From Terriglobia bacterium (lineage in GTDB: Bacteria > Acidobacteriota > Terriglobia > Bryobacterales > Bryobacteraceae): DNA of 58,747 bases. Below, one piece after another: positions 1-58,747 of this stretch (the stretch's first letter is position 1; each line of letters starts with the position of its first letter). The notes under the pieces were generated by a model. The model was not told the DNA's origin and ran no database searches. It saw nothing but the letters and a program-made list of their open reading frames with translations. The stretch is from assembly GCA_010084195.1 (NCBI GenBank), contig RGPS01000012.1, positions 1-58,747 on the forward strand, given 5' to 3'. The translations under genes were made by a program, and so were the position numbers.

Positions 1-68
1 AATCCTAGCGATAGTATATTTCTTTAAAGCGCTATGAACCGTATTCTTCAGTTTAGGCTCAGTACTAG

Positions 69-926
69 CTTGTAAGTGGTAAGGAACTGTATGAAAAGCA
101 CTGCCAGCAATGCCACCGGGCGGACCTGAGTGGTGGCGGCAACTTTCCGTCCCTTGTAGACATCACGGTGCGGATCGGGGCCGACACGGTTCGCACGATC
201 GTGAATGGAGGCAAGGGCCCGATGCCTGCCTTCAACTCGGAACTGAATGATACAGCGCTGGCGAATCTGGTGGCCTATCTCGGCAGCCCCGGGGCCGCTG
301 CTGCGGCTGCGGCCGGAGGACGGGGTGGCCAGGCTGCGATAGCGGCGTCCAGCGCACCGATTGCGGGTTCAGGGGGCGCGCCTGCGGGCAAGGTAATTGC
401 GGCGGCGGCAGCGCTGGCACCAAAGACACCCTATGCGGGAATGACGGGACCGCCCTATCCGGAAGGCGTGGACGTTCCGGCGAACCGTTATTACACGGGC
501 TACAACGTTATGGGCAACATCATCAAGCCGCCCTACACGACCCTCACTTCATATGACCTGAATACCGGCAAAATCAAATGGCAGGTGCCGGTGGGTGACG
601 ATCTGCGCGCACTGGCGGAAGGCCATGCCAATACCGGGGCCATCGGGCTTCGCGCGGGGATGGTACCTACCGCAACAGGCCTGATCTTCCTCTGTGGCGG
701 GGACCAGAAGATTCGCGCCTACGACGAAGATACAGGCAAGGTGCTGTGGACCGGCGACCTGCCTGGCCAGGCACGAGGCATTCCGGCCATGTACGAAGTG
801 GGCGGGCGCCAGTACCTGGTGGTGAATGCGACCTCGCCTTCCGGTGGAGGCGGTGGCGGTCGCGGCGGGGCAGGTCCGGCGAATCCGGCCCTGGGATATG
901 CGGTCTACGCACTACCCACGAAATAG
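69..926 (+). CDS. Quinoprotein (PQQ) dehydrogenase with cytochrome c domain, 3' fragment
   Basis: This is the C-terminal part of a secreted PQQ-type dehydrogenase that would pass electrons from sugar or alcohol oxidation to a c-type heme. A heme motif CQQCH is encoded at 102-116, followed by a mono-heme domain ending in the MPAF-type Met ligand region. An Ala/Gly-rich linker follows, then beta-propeller repeats with DLNTGKIKW and DEDTGKVLW. The frame is open only from 69 because TAG lies at 66-68 and more stops lie upstream. The first ~70 bases do not read as this protein, so the gene is cut at the window edge or at an assembly junction. A glycine run precedes the C-terminus. A second PQQ dehydrogenase lies at 10835. 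The substrate cannot be told from the sequence. Confidence 0.75.
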   Translation, partial: LVSGKELYEKHCQQCHRADLSGGGNFPSLVDITVRIGADTVRTIVNGGKGPMPAFNSELNDTALANLVAYLGSPGAAAAAAAGGRGGQAAIAASSAPIAGSGGAPAGKVIAAAAALAPKTPYAGMTGPPYPEGVDVPANRYYTGYNVMGNIIKPPYTTLTSYDLNTGKIKWQVPVGDDLRALAEGHANTGAIGLRAGMVPTATGLIFLCGGDQKIRAYDEDTGKVLWTGDLPGQARGIPAMYEVGGRQYLVVNATSPSGGGGGGRGGAGPANPALGYAVYALPTK

Positions 927-1094
927 CCATCTGGCAAAGCCGTGGCAGGGGCGGGGTTTGCAAAGACCGTCTGGAAGCTGCGTCGGTAGTCTGGCCCACG
1001 CCACTTCTGTCACCGTCTCCAGGGAAGACGAAGACTCCGGAGTTGGCCCGAAATGGCCTCCGGTGACGGTGATGGCGCTACAATTGGCCGAAAT

Positions 1095-2279
1095 ATGCGA
1101 ATTACTGCCATCGGAATCTGCCTTTGCGGAATTGCCTTCGGGCAAACTCCGGCCACCAGCGTAGCTGCGTCCCCGGATCCGGTCAAACCGCTGGTGGAAC
1201 GCCTCGACCTCGACCGCTATAAGACCACCATCAAGAGCCTGACCCAGTTCGGGGATCGTCGACAAGGCACCGAGAGGAATCGCGCGGCTGTCGATTGGAT
1301 TGAGGCGCAACTGAAGAGTTATGGATGCACCAATACGGAGCGCATCACCTATGACTTCCAGCCTGTGGCGCCGACAGGTAACCAGGGCGGTCGCGGCGGG
1401 GGCCGGGGGCCGGGCCGGGCAGGCGCACGGGTTCGCGGTCAAAGGGCCCCAACGGGCGTCAATAACGATCCCCTGAAACAGCCCGACGAGAAGCTGCGGG
1501 CACTCAACACGCCGCCGTCCGTGCCCGGAGAGCGACAGGAGATTTACTGCACCAAAGTTGGCAGTACACACCCCGAAGAAATGTACCTGGTGAGCGCACA
1601 TATGGATGGTATCGGTTGGGGCGAGGGGGCAAATGACGACGCTTCCGGGACAGCCATCGTGATGGAAATGGCGCGGATTCTGAACAGTCCCGGAGTGGAA
1701 ACGGACCGATCAATTCGGTTCGTTTTGTGGAACAACGAAGAGACGGGTACGAACGGGGCGCTTGCGTATGTGAACCAGCGCAGAGAATTGCAGGGTAAGG
1801 AATCGCCCGTCGGCTCCGGCAAGTATCCGGAACCCAAATGGCTGGGGCTGATTCAGCACGACATGATGCTGTTTGATCACGGGATGCCGGGTAAGGATGG
1901 CAAACCCTCGAAGGAGCAGCGCCCGGAAGCGGACGTGAACATCGAGTTTCAGGCAACGTCGAAGATGGCGGCAGAATCGGCTGCCCTGGCGTGGCTGGTT
2001 CAGGGGGCGAACGAGAAGTACGCGACAGATTACCCTGCCGCTGTCAGTTCGCATATGAGCAACACCGACTCGACGCGTTTCCAGGATTATGTGGCCTCCA
2101 TCAGCCTGCGCGAGAACGAGCGGAGTGCGCATATTGGAGCGGGTTGGGACCCGCACTGGCACCAGCCCACGGACCTGTTTGCGACTTTTACCGATGCAGA
2201 CTTCGGGCTGGGGCTGAATGCCGCGCAATCCACGCTGGGTGCGGTCGCACAACTGGCGGGCGCAAAGGTGAAGGAGTGA
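1095..2279 (+). CDS. Secreted M28 family zinc aminopeptidase
   Basis: This is a probable exported metallopeptidase with two zinc ions that trims peptides from the N-terminus. I chose the ATG at 1095 because it gives a clean signal peptide (MRITAIGICLCGIAFG) where an upstream in-frame ATG does not. The metal-binding elements of M28 are visible: SAHMDG with the His and Asp, GANDDASG, the NNEETG glutamates, and a late PHWHQPTD His. A Gly/Arg-rich insert sits near residues 95-120. The stop overlaps the GTG start of the next gene (GTGA), so the two are probably translated together. Peptidase family is clear; the substrate is unknown. Confidence 0.85.
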   Translation: MRITAIGICLCGIAFGQTPATSVAASPDPVKPLVERLDLDRYKTTIKSLTQFGDRRQGTERNRAAVDWIEAQLKSYGCTNTERITYDFQPVAPTGNQGGRGGGRGPGRAGARVRGQRAPTGVNNDPLKQPDEKLRALNTPPSVPGERQEIYCTKVGSTHPEEMYLVSAHMDGIGWGEGANDDASGTAIVMEMARILNSPGVETDRSIRFVLWNNEETGTNGALAYVNQRRELQGKESPVGSGKYPEPKWLGLIQHDMMLFDHGMPGKDGKPSKEQRPEADVNIEFQATSKMAAESAALAWLVQGANEKYATDYPAAVSSHMSNTDSTRFQDYVASISLRENERSAHIGAGWDPHWHQPTDLFATFTDADFGLGLNAAQSTLGAVAQLAGAKVKE

Positions 2280-3283
2280 GATTCCTTGCGCTGCAGGTGG
2301 CGTCGCTTTTGATGGCACTGCAGCTCGGGGCGCAGAGCTGGGTACTGCAGGACAGCGGCGTCACAGCCTCGCTCCGGGGCGTACATGCTGTCAGTTCGAA
2401 AGTGGTGTGGGCCAGCGGTTCGGACGGGACGTGGCTTCGAACCCTGAACGGCGGCGGCAAGTGGGAAACCGGCAAAGTGACGGGGGGAGAAAAATTGGAC
2501 TTCCGCGGAATTCAGGCCTTCTCAGCCACCGAGGCCATTGTGGTGAGTGCCGGGGCGGGGCCGCTGTCTAAAGTTTTTTCAACCAGCGATGGCGGGACCC
2601 ATTGGCAATTCCTTTTCGAAAACCCGGATGCCAGGGGCTTCTTTGATGGCGTCTCATTCAGTGACCGCAAACAGGGGGCCATCCTGGGAGACCCGGTGAG
2701 CGGACGCCTGGCCGTCTTCGTCACCGCCGATGGAGGCCGGACCTGGACGCGCCGTGAGGGGCCGGAGGCGCATGAGGGCGAAGCCAGTTTCGCAGCCAGC
2801 AACAGTACTCTGCGTGTCCTGAGTGGCAAAGATATCCGAATTGCTTCGGGAGGCAAAGGTGGAGCGCGAGTGATCCGGTCGGCGGATGGGGGCACGACCT
2901 GGAGTGCCGTGCAAACGCCACTCCGACATGATCTGGAAACGGCAGGAATTTTCTCGGTCGGCTGGAAGAGTGCAAGCCACGGTATCGCAGTGGGAGGCAA
3001 CTACCAGAATGACAAAGAGGGGATCGCCAACCTTGCAATCACCCTGGACGGAGGCCGCAGCTGGAAGCTGCCAGCGCAGCGGCCTGCGGGTTTTCGGTCC
3101 GCCGTCGAGTACCTGAAGTCCGAACGGGTCTGGATCGCGACCGGTACGTCGGGGTCGGATATCTCCCCGGATGGGCGCGTCTGGCGCCAGTTCGATGACG
3201 GAGCATTCCATGCTCTAAGCGGCGGCTGGGCGACCGGTCCGAAGGGGCGCATTGGAAAATTGCAGACTGCCCTGCCCCGCTGA
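2276..3283 (+). CDS. Secreted BNR/Ycf48-like beta-propeller protein
   Basis: This is an exported protein of about 335 residues. It contains repeated Asp-box type motifs such as TSDGGTHW, TADGGRTW, SADGGTTW and LDGGRSW, spaced as in the bladed propellers of sialidase-like and Ycf48/HCF136-like proteins. The start is taken as GTG at 2276, overlapping the stop of the M28 gene. It gives the signal peptide MRFLALQVASLLMALQLGAQ. No sialidase catalytic set is evident, so the repeats more likely serve a structural or binding role. Coupling to a secreted peptidase suggests a shared extracytoplasmic task, which is inference. Confidence 0.75.
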   Translation: MRFLALQVASLLMALQLGAQSWVLQDSGVTASLRGVHAVSSKVVWASGSDGTWLRTLNGGGKWETGKVTGGEKLDFRGIQAFSATEAIVVSAGAGPLSKVFSTSDGGTHWQFLFENPDARGFFDGVSFSDRKQGAILGDPVSGRLAVFVTADGGRTWTRREGPEAHEGEASFAASNSTLRVLSGKDIRIASGGKGGARVIRSADGGTTWSAVQTPLRHDLETAGIFSVGWKSASHGIAVGGNYQNDKEGIANLAITLDGGRSWKLPAQRPAGFRSAVEYLKSERVWIATGTSGSDISPDGRVWRQFDDGAFHALSGGWATGPKGRIGKLQTALPR

Positions 3284-3308
3284 CGTCGCAATCATGTAAT
3301 CTGGAGCG

Positions 3309-3707
3309 GTGAAAGTAACTCTACTGACTCTCCTCCTGGCCGTCGCCGCCTTTGCCGCCGACGCCGGCCCCCTCAGCTCCACCCTGGAAGCCTGGAAGCA
3401 GGCCATGCTGAAGAAAGACGCTGCTGCCCTGCAGAAGATGTACCACGCGGACCTGACTTATACGCATTCATCCGCTCTGACCGAGACGAAAGCCGAGGCC
3501 ATCGCCGCCGTCGCCAAGGCGTCCCCGAAGGCGATTGACTACCACGACGTGACGACAAAGGTCTATGGCAACACGGCGGTCCTGAAAGGTAAGTTTGATA
3601 TCACAAATGACCAGAACGTGACCAGTCACCTGGTGCTTCTGACGGTGTGGCTCAAGTCCGGCTCGGACTGGCAGCTGGTGGCCCGCCAAGCGACAAAACT
3701 GCCGTAG
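3309..3707 (+). CDS. Secreted DUF4440/SnoaL-like (NTF2 fold) protein
   Basis: This small exported protein of 132 residues has a signal peptide (MKVTLLTLLLAVAAFA). An NTF2-like fold is recognisable from the pattern LEAWKQAMLKKDAAALQKMYHADLTY, given here only as a family hallmark, and the closing DWQLVARQATKL strand. Proteins of this family bind small ligands or act as simple enzymes; none of the known catalytic sets can be assigned. The start is GTG at 3309 with a GGAG only two bases upstream, which is unusually close, so the exact start is uncertain. It converges on the SDR gene that follows. Confidence 0.7.
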   Translation: MKVTLLTLLLAVAAFAADAGPLSSTLEAWKQAMLKKDAAALQKMYHADLTYTHSSALTETKAEAIAAVAKASPKAIDYHDVTTKVYGNTAVLKGKFDITNDQNVTSHLVLLTVWLKSGSDWQLVARQATKLP

Positions 3708-3927
3708 CTGATCAGGTCACCTGGCTGCAAGTCAGCGAAGCTCCTTCAGGGCGTCCTTTCCTATTCAACGTGCGGTAGGACTGGGCGCCCGTGAAAGGTG
3801 TGCAAACTCAGACTCCAAAGCAGGGCAAAGGCCGTTCGAAAGGTTGAAGCTCAAGCCAGCGTTGCCACGCGGCTGTGCGCCTGTAGCCACTTCAGGGCGC
3901 TGCTGAGTTCAGACCCGGCGGCCACGA

Positions 3928-4710
3928 TCAAACGAGGCCCCTGAGCGTCCCGCCAATGTCGAGGGTGGCACCTGTGATGTATCGGGCGAGCGGTGATGCC
4001 AGGAAGACAACCGCATTGGCCACATCGGAGGCTTCGCCAATTCCGAGGGGGAGATAGCGGTCTTCCAGAAACCGCTTGACAGCGGCGTCACGATCCGCCA
4101 CCCCATAGTGCTGCACCAGTTGATCGACCAGGCCGCCCGGTCGCGTCCACATGCGGGTCCAGACGGGCCCGGGCGCGATGGCGTTTACACGAACATGCGG
4201 GGCGTATTGTTTCGCGAGGGCTTTGGTCAGGTAGAGAATGCCGGCCTTGCAGGAGCCATAGTCCATCAGGCCTGGTTCCGGTTGTTTGGAGAGATCGGAG
4301 CCGGTGTTCACGATGGCGGCGTTGCCGCGGGCGGCCATGCCTGGGATCAGGGCGCGGCAAAGACGAACGGTGCCCATCATGTTGATCTGGAAACTGCGCG
4401 CCCACCCCTCGTCGGTCAGGTCTTCAAAGGGCGTGGAATCGCCGACGCCAAGATTATTGATGAGGATATCGGGCTCGCGACCGAAGGTCTTTCGAACATA
4501 TTCAACAGCATGGTCGACCCCTTCGGCAGTAGCCAGGTCAGCCGCAACCACACCAGCCCATTTGCCTGCCTTTTCCTGCAGGACGGGTTCGTCCCGGTCG
4601 GCAACGATGACGCTGGCACCTTCCTGGGTCAGCAAATCTGCGGTTGCTTCACCGATACCCCAGGCACCGGCGGCCACGAAGGCCAGTTTGTCTTTGAGTT
4701 GGAAATCCAT
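3928..4710 (-). CDS. Short-chain dehydrogenase/reductase (SDR)
   Basis: This is a cytosolic NAD(P)-dependent oxidoreductase of 260 residues, the usual classical SDR length. The cofactor-binding glycine motif reads AAGAWGIG at residues 13-20, with Ala where Thr is common. The structural NNAG motif is NNLG. The catalytic Ser138, Tyr151 and Lys155 are all present (NTGSD and YGSCK). The C-terminal TGATLDIGG segment is typical. It is transcribed alone and divergent from the PEP-CTERM gene. The substrate is unknown. The 220 bases between its stop and the DUF4440 gene hold nothing I can name. Confidence 0.9.
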   Translation of the reverse strand: MDFQLKDKLAFVAAGAWGIGEATADLLTQEGASVIVADRDEPVLQEKAGKWAGVVAADLATAEGVDHAVEYVRKTFGREPDILINNLGVGDSTPFEDLTDEGWARSFQINMMGTVRLCRALIPGMAARGNAAIVNTGSDLSKQPEPGLMDYGSCKAGILYLTKALAKQYAPHVRVNAIAPGPVWTRMWTRPGGLVDQLVQHYGVADRDAAVKRFLEDRYLPLGIGEASDVANAVVFLASPLARYITGATLDIGGTLRGLV

Positions 4711-4826
4711 GTACTGAAGTAGCTCCGTTTGTCTCCGGTTTGGATAGTATCAGAATCCCCCCCCGGAATCCTAAATCCTGACTGCCACCCCGGTAATATG
4801 GGCCACGCGATTCCATCCAACGACAC

Positions 4827-5639
4827 ATGAGAATTTCCGCCGTAACCACTTTGTGCCTGCTGCTGGTGCCTTTCACTGCTTCGGCGGGGCTGATAACTAC
4901 AATCTACGACGCAGGCCTGGGGACCCTCCCCGAGTTGCAGGGTTTTGTCAGTCAGGTGGCCACTGCCGACAATCCCCATGTCTCCGGCGGCCTTCTCGAT
5001 GTGGACGGATACACTCCGGGGGACAACACAGCTCCAGGGTTTTACACGGGGCAAAACGGAACATTCTTGTTCTCCTCATTCGTGATGGAGTCAAGACTGC
5101 GAATTGTGGCCGCTACGCAGCGAAGCGGTCCAAACCAGGGCAATTACCCTCGGGGCGGGTTCATTTTGGGAGCTACGGATAACAGTGGGTACGATCTGGA
5201 ACTGGAGTTTTCCGAGGCGGGAGTTTGGCTGCAAACCAGCAATGGCGTAGCAGACGCGCCGCCGGCATCGTCGTTCCTCAATCTGGATACAAGCGTCCTT
5301 CGCACCTACAGGGTTGAGGCCGACGGGACAAACGCTCATCTGTATCTCGATGGCTCAACCATGGCCTCCCTTACGATGCCGCTGAATACCCTGCAAGTGT
5401 CGGGCGGCACACATAGCCAGGTGATCTTCGGCGACGCCAGCATATTGACGCGGGCCCACTACCAGATGGAACATTTCCTGTATTCCTCCAACCTGGAGGC
5501 AACGCCGGCCCCTGAGCCGGGTTCGATGACATTGTTCGGCATCGCTGCGGCAGGTATCGCCCTGCGCAGGTACCGCGCCAGGCCCTGGCCCCCCATCGCG
5601 TGCAAGTGCGGGCGCATCATGACCAGGGCGCAAAACTGA
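4827..5639 (+). CDS. PEP-CTERM sorting domain protein
   Basis: This is an exported surface or exopolysaccharide-associated protein of 270 residues. It starts with a signal peptide (MRISAVTTLCLLLVPFTASA). The central region is rich in Gly, Thr and beta strands and resembles a lectin-like fold, with no recognised enzyme motif. Near residue 228 it has the sorting signal PAPEPGSMTLFGIAAAGIAL followed by RRYRAR, which is the PEP motif, a membrane helix and a basic cluster. Such proteins are processed by exosortase, which is not encoded in this window. About 17 residues follow the basic cluster, more than usual, and include two cysteines. Confidence 0.8.
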   Translation: MRISAVTTLCLLLVPFTASAGLITTIYDAGLGTLPELQGFVSQVATADNPHVSGGLLDVDGYTPGDNTAPGFYTGQNGTFLFSSFVMESRLRIVAATQRSGPNQGNYPRGGFILGATDNSGYDLELEFSEAGVWLQTSNGVADAPPASSFLNLDTSVLRTYRVEADGTNAHLYLDGSTMASLTMPLNTLQVSGGTHSQVIFGDASILTRAHYQMEHFLYSSNLEATPAPEPGSMTLFGIAAAGIALRRYRARPWPPIACKCGRIMTRAQN

Positions 5640-5844
5640 ATTGTGGCATCGCTGTGCCAACACCCTTTCAGCAGCTTACCCGCGCGGCGGAATGGAAGCC
5701 GAAACTCGGTATTCTGGTGCATCTGGCCAAATAGCAGACAGGCGTTTTGAACGTTGCGGCACTTCCCGCCTGAAGGCAGCGGGCCTGGACCTGGTGGACA
5801 AAAACTAAACTTTCCCCGACGAACGGCCGATCAAGTGTTCAAGC

Positions 5845-6855
5845 ATGGCGTTCGACGAACAACTCGTAGAAAAATACCTGGAACGGGCAATGGAGGAGTT
5901 CACCACAAACCCCCTTGCCGTTCAATTGATGCGTCGCCTGGCGATTGAAGGCCGCGACCTGTTCGTCAGGGCGGGGTTGAAGTATATGCATGCCCCGGAT
6001 GAGGGCGGAAATGCCGAACGCATGCTCGGACACCTTCTGCTCAGGCAGGAATCTCTGCTGGAGCAACTGGCGAGTCCGGAAGAAAATTCACGAAGTCAGG
6101 CCACAGACCTCTTCAAACGCTTCCGGAAGATGGACGCATCCTTTGATGTGCGCCTGGCGCGGAAATTACCTTGCAGGGGAGCGTGGAGTCAACCAGGCGC
6201 ATTCGATGGCGGCCGATCCGGCAGGGCGCTCGATATTCTGGACGAGACATCTCAGGGGCGGCGCCTGCTGCCAATTCTGGGCCATCTGCCCGACTCATCG
6301 GACCCGCGCATCTCGACGCGGGCCACCTTATTCGTCGGACGCAGGGTGCAGACTGCTGAATGGACAGCGCGGCAGCTATCCCGTTCCGATCCAAGAATCC
6401 GAGCGAATGCCATAGAAGCACTTTGGGGGGTGAAAACTGCGACCGCGATGCATCTTTTTGACGAGTGCGTGAAGGATCCGCACAACCGTGTGGCCGGGAA
6501 CGCCCTGGTCGGGCTCCACATTGGTGGCCGGGAAGATGCGATTGAGCGCGTCATTGAAATGTCGAACGATGCCCTGCCCGAACGACGCATCACGTCGGGA
6601 TGGGCGATGGGGCGGCTGGCCGTGGATGGTTTTGCGGAGCGGCTCACAGAAATGGTCCGTGACGAAGATCTCAATGTGCGGGGTATGGCGCTGCGTGCCC
6701 TGATGCTGATTCGGAAGACTTCCCCGGCCCCGCTGGAGAAGCGCTCCAACGAAGAGGCACTGGCGCAGTCCATTGCGGAAGATCAGACGGTACAGGAAGA
6801 TTTGGTGGCAAATATCGATGTGCGCCTGGACGGCAAGAACTACCGGGCGAGGTAG
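5845..6855 (+). CDS. HEAT-repeat protein with a locally shifted reading frame
   Basis: This is a cytosolic alpha-helical repeat protein of 336 residues. HEAT-like units such as RIRANAIEALWG, NRVAGNALVGLHIGG and NVRGMALRALMLI recur at about 30-residue spacing in the second half. Such proteins act as scaffolds. Residues ~109-127 do not fit the repeat pattern. In the next frame the same bases read LAGERGVNQAHSMAADPAG, which joins naturally to RLARKL before and ALDILDE after. This suggests a one-base insertion near 6168-6170 and a one-base deletion near 6224-6227 that cancel out. No signal peptide or enzyme motif is seen. Confidence 0.7.
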   Translation: MAFDEQLVEKYLERAMEEFTTNPLAVQLMRRLAIEGRDLFVRAGLKYMHAPDEGGNAERMLGHLLLRQESLLEQLASPEENSRSQATDLFKRFRKMDASFDVRLARKLPCRGAWSQPGAFDGGRSGRALDILDETSQGRRLLPILGHLPDSSDPRISTRATLFVGRRVQTAEWTARQLSRSDPRIRANAIEALWGVKTATAMHLFDECVKDPHNRVAGNALVGLHIGGREDAIERVIEMSNDALPERRITSGWAMGRLAVDGFAERLTEMVRDEDLNVRGMALRALMLIRKTSPAPLEKRSNEEALAQSIAEDQTVQEDLVANIDVRLDGKNYRAR

Positions 6856-6905
6856 ACCCCGGCAATTGAGGGAACATAAACCCTGCCAGCGTCGTATCAG
6901 ACGCC

Positions 6906-7133
6906 ATGAAGCGATTCTTTCCGATCTCAATGCTCGTCCTCATCTCTGCTACGGCACCATGCTTCGGAATGGTGCCGGATATCGGAATGGATTTGCCGGC
7001 TCGACCCAGCCAGCCGGGGTCCGGCGGATTACAGTTGCGCTTCGTCACTGTGCCTGATGCCGTCACCATTCCCCCGGCTCCGCGCCCGAACGATCCCCCG
7101 AAGCCCAAACAACCGAACCTGCAACGTACATAG
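6906..7133 (+). CDS. Small putative secreted protein
   Basis: This is a 75-residue reading frame with a plausible signal peptide (MKRFFPISMLVLISATAPCFG) followed by a Pro-rich tail containing PPAPRPNDPPKPKQP. I do not recognise a family. It lies between the HEAT-repeat gene and copA on the same strand, without a clear Shine-Dalgarno sequence. The signal-like N-terminus and position support a real gene; the short length leaves doubt. Confidence 0.4.
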   Translation: MKRFFPISMLVLISATAPCFGMVPDIGMDLPARPSQPGSGGLQLRFVTVPDAVTIPPAPRPNDPPKPKQPNLQRT

Positions 7134-7197
7134 GCACGGCCTCCCCCCGAAACCCGCACCGATACGTCCCGTATTGGCATCATAGAAGCGGGGTTAT

Positions 7198-9261
7198 GTG
7201 CAGGACGTTGAGCTTCCTATCGCCGGAATGACATGCACTGGCTGCGCTCACACCATTGAGACGCACGTTGCCGGACTGAAGGGCGTGGAAGCTTCGCAGG
7301 TTAGCTTCGCCTCACGGACCGCCACCGTTCGGTTCGACCCTGCCATTACCAATCAGGCCCTGCTGATCGAGAGCATTGAAAATCTTGGGTACCATGTTCC
7401 GAATCAGGGAGCGCCCCCGAGCCTCGACGACGAAGCCAAAGCCCTTCGAATGCGCCTGCTGGTCGGAGCCGTCTTCGCCCTGCCGACGCTGGTACTCGGC
7501 ATGGCCGAACATCTTCCCTGGGTCCAGTTCTACCTTTCTCTTCCGGTAATGGCTTATTCGGGGATGCCCTTTCAGGTGGCAGCCTGGAAGGGTGCCATGC
7601 ATCGGGCCGTGAACATGAACACCCTGATCGCCCTGGGCACTACCGCAGCCTTCAGCTACAGCAGTTTGGTTTTGTGGCGCGGTGGGCACCATGTGTATTT
7701 TGAGGCGGCACCGGTCATTATCGTTCTGGTCCTGCTGGGCAAGTACCTGGAACTGCGGGCCCGCGCCAGCGCCTCGGAAGCTATCAACAAGCTCGCCGAA
7801 CTACAGCCGCCGGTAGCGACATTGGTCTCGGAAGCCGGTGAAACCGTGGTGCCGGTGGCAGGGGTCAAGCCGGGCGATATCCTCATCGTCCGACCGGGTG
7901 AGCGGATTCCCGTGGATGGAACCATTGTGGAAGGCTCCAGTGAAATCGATGAATCGATGCTGACGGGAGAGGCGCTACCCGTGGCAAAAGCGCCAGGCTA
8001 CAGCGTTTCGGCGGGAACGCGCAATCTTTCCGGGGCCTTTCGTGTACGGGCAGTCCGAACCGGCGAAGCCACAGCGCTCGCGCAGATTGCCGATCTGGTC
8101 AGAAAAGCACAGGCGTCCAGAGCCCCGGTGGCGCGAATCGCCGACGCGGTCAGTGCGAAGTTCACGCTGGCGATTATTGTGATCGCCCTGTTGACCTTTG
8201 GCCTCTGGCTCTATTTCAGTGACGTTGGCACCGCGCTGCAAATGGCAGTTGCCGTTCTGATTGTGGCTTGCCCGTGCGCGATGGGTCTGGCAACTCCGAT
8301 GGCGCTGATCGCCGGAACCGGGCGCGCTGCGGCTGAGGGAATTCTGTTTCGGAACGGCGAAGCCCTGGAGGCCTCTGCCGGAATCAATACAGTAATTTTC
8401 GACAAGACCGGCACATTGACGACCGGGACACCCGCAGTGGGAAAAATCGTAACAGAGCCAGGCTTCACCGAAGACCAGGCGCTGCAACTTGCGGCAGCAG
8501 TGGAACAGTGGAGCGAGCACCCTTTCGCCCGGGCCCTTGTGGCCCGCTGCGCGCAGAAGCCGAAACCAGCGTCCGGGTTTATTGCAAGGCCGGGAATTGG
8601 TGCCGAGGGCACCGTGGCGGGTCAGAGCATCTTCGTGGGACGAAGTGCCTCGGGTGAAGTGGAACTTCGCGTCGATGGCACCGTGGCCGCTCATTTTCAA
8701 ATGACGGATCAACTGCGGCCCGGTGCCCGGCTGGCGGTTAGTGCCCTGCACACCATGGAGATAGATGTCTGGATGCTCAGCGGGGATCAGGAGAAAGCGG
8801 CGATGGCCGTGGCGACTACCGTTGGAATTCCCGGCGACCGGGTCATGTCCCGAGTCCTGCCGGCGGAGAAAGAGCAGCTTGTGGAGCGACTCAGGCACGA
8901 GGCGCGTCGGGTGGCCATGGTCGGCGATGGTATCAACGACGCCCCTGCGCTGGCGGCGGCAAGCGTGGGAATCGCCATCGGAGCGGGCACCGACATTGCC
9001 ATTGAATCGGCAGGGATCGTACTGATCGCCAGCAATCCGGCGCACGTGGCGCGGGCTCTGGAACTGGCGCGGATAACTCTGCGCATTACCAGACAGAACC
9101 TTTTCTGGGCCTTCGGCTACAACGCACTGGCGATCCCGCTGGCGGCCGGCGTGTTCTACCCCCTGACGGGCTGGACGCTCTCGCCCATGATCGCTTCGGC
9201 AGCCATGGCACTTTCCAGCATCTCTGTTGTTCTCAACAGTCTTCGCTTGCGCCGCAGCTAA
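7198..9261 (+). CDS. copA: Copper-translocating P1B-type ATPase
   Basis: This inner-membrane pump exports Cu(I) using ATP. One N-terminal heavy-metal-binding domain carries GMTCTGC at residues 10-16. The membrane metal site CPC is at residues 358-360 (ACPCAMG). The phosphorylation loop DKTGTLT begins at Asp402, the actuator TGEA is near residue 260, the HP signature is in SEHPF, and [10 protein letters not shown] begins at residue 576. At 687 residues it is a normal single-HMA CopA. The start is GTG at 7198; the ATG at 7196 is out of frame. An imperfect 8-bp inverted repeat at 7160-7178 could be a metal-regulator site, but it matches no operator I know. Confidence 0.95.
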
Positions 9262-9287
9262 GATTCAGACCGGCCAGCCAGATACGA

Positions 9288-10832
9288 TTGATAACATTCG
9301 GCTTGGTACCCAATTGTGACTTCCTGGTAATTGGCGCTGGTGTGGCGGGGCTGCGTGCCGCTATCGAGCTCTCGCACTGCGGTTCGGTGCTGGTGGTCGC
9401 GAAAGACTCTCTCCGCGAATCCTCATCCGAATATGCCCAGGGCGGGATAGCTGCCGCCCTGAGTGACGATGATGAGGTCGCCCTCCACGAGCAGGATACG
9501 CTCTATGCCGGCGATGGTCTCTGCGATCCGGCAGCCGTTCACACGCTGGTCGACGAAGGTCCCCGGGCAATCGAAGAACTCATCGAGTGGGGTGCCGAGT
9601 TCGACCGTGAGGGTGGCAAACTTGCTTTTGCCCGCGAAGGGGCCCACAGCCGCAACCGTGTCCTGCATGCGCACGGCGATTCCACAGGTCGGGAGATCGC
9701 GCGTACGCTTTACCAGGAGGCCTCGAGGCGCCCAGGCGTGCATTTCGCCAGCTATTCCGCTGTGGTGGACCTCCTGGTGGAGAATGGCCGTGTCGTGGGG
9801 GCGGTAGTCTTCGAAAGTGCCACCGGCAAACTTCACCACCTTCGTGCCGCCTCCATCCTGCTGGCTACCGGGGGGCTGGGCCGCGTATTTCGCGAAACCA
9901 CGAACCCAGACGTCGCCACAGGTGACGGCGTTGCCATGGCCTGGCGGGCCGGGGCCGTCATTGAGAACCTCGAGTTCGTCCAGTTCCATCCGACTGCCCT
10001 CTTTGTGCCAAATGCGCCACGTTTCCTGCTTTCGGAAGCACTGCGTGGTGATGGCGGTATCCTCCGAAACCATGCCGGGGACGCGTTCATGCGCCGTTAC
10101 CACGAATTAGCGGATCTGGCTCCCCGCGACGTTGTCTCCCGTTCTATCCTGGCCGAAATGGGGCTGACCGGAGCGGAACACGTCTGGCTCGACATGTCAT
10201 CGAGAGATCCGGACTACGTACGCCGGCGTTTCCCTCGGATTTACGAGACCTGCAAAGCCTACGGGGTGGACATCACCGGCTCGGCACCGGTCCACCCGGC
10301 TGCCCACTACGCCATGGGCGGGGTTCGTACAGACCTGGATGGCCAGACTTCGCTGCCGGGGCTTTACGCGGCGGGGGAAGCGGCATCAACGGGAGTTCAC
10401 GGGGCCAATCGCCTGGCGAGCAACTCTCTGCTGGAAGGTGTCGTGTTCGGACGCCGGGCCGGATACGCCATGGCGACTGGGGAGCGGCATCCGAGTTCGG
10501 GCGGGAACCCTCCGCACCTGACAATTCCGGGACTCTCCTCGCAGGAGATCCGGGATTTGGCATGGACGGGCTGCGGTATCTCGCGGACTCGACAGGACCT
10601 GCTGGCAACCCTGGGTGCACTGCGTGCCACCGAATGGGCCGAGCCGACCCACCTCACGCTGGCCGATATCGAACGCCGCAACATGGTGCAACTCACCGAA
10701 CTCATCGCGCAAATGGCCCTGTGGCGGGAAGAGAGCCGTGGCGGACATTACCGTACTGACTTCCCCGACAAAGACCTCAGGTTTGCAGTCCCTTCCCAAA
10801 CAAGCCAAAATACTGACGTCCAGGAGATCTGA
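9288..10832 (+). CDS. nadB: L-aspartate oxidase
   Basis: This flavoenzyme oxidises L-aspartate to iminoaspartate, the first step of bacterial NAD synthesis. The FAD-binding GAGVAGLRAAIEL is at the N-terminus. SSSEYAQGGIAA, the HPTAL motif and the ANRLASNSLLEG segment follow in the order seen in NadB. At 514 residues the length is normal. The start is uncertain: TTG at 9288 or TTG at 9303 are the only candidates close to the FAD motif, and neither has a good ribosome site. The partners nadA and nadC are not in this window. The next gene starts two bases after the stop. Confidence 0.93.
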   Translation: MITFGLVPNCDFLVIGAGVAGLRAAIELSHCGSVLVVAKDSLRESSSEYAQGGIAAALSDDDEVALHEQDTLYAGDGLCDPAAVHTLVDEGPRAIEELIEWGAEFDREGGKLAFAREGAHSRNRVLHAHGDSTGREIARTLYQEASRRPGVHFASYSAVVDLLVENGRVVGAVVFESATGKLHHLRAASILLATGGLGRVFRETTNPDVATGDGVAMAWRAGAVIENLEFVQFHPTALFVPNAPRFLLSEALRGDGGILRNHAGDAFMRRYHELADLAPRDVVSRSILAEMGLTGAEHVWLDMSSRDPDYVRRRFPRIYETCKAYGVDITGSAPVHPAAHYAMGGVRTDLDGQTSLPGLYAAGEAASTGVHGANRLASNSLLEGVVFGRRAGYAMATGERHPSSGGNPPHLTIPGLSSQEIRDLAWTGCGISRTRQDLLATLGALRATEWAEPTHLTLADIERRNMVQLTELIAQMALWREESRGGHYRTDFPDKDLRFAVPSQTSQNTDVQEI

Positions 10833-10834
10833 AA

Positions 10835-12673
10835 ATGCGTCTGTTCCCGGTAATCTTCCTTATCGCCCTGCCTGGGCTGGCCCAGACCGACTGGCCCGTG
10901 TACGGGCATGACCCCGGCGGTATGCGCCACTCGCCCCTGACCCAGATCACCCCGGCCAACGTGGCAAAACTGGAGCGAGCATGGACCTTTCATGGAGGGC
11001 GCCCCGGCTCGCAGGTCACTCCTGTCGTCATCGGAGGAGTGATGTACGTGACAGCACCTGATGCGGTGCACGCGCTGGAACCAGAAACAGGCAGGGAGCT
11101 TTGGAAATACGCCGCCCCCGGCATCACACGCCGTGGCCTCGCCTATTGGCCAGGGGCCACAGGCCTCCATCCCCGTCTGTTTGTCAGTTCCAACACTGAC
11201 TTGCTGGCGATTGACACAACGACGGGCAAACTGGCACCGGGGTTCGGCAATGAGGGCAAGATCGACATGAAGAAGGGGGTCCTGGGAGACCTGGCCGACG
11301 CGCGCTTTGCGATGCAGTCCCCGCCCGCCATTTTCAAAGACATTGTGATTACCGGCAGTAACAACAACGAACCGGCTCCCAGCCAGGGTGCCTATGGCGA
11401 CGTGCGTGGCTGGGACGCGAAAACGGGAAAACTGCTCTGGACCTTTCACACGGTTCCCCGCCCCGGAGAACCCGGCAATGAAACCTGGCCCGGCGATTCC
11501 TGGAAGAACCGCTCCGGGGTCAACAACTGGGGCTTCATGACGATTGACGTGGAGCGTGGCCTGATCTTTGTGCCGCTGGGCTGCCCCACCATTGATTTCT
11601 ACGGTGCGGACCGCCCGGGATCGGGCCTCTACGGGAATTCTCTGGTGGCGCTGGAAGCCGCCACCGGCAAGGTGAAATGGTTTCAGCAACTGGTCCACCA
11701 CGATCTTTGGGACTACGACCTGGCCGCACCCCCGGCGCTGATTGAAGCCACCATGAACGGGAAGAAAGTGCCCGCCGTTGCCCAAATCAGCAAAATGGGC
11801 ATGCTGTTCGTCTTCGAGCGAACCACGGGCCAGCCGATCTGGGGGATGGAGGAACGCAAGGTTCCCGTCAGCAAGGTTCCACGGGAGAAAAGCGCTCCCA
11901 CCCAGCCATTTCCGCTGAAACCGGAACCCCTGTCGAAAATGACCTTCACGCCGGCTGACCTCTACAATGTGACACCCGAGCACGCCGCTTTTTGCAAGGC
12001 ACTGTGGGAAAACGAGCACATGTTCACCGAGGGACCCTACACCCCCATGTCGGTGGAGGGGAACGCCTTCACCTACCCGAGCACGCTGGGCGGCGGCAAC
12101 TGGAGCGGCGTTTCCTACGACCCCAGGCTTGGCTACGTATTCACCAACATCATGAACCTGGCACAGTGGGGCCACATGGAAGAGCGCAAAGACCCAAAAA
12201 CCGGCGAGGTCACGTGGGCCAGAACTTCCTCTGCCGGGGGCACTGCCTACGGAAGATTCTGGGACCCGTCGAACCACATTCCATGCCAGAACCCACCCTT
12301 CGGCGAACTGGTAGCGGTGGACATGAAGACGGGTAATATCGCCTGGAGAACACCGCTGGGGACAGTGGAATCTCTGGAGGCAAAGGGTGTTCACAACACC
12401 GGCTCGCTGAATCTGGGCGGAAGTATCACGACCGCGGCAGGCCTGGTCTTCATCGGCGCGGCGAATGATGCCAAATTTCGGGCCTTCGACTCGAAGACCG
12501 GCAAGGAACTGTGGGCGGCCAAAATCGACGCAGTCGGGCAGGCGACGCCCATCACCTATCAGGGCAAGGATGGCCGCCAATATGTAGTCATCATGGCGGC
12601 CGGCGGGCCTTTCTGGGGCTCCCCTGGCGGGGACGCCCTGGTTGCCTTCGCACTGCCCGAGGCTGCGAAGTAG
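10835..12673 (+). CDS. PQQ-dependent dehydrogenase (quinoprotein)
   Basis: This is an exported eight-bladed quinoprotein of 612 residues for oxidation of alcohols or sugars. The signal peptide is MRLFPVIFLIALPGLAQ. The opening DWPVYGHDPGGMRHSPLTQI and repeated propeller signatures (ETGRELWKY, KTGKLLWTF, ATGKVKWF, KTGKELWAAKI) are typical. The HHDLWDYDL segment is the conserved active-site region of the membrane-type glucose dehydrogenase group. No heme motif is present, unlike the gene at the left edge. AGGAG at 10822-10826 lies inside the end of nadB and sets the ATG at 10835. The last ~90 bases are copied twice more downstream. Confidence 0.9.
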   Translation: MRLFPVIFLIALPGLAQTDWPVYGHDPGGMRHSPLTQITPANVAKLERAWTFHGGRPGSQVTPVVIGGVMYVTAPDAVHALEPETGRELWKYAAPGITRRGLAYWPGATGLHPRLFVSSNTDLLAIDTTTGKLAPGFGNEGKIDMKKGVLGDLADARFAMQSPPAIFKDIVITGSNNNEPAPSQGAYGDVRGWDAKTGKLLWTFHTVPRPGEPGNETWPGDSWKNRSGVNNWGFMTIDVERGLIFVPLGCPTIDFYGADRPGSGLYGNSLVALEAATGKVKWFQQLVHHDLWDYDLAAPPALIEATMNGKKVPAVAQISKMGMLFVFERTTGQPIWGMEERKVPVSKVPREKSAPTQPFPLKPEPLSKMTFTPADLYNVTPEHAAFCKALWENEHMFTEGPYTPMSVEGNAFTYPSTLGGGNWSGVSYDPRLGYVFTNIMNLAQWGHMEERKDPKTGEVTWARTSSAGGTAYGRFWDPSNHIPCQNPPFGELVAVDMKTGNIAWRTPLGTVESLEAKGVHNTGSLNLGGSITTAAGLVFIGAANDAKFRAFDSKTGKELWAAKIDAVGQATPITYQGKDGRQYVVIMAAGGPFWGSPGGDALVAFALPEAAK

Positions 12674-12957
12674 CTGCGGCGACGGGGGCAGAACAAGAGC
12701 GTAGGGATTTCGGCAAGCCGTAGTGATCACGGCAGCCAACGGGCCTTTCTGCATTCCCCTGGCGGGGACGCCCTGACAGCTTTCGCACGGCCCCGGGCGG
12801 CGAAGGGAATACGTCGAAGGGCGGAGAACACCCAGGCAGGGATTTCGGCAAGACGTAGTGATCATGGCGGTCGACGGACCTTCCTGGAGTCCCCTGGCGG
12901 GGACGCCCTGACAGCTTTCGCACGGCCCCGGGCGGCGAAGCAGATGCAGATCAGCTA
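12570..12957 (+). repeat. Tandem repeat of the PQQ dehydrogenase 3' end, three copies
   Basis: A segment encoding the C-terminus of the PQQ dehydrogenase recurs twice after the stop. The element GTAGT(C/G)ATCA begins at 12584, 12720 and 12855, giving periods of 136 and 135 bases. Each copy contains CCCTGGCGGGGACGCCCTG and ends near GCGAAG. Copies 2 and 3 have lost one base before CCCCTGG and carry stops, so they no longer encode the tail in one frame, although copy 3 still reads PGGDALTAF and later RAAK. Copies 2 and 3 are closer to each other than to copy 1. They fill the ~290 bases before folD. Confidence 0.85.
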
Positions 12958-12967
12958 AATTAGACTC

Positions 12968-13885
12968 GTGGCGATGATTCTTGATGGCATCCGTACCAGA
13001 GACCAGATAAAAGCCGAATGCCTGCCCCGGGCACAGGCGGTCTACAAGCACACCCGCCGCCCCCCAGGTCTGGCGGTGATATTGGTGGGGAGCAATCCTG
13101 CGTCGCAGGTCTACGTCCGAAACAAGACGAAAACGGCGGGGGAAATCGGCATCTACACGGAGACCCTCAGCCCGGACCCGTCCATCAGCACGGACGATCT
13201 GTTGCGCCTGATCCGAATTCTCAATCTGCGCAGCGAAATCGATGGCATCCTGGTGCAGCTACCTTTACCGGACCACATCGACGCCCAGAAAATCCTGCTG
13301 GCTGTGGCCCCCGAAAAAGATGTGGATGGCTTTCATCCCTACAACATGGGCCTTTTGACCACAGGGCGCGCCGGCATGCGCCCCTGCACGCCCGCAGGAG
13401 TCATCGAAATCCTGAAGAGGAACGACATCCCCATCGCGGGGCGGAACGCAGTGGTGGTTGGCCGCAGCACCATTGTGGGAAAGCCGATGGCGCTGCTATT
13501 GCTGGAAGAAAACGCCACCGTGACGGTGTGCCACTCGAAAACCGCTGATCTGCCGGGTGTGTGCCGGACGGCGGACATCCTGGTGGCTGCTATTGGCCGC
13601 CCGGCCATGGTGACGGCGGACTTCATTCGTCCCGGAGCTGTGGTGGTGGACGTGGGCATCAATTCCATCACCGACCCGCAGCAGGCAGTCGAAATCTTCG
13701 GGGCGGATAATCTGGCCACTTTTGAAAAGCGGGGTAGCCAGCTCGTTGGAGACGTGCACCCCGGCGACATGGCGCGGCTCGCGTCGGCCTACACCCCTGT
13801 GCCCGGCGGCGTAGGGCCGCTGACCATCGCGATGCTGATGCGCAACACGATTGAAGCGGCAGAACGCCGCACCGGGCTGTGCTGA
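12968..13885 (+). CDS. folD: Bifunctional methylenetetrahydrofolate dehydrogenase/cyclohydrolase
   Basis: This cytosolic enzyme interconverts 5,10-methylene-, methenyl- and 10-formyl-tetrahydrofolate with NADP. Family landmarks are present in order: VGSNPASQVYVRNK with the catalytic Lys, the QLPLPDHI segment, DVDGF, PCTPAG, the nucleotide-binding VVVGRSTIVGKP and the C-terminal PVPGGVGPLTIAML. Length (305 residues) is normal. The GTG at 12968 is used here, but the ATG at 12974 gives the more usual MILDGI start. Its end overlaps the coaE start. Confidence 0.95.
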   Translation: MAMILDGIRTRDQIKAECLPRAQAVYKHTRRPPGLAVILVGSNPASQVYVRNKTKTAGEIGIYTETLSPDPSISTDDLLRLIRILNLRSEIDGILVQLPLPDHIDAQKILLAVAPEKDVDGFHPYNMGLLTTGRAGMRPCTPAGVIEILKRNDIPIAGRNAVVVGRSTIVGKPMALLLLEENATVTVCHSKTADLPGVCRTADILVAAIGRPAMVTADFIRPGAVVVDVGINSITDPQQAVEIFGADNLATFEKRGSQLVGDVHPGDMARLASAYTPVPGGVGPLTIAMLMRNTIEAAERRTGLC

Positions 13886-14484
13886 TCGCGGGTCTCACCG
13901 GAGGCTTGGCCAGCGGCAAGAGTTTTGTGGCTGCGGTGTTTCAGGAGCTGGGAGCGTATGTTGTGGAAGCCGACGAACTCGGGCATCAGGTGCTGAGGCC
14001 GGAAGGAGCAGCCTATGCCTCGGTTCTGGAGAGCTTCGGCAGCGCGATCCTCAACCCGGATGCCTCCATCAACCGTGCAAAACTCGGCAGTCTGGTCTTC
14101 CAGGACCCCGCAGCCCTGGCGCGGCTGAACGCCATTGTCCACCCCGCCGTACACCGCCTGGCAGCGGAGCGTTTTCGGGAAATTGGAACCACGGCCACCG
14201 ATGCCGTCGTTATCTATATTGCGGCCATTTTGGTGGAGACGGGCGGTTACAGGCAGTTCCCCTGGCTGATCCTTACCAGATGCAGCCGGGAGCAACAAGT
14301 AGAACGCGCGATGCAGCGCCCCGGCGCAACAGTGGCAGATGTGGAGGCCCGGCTGGCCCGACAGCTCCCGCTGGAACAAAAGCTCGCCCTGGCCACCCAT
14401 GTCATCGACACCGGCGGTACGCTCGAAGAGACCCGGCGTCAAACTAAGATAGTGTTTGAAGACCTAAGGAAATTAGCCTCGTGA
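13879..14484 (+). CDS. coaE: Dephospho-CoA kinase
   Basis: This enzyme catalyses the last step of coenzyme A synthesis, ATP-dependent phosphorylation of dephospho-CoA. The P-loop GLTGGLASGKS is at residues 5-15, followed by EADELGHQVL (the usual DAD motif is EAD here) and the conserved LNAIVHPAV segment. At 201 residues it is of normal size. The GTG start at 13879 lies inside the last codons of folD, and its stop overlaps the GTG of the protease gene, so the three are translationally coupled. Confidence 0.92.
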   Translation: MLIAGLTGGLASGKSFVAAVFQELGAYVVEADELGHQVLRPEGAAYASVLESFGSAILNPDASINRAKLGSLVFQDPAALARLNAIVHPAVHRLAAERFREIGTTATDAVVIYIAAILVETGGYRQFPWLILTRCSREQQVERAMQRPGATVADVEARLARQLPLEQKLALATHVIDTGGTLEETRRQTKIVFEDLRKLAS

Positions 14485-15650
14485 GACCTCGCGCCCTCAT
14501 CCTGACGCTGCTTATCGCCGGAACCTTCTGGTTCCTGACCACACAAGGCAACTGGAAGCTGAAAAAGCTCCTTCAGCCGCTCACTTCGAGCGGCCAGCTT
14601 TGGTCCGAACCCGTGACCGCACGCGGTGCCAATAATTTTGATGCCGACGAGCAGAACAATATCGACCTTTACAAAACGAACCACCTGGCCACCGTCAACA
14701 TCACCAGCGTGGTCTACCAGCGGGACATGTTCTTTCAGGTCTTCCCGACGCAGGGCACCGGTTCGGGCTTCATCATCAACGATGATGGCGAGATCATCAC
14801 GAACAACCATGTAATCAACGGCTCCCGGAACATTACGGTAACGCTGTCTGACCACAAGACCTACAAGGCAGATGTCCTTGGCATTGACCGGCGCAATGAC
14901 CTGGCTCTGATCAAGATCAAGGCCGGTCGCAAATTGCCGTTTGTCCGGCTGGGCGATTCCGAAAACCTGCAGGTGGGCCAGAAGGTTCTGGCCATCGGCA
15001 ACCCGTTCGGCCTCGAAGGCACTCTCACGACAGGTATCGTCAGTTCTCTGGGCCGAAGCCTGCAGAACGAAGATGGCACAGCACTGGAAGGCCTGATTCA
15101 AACCGATGCGGCCATCAACCCGGGCAATAGCGGGGGCCCCATGTTCGATTCGAAAGGCAGCGTCATCGGGATCAACACCGCCATCTATGGTTCACAGACG
15201 CGCAGTGGAGAATCGGGGAGCATAGGCATCGGATTTGCAGTTCCGGTAAGCCGCGTGAAATCGATTCTCGAAGAGTACCGAACTACCGGCAGGATCTCTC
15301 ACCCTGTCCTGGGTGTCAGTCGCGTCCTGTTCGTGCAGGGTGATCTGGCCGAGGCGCTCAACCTGCCTGCATCCGGTGGCCTCCTGATCGAGGGTATTGA
15401 CCAGGGGTCCCCGGCAGAGGCTGCAGGCCTGCGCGGCCCCGATCGCACCGTAATTGTCGGCATGTACCGTCTGGGAGTCGGCGGAGATCTGATCACCGCA
15501 ATTGACGGGGAGCAGGTGGAGAGCCAGGATGCGTTGCGCCGCGCCATTAACCGCAAGAAAGCCGGCGAGAAAATCGACCTGACCCTGTTCCGTGGCGGGC
15601 GGTCCGTAAAAGTTCCGGTTACCCTGGGTGCTGCACCGGAGGCCTTGTAG
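14481..15650 (+). CDS. HtrA/DegP-like serine protease with one PDZ domain
   Basis: This is a periplasmic quality-control protease of 389 residues, anchored by one N-terminal membrane helix (ALILTLLIAGTFWFLTT). The trypsin-like triad is His110 (TNNHV), Asp140 (RRNDLAL) and Ser217 (NPGNSGGP). A single PDZ domain follows from about residue 270, with GLLIEGIDQGSPAEAAGL and GGDLITAIDGEQV. A DegS/HhoB-like layout with one PDZ fits better than DegP, which has two. GTG at 14481 overlaps the coaE stop. Confidence 0.92.
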   Translation: MRPRALILTLLIAGTFWFLTTQGNWKLKKLLQPLTSSGQLWSEPVTARGANNFDADEQNNIDLYKTNHLATVNITSVVYQRDMFFQVFPTQGTGSGFIINDDGEIITNNHVINGSRNITVTLSDHKTYKADVLGIDRRNDLALIKIKAGRKLPFVRLGDSENLQVGQKVLAIGNPFGLEGTLTTGIVSSLGRSLQNEDGTALEGLIQTDAAINPGNSGGPMFDSKGSVIGINTAIYGSQTRSGESGSIGIGFAVPVSRVKSILEEYRTTGRISHPVLGVSRVLFVQGDLAEALNLPASGGLLIEGIDQGSPAEAAGLRGPDRTVIVGMYRLGVGGDLITAIDGEQVESQDALRRAINRKKAGEKIDLTLFRGGRSVKVPVTLGAAPEAL

Positions 15651-15655
15651 CCCGA

Positions 15656-17149
15656 ATGAAACGGCGTGAATTTCTAGGGACAGCCGCGCTGGCCGGGCTG
15701 GCCTCCGCCGCAACGCCACAGGCCACCAAACCGCTCAACTTCGTCTTTATCCTGATTGATGACATGGGGTGGCGCGACGTTGGCTTCAACGGGAGCCGCT
15801 ACTTCCGAACGCCGAACATCGATGCGCTCGCCGCGCGGGGCATGCGGTTTTCGAACGCCTACGCCGCCTGCCCTGTCTGTTCGCCCACCCGTGCCGCCAT
15901 CATGACGGGTAAGTACCCGGCGCGCCTCGGCATTACCAATTTCCTGCCCGGTCGCCACACTCTCGCGCATTCGAAGCTGCGGGGGCCGGAACCGAAACAG
16001 TTTCTGCCGCTCGACGAAGTCACCCTCGCCGAAGAACTGAAAACGATGGGCTACGTCACGGCGGCTATTGGCAAGTGGCACCTGGGCGGCGTTCGTTACT
16101 ATCCCGAAAAACAGGGCTTCGACGTGAATGTGGGCGGCACCGACAGCGGTATGCCGAAAAGTCATTTTTACCCACAATGGGCTGGAAATCCGCCCGTTGA
16201 CGGAGAGTATGGCGAATACCTGGCGGACCGCCTGACACGCGCTGCGGAAGACTTTATTCATGCCCAGGCGGCCAGACCGTTCTTCCTCTATCTGGCGCAC
16301 TATGGAGTCCACATACCGTTCGAAGGCCGCGCCGACGTGGTAGCGCGCTATCGCCGGAACATCCGCAAAGATGAGCCGCAGAACAATCCCGTCTACGCAG
16401 CAATGGTGGAAAGCATTGATGAAAGCGTTGGACGTCTGGTGAAGAGGGTGGAAGATGAGGGCCTGACGGAAAATACGGTCTTCATCTTTACGTCGGATAA
16501 CGGCGGCCTGGACGCGGCCGAAGGCAAGGGTGAGAAGGCGACTTCGAATGCCCCGCTGAAGGGCGGTAAGGGCCATTTGTACGAAGGCGGAATTCGGGAG
16601 CCATTGTGCATCGTCTGGCCGGGCGTTACAGCCCCCGGATCGGTGAGCGCCGTCCCGGTCATCAGTACGGATTTCTATCCCACGATTACACAGATGGCCG
16701 GAATCAACCGGCCGATGGGGCGACCGGTTGACGGCGTCAGTCTGGTTTCAGTCCTGAAGGGTGGAGCGGCACCTCGTCGTGACGCGCTCTATTGGCACTA
16801 CCCGCACTATTCCAACCAGGGTGGCCGTCCCGGTGCGGCCATGCGCGAGGGCGACTTGAAGATCATCCGCTGGTACGAAGACAACAGCGTGTCACTCTAC
16901 AACCTGAAAGCTGATCCGGGCGAAAAAACGGATCTTGCGGAAAAGGAACCGGAACAGGCGACGCTCCTTGAGGCGAAGCTTAATAAGTGGCTGGACTCCC
17001 TGCCGGTTGTAATGCCAGGTTCGAACCCGGATTACGACGCAGAACGGGAAACCGAGGGTTTGGGGGTCGCAATTCGCGAACAACTGGCCAGTGGCGAGTT
17101 GCCAACCCCTCGACGCAAAGAAATCACCCCGGAACCGGCGAAGCAGTAG
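15656..17149 (+). CDS. Secreted sulfatase (arylsulfatase family)
   Basis: This exported sulfatase of 497 residues hydrolyses sulfate esters of sugars or aromatic compounds. The N-terminus MKRREFLGTAALAGLASA is Tat-like. The metal-binding Asp pair is in LIDDMGW, and Cys75 in the CSPTR motif is the site converted to formylglycine, followed by MTGKYPARLG. The GKWHLGG motif and TSDNGG motif are also intact. It needs a formylglycine-generating enzyme that is not in this window. It starts five bases after the protease gene and precedes the glycosyltransferase cluster, so a polysaccharide substrate is possible but unproven. Confidence 0.93.
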   Translation: MKRREFLGTAALAGLASAATPQATKPLNFVFILIDDMGWRDVGFNGSRYFRTPNIDALAARGMRFSNAYAACPVCSPTRAAIMTGKYPARLGITNFLPGRHTLAHSKLRGPEPKQFLPLDEVTLAEELKTMGYVTAAIGKWHLGGVRYYPEKQGFDVNVGGTDSGMPKSHFYPQWAGNPPVDGEYGEYLADRLTRAAEDFIHAQAARPFFLYLAHYGVHIPFEGRADVVARYRRNIRKDEPQNNPVYAAMVESIDESVGRLVKRVEDEGLTENTVFIFTSDNGGLDAAEGKGEKATSNAPLKGGKGHLYEGGIREPLCIVWPGVTAPGSVSAVPVISTDFYPTITQMAGINRPMGRPVDGVSLVSVLKGGAAPRRDALYWHYPHYSNQGGRPGAAMREGDLKIIRWYEDNSVSLYNLKADPGEKTDLAEKEPEQATLLEAKLNKWLDSLPVVMPGSNPDYDAERETEGLGVAIREQLASGELPTPRRKEITPEPAKQ

Positions 17150-17200
17150 GTATCGCCCCCCGGGTTATGCTTCACCAAATCGTTTTCACTACAATCACAC

Positions 17201-18166
17201 TTGGGCATCACCGTCGTCATCCCGCTACATAACCAGGCACATTTGCTCGCCCTCTTGCTGGAGACGCTGCGGGTTCAGACCACTGCCATTGACGAAATTG
17301 TGGTGGTGGATAACGCGTCCACAGACGGCGCGCCCGAGGTGGCCCGCCGACTGGGCTGCCGGGTGGTCGCCCTGAAGACGAACACTGGCTTTGCCCACGC
17401 GGTGAATACCGGCTGGCGGACAGCGAAAGGCACATGGGTCGCGATTCTGAACAGTGACGTGGAGCTTGCGCCCGACTGGATGGAGCGCCTGCTGGCATCA
17501 ATCGGCGAGGCTGGCTTTGCAACCGGCACAATACTGCAGGCCAAGGATCCGCAGGCCCTGGATGGAACCTACGACTTGCTGAGCCGCGCCGGCTGTGCGT
17601 GGCGAGCGGGTTTCGGCCAGCCTGCCCGGACCGTACCCAGCCAACCGAGCCGGATTGCCATCGCGCCGGGCACAGCCTGCCTGTTTCGCCGGGACGTACT
17701 GGAGCAGTTAGGCGGTTTCGATGAGAGCTTCGGCTCGTATCTGGAGGATGTGGACCTTGGCCTGCGCTGCATACGCGCAGGAATCAGTGGCGTTTACGTC
17801 CCGGAGGCCGTCGCAACACATCGTGGCAGCGCCACACTGGGGCGCTGGAATCCCAGGGTGGTACGCCTGATTTCCCGCAATCAGTTACGGCTGGTGGGAC
17901 GGCACTATGACAGAGCGCTGTTCAACGCCTGTTTCTGGCATATCCTCATGGGACAGTTACTTTGGGGCCTGGTGGCGGCCCGGCACGGGGCATTTTCCGC
18001 CTGGCTTCGCGGCAAATTCGAAGGCATCCGTGAGTTTCACCTGGAGGGTTCGTCCTCCGCCCCGCTTCAGGCCTTCCTGCTCGCGTCCGAGCGGGAGATA
18101 CGCCACCGGGCAACAGATGCCTACTGGCGCTGGTACTTCCGGCTGACCGCCGGCGCGGCGCATTGA
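17201..18166 (+). CDS. Glycosyltransferase family 2, first of four sugar transferases
   Basis: This cytosolic or membrane-associated transferase of 321 residues has the GT-A fold. It opens with ITVVIPLHNQ and VVDNASTDGAP. The metal-binding NSDVEL replaces DXD, and YLEDVDLGLRC contains the ED motif expected for the catalytic base. It resembles rhamnosyltransferases of O-antigen or exopolysaccharide pathways. The only suitable start is TTG at 17201. TACAAT lies at 17190-17195, close to the start, so a short leader or a slightly different start is possible. It is followed three bases later by another family 2 enzyme. Confidence 0.85.
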   Translation: MGITVVIPLHNQAHLLALLLETLRVQTTAIDEIVVVDNASTDGAPEVARRLGCRVVALKTNTGFAHAVNTGWRTAKGTWVAILNSDVELAPDWMERLLASIGEAGFATGTILQAKDPQALDGTYDLLSRAGCAWRAGFGQPARTVPSQPSRIAIAPGTACLFRRDVLEQLGGFDESFGSYLEDVDLGLRCIRAGISGVYVPEAVATHRGSATLGRWNPRVVRLISRNQLRLVGRHYDRALFNACFWHILMGQLLWGLVAARHGAFSAWLRGKFEGIREFHLEGSSSAPLQAFLLASEREIRHRATDAYWRWYFRLTAGAAH

Positions 18167-18169
18167 CAC

Positions 18170-19132
18170 ATGGCACGTGTCGCTATCGTCATCGTTACCT
18201 ACAACTCTGCAGCCGAGATCGCAGGTTGCCTCGCCTCGCTCCGGCACCAACCGGATGCCGAGGTGGTCGTGGTGGACAATGCTTCTTCCGATGACACCGC
18301 AGCGATCGTGAGGTCGGAAGGAATCCGGCTGATTGCCAGTTCAGCCAACCTGGGCTTCGCCGGGGGCGTCAACCTGGGCGTCCGTGAGACCTCAGCGCCC
18401 CTGATTCTGCTGCTCAATCCCGATGCACACCTTCTCACCGGCATCGGGGCCCTGACTGAGAGCATGCAGGCACCAACCGGATACGCGGGGGGCCTGCTGT
18501 TGGGGGACGACGGGTTACCGCAAACCGGCTTCATGGTCCGTCGGCTGCCGACCCCAACAGCCCTTGCCTTCGAAGTTCTTGGCCTGAACCGACTCTTCCC
18601 TGGCAACACGGTGAATAGGAACTACAGGTGCAAGGGAATAGATCCTATGGCACGTGGATTCGCAGAACAGCCAGCCGGCGCCTTCCTGATGTTTACTCGC
18701 CAGGCGTGGCTGGAGGTTGGCGGCCTTGATGAAAGCTTTATGCCTGTGTGGTTTGAAGACGTTGATTTTTGCGCGCGGCTGCGCCTGGCAGGCTATCGGG
18801 GAGAATACGTACCGGCAGCGAGGGCCAGACATACGGGAGGCCACTCCGTCAGTACCATCAGCGTGGAGATTCGCCACAAATACTGGTATGGTAATCTTCT
18901 TGAATACGCGGCCAAACACTTCGGGATCATAGGTTTCCGGGCGGTGGCCGCAGCAGTCGCATTAGGTGCTTTGCTGCGTGCGGTAACAGGGTGGCCGCTT
19001 CACGGTTCCAAAGTATTGCGGATTTATGGGGAAGTTTTTCAACTGGCTTGGTTCCGGCTCATGAAGAGTCGGACACAACTTGGCACAGTCGCGGAACAAA
19101 AGTGTGAGAAGTCTGGTAGGCGAGATAAATGA
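18170..19132 (+). CDS. Glycosyltransferase family 2
   Basis: This is a second GT-A transferase, 320 residues long. AIVIVTYNSAAEI and VVVDNASSDDT form the nucleotide-sugar site, LLNPDAHLL carries the DXD-like element, and WFEDVDFCARL holds the base. The C-terminal ~60 residues contain a hydrophobic stretch (AVAAAVALGALLRAVTG) that may attach it to the membrane. It is similar in plan to rhamnosyltransferases of lipopolysaccharide synthesis. Short spacing to both neighbours indicates one operon. Confidence 0.87.
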   Translation: MARVAIVIVTYNSAAEIAGCLASLRHQPDAEVVVVDNASSDDTAAIVRSEGIRLIASSANLGFAGGVNLGVRETSAPLILLLNPDAHLLTGIGALTESMQAPTGYAGGLLLGDDGLPQTGFMVRRLPTPTALAFEVLGLNRLFPGNTVNRNYRCKGIDPMARGFAEQPAGAFLMFTRQAWLEVGGLDESFMPVWFEDVDFCARLRLAGYRGEYVPAARARHTGGHSVSTISVEIRHKYWYGNLLEYAAKHFGIIGFRAVAAAVALGALLRAVTGWPLHGSKVLRIYGEVFQLAWFRLMKSRTQLGTVAEQKCEKSGRRDK

Positions 19133-19156
19133 ATAGTGGAGCGGACTCGCGCAAAC

Positions 19157-20209
19157 ATGTCCGGTAACGGTTACGTCTCGGTAACAATCGTCACTTACAA
19201 CAGTGGACGATTCATAAAGCGCTGCCTCGAATCTGTACTTGACCAAAAGTACCCGTTCCGGGAGATTATCGTTATCGATAACAACTCCACTGACGGGACG
19301 ATTGATATTCTCGAGCCCTTCGAAGGCCGCTGCCAGATCGTCTACAACGAAGAAAACATTGGCTTTTCAGCTGCCCAGAACCAGGCCATTGCGATGTCGA
19401 ACTCAGAATGGGTTCTGACCCTCAACCCGGACGTCCTTCTGCTGCAGGGGTTCATTGAGGCGCTGGTCACGGCCGGAAACATTGACCCAAAAGTCGGCAC
19501 TGTCTGCGGAAAACTGCTGACCATGACGGCCACTTTCGATTTCCCGGAAGAACCTACCGTCGATTCCACCGGCATCTACTTCACCCCGAACCTGCGCCAC
19601 CTCGACCGGGGCAGCCTCCAGGTGGATAACGGCAGCTTCCGGAACTACGAGTACGTTTTTGGTGCCACCGCTGCGGCTGCGTTGTATCGGCGACATATGA
19701 TCAACGACATTCTCGTGCAGGGAGAATTCTTCGACAACGACTTCTTTGCCTACCGCGAAGATGCCGATGTCGCCTGGCGAGCCCAGCTTATGGGCTGGAA
19801 ATGCCTGTACGCACCCTACGCCAAGGGCTATCACGTCCGCAAAGCCCTGCCGGGTAACCGCCGTGCGTTACCGGCCGAGATCAACATGCATTCGGTCAAG
19901 AACCGGTTCCTGCTTCGCATCAAGAACATTACGCCGGATCTTTACCGCCGCAACTTCCTCGCGATCACCGTACGCGACATTGTGGTGATCAGTGCCTGCG
20001 TTCTTTGGGAACATACTTCGCTGCGGGCTTTCCCGTTCCTGTTTAAGAACTGGCGCAACGTCCTCGCCAAGCGGCAAGAGATTATGGCCCGCAAGAAGGT
20101 TGACGACGCCTACATTGCCAGCTGGTTCGACTTCCAGCCAGTGAGTAAGCCGGCCCCGAAGAAATCTGTCGCCAGCCTGACTCGCGCCGCAAAAGCCACC
20201 CGGCGCTAA
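19157..20209 (+). CDS. Glycosyltransferase family 2
   Basis: This is a third GT-A transferase of about 350 residues, with VTIVTYNSGRFI, VIDNNSTDGTI, LTLNPDVLLL and AYREDADVAWR. I took ATG at 19157 because the family fold begins right after it. An in-frame GTG at 19136 would add seven residues and is not excluded. The last 20 residues are Lys/Arg-rich, as in proteins that touch the membrane surface. It lies between the other transferases on the same strand. Confidence 0.85.
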   Translation: MSGNGYVSVTIVTYNSGRFIKRCLESVLDQKYPFREIIVIDNNSTDGTIDILEPFEGRCQIVYNEENIGFSAAQNQAIAMSNSEWVLTLNPDVLLLQGFIEALVTAGNIDPKVGTVCGKLLTMTATFDFPEEPTVDSTGIYFTPNLRHLDRGSLQVDNGSFRNYEYVFGATAAAALYRRHMINDILVQGEFFDNDFFAYREDADVAWRAQLMGWKCLYAPYAKGYHVRKALPGNRRALPAEINMHSVKNRFLLRIKNITPDLYRRNFLAITVRDIVVISACVLWEHTSLRAFPFLFKNWRNVLAKRQEIMARKKVDDAYIASWFDFQPVSKPAPKKSVASLTRAAKATRR

Positions 20210-20223
20210 GACAAACCAACCCG

Positions 20224-21321
20224 GTGCGCATCGCAATCCTCGGCACGCGCGGCATACCCGCAAACTACGGCGGTTTTGAGACCTTCGCGGAAGAGCTTTC
20301 CCGCAGGCTCGTCGCCCGCGGCCATGATGTGACCGTTTACTGCCGCAACCGTCACACGGAACCGGAATTCCACGGGGTAAAACTCGTCCAACTGCCCACC
20401 ATCCGGCACAAGTACCTGGACACGTTGGCGCATACTTTCGTCTCCATGCTGCACCTTCTGACGCATCGGCAGGACGTGGCGCTGTACTGCAATGCCGCGA
20501 ACGCAATCTTCACGCTGCTGCCCCGACTGGCCGGAGTGCCGGTAGCGCTCAACGTCGATGGCATCGAGCGCAAGCGCAAGAAATGGAATGCTCTCGCCAG
20601 AACCTGGTACCTGATGTCGGAGTGGCTCTCCACGAAGTTTCCGAATGTCATCATCACTGACGCCGAAGCCATCCAACGTTACTACAAGGACACGTACGGT
20701 GCCGAATCCACCTTCATTGCCTATGGAACCTCCACTTCGCGGGAGGCGACGACAACCGCTCTGACACAGCTGGGCCTGCAGCCGCACCGATATTTCCTCT
20801 ATGTGAGTCGGATGGAGCCCGAGAATCGTGCCCTTGAAGTCCGCCAGGCATTTGAAAAAGTCCCGACCCGGATGAAGCTGGCGCTGATTGGTGACGCCCC
20901 CTACGCGGCAGAGTACATTGGCCGTGTTCGGGATACCAGCGACGGCCGAATTGTCATACCCGGGGCCGTATATGGCCTGGGATACCGGGAACTGGGGTCA
21001 TGGTGCTTCGCTTATGTCCATGCAACGGAGGTCGGAGGCACGCACCCGGCGCTGATTGAAGCGATGGGCAAGGGCTGTCTGGTGCTGTACCTCGATACCG
21101 TGGAGAACCGCGAAGTTTGTGGGGATGCCGGCTTAGCCTATTCGGACACTGAGGGCCTGACCGCGCGAATGATGGAAGCGCTGCAGATGTCTGAGGAGCA
21201 GCGCAACGCGTACCGTGCGCGGGCGCTGGAGCGAGTCCGCCGGAGCTATGACTGGGAAGCCGTCACCACGCAGTACGAAGAACTACTCAACGGACTCTGC
21301 CAACCGCAGGCAGGGCGCTAA
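20224..21321 (+). CDS. Glycosyltransferase family 4 with DUF1972 N-terminal domain
   Basis: This is a GT-B fold transferase of 365 residues. The N-terminus RIAILGTRGIPANYGGFETF is characteristic of the DUF1972 group of rhamnosyl- and related transferases. The C-terminal donor half contains YVSRMEPENR and EVGGTHPALIEAMGKGC with the conserved Glu. The start is GTG at 20224. It ends the polysaccharide cluster and converges with the receptor pseudogene, overlapping it by four bases. The acceptor and sugar are unknown, but the L-rhamnose genes at 34-35 kb fit a rhamnose-using cell. Confidence 0.88.
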   Translation: MRIAILGTRGIPANYGGFETFAEELSRRLVARGHDVTVYCRNRHTEPEFHGVKLVQLPTIRHKYLDTLAHTFVSMLHLLTHRQDVALYCNAANAIFTLLPRLAGVPVALNVDGIERKRKKWNALARTWYLMSEWLSTKFPNVIITDAEAIQRYYKDTYGAESTFIAYGTSTSREATTTALTQLGLQPHRYFLYVSRMEPENRALEVRQAFEKVPTRMKLALIGDAPYAAEYIGRVRDTSDGRIVIPGAVYGLGYRELGSWCFAYVHATEVGGTHPALIEAMGKGCLVLYLDTVENREVCGDAGLAYSDTEGLTARMMEALQMSEEQRNAYRARALERVRRSYDWEAVTTQYEELLNGLCQPQAGR

Positions 21322-24300
21322 AATTCCAGCCGAAGCCCAAGCTGGAGCGTGCGGTTAGTTTTCGCCCGGTTGATAGTCCCCCCGGTCACAATATCGACGC
21401 TCGTATTCGGAAGGTTGAAATTCGGGTGGTTCGCCAGATTGAAGGCCTCCAGACGAAATTGGAGGACGTTCCTTTCTGTAAGTTTGAATCGCCGCGACAA
21501 AGACGTGTTGATATTAATCGTGCCTGGTCCATCCAGGATATTGCGACCGGAATCGCCGAACCTGTACGACGCAAGCGGAACCGGCAGGAAGGCAGAGCGA
21601 TCGAACCAACGGTCTGGCGAGGGAACTTCGACAGTACCTTTGCGAAGACGGTCCGGACGGCTGGCTTCTCCGTTGACGTAAGAAAAGTTCGCCACGCGCG
21701 GGGTGATGGGGGCACCAGAGTAGATTGTGCTGGTACCGGATAGTTGCCAGCCACGAAGCAGGAGATTGCGGGACAACGTCGGAACCCAGATGAAACTCCC
21801 CGCGAAGGCATGCCCGATATCGAAATCAGAGCGACCACGCTCGAGGCTCAGATTCCGGGAATCCTGTGCATTCGAGAAATTGTAGGCGATCGTTCCACCC
21901 GTATTCGAGGTTTCATCAAGGGACTTCGCGAACGTGTAAGTACCTCTGACAAAAAAGTTCTTTGAGAAGCGGCGGCGGACCGTCAGCTGGCCGGAATTAT
22001 AGATTGAATTTGAACCGTCGTTGACAATGTTGATGGCCCCGAAAAATGCATAGGGCCGAGTGGTGCTGGTGGCTTGTGTACGACCGGCCTGATTAATATC
22101 GTAACGCCGGGGCAAGTGGGTCCCCTTTGAGCCCGCGTAGGCGACCTCAATGACGGTGTCCCGTGCGATTTCATGTTCCAGCGAGAGGCTCCACGACTGA
22201 ATGTTTTGGCTCTTAATGCTGGTGCTCTCCAACCCGCCGCTGCCGGTAACGCCGCTGAAGGCGCGACGTGATACCGGAAAGGGATTCGACAGGGTCAGCG
22301 CGGTGGGATCCGCGCTGACTCGGCTAAAGGTTTCGGTAATGGTGAAGGGATAGGTATCAGAGAAGCTATCCAGACGGTACAACGAGCTGGACCCGTAGAA
22401 AATGCCGTAGCCACCACGGAGAGCCGTTCGCGTGCTGCCAAAAACACGCCAGGCAAAACCAAGGCGGGGCGCAAAATTGGTCCATGACGGCCTGGTAATG
22501 GTAGCGGGAAGGCCAACATCCGAGGCTCGGACCGTATGAGGAGCAAGGCCGACGGCGTTAATACGCTGGTCAAACTCAGCCTTCGACAAGGTGCCGGTAC
22601 CGCTCGTTACCAGTTTCCCCAAAGCCGGCACGAACATCGCCCACGCGCCAAACTTCTCCTTAGGAGGCTTCTGCAGGTCGTAGCGGACGCCGATATTCAG
22701 GGTCAGACTGGGCGTGATCTTGAAATCATCCTGCGCAAAACCGGAGTAGCTGGAGACGAGGTGGTAAGGGCCACCTGCATCGAGTTGACGGCGGGTACTA
22801 TCGGCCCAGCCAAGAACGAAATCGGCAACAGGTTCACCTGTGAATCGACCGAGAAAAGACGCAAGGCCCCGGGTATCACCGTAGCTCCTCGAGAAGTATT
22901 AGGAGCGCAGAAAATCGCCGCCAAACTTAAATGAGTGGAGACCTTTGATCCAGGTCAGGCTGCCCGAGTACTGATAATTATTGAAGGAGTAGATCTTGGG
23001 GATGGTATTTGCAGGACCAAGCGAAAGATACCCGGTAAGAGTAAGGTAAGGAAGGCCATTGGCAACGGGGTTGGTAGTGCCTCCGACGAAACCGGTTTGA
23101 GCCCCCCAGTCGGTGTCACCGCTCAACGGCCAGACCTGATGGTTGGTAGTCCTGGAGAAATTGGCACTCGTCTCCACAAACATGGTCGGGCTGATGGTGC
23201 GAATATATTTCAGGTAAGAGACCATGGCCAGCGTCTTGTTGGAAAGCCCGAAGTAGGGTATCGGGGAGTTGTTGGAGTTGATCGGATCATAGACAGCCGC
23301 CGGGGACCAGAAAGCGCTCGCCGTCATGCGGTCATTGGAACTGAAGTTGTGGTCAATCTTGATCCCGTAGTTATTTGACGAGTTGGTGCCGTTCCCCTGT
23401 GCGATGTAGTTAAAAACTCCGCCCGCAGGCAGGTTGGGTAGAGGGTAATAGCCGGCGAGTTTCGCGGCCACCGGATTGAGCCGGCTCGCCGGAATCCGAT
23501 TGCCCGGAAACGGACTCCTGCTGACGGTATCCAGCAACGTAATGGGCTTGCCAAAAGCATCAGTGGCACCGGAGAAGTCGCCCTTCAACATCTCAGGCCG
23601 CGGTGTGAGACCTCGCTGCGATTGGCCCTGGATAAGGCGGAGGGAGTCCCAGGTAAACAGAAAGAAGGTCCGGTTACGGCCGTTGTAGATACGGGGAAGC
23701 AGGACTGGCCCCCCGACGGTCGCACCAAACTGGTTGCGACGCAGTTTGGACTTCTGGCCATCGAAGTAACCAACAGCATCAAAGGCATCGTTCCGAAGAA
23801 ACTCATACAAGGCCCCTCGAAGCCGGTTGGTGCCGCTCTTGGTAACGACAGTAAGCAAGCCCCCGGCGTACCTGCCATATTCGGCGGCGAAACCCGAGGT
23901 CTGGAGCTTAAACTCCTGGACCCCTTCAATGGGCGGACTAAGCACAGCTCCGGTGTTCCGTCGCTGCGTATTATTCATGCCATCCAGCAGGAACCCCGTG
24001 TTGTCAGCGCGGGCACCGTTCACCGCGTACGAACCGTCCCCGCCATCTCCTTTCGGGATCACCCCGCCGGTAAGGAGCGCGAGGCGCAGGGCTTCTCCAG
24101 CGTGACCCTCCAGATCGCGAACCCGGCCCAGGTCGCCCAGGGTAAGGCAAAGTTGAGTGCGGTCCCCGGCTTTTTCAGAAAGCACCATGGACTCGACAAA
24201 TTCGTGGCCAGCCGCATCGTGATTGCCCTGCTTCAGGTGAAGCACACCCAGGTTGTAGTGGGTCAGCCCCAGTTTCTTGTTGTCACCCAGTTTTTCATAG

Positions 24301-24932
24301 ATCGCCAGGGCCTTCATAAAGCTGCCGAGGGAGCTAACGTTGTCACCCCGCAGAGCATGAACAATGGCCAGATTTTGGTAAGGAGCCGGATCATCCTGAA
24401 GACCCGCCTTCCTGTTGAAGTCCAGAACCTGATTCAGAATCTCTACCGCTTCCGGGTACCGGGCCTGCCCCGCATAAACCCCGGAGAGATTATTCATGAC
24501 GAGAGGAGTTCTCCGCTCGGCACCAGGACGGCGAGAGTACTCCAAAGCCAGCTTGTAATGCCCTTCCGCCTCCGGATACTTACCTTGCAAACGTTCTGTA
24601 CCCCCAATCAGCTGGATGCAAATACTGACGTGGAACCAGTCAGAGAGAACTTCGGATTCCTGAGCACAGAACTGAAACCGTTCCACGGATGCGGGGAAAT
24701 TGCCTTGCTTCTGAGCTGCCTCACCCCACACGGACAGCCACTTCTGAAATTCCGCATCGAAAGGGCCAAACTGACGCCGGACTTCCGCTTTCTCCTGTTC
24801 GGTGGCGGCCTGTTTCCAGGCCTTGAAAGCAGCTTCGATGCGGGGCTGAAGCTCGGGAGGCGGATCTGCGGCGAGACCCGGAAGGCCTGCCGACAATAGC
24901 ACAGCCAGCGCGATCACTCCGGGGTACTTCAT
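21318..24932 (-). pseudogene. TPR protein fused in frame to an Oar-type TonB-dependent receptor, interrupted by one TAA
   Basis: One frame runs from the ATG at 24932 to the stop at 21318, broken only by TAA at 22899-22901. Residues 1-22 are a signal peptide. Residues ~100-283 are TPR-like helices (NNLSGVYAGQARYPEAVEIL, YNLGVLHLKQGNHDAAGHEF). At about residue 284 (near 24075-24085) the sequence switches to an Oar-type receptor plug (LALLTGGVIPKGDGG, LLDGMNNTQRR, SGFAAEYGRYAGG) and then its barrel, ending in the outer-membrane-type Phe (GLRLEF). The usual N-terminal carboxypeptidase-like domain and early plug are missing. The TAA falls between GGDFLRS and YFSRSYGD. Domains on either side are otherwise well conserved. 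It may be a recent deletion fusion plus nonsense mutation, or an assembly or sequence error. Confidence 0.8.
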
Positions 24933-24956
24933 TCCCTGATCATACCGCCGCGACCG

Positions 24957-26138
24957 CTACCGCTCGACGGCCAGCGCCACGGAATTACCGCCCCCCAGAC
25001 AAAGTGCGGCAACTCCCCGACGAACATCCCGGCGAATCATCTCGTGAATCAACGTAACCAATACCCTCGCCCCACTGGCTCCGATGGGGTGGCCGATAGC
25101 GACGGCACCTCCATTGACGTTTACCTTTGCCGGGTCGACGCCCAGTTCTTTCATCACCCCGAGTGCCTGCACCGAGAAAGCCTCGTTGAGCTCAAAGAGA
25201 TCAACATCCTCCAGCGACCAACCAACCTTCGCCAGGACGTTCCGTACGCCCAAAACCGGGGCCAGCATCACCCATTTGGGCTCTACCCCGCTGGTAGCCT
25301 GCGCTCGTATCCGGACCAGAGGCGCGATGCCCAGGTCCCGCGCTCGTGCAACAGACATCACGGCCAGCGCCGCCGCCGCGTCGTTCACGCCGGGAGCATT
25401 GCCGGCCGTCACGGTGCCGTCTTTGCGAAATGCCGGCTTCAGGGTCGCCAGTGACGCCAGCGTCGTGTCCTCGCGAACCGACTCATCGAAACTGAAAACG
25501 GTTGGCGGACCTTTGCGGGCCGGAACTTCGACCGGAACCACTTCTGCCGCAAAATGCCCGGCTTTCCACGCTGCGGCAGCGCGACGGTGGGACTCCACCG
25601 CATAGCGGTCCTGCTCCTCGCGAGAGATAGAGTGCTTCGTCGCCACCTCTTCGGCCGTAATTCCCATGTGGTAGTCGTTGTACACATCCCACAAACCGTC
25701 CTGAACCATGGAATCAACCACAGTGGAGTGGCCCATGCGGAAACCCTGACGCCCTTGCGGCAGGAGGTAGGGAGCGTTGGTCATAGACTCCATACCGCCC
25801 GCGATAACAATGCCCGCGTTGCCGGTCTGAATCGCCTGCACCGCCAGCCCGACAGCCTTCAACCCGGAACCGCAGACCTTGTTGATGGTGAGTGCCGCCA
25901 CCTCATTCGGCAGCCCGCCATACAGGGCGGCCTGGCGCGCCGGATTCTGCCCGAGACCTGCGGGCAGAACATTGCCCATAATGCACTCGTCAACCTGAGC
26001 CGGATCGAGACCTGCGCGACGAACCACTTCGCGGACGACGACCGCACCGAGCCTGGTGGCAGAGAGTGCGCTCAGCGAGCCCTGAAACTTGCCAACCGGA
26101 GTCCGCACGGCGGCGACAATGGCGACTTCTTCCAGCAT
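24957..26138 (-). CDS. Acetyl-CoA acetyltransferase (thiolase)
   Basis: This cytosolic thiolase of 393 residues cleaves acetoacetyl-CoA with CoA to two acetyl-CoA, or runs the reverse reaction. The nucleophile Cys89 is in [11 protein letters not shown], the NEAFS motif is present, His350 is in [10 protein letters not shown] and the second Cys380 in ALCLGGGNS. The start is the ATG at 26138, whose A is shared with the TGA of the upstream CoA-transferase gene, so translation is coupled. With its two upstream neighbours it forms a ketone-body utilisation operon. Confidence 0.94.
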
Positions 26139-26788
26139 CAGAACATCCTCCGGACAGGTTCGGTGACAATGAGCGAGCAACCAGTGAGACGCTGTACCTG
26201 TTCCACAGTCGCCTCCGGGCCAAGCTCCTCCAGCACCAGACCTTGCGGCGTGACGCGCATCACGGCCAGTTCGGTAATGATGGTGTCCACCACCCCGGAC
26301 CCCGTGAGAGGCAGCGTGCACGCCTCCAGGATCTTGGGCGCACCGCTCTTCGTGGCATGCTCCATGGCGACAATCACACGCCGCGCGCTTGCCACCAGAT
26401 CCATGGCGCCGCCCATCCCTTTCAGCATCTTTCCCGGTACCATCCAGTTGGCGAGGTTGCCCTCGCGATCCACCTGTAGTGCGCCCAGAATGCTGAGGTT
26501 CACATGGCCCCCCCGAATCATCGCAAAAGAATCGGCGCTGGAGAAATACGCGGTACCAGGCAGTTCCGTAACCGTTTCTTTACCGGCGTTGACCAGATCA
26601 GCGTCTTCGCTGCCCGCAAGGGGGTAGGGGCCGACACCGAGCATCCCGTTTTCCGATTGCAGAATCACTTCCATGCCTTCAGGAACATAATTGGCGACAG
26701 CCGTGGGGATACCAATGCCGAGATTGACGTAGAACCCATCCCGGAGTTCGCGAGCGGCACGCCGGGCGATAATTTCTCTGGCGTCCAT
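26138..26788 (-). CDS. scoB: 3-oxoacid CoA-transferase subunit B
   Basis: This is the beta subunit (216 residues) of the enzyme that moves CoA from succinyl-CoA (or another acyl-CoA) to acetoacetate. The catalytic glutamate is Glu46 in SENGMLG. The GIGIPT segment near the N-terminus, the [11 protein letters not shown] segment and [13 protein letters not shown] are typical of family I CoA-transferases. It overlaps subunit A by one base at its start and the thiolase by one base at its stop. The donor acyl-CoA cannot be read from the sequence. Confidence 0.94.
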
Positions 26789-27489
26789 TATTTGGTACCT
26801 CCGCGAAGCGTGCGTCGCTCAATGTGCTTTTCGTAGCCGGTCCACTGGACCACGCGGTGGACATAGATACCGGGCGTAATGATGGCGTCGGGATCCAGCA
26901 TGCCGGGCTCCACGATCTCCTCGACCTCAGCGATGGTGCAGCGGGCTGCGGTAGCCATCACGGGATTGAAGTTCCGGGCTGTCTTGCGGTAAACGAGGTT
27001 CCCCATGCGGTCGCCTCGCCAGGCTTTGACGAGCGCAAAATCGGCGGTGAGGCCTGCTTCGAGAACGTAAGGCCTGCCCCTGAATTCACGAACTTCTTTT
27101 CCCTCGGCAACAATGGTTCCTGCACCTGCCGGAGTGAAGAACGCGGGGATGCCGGCGCCACCGGCACGAATCCGCTCCGCAAGAGTCCCCTGGGGGACCA
27201 GCGTGAGATCCAGACGTCCGCCCAGGACCATCTCTTCAAGCAGCTTGTTCTCCCCCACATAGCTGCCAATATGAGAGGCGACCATGCCCGCTTCCAGCAT
27301 CAGGCCCATGCCAACATGGTCGATTCCCATGTTATTGCTGATGGTGTGAAGGTTCCTGACACCAAGCGCGACGGTGGCTGCGATCAGGTCTTCCGGTATG
27401 CCGCAAAGCCCAAAGCCTCCAATCATCAGGGTGGCACCGTCAGGGATATCAGCGACGGCGGCTTCGGCTGAAGGAAAAATTTTGTTCAT
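26788..27489 (-). CDS. scoA: 3-oxoacid CoA-transferase subunit A
   Basis: This is the alpha subunit (233 residues) that binds the CoA moiety. GGFGLCGIPEDLI is the family signature near residues 24-36. The segments ISNNMG, SHIGSYVGENK and GTLAERIRAGGAGIPAFFTP follow as expected. It is the first gene of the minus-strand operon scoA-scoB-thiolase. Its ATG is only 19 bases from the ATG of the divergent cleavage-enzyme gene, so its promoter must overlap that gene or its leader. Confidence 0.94.
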   Translation of the reverse strand: MNKIFPSAEAAVADIPDGATLMIGGFGLCGIPEDLIAATVALGVRNLHTISNNMGIDHVGMGLMLEAGMVASHIGSYVGENKLLEEMVLGGRLDLTLVPQGTLAERIRAGGAGIPAFFTPAGAGTIVAEGKEVREFRGRPYVLEAGLTADFALVKAWRGDRMGNLVYRKTARNFNPVMATAARCTIAEVEEIVEPGMLDPDAIITPGIYVHRVVQWTGYEKHIERRTLRGGTK

Positions 27490-27508
27490 GTATCACAATT
27501 AAGATCTC
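27490..27508. promoter_or_regulatory. 19-base divergent intergenic region between scoA and the keto acid cleavage gene
   Basis: Only 19 bases (GTATCACAATTAAGATCTC) separate two divergent ATG codons. This is too short for two full promoters with leaders. Either one start codon is really further inside, or the promoters overlap the opposite coding regions and transcripts are leaderless or nearly so. The stretch is AT-rich compared with its surroundings. Confidence 0.5.
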
Positions 27509-28450
27509 ATGCCCGGACCGAAGTCAAACAAAGTGATCATCAGCTGTGCCATCACCGGCGGGGTGCACACACCGACCATGTCGCCATACCTGCCGGTGAC
27601 GCCGGATGAAATCGCCCGCCAGGCGATTGATGCCGCGAAGGCCGGAGCGACGATTCTGCATCTGCATGCGAGGGACCCTCGCGACGGTCGGCCTACGCCG
27701 GATGCCGATGTCTTCATGCAGTTCCTGCCGCAGATCAAGGCAGCCACCGACGCGGTGATCAACCTGACCACCGGAGGCGGCATGAACATGACGGTGGAAG
27801 ACCGGCTGGTGGCTCCCCTGCGGGCCCGGCCCGAGATGTGCTCTCTGAATATGGGCACCATGAACTTCGCCCTCCATCCCATGGCAGACAAGTTCACCAA
27901 CTGGAAGCACGCCTGGGAAGAACCGTATCTGCGAGGCACCGATGACTTTGTCTTCCGCAACACCTTCCGCGATATTGAGAGGATCGTGAAGTTGCTCGGT
28001 GAACAGCACGGCACCCGCTTTGAACACGAGTGCTACGACGTGGGGCACCTGTACAACCTGGCGCACTTTGTCGATAAGGGCCTGATCCGTCCGCCATTCT
28101 TTGTGCAAATGATCTTTGGCATTCTGGGGGGAGTCGGAGCAGAACTCTCCAACCTGACCTTCATGAAACAGACGGCTGACCGGCTGTTCGGCAGCGATTA
28201 CCAATGGTCTGTGCTGGCCGCCGGTAAGGCACAAATGCCGTTTGCCACTCAGGCTGCGCTCATGGGAGGGTCCGTGCGGGTGGGGCTGGAAGACTCGCTT
28301 TACATCTCGCGCGGGAAGCTGGCGGTATCAAATGCGGAGCAGGTTACGAAGATCCGGGGAATTCTGGAAGTTCTGGGCCTGGAAATAGCAACACCCTCCG
28401 AGGCGAGAGAAATGCTCGCCCTGAAGGGTGCAGACCAGGTCGGCTTCTGA
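27509..28450 (+). CDS. Beta-keto acid cleavage enzyme (BKACE, DUF849 family)
   Basis: This is a zinc-dependent enzyme of 313 residues with a TIM-barrel fold. The family swaps a beta-keto acid and acetyl-CoA for acetoacetate and a new acyl-CoA. The metal-binding HLHARD motif, the GGG loop NLTTGGGMNM, the FEHECYD segment and the conserved VGLEDSLY Glu are all present. Its divergent partners convert acetoacetate to acetyl-CoA, so product and neighbours fit one pathway. The keto acid substrate cannot be assigned; known members act on 3-keto-5-aminohexanoate, dehydrocarnitine and others. Confidence 0.9.
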   Translation: MPGPKSNKVIISCAITGGVHTPTMSPYLPVTPDEIARQAIDAAKAGATILHLHARDPRDGRPTPDADVFMQFLPQIKAATDAVINLTTGGGMNMTVEDRLVAPLRARPEMCSLNMGTMNFALHPMADKFTNWKHAWEEPYLRGTDDFVFRNTFRDIERIVKLLGEQHGTRFEHECYDVGHLYNLAHFVDKGLIRPPFFVQMIFGILGGVGAELSNLTFMKQTADRLFGSDYQWSVLAAGKAQMPFATQAALMGGSVRVGLEDSLYISRGKLAVSNAEQVTKIRGILEVLGLEIATPSEAREMLALKGADQVGF

Positions 28451-28451
28451 G

Positions 28452-28979
28452 TCAGCGTTTTACGGCAGTGAGCTGTATGGCAAGCCAGGGATAAAATGCC
28501 TGCAGCTCCGAGGCCCGGATCATGAATACCTGCCCGGTGACCTGACCAGGCTCAGAGATACCCATAGCCAGCAGGAGTCTGTCGCCCGAAAGCTTCCTCA
28601 CGCGGACACTGTACTCCGGCTTTTCACTCGCAGGGTAGAAATATGCGGCAGTTTCGCCCACCGGAAACCACTCGTCCACCGTACGTTCCGTGGCATAGTT
28701 GCGCGCAATGCTAATCAGTTCGCCCGTTGACTTGCGAAAGACCAACTGGTGCGAGAAACCCTCTTCCTCCACCTCCCCCAGCTGATACTGCCAGGATTCA
28801 AAATCGGCACCGAACGGGGCCACCATTTTGGGCAGCCCCAATTGCTTCGCCACTTCGGCACGGGACTCAGTGAGGTGGAACCAGTGGAGTTGCCCCTCCT
28901 GTACCGCTGGATCAGTTTGGCAAAACAGGGGTGCTGCGCAAAGCAGCACCCCTGCAAACATACCGAAGGCAAACTTCAT
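28452..28979 (-). CDS. Secreted hypothetical protein, coupled to alkaline phosphatase
   Basis: This is an exported protein of 175 residues with signal peptide MKFAFGMFAGVLLCAAPLFC. I recognise no domain. The mature part is mixed alpha/beta with conserved-looking segments ESWQYQLGEVEEEGF and GQVFMIRASELQAFYPWL. Its ATG overlaps the stop of the upstream phosphatase gene (TAATG), so it is probably made from the same transcript. A strong hairpin with a T run lies inside its signal-peptide codons and may limit its expression. Confidence 0.65.
   Translation of the reverse strand: MKFAFGMFAGVLLCAAPLFCQTDPAVQEGQLHWFHLTESRAEVAKQLGLPKMVAPFGADFESWQYQLGEVEEEGFSHQLVFRKSTGELISIARNYATERTVDEWFPVGETAAYFYPASEKPEYSVRVRKLSGDRLLLAMGISEPGQVTGQVFMIRASELQAFYPWLAIQLTAVKR
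28927..28953 (-). terminator. Terminator-like hairpin inside the start of the downstream gene
   Basis: The minus strand carries a perfect 11-bp inverted repeat, AGGGGTGCTGC then GCAGCACCCCT, with a 5-base loop, followed at once by GTTTTG. It starts 26 bases after the alkaline phosphatase stop and lies in codons ~9-18 of the next gene. The form fits a weak intrinsic terminator or an mRNA-stabilising stem. Confidence 0.45.
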
Positions 28980-31015
28980 TACTTGCCAACCGACGTCGGG
29001 AAGCGACCGGCACTGTTCACCAGCGTGTCCACCATCTTGTCGATGTCAGTCGTATCAGTAGAGACAGCCGTCGCCATCTTGAAGAAGATGTCGGTCTGGT
29101 CCATATAGCCGGTGAACAACAGAGCACCAGGGCCTTCGGCGGTGACCGGGACACTGGAGCCTGTGTGGTCGCCGGTACGATAGCCAACCGCGAGGCGACG
29201 GGTGCCGACACCGGAGTTCAGCGGGTAGCCACTCTTCGCGTCCATCTTGTAGGCGGGCGAACCGAAGTAGGTGGAGTAGGTGCTGGCGGCCGGGTCTGCC
29301 ACGACACTGGTGGGCTTGAACACGCCAGGCGTGCCGGCAACACCGGTATTGTTGGAAGCGTCGGTGCTGGCATTGATGAACGGCAGCGCGGCGCGGGCGT
29401 TGGCAAAGGAGTCGCCATAGACGGTGAAGCCCTGGTCGCCTACAGGAGTTGTCAGCGAAATTTTCTGCGTCTTCGTCCTGTCGAAGTAATCAGCATCGGG
29501 CGTATTGCTGACGCCAATGATGCTCATCGACTGATCATGATCGCCGGTGACGACGATCAGGGTGTCCTTCGTGGGTCGCTTCGCGGCCCATGCACGGGCA
29601 ACACCGATCGCTTTGTCGAGTTCAATGGTGTCCCAAACCTGACCAGCGGCCTGATTCGGGTGGGACTGCTTGTCGATGGACGCGGCTTCCACCATGAGGA
29701 TAAACGGCTGCGGCGACATAAACAGCGAATAGAAACCAGTGAGCGTCTCGATGGCCTTAGAGGTCATCAGATCCAGCATCGGCTGGTCGGTGTAACCGCC
29801 AAAGTTCGGCAGCGGTTCCGAAGCCGGCCGCTGAAAGCCCAGCTTGTCATAGGCAACGTCCATGTTGACATCCGCGGTGGCGATACCGTTGCTGGCGGGA
29901 GCCGGGTGAGCCGAACCCTTGAACAAACCGATCAACCCGCGACCATCGGAAATAGCCCTCAATTGGGTGGCATTGGTGACGTAACGATAGCCGAGGTTCT
30001 GGAATTCGCCGATCAGGTTGCGGCCATCCGGACGCCCGGAAGCGACAAACGGATCCGCGCCACCGCCCAGGATGACGTCGAAGGCCGGGCGACCATTCAG
30101 CATCGGGTTCTCACGATACTGACGGGCAATTTCGAGGCGGGTTTGACGGAAACCGGTGTAGGCACCTTCAACCGCAGGCGTCGCGTCGGTGACCGCAGCC
30201 GTGGTGACGATGCCGGTGCGATAGCCAAAACGGCGCTTCATGTACTGCCAGAGATTTTCCACGCGGGGGTTATCCAGGATCGTCGGCTGGGTGGCCGCAT
30301 TCTGCAGCCCCGTGAAGCGCCACGCGCAGTCGGTGCCGTCGCCGAAGACATTGACCGCATTCAGAAAGCTCTTGTTGCCGGTGGCCCACGCCGTGCCGGT
30401 GTTAGCCGAGTCGGGAACGATGGAGTCCGTACCGTAGGTCATCGACATGCCGCTGACCGGCATCTTGTCCATTTCGAGGAGATCGTCGAAGAAGCCGTCA
30501 CGGAACGAACTCTTGCCCTTGTCATCCACGATGGAGCGGGAAACCAGGCGGGCGGCGTCGCGATACGCGGTGCCCAAAGCATCGCCAATGAAGAGGATGA
30601 TGTTGCGGTTGGGGGTAATGGCGAAGGGCCGAACCAGGATACTTCGGGAGTCGGTTACGGTCGCGCCATCGGCCTGCATGGTGACCTTCAGGTCGACTGT
30701 GCCGGCAGCGAATGACTGCAGGTTAGCGCGAACCACAACAGCGGGTGCGGTATTGCAGTCGAGGGTCGCCGCAGCGGGCGCACTGAACTTGGAAGTGATG
30801 TCAACGCTACCCGCGGTCACGCTCAGATTGGTGACGTTGCGCGCGTTGCGGACCTCCAGAACCAGATCGACCAATTGGCCTTCCAGGAGCCGGGTACGCT
30901 CAGGCAGCAGGATGCGGACGTTCGGTGAGGTCTGCGCGAACAGCGACGCGGTAAAGGCGACAGACGCGAGGACGGTGCCCTGAGTGAATCGTGAAAGAAT
31001 GCTTCGTGAAAACAA
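28979..31015 (-). CDS. Alkaline phosphatase (PhoA superfamily) with N-terminal Ig-like domain
   Basis: This is a secreted phosphomonoesterase of about 678 residues. I set the start at TTG 31015 because AGGAGA lies at 31026-31021 and the sequence then reads a signal peptide (FTQGTVLASVAFTASLFAQ); an upstream ATG at 31105 lacks both. A ~100-residue beta-rich domain precedes the catalytic domain. Metal and active-site motifs are ILFIGDALG, the nucleophile Ser in DSANTGTAWATG, the EAASIDKQSH metal site, VTGDHDQS and the late GDHTGSSVPV His. PhoA itself is ~450 residues, so the N-terminal extension and inserts are notable. TATGAT at 31055-31050 is a possible -10 site. Confidence 0.9.
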   Translation of the reverse strand: MFSRSILSRFTQGTVLASVAFTASLFAQTSPNVRILLPERTRLLEGQLVDLVLEVRNARNVTNLSVTAGSVDITSKFSAPAAATLDCNTAPAVVVRANLQSFAAGTVDLKVTMQADGATVTDSRSILVRPFAITPNRNIILFIGDALGTAYRDAARLVSRSIVDDKGKSSFRDGFFDDLLEMDKMPVSGMSMTYGTDSIVPDSANTGTAWATGNKSFLNAVNVFGDGTDCAWRFTGLQNAATQPTILDNPRVENLWQYMKRRFGYRTGIVTTAAVTDATPAVEGAYTGFRQTRLEIARQYRENPMLNGRPAFDVILGGGADPFVASGRPDGRNLIGEFQNLGYRYVTNATQLRAISDGRGLIGLFKGSAHPAPASNGIATADVNMDVAYDKLGFQRPASEPLPNFGGYTDQPMLDLMTSKAIETLTGFYSLFMSPQPFILMVEAASIDKQSHPNQAAGQVWDTIELDKAIGVARAWAAKRPTKDTLIVVTGDHDQSMSIIGVSNTPDADYFDRTKTQKISLTTPVGDQGFTVYGDSFANARAALPFINASTDASNNTGVAGTPGVFKPTSVVADPAASTYSTYFGSPAYKMDAKSGYPLNSGVGTRRLAVGYRTGDHTGSSVPVTAEGPGALLFTGYMDQTDIFFKMATAVSTDTTDIDKMVDTLVNSAGRFPTSVGK

Positions 31016-31105
31016 GTAGATCTCCTGTGAGTAGAGGGGTACTCTTCGCATCATACGGACGAAAAATGGCAGTTTGATCAACGAACGGCAACATTCTGGT
31101 AACAC

Positions 31106-31122
31106 GCCGATATATAATCGGC
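31106..31122 (+). promoter_or_regulatory. Promoter -10 box inside a palindrome upstream of the esterase
   Basis: A perfect -10 hexamer TATAAT lies at 31113-31118, only eight bases before the ATG at 31127. It sits inside the palindrome GCCGAT-ATATA-ATCGGC (31106-31122), a layout expected for a repressor site. No Shine-Dalgarno sequence is possible, so the transcript would be nearly leaderless. No good -35 element is visible. Confidence 0.5.
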
Positions 31123-31126
31123 ACGA

Positions 31127-32371
31127 ATGAAGATCCAGAAGCTGATAGTGGTTGCGGGCCTGCTGGCCCTGTTCTGTTTGAGTGGTTTTGCGCAGCCAGC
31201 GCCCGCTGCGCCCGGACGGGCCGGAGGACGAGGTGGCGCGCCGGCACCGAAATCTCCCGAGGTTTCGGCAGATGGCAAAGTGACATTCCGGTTACGAGCG
31301 CCGAACGCAAAAGAGGTCGCCGTTACCGGCCTCCCCGGTGGGCGCCTGGTGATGCAGAAAGATGACCAGGGAGTGTGGAGTGGCACCTCAGAAACCCTCA
31401 AGCCGGACATGTACGGCTATACCTTTTCAATTGACGGCGCAACCGTGAATGACCCCGCGAATGCCGCGTTTAAGACTTCAGCCACTTCGGCGGGACAGAA
31501 CCTTGTCCGTGTCCCGGGCGACGTGAGCTGGGAACCGAAACCTGGTCTGGCCCGCGGTGCGGTGGCGCATCATTTCTACCACTCCGCGCTGATTGGCGAC
31601 GATCGTGATTTTTACGTCTACACACCGCCCAATTATGACCCGAACCGCAAGGAAGCCTATCCCGTCATGTTCCTGTTGCATGGCTTGGGTGATGATGCCT
31701 ATGGCTGGATCTCCGCAGGCGCGGCGAACGTGATTCTCGATAACCTCATTGGCCAGGGGAAGGCGCAGCCGATGATCATGGTGAACACGCTGGGCTATGG
31801 AATTCCGACGGCGAAGATGTTCGCCGGCGGTCGTGGTGGCGGCGGTGCCATGGGTGGGAATGAGATGATCCCCAACTTTGCCAAAGCTCTCCTCGAGGAA
31901 GTTCTGCCTCAGGTAGAAAAGCAGTACCGCGTCACGAAGGATCGGAATCAGCGTGCCGTTGTCGGGCTTTCCATGGGTGGTGCCGAGGCTTTGTTTACCG
32001 GCCTGAATCACCTGGATAAGTTCGCGTATGTAGCGTCGTTCAGCGGCGCGTTTGTCATGTGGCCTCGTCCGGCAGCCACCGCGCCTGCTGCCGGAGGCGG
32101 ACGTGGTGGGGCCATGGCACTCGACACTAAGGTCTTCGACATGAACTTCCCCAAGCTGGATGCAAAGGCGAATTCGCAGCTGAAGCTCTTATGGATTGGC
32201 TGTGGCACGGAAGACGGTCTGATGGGCGTGAACCGCCAGTTCCGGGGATGGCTCAAGGAAAAGGGCGTGAAGGCGACCGAAGTGGAAACTCCCGCGATGG
32301 CGCATGTCTGGCCGTTGTGGCGCGACAATCTCACGGAAATCGCCCCCCTGCTGTTCCAGAAGGGCAAGTAA
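31127..32371 (+). CDS. Secreted esterase (esterase D/enterochelin-esterase type) with N-terminal E-set domain
   Basis: This is an exported alpha/beta hydrolase of 414 residues. The signal peptide is MKIQKLIVVAGLLALFCLSGFA, followed by a Pro/Gly linker and a CBM48-like E-set domain (TFRLRAPNAKEVAVTGL, GVWSGTSETLKPDMYGYTF). The catalytic domain has the oxyanion region VMFLLHGLGDD, nucleophile Ser in GLSMGGAEAL, and His in AHVWPLWRDNL. Two Gly-rich inserts (GGRGGGGAMGG and AAGGGRGGAM) are unusual low-complexity loops. Homologues of this layout include feruloyl and acetylxylan esterases, but the substrate is not known. The next hydrolase gene starts four bases after its stop. Confidence 0.87.
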   Translation: MKIQKLIVVAGLLALFCLSGFAQPAPAAPGRAGGRGGAPAPKSPEVSADGKVTFRLRAPNAKEVAVTGLPGGRLVMQKDDQGVWSGTSETLKPDMYGYTFSIDGATVNDPANAAFKTSATSAGQNLVRVPGDVSWEPKPGLARGAVAHHFYHSALIGDDRDFYVYTPPNYDPNRKEAYPVMFLLHGLGDDAYGWISAGAANVILDNLIGQGKAQPMIMVNTLGYGIPTAKMFAGGRGGGGAMGGNEMIPNFAKALLEEVLPQVEKQYRVTKDRNQRAVVGLSMGGAEALFTGLNHLDKFAYVASFSGAFVMWPRPAATAPAAGGGRGGAMALDTKVFDMNFPKLDAKANSQLKLLWIGCGTEDGLMGVNRQFRGWLKEKGVKATEVETPAMAHVWPLWRDNLTEIAPLLFQKGK

Positions 32372-32375
32372 CCGC

Positions 32376-33242
32376 ATGAAACACCTCCTGCTGTTTCTGG
32401 TGGTGCCGGCATTGTGCGCACAACAGGTGATTCCGCTTTGGCAGGGTCCCGCGCCCGGCTCAGAAAACTGGATGCAGCAGGAGGTTCAGTACAAGAACGC
32501 CCGAGGCGAGGCGATGGTCCGCAACGTGGTGAATCCGACTCTCACCTCGTACCTGCCGGAGAAGAGCAAGTCGACCGGCACCGCAGTGATCATCGCCCCG
32601 GGAGGCGGCTTTCGCTTCCTCTCGTGGGACAGCGAGGGTGTCTTTGTTGCAAAGTGGCTTGCAGCGCGCGGCGTGGCAGCGTTTGTGCTGAAGTATCGCG
32701 TTGTGGAATCCCCTGCGCCGGAAGCCGAGTACCAGACCTTCCTCGCCTCTTTCATGGCCTCACTCGGGAAGACGCCGGCAAATCAGCTTAGCCCGGAGAT
32801 TCAGAACCTGGCGGCGGAAGACTGTCGTCAGGCCGTGAAACTGCTCCGCCAACGTGCTGGCGAGTTCGGCCTCCAACCGAATCGGATCGTGCTGATGGGC
32901 TTTTCAGCGGGAGCCATCGCCACAGTGAAGGCCATCATGAACCCGGACGCCACTACCCGACCGGACTATGTCGCACCCATCTACGGCGGGGCCACCAACG
33001 GCAACGCAATCCCGAAGCCCGCACCCCCGGCATTTATTCTGGTGGCCAACGATGACCGGTTGATGTCGGTCGCCAGCGCCAAACTTTATGCCGACTGGAA
33101 GGCTGCCGACATTCCCGTGGAATTTCATGTATATGCAAAAGGCGGCCACGGCTTCGGCCTGACGCCGCACGGTTTGGCGGTGGATCACTGGATCGATTTA
33201 TTCGGAGCCTGGCTGGGCGACCAGGGGTTGATGAAACGCTAG
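32376..33242 (+). CDS. Secreted alpha/beta hydrolase (acetylxylan-esterase-like)
   Basis: This is an exported hydrolase of 288 residues. ATG at 32376 is chosen because it starts the signal peptide MKHLLLFLVVPALCAQ. The oxyanion motif IIAPGGGFRFLSWDSEG, nucleophile Ser in GFSAGAIA, Asp in VANDDRLMS and His in KGGHGFGL are all present. This arrangement matches the BD-FAE/Axe-like group that deacetylates plant polysaccharides. It follows another esterase in the same transcription unit, which suggests joint action on a polymer. Confidence 0.87.
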   Translation: MKHLLLFLVVPALCAQQVIPLWQGPAPGSENWMQQEVQYKNARGEAMVRNVVNPTLTSYLPEKSKSTGTAVIIAPGGGFRFLSWDSEGVFVAKWLAARGVAAFVLKYRVVESPAPEAEYQTFLASFMASLGKTPANQLSPEIQNLAAEDCRQAVKLLRQRAGEFGLQPNRIVLMGFSAGAIATVKAIMNPDATTRPDYVAPIYGGATNGNAIPKPAPPAFILVANDDRLMSVASAKLYADWKAADIPVEFHVYAKGGHGFGLTPHGLAVDHWIDLFGAWLGDQGLMKR

Positions 33243-33252
33243 CCGCATCACC

Positions 33253-33263
33253 GCATCAGATGC
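33253..33263. promoter_or_regulatory. Palindrome upstream of the toxin-antitoxin pair
   Basis: GCATCAGATGC is a perfect palindrome around a central A. It directly precedes TAAGAT at 33264-33269, a possible -10 box seven bases before the antitoxin ATG. The 8-mer CCGCATCA also occurs twice in tandem from 33243. Antitoxins of this type repress their own operon by binding such sites. Confidence 0.35.
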
Positions 33264-33275
33264 TAAGATGAAGAC

Positions 33276-33536
33276 ATGAGGACGACCATAGATCTTCCTG
33301 AAGAGTTACTGCGAACAGCGAAGGCTCTTGCAGAGAACAGACACCAGACCCTGTCGCGAGTGATTACCGATCTGGCATGGAAGGGCCTGGAGCCGACACC
33401 CGTAACCTATGCCCTGAAGAACGGCTTCCCGATTCTCCCACCTTCCGCCGATGCTCGACCGTACACTCTGGAGCACGTTAAAGAGATGGCTGCGGAATTC
33501 GAGGACGGACAAATGGCGGCTGAGCTAAACCGTTGA
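33276..33536 (+). CDS. Ribbon-helix-helix antitoxin (VapB-like)
   Basis: This is an 86-residue antitoxin. The first ~40 residues (MRTTIDLPEELLRTAKALAE, HQTLSRVITDLAWKGL) have the beta-strand and two helices of a MetJ/Arc-type DNA-binding fold. The acidic C-terminal part (EHVKEMAAEFEDGQMAAEL) would wrap the toxin. It overlaps the toxin gene by four bases, the usual antitoxin-first order. Confidence 0.85.
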   Translation: MRTTIDLPEELLRTAKALAENRHQTLSRVITDLAWKGLEPTPVTYALKNGFPILPPSADARPYTLEHVKEMAAEFEDGQMAAELNR

Positions 33537-33976
33537 CCCGACTGTTCGATGTAAACGCCCTGATCGCGATCGTCGAACAGAGCCACCCATTTCACCGCCC
33601 GATGCATGCGTGGCTGCAAAAGCATGTGGGCGTGACGTGGGCGACGTGTCCGATCACGGAAAATGGCTTCGTTCGGGTGCTGTCTCAGTCGTCGTTCCAG
33701 GGCCAGAGACGCAGCCCGGCGGATTCTATCGAACTGCTACGTCGCGTCCGGCAGACACCAGGATGGCCGCACATTTTTTGGCCGGACGATTACTCAATCA
33801 GCGAGCCTTCTTCCATCAATGCCGCTCTTGTGCCTGGACACAATCAGATTACCGATGTCTACCTGGTAGCCCTTGCGTTACGCAAAGGGGGAAGACTGCT
33901 TACTTTCGACCGCCGAACCGCCTGGCAGTGCGTACCGGGAGCTACTGCGTCAATCATTGAAATCCCGCCCGCCTGA
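33533..33976 (+). CDS. PIN-domain ribonuclease toxin (VapC-like)
   Basis: This is a 147-residue Mg-dependent RNase toxin. The acidic residues of the PIN active site are visible: Asp in LFDVNALIA, Glu in CPITENGFVRV, Asp in ITDVYLVALA and Asp in LLTFDRR. The TENGFVRVLS segment marks the TA-system VapC subgroup. The start is TTG at 33533 inside the antitoxin stop. VapC toxins cut tRNA or rRNA; the target here is unknown. Confidence 0.9.
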   Translation: MTRLFDVNALIAIVEQSHPFHRPMHAWLQKHVGVTWATCPITENGFVRVLSQSSFQGQRRSPADSIELLRRVRQTPGWPHIFWPDDYSISEPSSINAALVPGHNQITDVYLVALALRKGGRLLTFDRRTAWQCVPGATASIIEIPPA

Positions 33977-33984
33977 CGGGGCTG

Positions 33985-34311
33985 CTAAGCCAAATGAAAC
34001 ACTTCTTCTAAACGCAGCATGCCTTCGTCAGGTCGCCGACCTTCCAGGTGTTCGAAAAACTCGCCCATACTGGCCTGCCACCGAGCGTTGACCTCGCGCT
34101 CCGCCATACTTCGCAGAGCGGCTTCAAAGTCGGGCGTTTCCAGATAGCCAACCAGCAGCCCGTCGTCTCTCAGGAACAGCGAGTAGTTGTGCCAACCTGT
34201 CTCGGTGAGGGCCTCCTGCATGTCGGCCCAGACACTTTTGTGGCGGAGACGGTATTCTGGCAGACGGTCGGCCTTGACCTTCAGCAGAAAACAAACGCGC
34301 TGGTCAGGCAT
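33985..34311 (-). CDS. rhaM: L-rhamnose mutarotase
   Basis: This small enzyme (108 residues from the ATG at 34311) interconverts alpha- and beta-L-rhamnose. The family pattern is clear: RVCFLLKVKADRLPEYRLRH with the active His, GWHNYSLFL, and VNARWQASMGEFFE near the end. An upstream in-frame ATG at 34356 lies inside the isomerase gene, so 34311 is preferred; it overlaps that gene's stop by eight bases. It acts together with the isomerase in L-rhamnose catabolism. The toxin gene ends nine bases away on the other strand. Confidence 0.92.
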   Translation of the reverse strand: MPDQRVCFLLKVKADRLPEYRLRHKSVWADMQEALTETGWHNYSLFLRDDGLLVGYLETPDFEAALRSMAEREVNARWQASMGEFFEHLEGRRPDEGMLRLEEVFHLA

Positions 34312-35491
34312 ACGATGAAACTGCCTGAGCGCGTCCGGCTCTTTCCGCGATGACACGCGAGAGATAACCGCTCTCCCGGAATGCCTTCAACGGATTTGCA
34401 GCCAGGCCTCTCATACGCCGCCATTCTTCCACAACCGGCCGAACATCCGTCTGAAACGCATCCTGCATGCACTCTTCAGCGTCAATCAGATTGCACGCGG
34501 CCTGCTCGCGGGTCAGCCGGGCGTGATCCACAATAGCGGCTTTCGCAAAGATGTTCTGGGCCATCATCACGGTTTGCAGCATCTCCTCCGCCTTGGGCTT
34601 CAGGTTGTGGCTTTGGTCTACCATGATGGCGACATCGGCGGGACGACCCTGCTCCCATTCGAAGAAGCAGATTTCATGGAAGATGCGGAAGACCTGGTAG
34701 GGATCGATGGAGCCCAGCGTCAGGTCATCGTCGGCAAAGCGGCGGTCATTCAGATGGAAGCCGCCAAGCATGTTTTCGTCAAGAAGCCACGCTACGATTT
34801 GCTCAATATTCTGCGTCTGGTAGTGATGTCCGGTATCGACCAGAACCTTTGCCTGATTCCCGGCAGCCTTCGCCAGCACCAGCGCCATGCCCCAATCGGC
34901 AATGTCGGTGTGATAGACCGCGGGTTCAAAAGGCTTGTATTCAATCAGGAGGCGCTGGTCAGGCGAGAGGGCCTCATGCGCTGTGCGCAGCCCGGCCTCA
35001 AACCAGCGCTTATGCTGCCGCATGTGGGCGGTACCAGGGTAGTTGGAGCCGTCAGTAAACCACGGTGTAATGTCCCGGCTACCCGCAGCTTTGGCAATCG
35101 CGATGGAATCGAGAATATGATCCAGCGCCTTCTTGCGGATGTCGGCAGAGGGGTTGGCCAGCGAGCCGTATTTATACTCCTGATCCTGAAAGACGTTGGG
35201 GCTAACCGAGCCGATGCGAACGCCCAGCTTCTCTGCAGCCTGCGCCGCAGGAGCAGCGCTCTCCACACCATTGGGGAAGTCCCACAAAACGTGGACAGCG
35301 ACTGACGGGCAGCATCCGGTAAACCGATTGACTTCGGCGGCATCCGCCAGCTTCTCTTCAATGGTGGTAGCGGCGGAGGCGTCGATGAACTTGCCAAAAC
35401 GTGTCCCCGTGTTGGCAAAAGCCCACGAGGGCAGTTCGATCCGGAGTTCATCGAGCTTCTTGAAAATCGCTTCTTCCTGTTTTGGTGTCAT
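34304..35491 (-). CDS. rhaI: L-rhamnose isomerase (Pseudomonas stutzeri type)
   Basis: This metal-dependent TIM-barrel isomerase of 395 residues converts L-rhamnose to L-rhamnulose and often accepts other sugars. Metal-site segments are visible: LLIEYKPFEPA with Glu, VDTGHHYQ with Asp and His, GGFHLNDRRFADDD and MVDQSHNLKPK. The DITPWFTDGSNYPG segment is typical of this group. The mutarotase gene overlaps its end. No kinase, aldolase or transporter for rhamnose is in this window. The 128 bases upstream hold nothing clear. Confidence 0.92.
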   Translation of the reverse strand: MTPKQEEAIFKKLDELRIELPSWAFANTGTRFGKFIDASAATTIEEKLADAAEVNRFTGCCPSVAVHVLWDFPNGVESAAPAAQAAEKLGVRIGSVSPNVFQDQEYKYGSLANPSADIRKKALDHILDSIAIAKAAGSRDITPWFTDGSNYPGTAHMRQHKRWFEAGLRTAHEALSPDQRLLIEYKPFEPAVYHTDIADWGMALVLAKAAGNQAKVLVDTGHHYQTQNIEQIVAWLLDENMLGGFHLNDRRFADDDLTLGSIDPYQVFRIFHEICFFEWEQGRPADVAIMVDQSHNLKPKAEEMLQTVMMAQNIFAKAAIVDHARLTREQAACNLIDAEECMQDAFQTDVRPVVEEWRRMRGLAANPLKAFRESGYLSRVIAERAGRAQAVSSYA

Positions 35492-35619
35492 TTTTACTTT
35501 CTGGCCAACCGTGCGCCACCGAACGCAGCTACGCGCTCCCGGACCGAACTACCATTTTGCCTCATACCTCAGCCCGCAGGCAGGGCCCAAGCTATGCTCT
35601 CCGACCAGCGAGGCACACC

Positions 35620-37017
35620 TCAGCGCAGGTCCTGAACCGTAATCTTCATCGGCGGCTTAGGGAACGGCAGAACATCGGGCGTCACCCGTACTGCCGTCGT
35701 GAACTTAAACGGATACTTCATCCCGCTCGGGAAGGTCAGTTCCACGAAAAACGCGCTGAAACCCCTGGTCGGCTTCTCGACCTTTGCCGTGTAGACATTG
35801 CCTTCCGCCGTCAGAACAGTGCTCTTGTACGCCTGGCCAATCGACGCCAGCCGGAAGTCCCGCTTATCTGGATTGGTCGCCACCCAGACCTTCACTTCGG
35901 TCGGCTTGTCGCTCGTCTTCACCTTGATGGAACCGTCCTTTTCAAACGTCCACGAGAACTTCGGACGCGGCCGATTCTCAAGCACCGCCGTATAGAACGC
36001 CGCGAGACTCTCCACGGCATCTGAACCCCGCAGGGAGTGGTCCGTATTGGGCACATAGCGGAGATACTTTTCACCGGGTAGCTCGGGGAAGTAAAACTGC
36101 GAGGAATCGGGCAGGAAATACTGGTCTCCCCCTGCGTTGACGATGAACTTCGGCATCGTAAATCGACCCTTGTAACTGTAGGGATCCTCGATCTTCAGCA
36201 GCGCCTTATACTCGGGCAGATCCCCGGCTTCCACCAGGCGGGACTCCTTGTAGTCATTCAGCGCTTCGGAGAATTCGCCATAGACCTGGAAGTGATGATC
36301 GAGCGAGGGTCGCAGGTTCAGAACGTCAATCACCAGAGGCGATATGCCGATGACACGCTTGTCGACGGCAGCCGTGGTCCAGGTGGTCCACCCACGCTTC
36401 GAAGCTCCGCCCACGTAGAAATGGTCGATCTTGACATTGCCCCCGGCAGGTGTCGCCAGGAAGGCCGTCACCGTATCCATCGCGCGCACAGAGGCTTTGG
36501 TCATGGGCAGCCGGAGAGGCCACATATCGTCGCCAGTCTGCATGAACTTCACCCAGGTATGGGTAATGATGCCGTCCTCATTGCGGGTCTTATCCTCGCC
36601 GGCAAAGGTGACAGGCTCATTGGGAATACCGTTCAGCGCGACCGTAACCGAATGACTGGAGAGCGCAATTTCCAGCGCTACGGCGTCAGGCTTCTCGGGT
36701 ACCTTCGCCGTAACCGACCCACCTGAAATGAACAGGAAAGCGGTGGAGGATTTCACCTGGTCGGGCTTAATGATCGTGAGCCAGTGCTTCCAGAGGCTGT
36801 GCGAAATCTCAGCCTCCGTGCGGTACCGCTGCGAGGTGAGATCGATGACGTAAGCCGTATAGCCAGGTCCGGGGATGGTCTTAACCAGTTCGTATTTGTA
36901 CGCCGGATCCGGTTTCGCCACATAACGATCCAGGGCAGTTTGCTGAGCAGCCGCAAGGGTAACGAAGGCAGCCGCCAGAAGGGTAGTAAGAAGGGCGCGA
37001 CGAAGCATCAACGCCAT
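35620..37017 (-). CDS. PhoPQ-activated pathogenicity-related (PqaA-type) secreted hydrolase
   Basis: This is an exported protein of 465 residues with signal peptide MALMLRRALLTTLLAAAFVT followed by Leu-Ala-rich residues. It matches the PhoPQ-related family: opening TALDRYVAKPDPAYKYEL, SLWKHWLTIIKPD, the serine-containing VGGASKRGWTTW and YFPELPGEKYLRYVPNTDHS with a conserved His. The fold is an alpha/beta hydrolase. Family function is poorly known. It may start at ATG 37008 instead. It is read in the same direction as the FMN dehydrogenase pair upstream. Confidence 0.85.
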   Translation of the reverse strand: MALMLRRALLTTLLAAAFVTLAAAQQTALDRYVAKPDPAYKYELVKTIPGPGYTAYVIDLTSQRYRTEAEISHSLWKHWLTIIKPDQVKSSTAFLFISGGSVTAKVPEKPDAVALEIALSSHSVTVALNGIPNEPVTFAGEDKTRNEDGIITHTWVKFMQTGDDMWPLRLPMTKASVRAMDTVTAFLATPAGGNVKIDHFYVGGASKRGWTTWTTAAVDKRVIGISPLVIDVLNLRPSLDHHFQVYGEFSEALNDYKESRLVEAGDLPEYKALLKIEDPYSYKGRFTMPKFIVNAGGDQYFLPDSSQFYFPELPGEKYLRYVPNTDHSLRGSDAVESLAAFYTAVLENRPRPKFSWTFEKDGSIKVKTSDKPTEVKVWVATNPDKRDFRLASIGQAYKSTVLTAEGNVYTAKVEKPTRGFSAFFVELTFPSGMKYPFKFTTAVRVTPDVLPFPKPPMKITVQDLR

Positions 37018-37053
37018 AGTAGCGCGATTGCACTTCCCTGAATTGCTGTCCCG

Positions 37054-37986
37054 TTAGAAGCGGTGGATCTTAACCGTATCGCGACTAATCGCCGCCAGAT
37101 TTGCCTTGCCACACCCGGCCATATCGCGCGCCAGATCGGTCTGCAAAATCTCCATAGCGCGCTGCACCCCCGCCGCTCCATACGCGGCAAGACCACAGAC
37201 CGGCGCTCTGGCCACCAGCACAGCTTTCGCGCCCAGCGCGAGGCCTTTCAGCACATCACTCCCGCGGCGGAATCCACCATCCACCAACACGGCCACACGA
37301 CCGTTCACAGCATCGGCAATCGCCGGCAAAACCTCAATGGCTTCGTTCTTTCCTGTCGCACCCCGCTCTGTCCAGCCAGACACAACCAGGCCCTGCGCAC
37401 CCGCCCCAATCGCAGCTTCGGCATCGGCGACACTGAGGACGCCCTTGGCTACCACAGGGGCTCCAGCCGCCTTCACCAGAGCCGCCAGAGCCTTCCAGTT
37501 GCCCCCGGTAGCGATCACCACCTTACATCCCGCCGCCACCGCCCGCTTTGCCAGCGCAGCCGACTTGGCCATATCGGGCTCCAGCTTCAACTGAAACCAT
37601 GCCCCGGCCTTCGCCAGCGGCACAATCTGTTCCAGCGCAACGCTCGATTCAGCCGAAATCACCAGCGTCGCCTTCGCGGCAGCAGCCCCGCGAGCCATCT
37701 CCAGTTCCGCTTCCGGATGAAAGCGGCGCTGATTCGCTACCGGCCCCACCAGCAGGGGGGCGAAATGCTTCTCCCCAAACAGTTCCAGCGTCAGGTCCAT
37801 CCCCGTCGTATTCACCATCAGGCGGGGTCGGAAGGTAATGCGGTCAAATGCAGCGCGATCCGCCGGAGCCAGCAACGCCCAGGTCGCCGCGTCCACCTTG
37901 CGCCTGGCCATCTCACCGATTTCGTAGGTATTCAGCAATTCCGCGACCGGCGCGATGCGTCCGGCGGGTTCCAAAGCAATTTGCAT
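37054..37986 (-). CDS. Divergent FMN alpha-hydroxy acid dehydrogenase paralogue lacking the catalytic His
   Basis: This is a 310-residue TIM-barrel protein of the lactate/glycolate oxidase family. The flavin-phosphate region is kept (VDGGFRRGSDVLKGLALGAK), as are LEQIVPLAKAGAWFQLK and the C-terminal plan. The family motif SNHGGR, with the catalytic His, is replaced by SGWTER: Trp205 stands where His is expected, while Arg is kept. The RERDxRN-type loop is also missing. It starts five bases after its intact paralogue, whose sequence aligns along most of its length. It may be a non-oxidase flavoprotein, a partner subunit or an enzyme with new chemistry. The start is ATG 37986. Confidence 0.75.
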   Translation of the reverse strand: MQIALEPAGRIAPVAELLNTYEIGEMARRKVDAATWALLAPADRAAFDRITFRPRLMVNTTGMDLTLELFGEKHFAPLLVGPVANQRRFHPEAELEMARGAAAAKATLVISAESSVALEQIVPLAKAGAWFQLKLEPDMAKSAALAKRAVAAGCKVVIATGGNWKALAALVKAAGAPVVAKGVLSVADAEAAIGAGAQGLVVSGWTERGATGKNEAIEVLPAIADAVNGRVAVLVDGGFRRGSDVLKGLALGAKAVLVARAPVCGLAAYGAAGVQRAMEILQTDLARDMAGCGKANLAAISRDTVKIHRF

Positions 37987-37991
37987 GATTT

Positions 37992-39185
37992 TTATGGGAA
38001 GTTCGCGAGAACGATCTTTCGATTGATGGCCGACAGCCTGGTACAGCCGGTCTGCAACATGGCCTGCACGAACTCTGCCTGCATGATTTCCAAAACCCGT
38101 GTGACGCCGGTGACACCATACGAACCCAGGCCCCACAACGGCACCCGGCCCAGACAGACCGCATTGGCACCCAGCGCCAGTGCCTTCAGCACATCCGCCC
38201 CGCGCCGCAAACCGCTGTCGAACAACACCGGAACTTTACCTCCGACCGCGTCCACAATCTCGGGCAGAACTTCCAGCGTGGAGGGACCGTAATCAAGCGA
38301 CCGCCCTCCGTGGTTCGAAACGTAGATGCCGTCCACGCCATGCTCCAGCGCCAGCTTCGCGTCTTCAGCGGTTAGAATCCCCTTGATGACAATCGGAACC
38401 TTGACAAAGGTCCGCAATTCCTCAAAAAACTTCCACTCGTACCAGAGACGCCCCACGCTGATTCTGTACGGGTTTCCGGCCGGGACCGGGCCGCCGCCCC
38501 CAAACCGGCCTCGCCCGCCACCCGTGGCATTCAGATTCCGATCATGCTGGGATCGCTCATAAACAGTCGCCAACTGGTCCACCGTAACCACCACCGCTTT
38601 CGCCCCCTGGGCGATCGCGGGTTCCAGATAGGCCTTATTGGCGTCCATAGCCTGTTTGGGATAAAGCTGAACCCACATTGGACTCGATGCCGCCGACATC
38701 ACCTTATCGAACGACAGGCTGGAATTGTTACTCAGGATCATCGGCGTGTTGGAAGCAGCAGCCGCGCCTTTGTGGGTGGATTGTTCGCCGTCTTTGTCCA
38801 GATCGCCATGCAGGGCGGTTGGCGAGACCAGGATAGGGAACGCCATCTTCGTGCCGAAAATCTCAGTGGAGGTATCAACCGTCGCGCTCCCGGTATTCGA
38901 CGTACCGGCCTTGTTCTCCGCCAGTTTCACCCAGTCAAAAGCCAGGCGATTCCGCCGCAAGGTGAACTCACTCTCCTCGCCGTAGGCCCGATAGTTGTAG
39001 ACCGCACGAGTTTGTTTGGCGTACATAACCGCCTCAAACTCAAAAGCGGTGAGAAGTTCCTTGATACCGGGAACACGCGCATGATCGCGAATCGGGTCAA
39101 TCTGCCCGCTCAGCAGAGGCGACCCGGCCAGAAAACCAGCCAGGGCCTCAATCGACCTGCGGCGCGAGATTTCGAATTTGTTCAC
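37992..39185 (-). CDS. FMN-dependent alpha-hydroxy acid dehydrogenase (lactate dehydrogenase type)
   Basis: This is a flavoenzyme of 397 residues that oxidises 2-hydroxy acids such as L-lactate. The N-terminus EISRRRSIEALAGFLAGSPL looks like a Tat signal, which is unusual for the family and suggests export. The catalytic SNHGGRSLDYGPSTLEVLPE is intact, with FDSGLRRGADVLKALALGA as the FMN-phosphate site and FPILVSPTALHG at the first flavin loop. A Gly/Arg-rich insert (GGGRGRFGGGG) sits near residue 220. It precedes the degenerate paralogue in one operon. Confidence 0.87.
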   Translation of the reverse strand: MNKFEISRRRSIEALAGFLAGSPLLSGQIDPIRDHARVPGIKELLTAFEFEAVMYAKQTRAVYNYRAYGEESEFTLRRNRLAFDWVKLAENKAGTSNTGSATVDTSTEIFGTKMAFPILVSPTALHGDLDKDGEQSTHKGAAAASNTPMILSNNSSLSFDKVMSAASSPMWVQLYPKQAMDANKAYLEPAIAQGAKAVVVTVDQLATVYERSQHDRNLNATGGGRGRFGGGGPVPAGNPYRISVGRLWYEWKFFEELRTFVKVPIVIKGILTAEDAKLALEHGVDGIYVSNHGGRSLDYGPSTLEVLPEIVDAVGGKVPVLFDSGLRRGADVLKALALGANAVCLGRVPLWGLGSYGVTGVTRVLEIMQAEFVQAMLQTGCTRLSAINRKIVLANFP

Positions 39186-39244
39186 ATTGCCACCGTGAAC
39201 CGGAGCTTATTACAGATCTGCACCACAGGTCAAGGCGGTAACGT

Positions 39245-40672
39245 ATGAAGATGCTTCGGAACACCGCAATTGTACTCTGCCTGCTGGCCTCACACGCCGG
39301 TGCCCAGGTGCCGGTCTCGCCCCGCGACATCCTCGCGGAACTGATCGCCAGCAACACGACAGACCTGGGAGGCGCCAACACTGCAGCCGCTCGCGCAGGC
39401 GCCAAACATCTGATCGCTGCCGGGTTCGCCGCAGCCGACGTGCAAATCCTCGTCCCCGAAGGACGCCCCAACAAGGGCAATCTGGTCGCTCGCCTGCGAT
39501 CCGCAAACAGCACGCTGAAGCCCTAACTGTTCATCGGCCACCTCGACGTTGTCGAGGCCCGTCCGGAAGACTGGACTACCAACCCCTTCCAGCTCATCGG
39601 GAAGGACGGTTACTTCTACAGGCGCGGCACCCAGGACATCAAGGCCATGGACACGGCCCTGATCTCCACCTTCATCCGCCTGAAGCGGGAAGGCTGCGTC
39701 CCCCCTCGCGATCTGATTTTGGCGCTCACCCCCGACGAAGAGAATGGCACAGCCAACGGTGTCGCCTGGCTCGTGAAGAACCATCGCGACCTAATTGACG
39801 CCGAACTCGTCCTCAACGTAGACCAGGGTGGAGTCACTACCGACAAAGGCAAAGCAACATCAGTGGAAGTCGCCGCAGCGGAAAAGCTCTATGCCGATTT
39901 CCATCTGATGGTCACCAACCCCGGCGGCCACAGTTCCCGTCCGGTGCCCGAAAACGCCATTTATCGTCTCGCGCACGCCCTGCTGCGCATCGAAAATTCG
40001 TCATTTCCGTTCGAACTGAACCCGGTCACCAAAACCTTTTTCGGGGGTATTGCGCCCAAAGAAACGCCGGAACGTCGCGGGCAGATTCAGGCCATCCTGC
40101 AACCATCACCCGCCGCCGCCCTGGCCGCTTTCTCAAGCGACGCCCGCTTCAACGGCCTCACCCACACCACCTGCATCGCCACGCGCCTCGACGCGGGCCA
40201 CGCCAACAATGCGCTGCCCCAGCGTGCCCTCGCACTCATCAATTGCCGACTCCTCCCCGGCCATTCGCCCGAAGAAATCCGTCAGGAACTGTTACAGAAG
40301 CTTGCTGATCCAAACGTTGCGGTTCGCTGGATGAATAGCCAGACGGCAGTGGTAATGGAGAAAGGTCCCGAAGACCACGCCATGACACCAGCCGAGCCAC
40401 GAAAGGATGTCATGGTGGCGATTCGCAGCGCAGCCGATTCATACTGGCCCGGTGTGCCTCTGGTGGTGACCATGGAGACCGGAGCCTCCGACAGCAAATA
40501 CACCGCCGCAGCGGGAATCCCGGGCTTCGGTATCGGCATGATCGCAATTGACCACGACGACGTCCGTGCCCACGGCAAAGACGAGCGAATCCGAGTGAAG
40601 GCATTTCACGAAGCGGTGGAATTTAACTACCGCTTCGTGAAAGCGCTGCTCTCACAACCTCGCCAGGACTAA
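39245..40672 (+). pseudogene. Secreted M20 family metallopeptidase interrupted by one in-frame TAA
   Basis: The reading frame from ATG 39245 to 40672 encodes a complete M20 peptidase of ~475 codons, except for TAA at 39524-39526. The first part has a signal peptide (MKMLRNTAIVLCLLASHAGA) and ends at NSTLKP. The frame resumes with LFIGHLDVVEARPEDW, which holds the first zinc-binding His, then RRGTQDIKAMD (bridging Asp), DEENG (catalytic Glu pair) and the METGASDSKYTAAAGIPGFG end. A product stopped at TAA would lack all metal ligands. No other damage is visible, so the mutation is recent or a sequence error; the original codon was probably Leu. Confidence 0.85.
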
Positions 40673-40690
40673 ACTTCCCGGCAGAGCCTG

Positions 40691-40984
40691 CTATTCCTCG
40701 TCGTCTTCGTCTTCGAAGTCGTCTTCTTCATCCTCATCTTCATCGTCAAGGTCGACGTCGTCATCGTCCTCGTCGTCATCGCCCTCGTCGTCATCGTCCT
40801 CGTCATCATCATCGTTCTCGTCATCATCATCGTCCTCGTCTTCCTCGTCTTCTTCCTCTACGAGGTCATCGTCCTCGTCTTCATCTTCGAGGTCTTCTTC
40901 GAGGTCATCAAAACCGACATCGTCGGGGTTCCGGCGCGGAGGGCTCATCATCCATTCCGTCGCGTCATCGTCAAGGTATGCCAT
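40691..40984 (-). CDS. Extremely acidic low-complexity protein
   Basis: This is a 97-residue protein with a short ordered start ([20 protein letters not shown], then DDVGF) and a tail of about 72 residues, of which roughly 60 are Asp or Glu. The tail holds isolated Leu, Val, Phe, Asn and Gly residues. Codons alternate GAC/GAT and GAA/GAG, which argues against a simple DNA slippage tract and for selection on protein charge. I recognise no family. Its ATG faces the hslV gene across ~200 bases. Possible roles are binding of cations or basic proteins, a nucleic-acid mimic or a chaperone-like tail, all speculative. Confidence 0.65.
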
Positions 40985-41185
40985 ATCTCTTTTCTGCCTT
41001 CAATATACGACTCTATTGAAGCCGTCGCAGACCGAACATCGTTCCCACCGCCGGTCCTTCGTGCTTCCATCGTTTGCAGTGTACACGGTTCCCTGTTTCG
41101 GCGGGTAACGCTCCGGAGCGATCTGCCCACGCCGGTGCGGTTTGGCGTGCTGTCCGGCTGCGATACACTGGAGTTTCACCCCATA

Positions 41186-41725
41186 ATGAAGCAGCGAATT
41201 CGTTCCACGACGGTGCTCTGCGTGCGCCGCGATGGAAAAGTAGTAATGGCCGCAGACGGCCAAGTAACGCTGGGCAGCGAAGTCCTCAAATCAACAGCCC
41301 GAAAGCTGCGTCGTTTGTACAACGACAAAATTCTTTCTGGCTTTGCCGGGTCCACCGCCGACGCCCTCTCTCTCACTCTCCGCTTTGAAGCGAAGCTCGA
41401 GCAGTTCAACGGCAATTTGCCGCGAGCTGTCGTGGAATTGGCCAAGGAATGGCGGACAGACAAGATCCTGCGCCATCTGGAGGCGCTTTTACTCGTCTCC
41501 GACGCAAAAAACACGTACATCGTGAGCGGTAACGGCGATGTGATCGAGCCCGATGAGAATATCGCCGCCATCGGTTCCGGCGGATCGTATGCTCTCGCGG
41601 CTGCGACGGCCCTGATGCGTCATACCAAAATGAGCGCCCGGCAGATTGCCGAAGAAGCCATGAAGATCGCAGGGAACACCTGCATTTACACCAATCTCAA
41701 CATCAACTACGAGGAACTGAGCTGA
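41186..41725 (+). CDS. hslV: ATP-dependent protease subunit HslV
   Basis: This is the peptidase subunit of the HslVU (ClpQY) protease, 179 residues. The threonine nucleophile is Thr8 in [14 protein letters not shown], which is exposed after removal of the first seven residues. AADGQVTLG and the [14 protein letters not shown] segment match the family. ATG 41186 has GGAG at 41170-41173. TTGGCG and TACACT at 41142 and 41164 are a possible weak promoter. hslU follows after one base. Confidence 0.96.
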
Positions 41726-41726
41726 C

Positions 41727-43085
41727 ATGGTGATCTACCTGCCGAGCCAGTCCGTGGAAGAAGGGCCGGTCCTTGACGAACTGACTCCGCGCGAGATCGT
41801 GCGCGAACTCGACAAATACGTCATCGGCCAGCCCGATGCCAAACGGGCCGTCGCCATCGCCCTCCGCAACCGGCTCCGGCGCCAAAAGCTCCCGCCTGAA
41901 ATGGCCGAAGATGTGATGCCCAAGAACATCCTCATGATCGGCCCCACCGGCGTCGGGAAGACCGAAATCGCGCGACGCCTCGCCAAACTCTCCAACTCCC
42001 CTTTCATGAAAGTGGAAGCCAGCAAATTCACCGAAGTAGGGTATGTTGGCCGCGATGTCGAATCGATGATCCGCGACCTGGTCGATATTGCCATCGACAT
42101 GGTTCGCGAAGAAAAGCTGGATGAAATCGGCGACCGCGCAGAAACCGCAGCAGAAAGTCGCCTTTTGGACCTCCTGCTGCCCCCCACTCCGGAAAACCCC
42201 GAAGAAAACGCGAAGTCCCGAGAAAAACTCCGCGAGCGCCTGCGGTCCGGCAAACTAGACGAGCGCATGGTGGAGCTCGAAGTAAAAGATCGGGGGCCAA
42301 GCTTTGACATCGGAGGGGGCCCGAACTTCGAAGAGATGGGGATCAACATCAAGGAACTGATTCCCGCCATGTTCGGAACCCGCTCCAAAAAGCGCAGTAT
42401 GCGCGTGGAAGACGCGCTGGAATACCTGATCCAGGAAGAAGAGCAGAAGCTCATCGACATGGATCTGGTCACCCGTATCGCCCTCGAACGCGTGGAATCA
42501 AACGGCATCATCTTCCTCGATGAAGTCGACAAAATAGCCGGCCGCGAAGGCGGACACGGTCCCGATGTCAGCCGGGAAGGTGTGCAGCGCGACATTCTGC
42601 CCATCGTGGAAGGCACCACAGTCAACACCCGCTACGGCTTCGTCCGCACCGACCACATTCTCTTCATCGCGGCCGGGGCTTTCCACGTGTCGAAGCCCAG
42701 CGACCTCATCCCCGAACTCCAGGGCCGCTTCCCCATTCGCGTGGAACTGAAATCGCTTTCTGTGGATGATTTTGTCCGCATTTTGAAAGAACCCAAGAAC
42801 GCTCTCGCCAAACAGTACATCGCCCTGATGGAAACAGAAGGCATCAAGCTGATTCTTACCGACGACGCCCTCCTCGAAGTCTCCAGATTCGCCACTCAGG
42901 TGAACGAATCCTCCGAGAACATCGGGGCCCGCCGCCTCCACACCATCATGGAAAAGCTCCTCGAAGAGATTTCTTTTGAAGGGCCGGACCTAAAGAAAAA
43001 GACCGTCAAGGTTGATGCGGCCTACGTTCGCAAACAGCTCGCCGAGATCGTAAAAGATCAGGACCTGAGCCGCTATATCCTGTAA
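41727..43085 (+). CDS. hslU: ATP-dependent protease ATPase subunit HslU
   Basis: This is the AAA+ unfoldase of HslVU, 452 residues. Walker A GPTGVGKT is at residues 72-79 and Walker [11 protein letters not shown] near 260. The [16 protein letters not shown] pore-loop region, the acidic intermediate domain around residues 130-220, and the C-terminal DLSRYIL tail that docks into HslV are present. Its TAA overlaps the ATG of the next gene. The order hslV-hslU is standard. Confidence 0.97.
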
Positions 43086-44056
43086 TGCGCGCTTCCCTGC
43101 CAGTTCTTGCCGCTTTTCTGCTGGTGAGTTGCGGCTACCCTGGCGATCCCCTGCCCCCTGCGTTGAATCGCCCCAGCCGGGTTACGGATCTGGCAGTGCT
43201 GGAGCGCGGCTCCAATCTTTTCGTGGTCTTCACCATGCCCGAGAAGACTACCGAAGGCCTGCCGATCGCAACCCCGCCCGATATCGAACTCCGCGTGGGT
43301 GCCGTCGGGGATCGCTTCGTGGAAGCCGAATGGGTCTCAGGCAGTGACCGTGTCCCGCCTGACGCTCTTCATCAGGAAAACGGCCGCGTCGAAGCACGGA
43401 TCCCCGCAGAAAAATTCTATGGCCGCACAGTCGTGATTGCCGTCAGGCTCCACGGGCCAAAGGGACGCGAAGTCGGCTGGTCAAATCTGGAATTGGTCAA
43501 CGTTCTCCCGGCGCTGCCGAAGCCAGAGGGACTTTCGGCGACGGATGTCTCCGGCGGAGTGGGTCTTGCCTGGCGAGTGGCCACGCCTGCCGTCGAGTTC
43601 CGCATCTTCCGCCGCCCAAAAGCCGACAAAGAATGGGCTTTTCTCGGTCTCAGCAGCCAGCCCAGTTACACAGATACAACAGCTGAATACGGTCGCGAGT
43701 ACGAATACTTCGTCCAGTCGGGCCAGAAATCCGCCGAAAAATATGCGGAGAGCGAACTTTCAGACACCCTCGCCTTCAAACCTGCAGATCGCTTCGCACC
43801 AGCGCCCCCCACTGGCCTGGTAGCTATCCCCGGCACGAAGACCATCGAACTGGTCTGGAACCGTAGTCCCGAAGCAGACTGGGCCCTCTATCGGGTCTAC
43901 CGGGACAATCTACTGTTGGCCGATGCAATCCAGGCTGCCAGCTTTGGGGATAAGGATGTCGTTCCCGGCGCGAAGCACACTTATCAGGTAACGTCCGTCG
44001 ATACGGCAGGCAATGAGAGCGCCCGTTCCGTTGTGGTTGACGCCACGCTTCCCTGA
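43085..44056 (+). CDS. Fibronectin type III lipoprotein
   Basis: This is an exported lipoprotein of 323 residues. The signal peptide ends in a lipobox, FLLVSC, with Cys16 as lipidation site, followed by GYPGDPLPP. The rest contains FN3-like beta domains: a first divergent unit, then one from about residue 145 (PKPEGLSATDVSGGVGLAWR) and one from about 240 (PPTGLVAIPGTKTIELVWN, VYRDNLLLAD, YQVTSVDTAGNES). Its start overlaps the hslU stop, so it is co-translated with the protease. FN3 domains usually bind proteins or sugars. Confidence 0.82.
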   Translation: MRASLPVLAAFLLVSCGYPGDPLPPALNRPSRVTDLAVLERGSNLFVVFTMPEKTTEGLPIATPPDIELRVGAVGDRFVEAEWVSGSDRVPPDALHQENGRVEARIPAEKFYGRTVVIAVRLHGPKGREVGWSNLELVNVLPALPKPEGLSATDVSGGVGLAWRVATPAVEFRIFRRPKADKEWAFLGLSSQPSYTDTTAEYGREYEYFVQSGQKSAEKYAESELSDTLAFKPADRFAPAPPTGLVAIPGTKTIELVWNRSPEADWALYRVYRDNLLLADAIQAASFGDKDVVPGAKHTYQVTSVDTAGNESARSVVVDATLP

Positions 44057-44098
44057 CCGCCGAAGCCGGACGCTGCCCGTTCGATAGCATGACAGCTA

Positions 44099-44647
44099 AT
44101 GGCCCTTCAGTTCACCACGTCTTACATGACGGACAGTCTCGCGCTCATGACCTACTACAAACAGTTGGGCGAGCGGGCGATCACACAGGTGGCCGATGCC
44201 CAACTTTTCCAGCCCCTCGACGACGAATCGAACTCCATCGTCACCATCGTCAGGCACATGTCCGGCAATATGAAGTCGCGTTGGACTGATTTTTTGACCA
44301 GCGACGGGGAAAAGCCCTGGCGTGACCGCGATGCGGAATTCAGCCCGGCCAGCCTCACACGCGAGCTACTGATGCAGGCCTGGAATGAAGGCTGGGCCTG
44401 CGTCTTCCAGGCTCTGGAGGGCCTCACTGATGCGGACCTTGGTCGAACCATTACCATTCGCGGCGAAGCACATTCGGTCCTGCAGGCCATTGGCCGCCAA
44501 CTGACCCACTACGCCTATCACGTCGGCCAAATCGTCATGCTCGCGAAGCATTTTCAGGGCCCGGCCTGGAAAAAGCTCAGCATCCCGCGCGGACAGTCCA
44601 CAGAATTCAACGCAAAGGTCATGGCGGGCGAACTAAGTCAGCGCTAA
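44099..44647 (+). CDS. DinB-like protein (DUF1572 family)
   Basis: This is a four-helix bundle protein of 182 residues. The metal-binding histidines of the DinB/YfiT superfamily are seen in IVRHMSGNM and LTHYAYHVGQIVML. The ending WKKLSIPRGQSTEFN is typical of DUF1572. Members may act as metal-dependent thiol transferases, but this one has no proven activity. It is read with hslVU and the permease on the same strand. Confidence 0.8.
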   Translation: MALQFTTSYMTDSLALMTYYKQLGERAITQVADAQLFQPLDDESNSIVTIVRHMSGNMKSRWTDFLTSDGEKPWRDRDAEFSPASLTRELLMQAWNEGWACVFQALEGLTDADLGRTITIRGEAHSVLQAIGRQLTHYAYHVGQIVMLAKHFQGPAWKKLSIPRGQSTEFNAKVMAGELSQR

Positions 44648-44661
44648 AACACAATCTTCTG

Positions 44662-46041
44662 ATGACTCCCGATACGAAGCTCAAATCAAACACCCTGCTC
44701 CGGCAATTGGGACTTGTTAGTGCCACCGCACTGGTGGTTTCGAACATGATCGGCACTGGTATTTTCACCACCACAGGCTTCATGGTCGGCGACCTGGGCA
44801 GCGCCAGACTCGTCCTGCTTGTGTGGGCCACCGGAGCGCTGTTTGCCCTCTGTGGAGCCCTCTGCTACTCCGAACTCAGTGTCAATTTCCCCAGTTCCGG
44901 GGGCGAGTACGTCTACCTGACACGAGCCTTTGGCCCCGCCTGGGGCTTCATGACAGGATGGGTGTCTTTCTTCGCGGGCTTCTCCGCGCCCATCGCTGCA
45001 GCCGCGCTCGCGTTTTCCGACTACGCCGGATATTTCAACCCCGATCTCAGGCAGGCCAACGAAGCCTATACGCTCGGCTCCGGAGCCCTGTCTCTAAAAT
45101 TTGGCTGGGCCCAACTGGTGGCCTCCGGCCTGATCGCCGTTTTCACGGTGATCAATTTCTTCGGAGTCAAGCGGGTTGCACGCCTGCAAAACGTCCTCAC
45201 CGGAACCAAACTCCTGGTCATCGCCGGCCTCGTCCTCGGGGGCTTCCTGTTTGGCAAGGGAGATTGGTCGCACTTCTCAGCCAACGCCGTTCGGACGTCA
45301 TCAAATCCCCTGCCCATCGCGTTTGTCATCAGCCTGCTGTGGGTGATGGTGGGCTACAGCGGGTGGAACGCCGCAACCTATGTCGGCGAAGAGGTAAGAC
45401 AACCCGACCGTACCCTGCCCGCTGCGCTCGGCCTCGGTACGGCTATCGTCGCCCTCGCCTACCTCGGCCTCAACCTGGTCTTTATCTACGCCACGCCCCT
45501 CGAAAGTATGAAGAACGTGGTCGCAGTGGGTTCTTTGGCTGCCGCCAACCTCTTCGGCCCGGAAATCGGCGGGGCCTTTGCCATCCTCATGGCAATCTCA
45601 CTAATGTCCACCGTAAATGCCATGGTCACTATCGGCCCGAGAGTCTACTACGCCATGGCGCACAATCAGGCTTTCTTCAAGTCCGCAGCCACCGTCCACC
45701 CCAGGTGGAGGACACCGGTCAACGCCATTCTCATGCAGGGCGCCTGCGCCATCGTGATGACCCTCACACCGTTCCCGCAACTGATCATCTACATCGGCTT
45801 CAGCCTCACCTGCTTTACCGTGATGGCCGTCGCGTCGGTCTTTGTTTTTCGCCGCCGGTCCGACTGGCAGAAACTCGCCGCCGTGAACTTCCTCTTCCCC
45901 CTCATCCCCGGCGCCTACATTCTGGTGGGCCTGGCGACCATCATCTACGGCATGATCTGGGCCCCCCTGCCCTCCATCTCGGCCTTGGTAACCATCCTGG
46001 TGGGTGCTGCTGTCTACGCGGGCACACGACGTGCTGCCTGA
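44662..46041 (+). CDS. APC-family amino acid permease
   Basis: This is an inner-membrane transporter of 459 residues with about 12 hydrophobic helices. The first helix holds the conserved SNMIGTGIFTTTG substrate-binding break, followed by PSSGGEYVYLTRAFGP, a core APC motif. Helix 6 region VMVGYSGWNAATYVGEE is also typical. It would import amino acids by proton or exchange coupling; the substrate is not predictable. Its end overlaps the next gene's likely start. Confidence 0.9.
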   Translation: MTPDTKLKSNTLLRQLGLVSATALVVSNMIGTGIFTTTGFMVGDLGSARLVLLVWATGALFALCGALCYSELSVNFPSSGGEYVYLTRAFGPAWGFMTGWVSFFAGFSAPIAAAALAFSDYAGYFNPDLRQANEAYTLGSGALSLKFGWAQLVASGLIAVFTVINFFGVKRVARLQNVLTGTKLLVIAGLVLGGFLFGKGDWSHFSANAVRTSSNPLPIAFVISLLWVMVGYSGWNAATYVGEEVRQPDRTLPAALGLGTAIVALAYLGLNLVFIYATPLESMKNVVAVGSLAAANLFGPEIGGAFAILMAISLMSTVNAMVTIGPRVYYAMAHNQAFFKSAATVHPRWRTPVNAILMQGACAIVMTLTPFPQLIIYIGFSLTCFTVMAVASVFVFRRRSDWQKLAAVNFLFPLIPGAYILVGLATIIYGMIWAPLPSISALVTILVGAAVYAGTRRAA

Positions 46042-47407
46042 CAGGCAACGCGGCAATGTCCTGGCCGCGCTCGCCACCCTGCTTGTTGTGGCGTACTATC
46101 TCTTCTTCACCGCGAAGAGCGTCGGTATCTACTTCGACCGCGACGACATGATGAATCTTTATGGGGCCTGGACCCGCCCTGTCAGCGAACTGCTGCTGAA
46201 CAACCTGCTCTACTGGACCGATTCCGCCCGACCGCTTGGTGCCCTCTGGTACCGCACGCTCTTTTCGCTGTTCGGCTTCAATCCCCTGCCCTTCCGTATC
46301 GCCCTGCTCTCGCTCGGTCTGGTAAACCTCGCGCTCTTCGCCTGGTTTGTGAAACTCCTGACCGGCTCCTCGCGCGTGGTCGCCTTTGCCGCCATTCTCT
46401 TCGCGTTTCACACGCGCCTCATGGAAGTCTGGTTCCGGACCGCCGTCATCTACGATGCGCTCTGCTTCACGTTCTTCTATCTGGCCGCGTGCTTGTATAT
46501 AGCGGCAAGGCTGCGGGATCAACAACCCGGCGTCTGGCGCAGTGTGGCAATCATAGTAGCCTTCGTCGCGGCTCTCGATGCCAAAGAGATGGCGGTCGCA
46601 CTACCCCTCGCCCTCCTCTTCTACGAACTTCTGCTGCAACCGTTTCGCTGGGTCAACCTGGTGCGACCTGCAATCCTCGGCCTGCTCACATTGCCGTATG
46701 TGGCCGCAAAAACGCTGGGAGCACACGCTCTCACCATCAACCCCTGGTACCAACAGGAATACTCGTTTGCACGCTTCGTGGAACGCTGGAGCGAATACCT
46801 GGGCCACCTGTTCATTCAGCCCCTGCCTGTCTCCGGAATGGCTGTGGCCTTGCTGTTAATGGTGCCGTTACTCCTGGCCGCCGTTCTTCGTTCCCGCACC
46901 TTACTCTTCGCCTGGAGTCTGCTGTTTATCTCGACGCTTCCCGTGGCTTTCCTCCCCTCGCGCGGAGGCTTTGTCCTGTTCGTCTCCTGGGCCGGCTGGG
47001 TACTCTACACCGCGGCACTGGCCGACCTGGCCCTCACCACCTTTACACGCAATCCACGACACCGGCGCCTGGCTGCAGTGGCGGTCTTCATCCTGCTGGG
47101 CTGGAGATTCGGTAAGATCAACCTGCATGACCAACGCCTGGGCAATCGCGAATGGCTCTATGGCGACGCCCGCGATGTCGAGACTTTTTCAAAACAGAAT
47201 TTCCCCCACTCCGGAAGCCTTCTGTTCCTCGAAGATGGCTTCGGGACAGACGAGTGGACACCCCTGTTCATCCTGCGACTCCAAAGCAAGAATGCCACCC
47301 TGGTCGTGGACCGGGTCAAAATGATGAACCCGAAGCCCACAACTCAGCATGGCTATCCCTTGGTCTTCACGTATGAAGACGGCACTTATCGCCGCGTCAA
47401 ACCCTGA
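46031..47407 (+). CDS. Polytopic membrane protein, possible GT-C-type glycosyltransferase
   Basis: This is an integral membrane protein of about 458 residues with roughly nine or more hydrophobic helices and a soluble C-terminal part of ~90 residues. The first loop after helix 1 holds YFDRDDMMNLY, an acidic motif in the place where GT-C transferases (PMT/ArnT type) carry their catalytic Asp. The helices LVNLALFAWFVKLL and AILFAFHTRLMEVWF follow. I infer a lipid-linked sugar transferase, without proof. GTG at 46031 is the preferred start; GTG at 46004 would overlap the permease more. It converges with the cytochrome cluster. Confidence 0.7.
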   Translation: MLPDRQRGNVLAALATLLVVAYYLFFTAKSVGIYFDRDDMMNLYGAWTRPVSELLLNNLLYWTDSARPLGALWYRTLFSLFGFNPLPFRIALLSLGLVNLALFAWFVKLLTGSSRVVAFAAILFAFHTRLMEVWFRTAVIYDALCFTFFYLAACLYIAARLRDQQPGVWRSVAIIVAFVAALDAKEMAVALPLALLFYELLLQPFRWVNLVRPAILGLLTLPYVAAKTLGAHALTINPWYQQEYSFARFVERWSEYLGHLFIQPLPVSGMAVALLLMVPLLLAAVLRSRTLLFAWSLLFISTLPVAFLPSRGGFVLFVSWAGWVLYTAALADLALTTFTRNPRHRRLAAVAVFILLGWRFGKINLHDQRLGNREWLYGDARDVETFSKQNFPHSGSLLFLEDGFGTDEWTPLFILRLQSKNATLVVDRVKMMNPKPTTQHGYPLVFTYEDGTYRRVKP

Positions 47408-47427
47408 AGTTCTTTCTTGCCCTGAAG

Positions 47428-47742
47428 CTATTTCTTGAACGTGCGGACGTAGGCGATCACGTCTTCCGGGGAACCGGCCAGGGTCGTGACGGCCTTCATT
47501 TTGCCTTTGCCTTCCTTCACCGCTTTCACCAGATCGGCATCGCTCTTGCCCAAAACCGCAGCGGAGGTAAGGTCGGGAACGCTCATGGCCTTCGCCATTG
47601 CAAGGCTGGGTATTCCAGCTGCGCCGTGGCAACCCTTACAGGATTTGTCGTAGCCCGCCTGTCCGGCCTTTGCATCCGCCCCGAATAGCGAAACACAACT
47701 GAGTGCTGTCAGCGTGGCCAGCGTCCAGATAGTTCTCTTCAT
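47428..47742 (-). CDS. Small mono-heme cytochrome c
   Basis: This is an exported c-type cytochrome of about 104 residues, last gene of the cytochrome cluster. AAGGAG before ATG 47742 fixes the start; an upstream ATG at 47760 lacks it. The signal peptide MKRTIWTLATLTALSCVSLFG precedes CKGCHGAAGIPS, the heme site. The likely axial Met is in KGKMKAVTTLAG. The C-terminal helix PEDVIAYVRTFKK is typical. It probably shuttles electrons in the periplasm to or from the conduit encoded upstream. Its own ribosome site and 26-base gap from the previous gene suggest higher expression. Confidence 0.92.
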   Translation of the reverse strand: MKRTIWTLATLTALSCVSLFGADAKAGQAGYDKSCKGCHGAAGIPSLAMAKAMSVPDLTSAAVLGKSDADLVKAVKEGKGKMKAVTTLAGSPEDVIAYVRTFKK

Positions 47743-47768
47743 TGTGTGAGACTCCTTCACTTCATCAG

Positions 47769-48875
47769 CTACTTACCTGGCGCACTATTCATGAACGCGA
47801 TCAGGTCATCCATTTCCCCCACCTTAAATACCGGCCAGGGAATATGTTCTTTTTCCATCTGACTCAGCATGGTGGGGCCATGCCGCCAGAGTCCGGAAAC
47901 CATGGTGATGCCGTTCCAGGTACCGGCTTTCGCAGAAAGCACAGGGCCGGCGCCACCACCTGCATGACAACCGACGCACCGCTTCGCTGCAAACACCTTC
48001 TTACCCCGGGCCGCGACACCGCTACCCTGGAAAAACTGAGCTGCCCAGTAATACCCCACCAGTTCGCGCATTTCTCCAGGCGCAATCGCCGGATGCTGCA
48101 TGCCTTTCATGGAGAGATGGTTCCACATAGAGGCGGCGACTGCGGTCAGTGTCATGGGCCCTGTGTTCTTCGACAGCAAGACTTTCGGATCTTTGTGGCA
48201 ACTGACACAGCCCTTCTGTGCCGCCAGTTGCGCAGCCCCCTCCGAGGCGGTAATCCGGAAAGAAGCAGGCGCATTCTTTGCCGGAGTTGAATTCCGCAGA
48301 TAGACGAGGATATCGGTCAGTTCCTGAGCCGTCATGGCAGGAAACTGCTTGTTGCGCCGCTGAAGCTCGCTCTGCATTTCGGGAGAGTGAACCCACATCG
48401 AGCTAACTACACTCACAGGATCACCGAGAGTAGTCCACTTTGACACCGGCTGAGCCTTTTCATTAACCGGAGAGGACAACCCGTGGCAGGAGGCACACGT
48501 CTTATCCGCAAACTGGTACTTACCCCGGGCCGCATCACCCGGCACATCAAAGTAGCGTGCTGAGTAAAACGACGCGAACAGGTCTGCGGCATTCTGTGGG
48601 TCCAGATCCCCCACCTTCAACCCGCGATCCCGAATCGCTTTCCACATCTGCGGCGCATGATTCCACATCGTACTCGCCAGATCTGCCGGGGAATAAGCGC
48701 GGTCCAGCACGCGCCCCAGATCATTCGCGACGATGCCGCCCGTGCCCTTCAGCTTGTGGCACTGCACACAGCCCTGGGACTGGAATAGCTTGTCACCGCG
48801 CTCTGAGTCCATCGGAAGAGTGGCCCCACTGGCTGTCAGGGCCAGCATCCCAAACAGGACGGTTATCCGTTTCAT
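47769..48875 (-). CDS. Tetraheme cytochrome made of four tandem mono-heme domains
   Basis: This is an exported protein of 368 residues with signal peptide MKRITVLFGMLALTASGA. Four heme sites are at residues 36-40 (CVQCH), 127-131 (CASCH), 223-227 (CVSCH) and 300-304 (CVGCH), about 75-95 residues apart. Each is followed ~27-32 residues later by a related motif: STMWNHAPQM, SSMWVHSPEM, ASMWNHLSM and SGLWRHGPTM. The Met is a good candidate for distal heme ligand. This is four copies of one cytochrome c fold in a chain, a molecular wire, rather than a compact multiheme. Its ATG overlaps the barrel gene's stop (ATGA), tying it to the conduit. Confidence 0.88.
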   Translation of the reverse strand: MKRITVLFGMLALTASGATLPMDSERGDKLFQSQGCVQCHKLKGTGGIVANDLGRVLDRAYSPADLASTMWNHAPQMWKAIRDRGLKVGDLDPQNAADLFASFYSARYFDVPGDAARGKYQFADKTCASCHGLSSPVNEKAQPVSKWTTLGDPVSVVSSMWVHSPEMQSELQRRNKQFPAMTAQELTDILVYLRNSTPAKNAPASFRITASEGAAQLAAQKGCVSCHKDPKVLLSKNTGPMTLTAVAASMWNHLSMKGMQHPAIAPGEMRELVGYYWAAQFFQGSGVAARGKKVFAAKRCVGCHAGGGAGPVLSAKAGTWNGITMVSGLWRHGPTMLSQMEKEHIPWPVFKVGEMDDLIAFMNSAPGK

Positions 48876-50860
48876 CGCGAAAACCTCACGCCGGTCATCA
48901 GTATGTGAGTCCGGAAAGCTTCATATAGATAGAATGTCTGGTCCAGCCCGTAATAGCGCCATTCGCCAAACAGTGCCACACGCTTCGTGACCGGAACGTT
49001 CAGCCTCGCAGTCGGCTGATAGTAAGTCGTCGGCCTGCTGCCTGCCGTCATTACCGCTGCGCCACCCGCCAGAACCTTCATCGGCACACCCTTCACCAGA
49101 CTGGGCAGATTCGCCGTCACCATCCCGGAAATAGTGTGACAATACTCGCGATATCTCGATAGCGCGGGAGCGAGAATCTGCGGCTGCAGGTAACTGATAG
49201 CCGAGTTATAGGAGCAATGCTCGTAAGATGCCTGTACATCCAGCCGTTCGCTCTTCGGCATCCAGTTTATAGAAGCAGCTTCCTGATGAACATCAAACCG
49301 ATAAGCAGCTCCCGAGTAAGGGTTCTCGTTATGAAGTTTGCGATAGTCCATCGAGAGGCGCAACGACGAAGTCAGTTTCACGTTGCCCGTTGCACGTAAT
49401 TTCTGGTAGTCATACAGGCTCGTCCGAAACCACGCCCCGGAGCCCTTGCCAACTTCAGCGTCCGCAGCTAAGCTCCACCGCGATCCGGGTCGCCAGGTAA
49501 TTCCAGCCAGGCCAACCTGGCGGTCCAGCACGGAGTAGGGCGCACCCGGCAGCCCGGCAGCCGGAATAATGGAGCCCTGTGCCGTACCCCAAACATATCG
49601 GTGCCCGGCCCGGAAAGTAATGTGTCGCGGACCCTCAACGAAGATGTTGGTTTCCACCCGACTCTCATTCGTATCCAGCAGAGATGTCGTGGAGCCCACA
49701 ACTAAGTTACCCGCAAGCGCCAGGCGATCCCGGGTCAAAGCCGAGGCATTGCTGTTCAGGCGGTCCGTCCATAAGGATTGCGTCGCTCGAAAGCGCCCCC
49801 CGGGGTGCAGGTCCCAGCCGAAGCTGGCAGACTTGTGCGGCAGATAGGAGGTGGCCGAAAGAATGCTCTGCCCCGTCGAATAGAAGAGAGCCTGGCTGAG
49901 AGCCACAAAGCTGCCGGTGGCTAACTGCTGGAAGTTCACTTCATTGCGGGGATTGGCATACATATAATGCCCGAACAAGTCCAGCCAGGAGACGGGCGAG
50001 GCCGTCGCAGTCAGGCGCGAGAAAGGTCCGTTGCCCCTCACCCCGGTAGCGCGGAGTAAGCTCGAAAGATTTATAGGCTGCCCCAGCACAGGATTCAGGT
50101 TGTTACCCGGGTTGATGCCGGTTCCGCGCGCGACATAAGAATTCATGTCGTTGCGGAAAATGCTGGCTCCCTGCTCCGCCGTCAGGTGAAATCGCCTGAG
50201 TGTCATGTGGACGCCGGCGCGCACCAGATCCGTGGCATCACGGCTTAGTTCCGGAATCGCAAATTCATTGCCGTCTGTCCGAAATGTCGACACTCCGCGC
50301 CCGGAACTGGAGTTCCGGTCATACATAACGTAAGGCGAGAACATGCGGCCATTGAAAAGCTCCAGAGCCCACGATCCCATCCGGCGTTTTGTATCGAAAG
50401 ATTGCTGATTCAGCACGAGGCCTCTCGACAGAGTCGGGTCCGCAAACGAGGGCAGGTTGTTGAAGTCAGTCAGGTTCCTGTAGTCACCCAGAAACTTGTA
50501 GATCCCGCGCTTCTCCGCAAAAATGTGGAAGGTCGACCACGGATCACCACCCCAGTCGTAGGCCCGAATCCGAAGCCGCTCAAACAAGCGCTTCTTAGGA
50601 TCCAGAATCGTGAAGTCAGTCCCGGTAAGCTTCAACCCCTCGCCAAGATTCACGATGGATCGATAGGTCGCTTCGCTGCCCGCGATGCCGGACCGCGACC
50701 GATACCCCAGTTCCATATAGCCACTGATCCAGCTTTCCGACGACGGCACCGGAGATGCCACTTCTGCTGCCGGCGCGCTCGCTGCGGCTTCAACCGGAGC
50801 CGGAGTCGCCTGCCCGAATACCGTCAGGGGAAGTAAGAATACCGCGCATAAGGTCTTCAT
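48872..50860 (-). CDS. Outer-membrane beta-barrel protein of the porin-cytochrome cluster
   Basis: This is a 662-residue exported protein with signal peptide MKTLCAVFLLPLTVFGQ and a Pro/Ala linker. The rest is a long series of amphipathic strands ending in aromatic or Arg residues (ISGYMELGYRSRSG, FSPYVMYDRNSSSG, LFGEWRYYGLDQTFYLYEAF, ILMTGVRFSR), as expected for a ~20-or-more-stranded barrel. Size and position between decaheme and tetraheme cytochrome genes fit the MtrB/PioB role of a sheath for a cytochrome. The N-terminal CXXC seen in some MtrB proteins is absent. Both ends overlap neighbours by four bases (ATGA). Confidence 0.8.
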   Translation of the reverse strand: MKTLCAVFLLPLTVFGQATPAPVEAAASAPAAEVASPVPSSESWISGYMELGYRSRSGIAGSEATYRSIVNLGEGLKLTGTDFTILDPKKRLFERLRIRAYDWGGDPWSTFHIFAEKRGIYKFLGDYRNLTDFNNLPSFADPTLSRGLVLNQQSFDTKRRMGSWALELFNGRMFSPYVMYDRNSSSGRGVSTFRTDGNEFAIPELSRDATDLVRAGVHMTLRRFHLTAEQGASIFRNDMNSYVARGTGINPGNNLNPVLGQPINLSSLLRATGVRGNGPFSRLTATASPVSWLDLFGHYMYANPRNEVNFQQLATGSFVALSQALFYSTGQSILSATSYLPHKSASFGWDLHPGGRFRATQSLWTDRLNSNASALTRDRLALAGNLVVGSTTSLLDTNESRVETNIFVEGPRHITFRAGHRYVWGTAQGSIIPAAGLPGAPYSVLDRQVGLAGITWRPGSRWSLAADAEVGKGSGAWFRTSLYDYQKLRATGNVKLTSSLRLSMDYRKLHNENPYSGAAYRFDVHQEAASINWMPKSERLDVQASYEHCSYNSAISYLQPQILAPALSRYREYCHTISGMVTANLPSLVKGVPMKVLAGGAAVMTAGSRPTTYYQPTARLNVPVTKRVALFGEWRYYGLDQTFYLYEAFRTHILMTGVRFSR

Positions 50861-51864
50861 CGCAGCAGGTTCCTGTCCGAATAACTACCGTGGATCTTCT
50901 GGTGACACACGGTGCAGTTGGCGTAGCGGGGCGAACGCAGATCATGGAACGCCGGCGGTACCACGCCCGCCTGCGACTGCCCGGCACCCGGAATATTCGC
51001 ATGACACTCCAGACAGGTAAGCCGCACTTCATGCCTGTTCAGCATTCTTGGATTGGCCGACCCGTGCGACTCATGACAAGCCCCACAGCCTTCCTGCCGC
51101 ATCGGCGCATGTTCGTAAGTAAAGGGTCCGCGCTTGTCCGTGTGGCACTTGATGCAGCCCACGTCATTCGCCGCAAACGTCTGCAGCGTAGCCGGACGCG
51201 CCGAACCATGAGGATTGTGGCAATCCACGCACGTCATCGAATTCTCGGGGACTTTATGGTGCGACGGTTTCGCAAACTGAGCCTTCGCCGAAAGGTGGCA
51301 CGAGGAACACTGCGCATTCACATCAGCAGGTGCGCGCAGGACCAGGCCAGCCGGACCTTTGGCGTGCATGGAGTGGCACGTAGTGCAGGCGACCGCACTT
51401 TTCGCGTGCCCCCCCATAATGCGCTCCGAGTGCTTCGCGGTATTGAGGTGGCAGCCAAGACAGATCTTGTCCGTCTCCACCGGCTTCAGCTTCGCAGGGT
51501 TACGAATCTCCTTTGCATCTGCGCTGCCGGCATGTGCCGCCCCCGGCCCGTGGCACGATTCACATCCATGCTCGGTCCAGCCGCCGCGCTTGTCGGTCTC
51601 CACAAAAGTGTGGGCAGATTTCCGATAGTTGTTATAGATGTCCTCATGGCACGTCTGGCATGTCTGAGAACCGGCATACTCTTCGCCAAACTGCTTCGGC
51701 GCCATACCCTCGCTTCGCTTTTTCGACGCCGTCTTCGAGGGTGCCCCTTTCGCAGAGGAGCCCTCCTGGGCGGCGCCGTACGAGAGGTACGGCGCCGTTG
51801 TCAGTAGCACGAACGCGGCCAGAGCAAGTCCCGCGCAGCGTGCCATTTGTTTAGTACTGAGCAT
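50857..51864 (-). CDS. Decaheme c-type cytochrome (MtrA/DmsE-like)
   Basis: This is an exported cytochrome of about 335 residues with ten CXXCH sites: CQTCH, CESCH, CLGCH, CTTCH, CSSCH, CVDCH, CIKCH, CGACH, CLECH and CTVCH. Ten hemes in ~335 residues matches MtrA and DmsE, the cytochromes that sit inside an outer-membrane barrel. ATG 51864 lies within the end of the upstream gene; ATG 51846 (MARCAGLALAAFVLL) is an alternative that starts right at the signal peptide. A Lys/Ser-rich linker follows the signal. The stop overlaps the barrel gene's start. Confidence 0.92.
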   Translation of the reverse strand: MLSTKQMARCAGLALAAFVLLTTAPYLSYGAAQEGSSAKGAPSKTASKKRSEGMAPKQFGEEYAGSQTCQTCHEDIYNNYRKSAHTFVETDKRGGWTEHGCESCHGPGAAHAGSADAKEIRNPAKLKPVETDKICLGCHLNTAKHSERIMGGHAKSAVACTTCHSMHAKGPAGLVLRAPADVNAQCSSCHLSAKAQFAKPSHHKVPENSMTCVDCHNPHGSARPATLQTFAANDVGCIKCHTDKRGPFTYEHAPMRQEGCGACHESHGSANPRMLNRHEVRLTCLECHANIPGAGQSQAGVVPPAFHDLRSPRYANCTVCHQKIHGSYSDRNLLR

Positions 51865-54016
51865 GCACCTTCGCGACCCCGAATTCTGCCGTGGCTTTGT
51901 GGCAGACCGTGCAGCTTTCACCAAGCTTGGGGTCTGTCTGCGAGAGTGCATGGGCTGCCGATGGGATAGCCGCATGGCATCCGGTACAGGCCGAGGTAAT
52001 GGCCCCTATCGGGCTCACCGGACCTTGCGGATCAACCACCGCGTTCTTGCCAATTGGCAGGATGCCTTCGCTGCCGCCCACATGGCACATCGCGCAGTTG
52101 CGCTTGTCGCCAGGAGCCCCCGTCGGGCTCATCGCCGGGTAACGAACTTCACCGAAATCGTTGTGCGATCCGCCGAAGCCCACTACCGTGTAGTTCCGCC
52201 CCATCGCAGCCAACTCTTCACCTGTGTGGATGCGGTGCACCATCAGGTTGAAGTTGATGCTCTGGTTCGGCAACGCTTTGTCGGCTGCGACCACAGCCCC
52301 CGGACGCCGCGCACCGTCGGTGTTCGACGGGTTGTGGCACAGGACGCAGTATTCCGTCTGGTTGCGCAGGCCACCGTGCAATGTGGTGAACTTCACGTGG
52401 CATTCTTCGCATTTAGTAGTAGCGACGACCACCCGGCGCGGAACCAGAGGAGTTCCGTCTACCGAGAAGCTGACAACCTGATTCTTCGCGCCGTACTGTA
52501 CCGACTGCTGTTTCGTCGTCCCGGGAAGGAGTATTTCGGTCCGGCGCCCTTCGACACCAATCGAGAAGCTCCCCTTCGCATTTGCGGGAATCGCGTGGAC
52601 AAAAGCGTAGGTGCAAGTCCCGTCCGCCCCGCATTTGGCTATGTTTGCAGCGGCGAGGGCACTTTCACTCACGTACCCCGGAGTGGTAACGTCGCTGCCG
52701 AAGCTCGTGTAACCGTAATCGGCAGTGGGACCCGCCATCACGAACGAGAGCGAACCAAGAGCAGACAGCGCCAGCGGCTTGTTCGCCTTGTCAAGCAGGG
52801 TGAAAGTCACAGTCGGTTTCAGACCCGCGCTTCCGTTGTCAACCTTCTTGATCGCGATATTCAGACCGGTCAGCATCGCGGAATCCTGGGGCACCATGTG
52901 CGAACCCTTGATCGAGGCATCAAAATCGATTTCGCCCTCAGGAAGATGGCATGTCGCGCAGAGATTGTCGCTCACCTGCGGCCCGCCCACGTGATTCTTG
53001 CCGCTGGCGAAGTCTACGTCGTCATGGCACGAACCGCACGCCACACGGGTCGGCTTCGTCAGGTAGTTGGCAGCCTGAGTCGCACCGGATTTCTGGTCGT
53101 GGCAGGTTTCGCAGCGCCGGACATCGGCCGGGAACCCAACGGTAGACCAATCCGCATTGCCAATCGCATACTTGCCACCCGCCTTCACACTCGGAAGTTC
53201 CTTACCCATGTGGATCTTGTGAATGAAAACCTTCATATCCACCGTGACGCCGGTCGATGACGCCGTCGTCTGCGGCTGGTGACAAATAATGCAGATCTCA
53301 ACCCCGCGCCGACGCCCACCGTGGGACGAGAGCTGGTCGTGACAACCATTGCACGAAGCCGTGCGGATCACGTCCCGAACCTTCGTCACCTTCGAGCCAT
53401 TCGGCACGAAGCTAAAAACATCGCTGGAGAAATTGTTAGGGATCCCGAAGGCAGTCATGTTCCGCGAACTATAGACACCAATCGTGTGGGTCGCATTTGC
53501 ATCGAAACCAGTCGGTGCCTTAGCCCTGAAAACGTATTGATAACGTCCCGATTCGAGCTGGGTCAGCACGCCCCCGGTGTCCGCAGCAGCGCGACCGAAT
53601 GTGCCCGCAGCACCTGTCGCCGTCGTCGTGATGTACGAACTGTACTGATCCGAATTCGCCGGAATCACGCCGATGATGTAGCTCACCGTGAGAGGGCCGG
53701 GGGTGTAGACTCCCGGGATATCAAGAGGCAGACCCACCGGATCTTTTACTGTATAGACGACCGTAATGGTGCCATCCGCCGCGAGGGTGCCGGATTCGAT
53801 CTTCGTGACCAGCCCCGGCCTCAGAAAATTAATCATCACCTGACTCAGGTACGCCGCCTTATCGTGAAGACCGTAGGGCGAACTGCCCGACTTCGCTCCA
53901 GTCATAGGAACGGTAAGGGCAGCAGCCAAAATCACAGCCGGAACAATTCGCAGCTTGCCCGAACCCGTTGCCCCGTCTTTCGAAAACTGCGCTGTCAATA
54001 GCCTTGGAAGTGTCAT
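51851..54016 (-). CDS. Decaheme outer-surface cytochrome (OmcA/MtrC family)
   Basis: This is a 721-residue exported cytochrome, first gene of the cluster. Ten CXXCH sites fall in two groups of five: CNGCH, CIICH, CETCH, CGSCH, CATCH, then CEECH, CVLCH, CAMCH, CTGCH, CTVCH. A beta-rich domain precedes each group, exactly the four-domain MtrC plan. The second beta domain has a close Cys pair (KCGADGTC), similar in place to the MtrC disulfide. The N-terminus is a long signal peptide (LRIVPAVILAAALTVPMTGA) without a lipobox Cys, so it is not a lipoprotein as MtrC is. GGAG at 54029-54026 precedes ATG 54016, inside a small hairpin. Confidence 0.92.
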   Translation of the reverse strand: MTLPRLLTAQFSKDGATGSGKLRIVPAVILAAALTVPMTGAKSGSSPYGLHDKAAYLSQVMINFLRPGLVTKIESGTLAADGTITVVYTVKDPVGLPLDIPGVYTPGPLTVSYIIGVIPANSDQYSSYITTTATGAAGTFGRAAADTGGVLTQLESGRYQYVFRAKAPTGFDANATHTIGVYSSRNMTAFGIPNNFSSDVFSFVPNGSKVTKVRDVIRTASCNGCHDQLSSHGGRRRGVEICIICHQPQTTASSTGVTVDMKVFIHKIHMGKELPSVKAGGKYAIGNADWSTVGFPADVRRCETCHDQKSGATQAANYLTKPTRVACGSCHDDVDFASGKNHVGGPQVSDNLCATCHLPEGEIDFDASIKGSHMVPQDSAMLTGLNIAIKKVDNGSAGLKPTVTFTLLDKANKPLALSALGSLSFVMAGPTADYGYTSFGSDVTTPGYVSESALAAANIAKCGADGTCTYAFVHAIPANAKGSFSIGVEGRRTEILLPGTTKQQSVQYGAKNQVVSFSVDGTPLVPRRVVVATTKCEECHVKFTTLHGGLRNQTEYCVLCHNPSNTDGARRPGAVVAADKALPNQSINFNLMVHRIHTGEELAAMGRNYTVVGFGGSHNDFGEVRYPAMSPTGAPGDKRNCAMCHVGGSEGILPIGKNAVVDPQGPVSPIGAITSACTGCHAAIPSAAHALSQTDPKLGESCTVCHKATAEFGVAKVHAQY

Positions 54017-54019
54017 GTC

Positions 54020-54037
54020 GCGTTACTCCGGTAACGC
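54020..54037 (-). promoter_or_regulatory. Hairpin covering the ribosome binding site of the MtrC-like gene
   Basis: GCGTTAC-CGGA-GTAACGC is a perfect 7-bp inverted repeat with a 4-base loop on the minus strand. The GGAG ribosome site spans the loop and the first stem base, nine bases before the ATG. Folding would partly hide it, so this could tune translation of the whole coupled cluster. It could also be a DNA-binding site. The rest of the 275-base divergent region shows no clear promoter. Confidence 0.4.
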
Positions 54038-54291
54038 TGGCGTAGTAGCAGCCGGATGGCCAAACTACGTCGTCACAAGAGATGCCCGCTTTTGCCTCAC
54101 AATACAGACCTTCCACCCCGAAGGTTCGGCATCCTTGCCACGCCTCCCTCGCGTGCTCTGTCGGGAATGGCGCACCCGCCAGGCAGCGTTCTGCGCCACA
54201 TGGCGCAATCGCCCTCCAGCCCCCGGAGGCAGACCCGCCCCGGAATTGGCATCCAACGTGCACTTCCCATGGGCGAAAAAGGAGATTCCCC

Positions 54292-55194
54292 ATGAGATTC
54301 CGCAACATCCTCTTCCCGGTAGATTTCTCCGCACGCAGCCACGCTGCGGTCCCGCATGTCCGGGCCATGGCGGAGCACTTTGGCGCGTCCGTAACCCTGC
54401 TGCACGTCGTCGAAGGCCCTGCGTCCTGGGCAGCCGCCAGTGATGGTGGCTACTTCGTCGAATTCGACCTGCCTCGCATGATGAAGGACGCAGATGAGCG
54501 CCTCGCCGCCTTTGCCGCCGTCGATTTTCCGGCGGCGTCTCCCAACAGCACCAGCGTGACCCGCATGGTCGAACAGGGTGACCCCGGCACCGCTATCGCG
54601 GAACTCGCCCAGGCCTGGCACAGCGACCTCATCATGCTGCCGACCCACGGCAGGGGGGCCTTCCGCTCGGCCCTCCTCGGCTCTACCACCGCGAAGGTCC
54701 TGCACGACGCCCACTGCGCCGTCTGGACCGGAGCGCATCTGGAAGACGCCACGCTCCCCAGCCATACCTCCATCCACACCGTGATGTGTTCCCTCGACCT
54801 GGACGAGGGAAGCCTCGATCTCCTGAAAGGTACCGCCCACTTCGCCGACGCGTGGAAGGCCAACGGCTACATTGTGCACTCCGTACCGGGCACCGATACT
54901 CGTCCCGACATGTACTTCGACCAGCCCCTGGAAGCATTTCTCAAAGACAACGCCCGCAAGGCCATCGCGAAACTCCAGATGGAGGCCGGCACGTCCTTCG
55001 GTGTCTGCCTCGAAGCTGGTAACGTCGCCGATGTCGTTCATGACGCCGCCACTCACCACAAAGCAGACATGGTGGTCATCGGGCGAGGCACCATCAACCG
55101 TTTCGCGGGCCGCCTGCGCACGCATGCCTACGGGATCATCCGCGACGCAGGTTGCCCGGTCCTTAGTCTTCCGCCGCGCGAACTGGTCTTCTAA
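54292..55194 (+). CDS. Tandem universal stress protein (two UspA domains)
   Basis: This is a cytosolic protein of 300 residues with two Usp folds. The first starts RNILFPVDFSARSHAAVPHV and contains the segment MLPTHGRGAFRSALLGSTTAK, close to the ATP-binding GxxG...S/T motif. The second, from about residue 165, ends VVIGRGTINRFAGRLRTHAYG and keeps the same pattern less strictly. AGGAGA precedes ATG 54292. It diverges from the cytochrome cluster across a shared 275-base region, so it may share control with it. Confidence 0.88.
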   Translation: MRFRNILFPVDFSARSHAAVPHVRAMAEHFGASVTLLHVVEGPASWAAASDGGYFVEFDLPRMMKDADERLAAFAAVDFPAASPNSTSVTRMVEQGDPGTAIAELAQAWHSDLIMLPTHGRGAFRSALLGSTTAKVLHDAHCAVWTGAHLEDATLPSHTSIHTVMCSLDLDEGSLDLLKGTAHFADAWKANGYIVHSVPGTDTRPDMYFDQPLEAFLKDNARKAIAKLQMEAGTSFGVCLEAGNVADVVHDAATHHKADMVVIGRGTINRFAGRLRTHAYGIIRDAGCPVLSLPPRELVF

Positions 55195-55247
55195 GCTCGG
55201 CGGGTGCCAACCTGGCCGGGTGCTAACCTGGATACCAACAGCGCCAA

Positions 55248-56204
55248 ATGGTATCCGTACATCTTGAAAATGGGCAAGTAGGGCTGACTGACGCTCCCGT
55301 GCCACCACGACCGCCGGGCGTTGCCCTCATCCGCCTGCTCGCTGGCGGCATCTGCAATACAGATATTGAACTGCGACGCGGCTACTACGGCTTCTGCGGC
55401 TGTCCCGGCCACGAGTTTGTCGGCGAAGTGGTCGAAGCCGACAACCCGGCCCTGATTGGGAAGCGTGTTGTCGGCGAGATCAATCTGGCGTGCGGCACCT
55501 GCAAATGGTGCCAACGGGGCCTCGGTCGCCACTGCCCTGCCCGAACTGTTTTGGGCATCGTCCGCCACTCGGGAGCCTTCGCGGAATTCCTGACCCTGCC
55601 GGAAGTGAATCTCCACGTTCTGCCCGACGCAGTTTCCACGGAAGCGGGAGTCTTCGTCGAACCTCTGGCCGCCGCCTGCGAGATTCTCGATCAGGTACAA
55701 ATCCCGACCGGCAGCGCAGTCGCCCTGCTCGGCGATGGCAAGCTCGGCCTTCTGGTCGCTCAGGTCCTTCAGGCCAGCGGCTTACAAGTCCACCAGTTCG
55801 GCAGACACCCCGACAAACTGAGCATCGCCGCCAGGCGCGGCGTCACCACCGAAATCGCGCGCGAATCCATGCCGGAAGCGGAATACGAGTGGGTTGTGGA
55901 TGCAAGCGGTTCAGCGTCCGGGCTGCAAACCGCCGTCCGGATGACGCAACCGCGCGGAACCGTAATTCTGAAGTCAACGGTCCACGGCACCGTACCCGTG
56001 GACACAGCCCCCATCATTGTGGACGAAATCACCCTCGTCGGCTCCCGCTGCGGACGTTTCGAACCAGCCCTGGCACTTCTGGCCGCAGGCAAAATCGACG
56101 TCGCTTCGATGATTGCCGGCAGTTACCCTCTAACCCGCGCAGTCGAAGCCTTCGAACATGCCGAACGCAAAGGTACGCTCAAAATCCTGCTGACGGCAGA
56201 CTAA
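55248..56204 (+). CDS. Zinc-dependent medium-chain alcohol dehydrogenase
   Basis: This is a cytosolic NAD(P)-dependent oxidoreductase of 318 residues, rather short for the family. Catalytic zinc ligands are seen in GGICNTDIE (Cys) and PGHEFVGEV (His, Glu). The structural zinc loop CGTCKWCQRGLGRHC has four Cys. The Rossmann part has VALLGDGKLGLL and the end has DEITLVGSRCGRFEPAL. The C-terminal half resembles threonine/sorbitol dehydrogenase types. The substrate is not predictable. Its stop overlaps the end of the convergent DUF gene. Confidence 0.9.
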   Translation: MVSVHLENGQVGLTDAPVPPRPPGVALIRLLAGGICNTDIELRRGYYGFCGCPGHEFVGEVVEADNPALIGKRVVGEINLACGTCKWCQRGLGRHCPARTVLGIVRHSGAFAEFLTLPEVNLHVLPDAVSTEAGVFVEPLAAACEILDQVQIPTGSAVALLGDGKLGLLVAQVLQASGLQVHQFGRHPDKLSIAARRGVTTEIARESMPEAEYEWVVDASGSASGLQTAVRMTQPRGTVILKSTVHGTVPVDTAPIIVDEITLVGSRCGRFEPALALLAAGKIDVASMIAGSYPLTRAVEAFEHAERKGTLKILLTAD

Positions 56205-56605
56205 AGAGCACGCATCCGATTATTCTTCGGATTCGACTCCACCTCTGCCAGCCCCAGTTCTTTGAGCACGGACGGCACATACATCCCAAACCGCCCCCGG
56301 TAGCCCTTCTTCAGCCCATACCAGCCGCCGACCGGGTTGTCCTCTGCCCGCCCCCAGGCCTCAACCGTCCCGGCAGCCGCAGGCTTCTGTTCATCAGCAC
56401 TGCCCAGCAACATCCAGTCCCCGTGGGCTTTCAGCATCGAGTGTAGATCCTCAATGCAGCACAGTACATACCGCAGCTGGGTTGATCCCACCTGAACCAC
56501 CAAAGCCGGAGGACTCAGCGTTTCGTCCCGATAGGCCTCAAACTCCGATGTCCCCGGCGGCGTTTTCAACTTCCACGGATTCTCTTTCGTGCCCTGATTT
56601 GCCAT
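56201..56605 (-). CDS. Small conserved protein, DUF6855-like
   Basis: This is a cytosolic protein of about 134 residues from ATG 56605. Its opening NQGTKENPWKLKTPPGTSEF, middle LHSMLKAHGDWMLLGSADEQ and NPVGGWYGLKKGYRGRFG segments are strongly patterned and match a widespread family of unknown function that I recall as DUF6855. GGGGAG lies upstream of this ATG; an in-frame ATG at 56656 is less likely. I recognise no catalytic residues. It converges with the dehydrogenase, sharing four bases. Confidence 0.75.
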   Translation of the reverse strand: MANQGTKENPWKLKTPPGTSEFEAYRDETLSPPALVVQVGSTQLRYVLCCIEDLHSMLKAHGDWMLLGSADEQKPAAAGTVEAWGRAEDNPVGGWYGLKKGYRGRFGMYVPSVLKELGLAEVESNPKNNRMRAL

Positions 56606-56690
56606 CTCCAAAATCTCCCCCTTTGAGGATAGATCAGCTACGTTGAAGGACACCACAACCGCCCGACACGCGCCCCGAAGAGGCAGAAGC

Positions 56691-57533
56691 TCAATTCGCA
56701 GCAGGTAAAACGACCGGAACTTCTACGGGAACCGCAGCGGCGAACCGGGGTTCCCCGTACCCGCCGGTAAGCCAGGCTTCAAGCGTGAACGCCCGGGTCC
56801 CCTCAGCCTGTACCACCAGAAAGGGAACCGCCAAGCTCTCGGTCCAGGTTCCTGAGAATGTCCGTTCATGCAACATAGCAGCGAACAGCCGCGTGGCAGA
56901 CCATGTCCACACGACATCCCCAGCCGCATTCCGCAGCCGCAGATCATACTCCTGCGAGGAAGGAAACTGAACCCGGACGCCCCGGGCTGTGGGCATGTCA
57001 ATCCGGAGCGTGACGGCCCGGCGGAACGATCACCAGACCGCCCACCCGCGCTTCCACCAGAGCGTAGGTCTTCGGACCCACAATCGTACTCACCACCCTG
57101 CGGACCATGCCGATGTTTTCCGCGAACTGTTCGGAAAGTTCGCCTGCATCGGCGCACAGCAGTGACCGGTAGCGGATCTCCAGAACGCTCCATTTCCCGG
57201 CGGAGCCTTCGTACTGAACCGCTTTTCCTGCACTTCACCTTCAGAAGGACACATCCGCCCGGAGGCAGCGAACACGCCGTTGGCCCCCAAACGCACCCAG
57301 AGTGATTGTCCCGCGTACCCCTTCAACTCAAAATAAATGCGGTCGTTCCACGTAAGCGTCGTCTCGCCGACCGAAACCTGCAACATCGAGCCCCCGGCCC
57401 CGTCCCGGTAAGTCCAGCTTTTTCCAGGAGCAAGCGGTAGCAGGGCGGCGGCCCGCAGCACCCCCAATGAGGGGACCAACAACATTGTGGACAAGGCAAT
57501 GATTAAAAGCACAGTCAGACGCTCCCATTTCAT
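56691..57533 (-). pseudogene. Secreted BsuPI-domain protein with two frameshifts
   Basis: Three consecutive pieces in different frames join into one protein. From ATG 57533, piece 1 has a signal anchor (MKWERLTVLLIIALSTMLLV) and LPLAPGKSWTYRDGAGGSML up to EGEVQEK. Near the TTTT run at 57223-57226 the frame shifts to AVQYEGSAGKWSVLEIRYRS, continuing to GGLVIVPPG. Near 57012-57023 it shifts again to AVTLRIDMPTARGVRVQFPS, followed by QEYDLRLRNAAGDVVWTWSA, the hallmark of the BsuPI (intracellular proteinase inhibitor) fold. As read, no intact product results. Homopolymer and GC-run locations make sequence error possible. Confidence 0.7.
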
Positions 57534-57654
57534 TCCAACGAAGAACCGAACATTCCGGTTCCAACGTTCTCTGACCAGCCGCATTCTCCGCCGCAGCCTT
57601 CCCTCGAAAAGCAGCGAAAGAGCCGCACCTGCCGGGTGTTCACCGCAACGACCC

Positions 57655-57686
57655 GGTACCAGATGCTGCCAACAGCATCTGGCACC
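57655..57686. repeat. Near-perfect inverted repeat
   Basis: GGTACCAGATGCTG and CAGCATCTGGCACC flank the loop CCAA: 14-bp arms with one mismatch and ten perfect inner pairs. It lies downstream of ftsZ and the carboxyltransferase remnant. No T run follows on the minus strand, so a classic terminator is unlikely. Confidence 0.6.
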
Positions 57687-57706
57687 GATCGCGTTGGACG
57701 GGGCCG

Positions 57707-57848
57707 TCAACAAACGCGACTCTCACGGGGTTCGATGACATCGTCCATGTAGCCGTGTTCGGCGGTTTTTGCCGCCCGGGCTTCGGGGACGGCACCCCGC
57801 CAGGTCGCGCCGGAGGATCATATTGACGTCGCCCTCCGCGCCAACCAT
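57707..57848 (-). pseudogene. Remnant of an acyl-CoA carboxylase carboxyltransferase (PccB-like) gene
   Basis: From an ATG at 57848 the minus strand reads MVGAEGDVNMILRRDLAG, then after a frame change AVPEARAAKTAEHGYMDDV and IEPRESR, with a stop at 57707. GAEGxVN..I.RR and GYxDDVIEPRETR are signature pieces near the C-terminus of propionyl/acetyl-CoA carboxylase carboxyltransferase subunits. About 20 residues that normally lie between them are mostly missing, and nothing upstream fits the family. This is a degraded gene end left between ftsZ and the BsuPI gene. Confidence 0.6.
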
Positions 57849-57853
57849 GGTAA

Positions 57854-57879
57854 GTACATCAAATTTGCTGTACATCAAA
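57854..57879. repeat. Two 10-bp direct repeats
   Basis: GTACATCAAA occurs at 57854-57863 and 57870-57879 with six bases between, a 16-base period. It lies in the AT-richer stretch between ftsZ and the carboxyltransferase remnant. It may be a protein-binding site or an insertion scar; I cannot tell. Confidence 0.4.
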
Positions 57880-57914
57880 AATGTTGTAGCTTCGTTGGCG
57901 ATTGGCGCGAGACC

Positions 57915-58747
57915 TTACCCCAGAGTCTTCCCCTGCCGCAAATACGCCGGGACATCAATCTCATCCTCATACTCCGGCTCTGGCTCCGGCTCTGGCTCCG
58001 GTTCAGGAGTGGCCGCCACCACCGGTGCCGCCTCCACCACAGGAGCAACAACAACTGCCGCTGTCACAAACCCCGCCGGATCACTCCCCGCAGGCCGTTC
58101 CGCAAAGAACTCCTCCCGTGGCAACGCCTGAACTTCCGGCTCCATCACCGCGCCGCCAAACCGGGTCGCGATGATCGTCACCTTCACCGTATCGCCCATA
58201 TCCTCGCGCGTAATCACGCCAAAGTTGAGCTGCATGTCATCCGTATTCGCCGCCTGGCGAATAATCGAGCAGGCCTCATTCATCTCATGGAGCCCAATAT
58301 TCGGAGACGCCGTAATGTTCATCAGAACCTGGCGAGCCCCCGTCATCCGCGTGTCTTCCAGCAACGGAGAACTGATCGCCGCCGTCGCCGCCTCCACCGC
58401 TGCATTCGGTCCCGACGCCGTCCCCGTCCCGATCAGAGCAATCCCCATCCCGGAAATCGCCGCCTTCACATCCGAGAAATCCAGATTGATCAGCCCTGGC
58501 GTCAGAATCAGTTCGCTGATCCCCTGCACCGCCTGGCGCAGAACGTCATCCGCCATCCGGAACGCTTCGCCAATTCCCGAGCCCTTGGGCGCCATCTGCA
58601 GCAACCGGTCATTCGGAATCGAAGTGAGAATATCCACCGAAGCCGCCAGATCCTCCAGACTCCGCTCCGCCTGCCGCATCCTCTTGCCGCCCTCAAACGT
58701 GAAGGGCCTCGTCACCACAGCAATCGTCAGCGCCCCCATGCCCCCAA
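57915..58747 (-). CDS. ftsZ: Cell division protein FtsZ, C-terminal part (cut at the window edge)
   Basis: This tubulin-like GTPase forms the division ring. The visible ~277 residues begin in the GMGALTIAVVTRPFTFEG region, after the GTP-binding signature, which is outside the window. Present are SIPNDRLLQ, NLDFSDVKAAISGMG and the C-terminal globular domain with VTIIATRFGG. A variable linker rich in Ala and Val leads into an EPEPEPEPEPEYEDE run, then the conserved tail DEIDVPAYLRQGKTLG, which binds FtsA and other partners. The 5' end is missing only because the window ends. Confidence 0.97.
   Translation of the reverse strand, partial: GGMGALTIAVVTRPFTFEGGKRMRQAERSLEDLAASVDILTSIPNDRLLQMAPKGSGIGEAFRMADDVLRQAVQGISELILTPGLINLDFSDVKAAISGMGIALIGTGTASGPNAAVEAATAAISSPLLEDTRMTGARQVLMNITASPNIGLHEMNEACSIIRQAANTDDMQLNFGVITREDMGDTVKVTIIATRFGGAVMEPEVQALPREEFFAERPAGSDPAGFVTAAVVVAPVVEAAPVVAATPEPEPEPEPEPEYEDEIDVPAYLRQGKTLG

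Follow-up and report, generated by a model that had tools for sequence, protein, structure and literature searches.

A Group 5-type MtrCAB conduit in a Bryobacteraceae genome and a candidate ImcH-type partner at the inner membrane

Introduction

Does a compact run of multiheme cytochrome genes around a beta-barrel gene in a Bryobacteraceae genome encode a conduit for electrons across the outer membrane, and, if so, which inner-membrane component might it be wired to and in which direction would the electrons flow? The locus lies in the window, by which we mean the whole 58,747-nucleotide stretch that was analyzed (contig C14 of a 6.5 Mb genome in 628 contigs); the nearest matches among named genomes are metagenome-assembled genomes of Bryobacterales and Acidobacteriia. 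Decaheme genes had already been noted in Acidobacteria by 2013 (PMC3669403). More recently, Baker et al., who define MtrCAB clusters by the adjacency of mtrC, mtrA, and mtrB, delineated a Group 5 that, in the part of their account devoted to it, comprises only Bryobacterales and unclassified Acidobacteriia, with a predicted periplasmic tetraheme cytochrome immediately downstream of mtrB in every member and no nearby quinone oxidoreductase of the inner membrane in any (Baker et al. 2022, PMC8805035).

Results

Gene content of the cluster

The features of the locus are as follows:

51851..54016, minus strand: mtrC, OmcA/MtrC-family decaheme cytochrome of 721 aa, predicted outer-face terminal cytochrome (TIGR03507, PDB matches)
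50857..51864, minus strand: mtrA, DmsE/MtrA-family decaheme cytochrome (TIGR03508; PDB 6R2Q chain A)
48872..50860, minus strand: mtrB, outer-membrane beta-barrel of 662 aa, predicted MtrA sheath (PF11854; fold match 6R2Q_B)
47769..48875, minus strand: tetraheme cytochrome of four tandem class I domains (PF13442/PF00034)
47428..47760, minus strand: class I monoheme cytochrome, likely start ATG at 47742 (PF13442)
54193..55194, plus strand: two-domain universal stress protein, divergent from mtrC (PF00582)

All five minus-strand genes of the preliminary description were thus recovered as ORFs at 47428-54016, and a recount returned the same 10, 10, 0, 4, and 1 CXXCH motifs along them, the motif-free member being the barrel, with its length of 662 aa upheld. 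Of the 167 ORFs in the window that reach 100 aa, none but cytochromes of this cluster has as many as four CXXCH motifs; with shuffled copies of the four cytochromes yielding a mean of 0.0005 to 0.09 such motifs per copy, the CXXCH content of the cluster is far above chance. The reported overlaps of 14, 4, and 4 bases at the mtrC/mtrA, mtrA/mtrB, and mtrB/tetraheme junctions also hold, the first of them provided that Met38 of the longest mtrA ORF (position 51864) is taken as the start. The longest ORF itself starts at 51975 and would overlap mtrC by 125 bases; we placed the start at Met38 because a close relative (L003) has the same 14-base arrangement. The tetraheme and monoheme genes are separated by a gap, of 8 bases when counted from a GTG start and 26 from the likely ATG.

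The decaheme cytochromes and the barrel

MtrC is recognized by TIGR03507 with 486 bits (cut-off 209), and its sequence matches in the PDB are MtrF and MtrC; MtrA is recognized by TIGR03508 with 238 bits (cut-off 192) and has chain A of 6R2Q, the solved Mtr complex, as a PDB match (E 3.5e-34). Exactly 20 Cys and 20 His are conserved at 90% or more both among the MtrC homologues (n=68) and among those of MtrA (n=55), as expected of decahemes in which ten haems would each be held by a predicted pair of histidines. The MtrC of Shewanella is a lipoprotein, held by a lipid anchor. A lipobox was absent from 71 of the 72 MtrC sequences scanned, and the window MtrC has no Cys before residue 222; hence, we do not file it as a Shewanella-type lipoprotein and infer that docking on MtrAB, in place of a lipid anchor, probably keeps it attached to the cell.

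The barrel gives 24.1 bits with PF11854, just above the cut-off of 23, falls below that of the narrower NCBIfam model TIGR03509 (12.1 bits versus 240), and had no phmmer match among PDB sequences. Its link to MtrB came only from fold comparison: the best PDB fold match of its AlphaFold model (about 26-27 strands, pLDDT 71) is the MtrB chain 6R2Q_B (E 1.5e-16, TM 0.64), although the two are only 12% identical over the structural alignment. Other barrels among the matches listed reach a TM of at most 0.46, and the next E is 4.8e-8. The possibility raised at the outset, that this protein might model as a narrow, unrelated porin, is ruled out as far as the predicted structure goes, since MtrB of 6R2Q is its best fold match by a wide margin.

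The class I cytochromes

The tetraheme protein had been called chain-like, a label that has to be given up, for the protein is in fact built of four class I cytochrome c domains in tandem. Across its 27 homologues, every domain retains a W-x-H motif. Domains 1, 2, and 4, but not domain 3, also have an invariant Met at a place consistent with the usual axial ligand. These ligands were read from the sequence alone, the AlphaFold model, made from seven sequences, being too poor for the purpose (pLDDT 61, with nothing significant in a fold search). The monoheme protein conserves one His and one Met across 18 homologues, which is consistent with His/Met ligation, and its gene varies in position in related loci, lying either upstream or downstream. 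Class I cytochromes with such ligands are usually of high potential.

Spread, synteny, and relationship to Group 5

MtrC proved to be common in the family, which is new here: it scores above the cut-off in 112 of 150 family genomes, as well as in 43 of the 297 genomes drawn from the phylum. The order mtrC-mtrA-mtrB-tetraheme is conserved among related loci, with mtrC adjoining mtrAB in 36 of 37 and the tetraheme gene lying directly downstream of mtrB in 27 of 37; a want of conserved synteny, which the preliminary description had named as evidence against a conduit, is therefore not what the relatives display. Together, the family models, the conserved Cys and His, the barrel fold, and the synteny make the reading of the locus as an MtrCAB-type outer-membrane electron conduit in an acidobacterial genome, as first suggested, well supported. 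The further suggestion of a link to other cells finds no support in our analysis.

The window locus bears the marks of Group 5 as set out in the published description: mtrC, mtrA, and mtrB are clustered in a Bryobacterales host, the tetraheme gene immediately follows mtrB, and no inner-membrane quinone enzyme lies beside the cluster (Baker et al. 2022, PMC8805035). By that description, it is a further member of the group and its tetraheme cytochrome is the Group 5 tetraheme. Accordingly, while the tetraheme and monoheme genes do lie after mtrB, the tetraheme gene is no addition to a known set but a hallmark already in the Group 5 account, and we have dropped the notion of a new type of five-gene cluster. 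The locus departs from the group as described there in the monoheme gene that follows the tetraheme gene, and many of its relatives depart further in carrying an ImcH-type quinol oxidase in the cluster. As a separate observation, three related loci (L006, L043, and L060) have a tandem pair of mtrC copies, whereas the Group 5 description of Baker et al. (PMC8805035) reports no mtrC duplication.

An ImcH-type protein as candidate inner-membrane partner

The genes flanking the window cluster yielded no quinone enzyme. A search of the whole genome for the NapC/NirT family returned one match, on another contig (C2, 83318-84736). It is a protein of 472 aa with an N-terminal hydrophobic region, four hydropathy windows of which two abut, one CX3CH and five CX2CH motifs, and profile matches only to NapC/NrfH-type models. 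The published hallmarks of ImcH are three N-terminal transmembrane helices, a CX3CH motif beside them, and 5-9 CX2CH motifs (Zhong and Shi 2018, PMC6295460), by which we assign the protein as putatively ImcH-type; hydropathy and motif scans predicted at least three transmembrane segments, a CX3CH, and at least five CX2CH in 12 of the 12 ImcH-type proteins examined. Compared by description, it resembles the ImcH of Geobacter in its N-terminal transmembrane helices, adjoining CX3CH, and at least five CX2CH motifs, and differs in having five of the latter rather than six.

Directly beside this gene is one for a monoheme cytochrome that is 46% identical to that of the window. Moreover, an ImcH-type homologue lies inside or beside mtrCAB in at least 11 of 37 related loci, including those of two genomes of the same genus (L033 in G124 and L034 in G142), and L033 has the order mtrC-mtrA-mtrB-tetraheme-ImcH-type-monoheme. 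Nine clusters contain both an ImcH-type and a monoheme gene, and in eight of them the two are immediate neighbors. Such clusters are absent from the open-access literature that we searched and are unlike the imcH loci surveyed by Zhong and Shi, who found no adjacent mtrAB or mtoAB (PMC6295460).

In one genome (G064), the ImcH-type protein (L059, 4517-7150) is fused to a C-terminal stretch with 12 more CXXCH motifs, 17 in all, and its gene sits between mtrA and mtrC. Two NrfD proteins were also seen in the genome of the window.

Co-occurrence of MtrC and ImcH-type proteins

Across the 150 family genomes, among the matches listed, an ImcH-type protein is found in 107 of the 112 genomes with MtrC versus 9 of the 38 without it (odds ratio 69, Fisher p 4e-18). 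Because relatedness and incomplete genomes could inflate such an association, we ran a control with the barrel of a second MtrAB-like pair, which in the same 150 genomes proved to be unassociated with MtrC (odds ratio 1.07, p 1.0). Where only some genomes of a genus have MtrC, it and the ImcH-type protein are mostly present or absent together: seven such genera (g5, g25, g35, g36, g55, g64, and g71) are fully concordant and six (g1, g19, g24, g53, g61, and g73) are not. At least 29 genomes carry the ImcH-type gene no more than 10 kb from mtrC or the tetraheme gene, proximity counts here being lower bounds drawn from fragmented contigs and one draw of genomes.

In the draw from the phylum, ImcH-type proteins are found, among the matches listed, in 40 of 43 genomes with MtrC versus 86 of 254 without it; an ImcH-type gene is adjacent to mtrC in one of these genomes (G281) and near it in three others (G157, G434, and G247). 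Given the 86 genomes that have an ImcH-type protein without MtrC, these proteins must also have other partners.

The second MtrAB-like pair, located in the genome of the window (G000, contig C626, about 11750-14651; L083), is without an MtrC of its own and combines a DmsE-family decaheme cytochrome (TIGR03508, 265 bits) with a 675-aa barrel. The latter has no Pfam or NCBIfam match and is conserved in 112 of the 150 family genomes, many of which are without MtrC.

Discussion

From these observations we infer how the complex is assembled, the route that electrons take through it, their direction, and the acceptor. Quinol would be oxidized at the inner membrane by the ImcH-type protein, which would pass electrons to the monoheme and tetraheme cytochromes as periplasmic carriers; these would deliver them to MtrA, threaded through the MtrB barrel, from which they would reach MtrC on the outer face and finally an acceptor outside the cell, for example Fe(III), Mn(IV), or humics. 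We hold it probable that the locus is a Group 5 conduit with an ImcH-type inner-membrane partner and that the net flow is most likely outward; the outward direction is favored because ImcH has so far been implicated only in the oxidation of quinol for outward transfer (PMC6295460).

The putative His/Met ligation of the accessory cytochromes would also permit inward flow. On that alternative, which resembles what is proposed for the Mto and Pio systems, electrons taken up by MtrC, whether from Fe(II), from minerals, or from other cells, would be handed on to a terminal oxidase by the tetraheme and monoheme cytochromes. It would be in keeping with the class I type and conserved Met of both accessory cytochromes, features common among oxidase donors, with the high potentials usual for their kind, and with the reversibility in principle of Mtr conduits (PMC6295460). 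However, MtrC co-occurs and clusters with a protein whose family is tied to outward transfer, and the genes that flank the cluster in the window include no oxidase or Fe(II)-oxidation gene that we noticed, and we regard an inward conduit as unlikely. A still less likely explanation, to which we give little credence, is that the conduit is real but unwired to the ImcH-type protein, the two being common genes of extracellular electron transfer and respiration that happen to co-occur in the family. This would account for the 9 family and 86 phylum genomes with an ImcH-type protein but no MtrC and for the separate contigs that carry the ImcH-type gene and mtrCAB in the genome of the window. In most relatives, too, no ImcH-type gene lies within 10 kb, a point against the main reading, although fragmented contigs hide some such neighbors. 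The unwired alternative sits poorly with the physical clustering within that distance in at least 29 genomes, with the repeated concordance within genera, matched by no such association of the control gene, and with the monoheme gene that so regularly adjoins the ImcH-type gene.

The outward conduit with an ImcH-type partner would combine elements of several known systems. Its MtrC and MtrA belong to families homologous to those of the Shewanella MtrCAB, and its barrel resembles MtrB. It differs from the Shewanella system with CymA in that MtrC is without a lipobox, no CymA-like protein is nearby, class I cytochromes replace the periplasmic carriers, and the barrel sequence is strongly diverged. 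The MtoABD and PioABC conduits of Fe(II) oxidation comprise an MtrA-type decaheme in an MtrB-type barrel and a small carrier protein, a plan that recurs here, though with an OmcA/MtrC decaheme in addition and a likely partner at the inner membrane that is ImcH-type. We lean toward the view that Acidobacteriota have a hybrid chain, in which a Geobacter-type ImcH is joined to a Shewanella-type MtrCAB through high-potential class I cytochromes. If so, it would fill in the inner-membrane half that Group 5 has lacked and would place imcH in a cluster with mtrCAB, an arrangement not found by Zhong and Shi 2018 (PMC6295460). In any event, the ImcH-type link offers a specific candidate for the inner-membrane step that the Group 5 model, as presented in the published description, leaves open (PMC8805035).

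About three in four of the family genomes sampled encode an OmcA/MtrC cytochrome; provided that the conduit works in the direction of export, bacteria of this family would widely share the trait of extracellular respiration. Bacteria of the Bryobacteraceae type are common in soil and peat.

The universal stress protein at 54193-55194 is a possible candidate regulator as part of a conserved neighborhood, with homologues near mtrC in four related loci (L004, L005, L033, and L034). Another (L084, 8907-9770), 40% identical to the one beside mtrC, flanks the ImcH-type gene on C2 on the side opposite the monoheme gene. That mtrCAB and the distant ImcH-type gene each have such a paralogue as a neighbor could point to common regulation.
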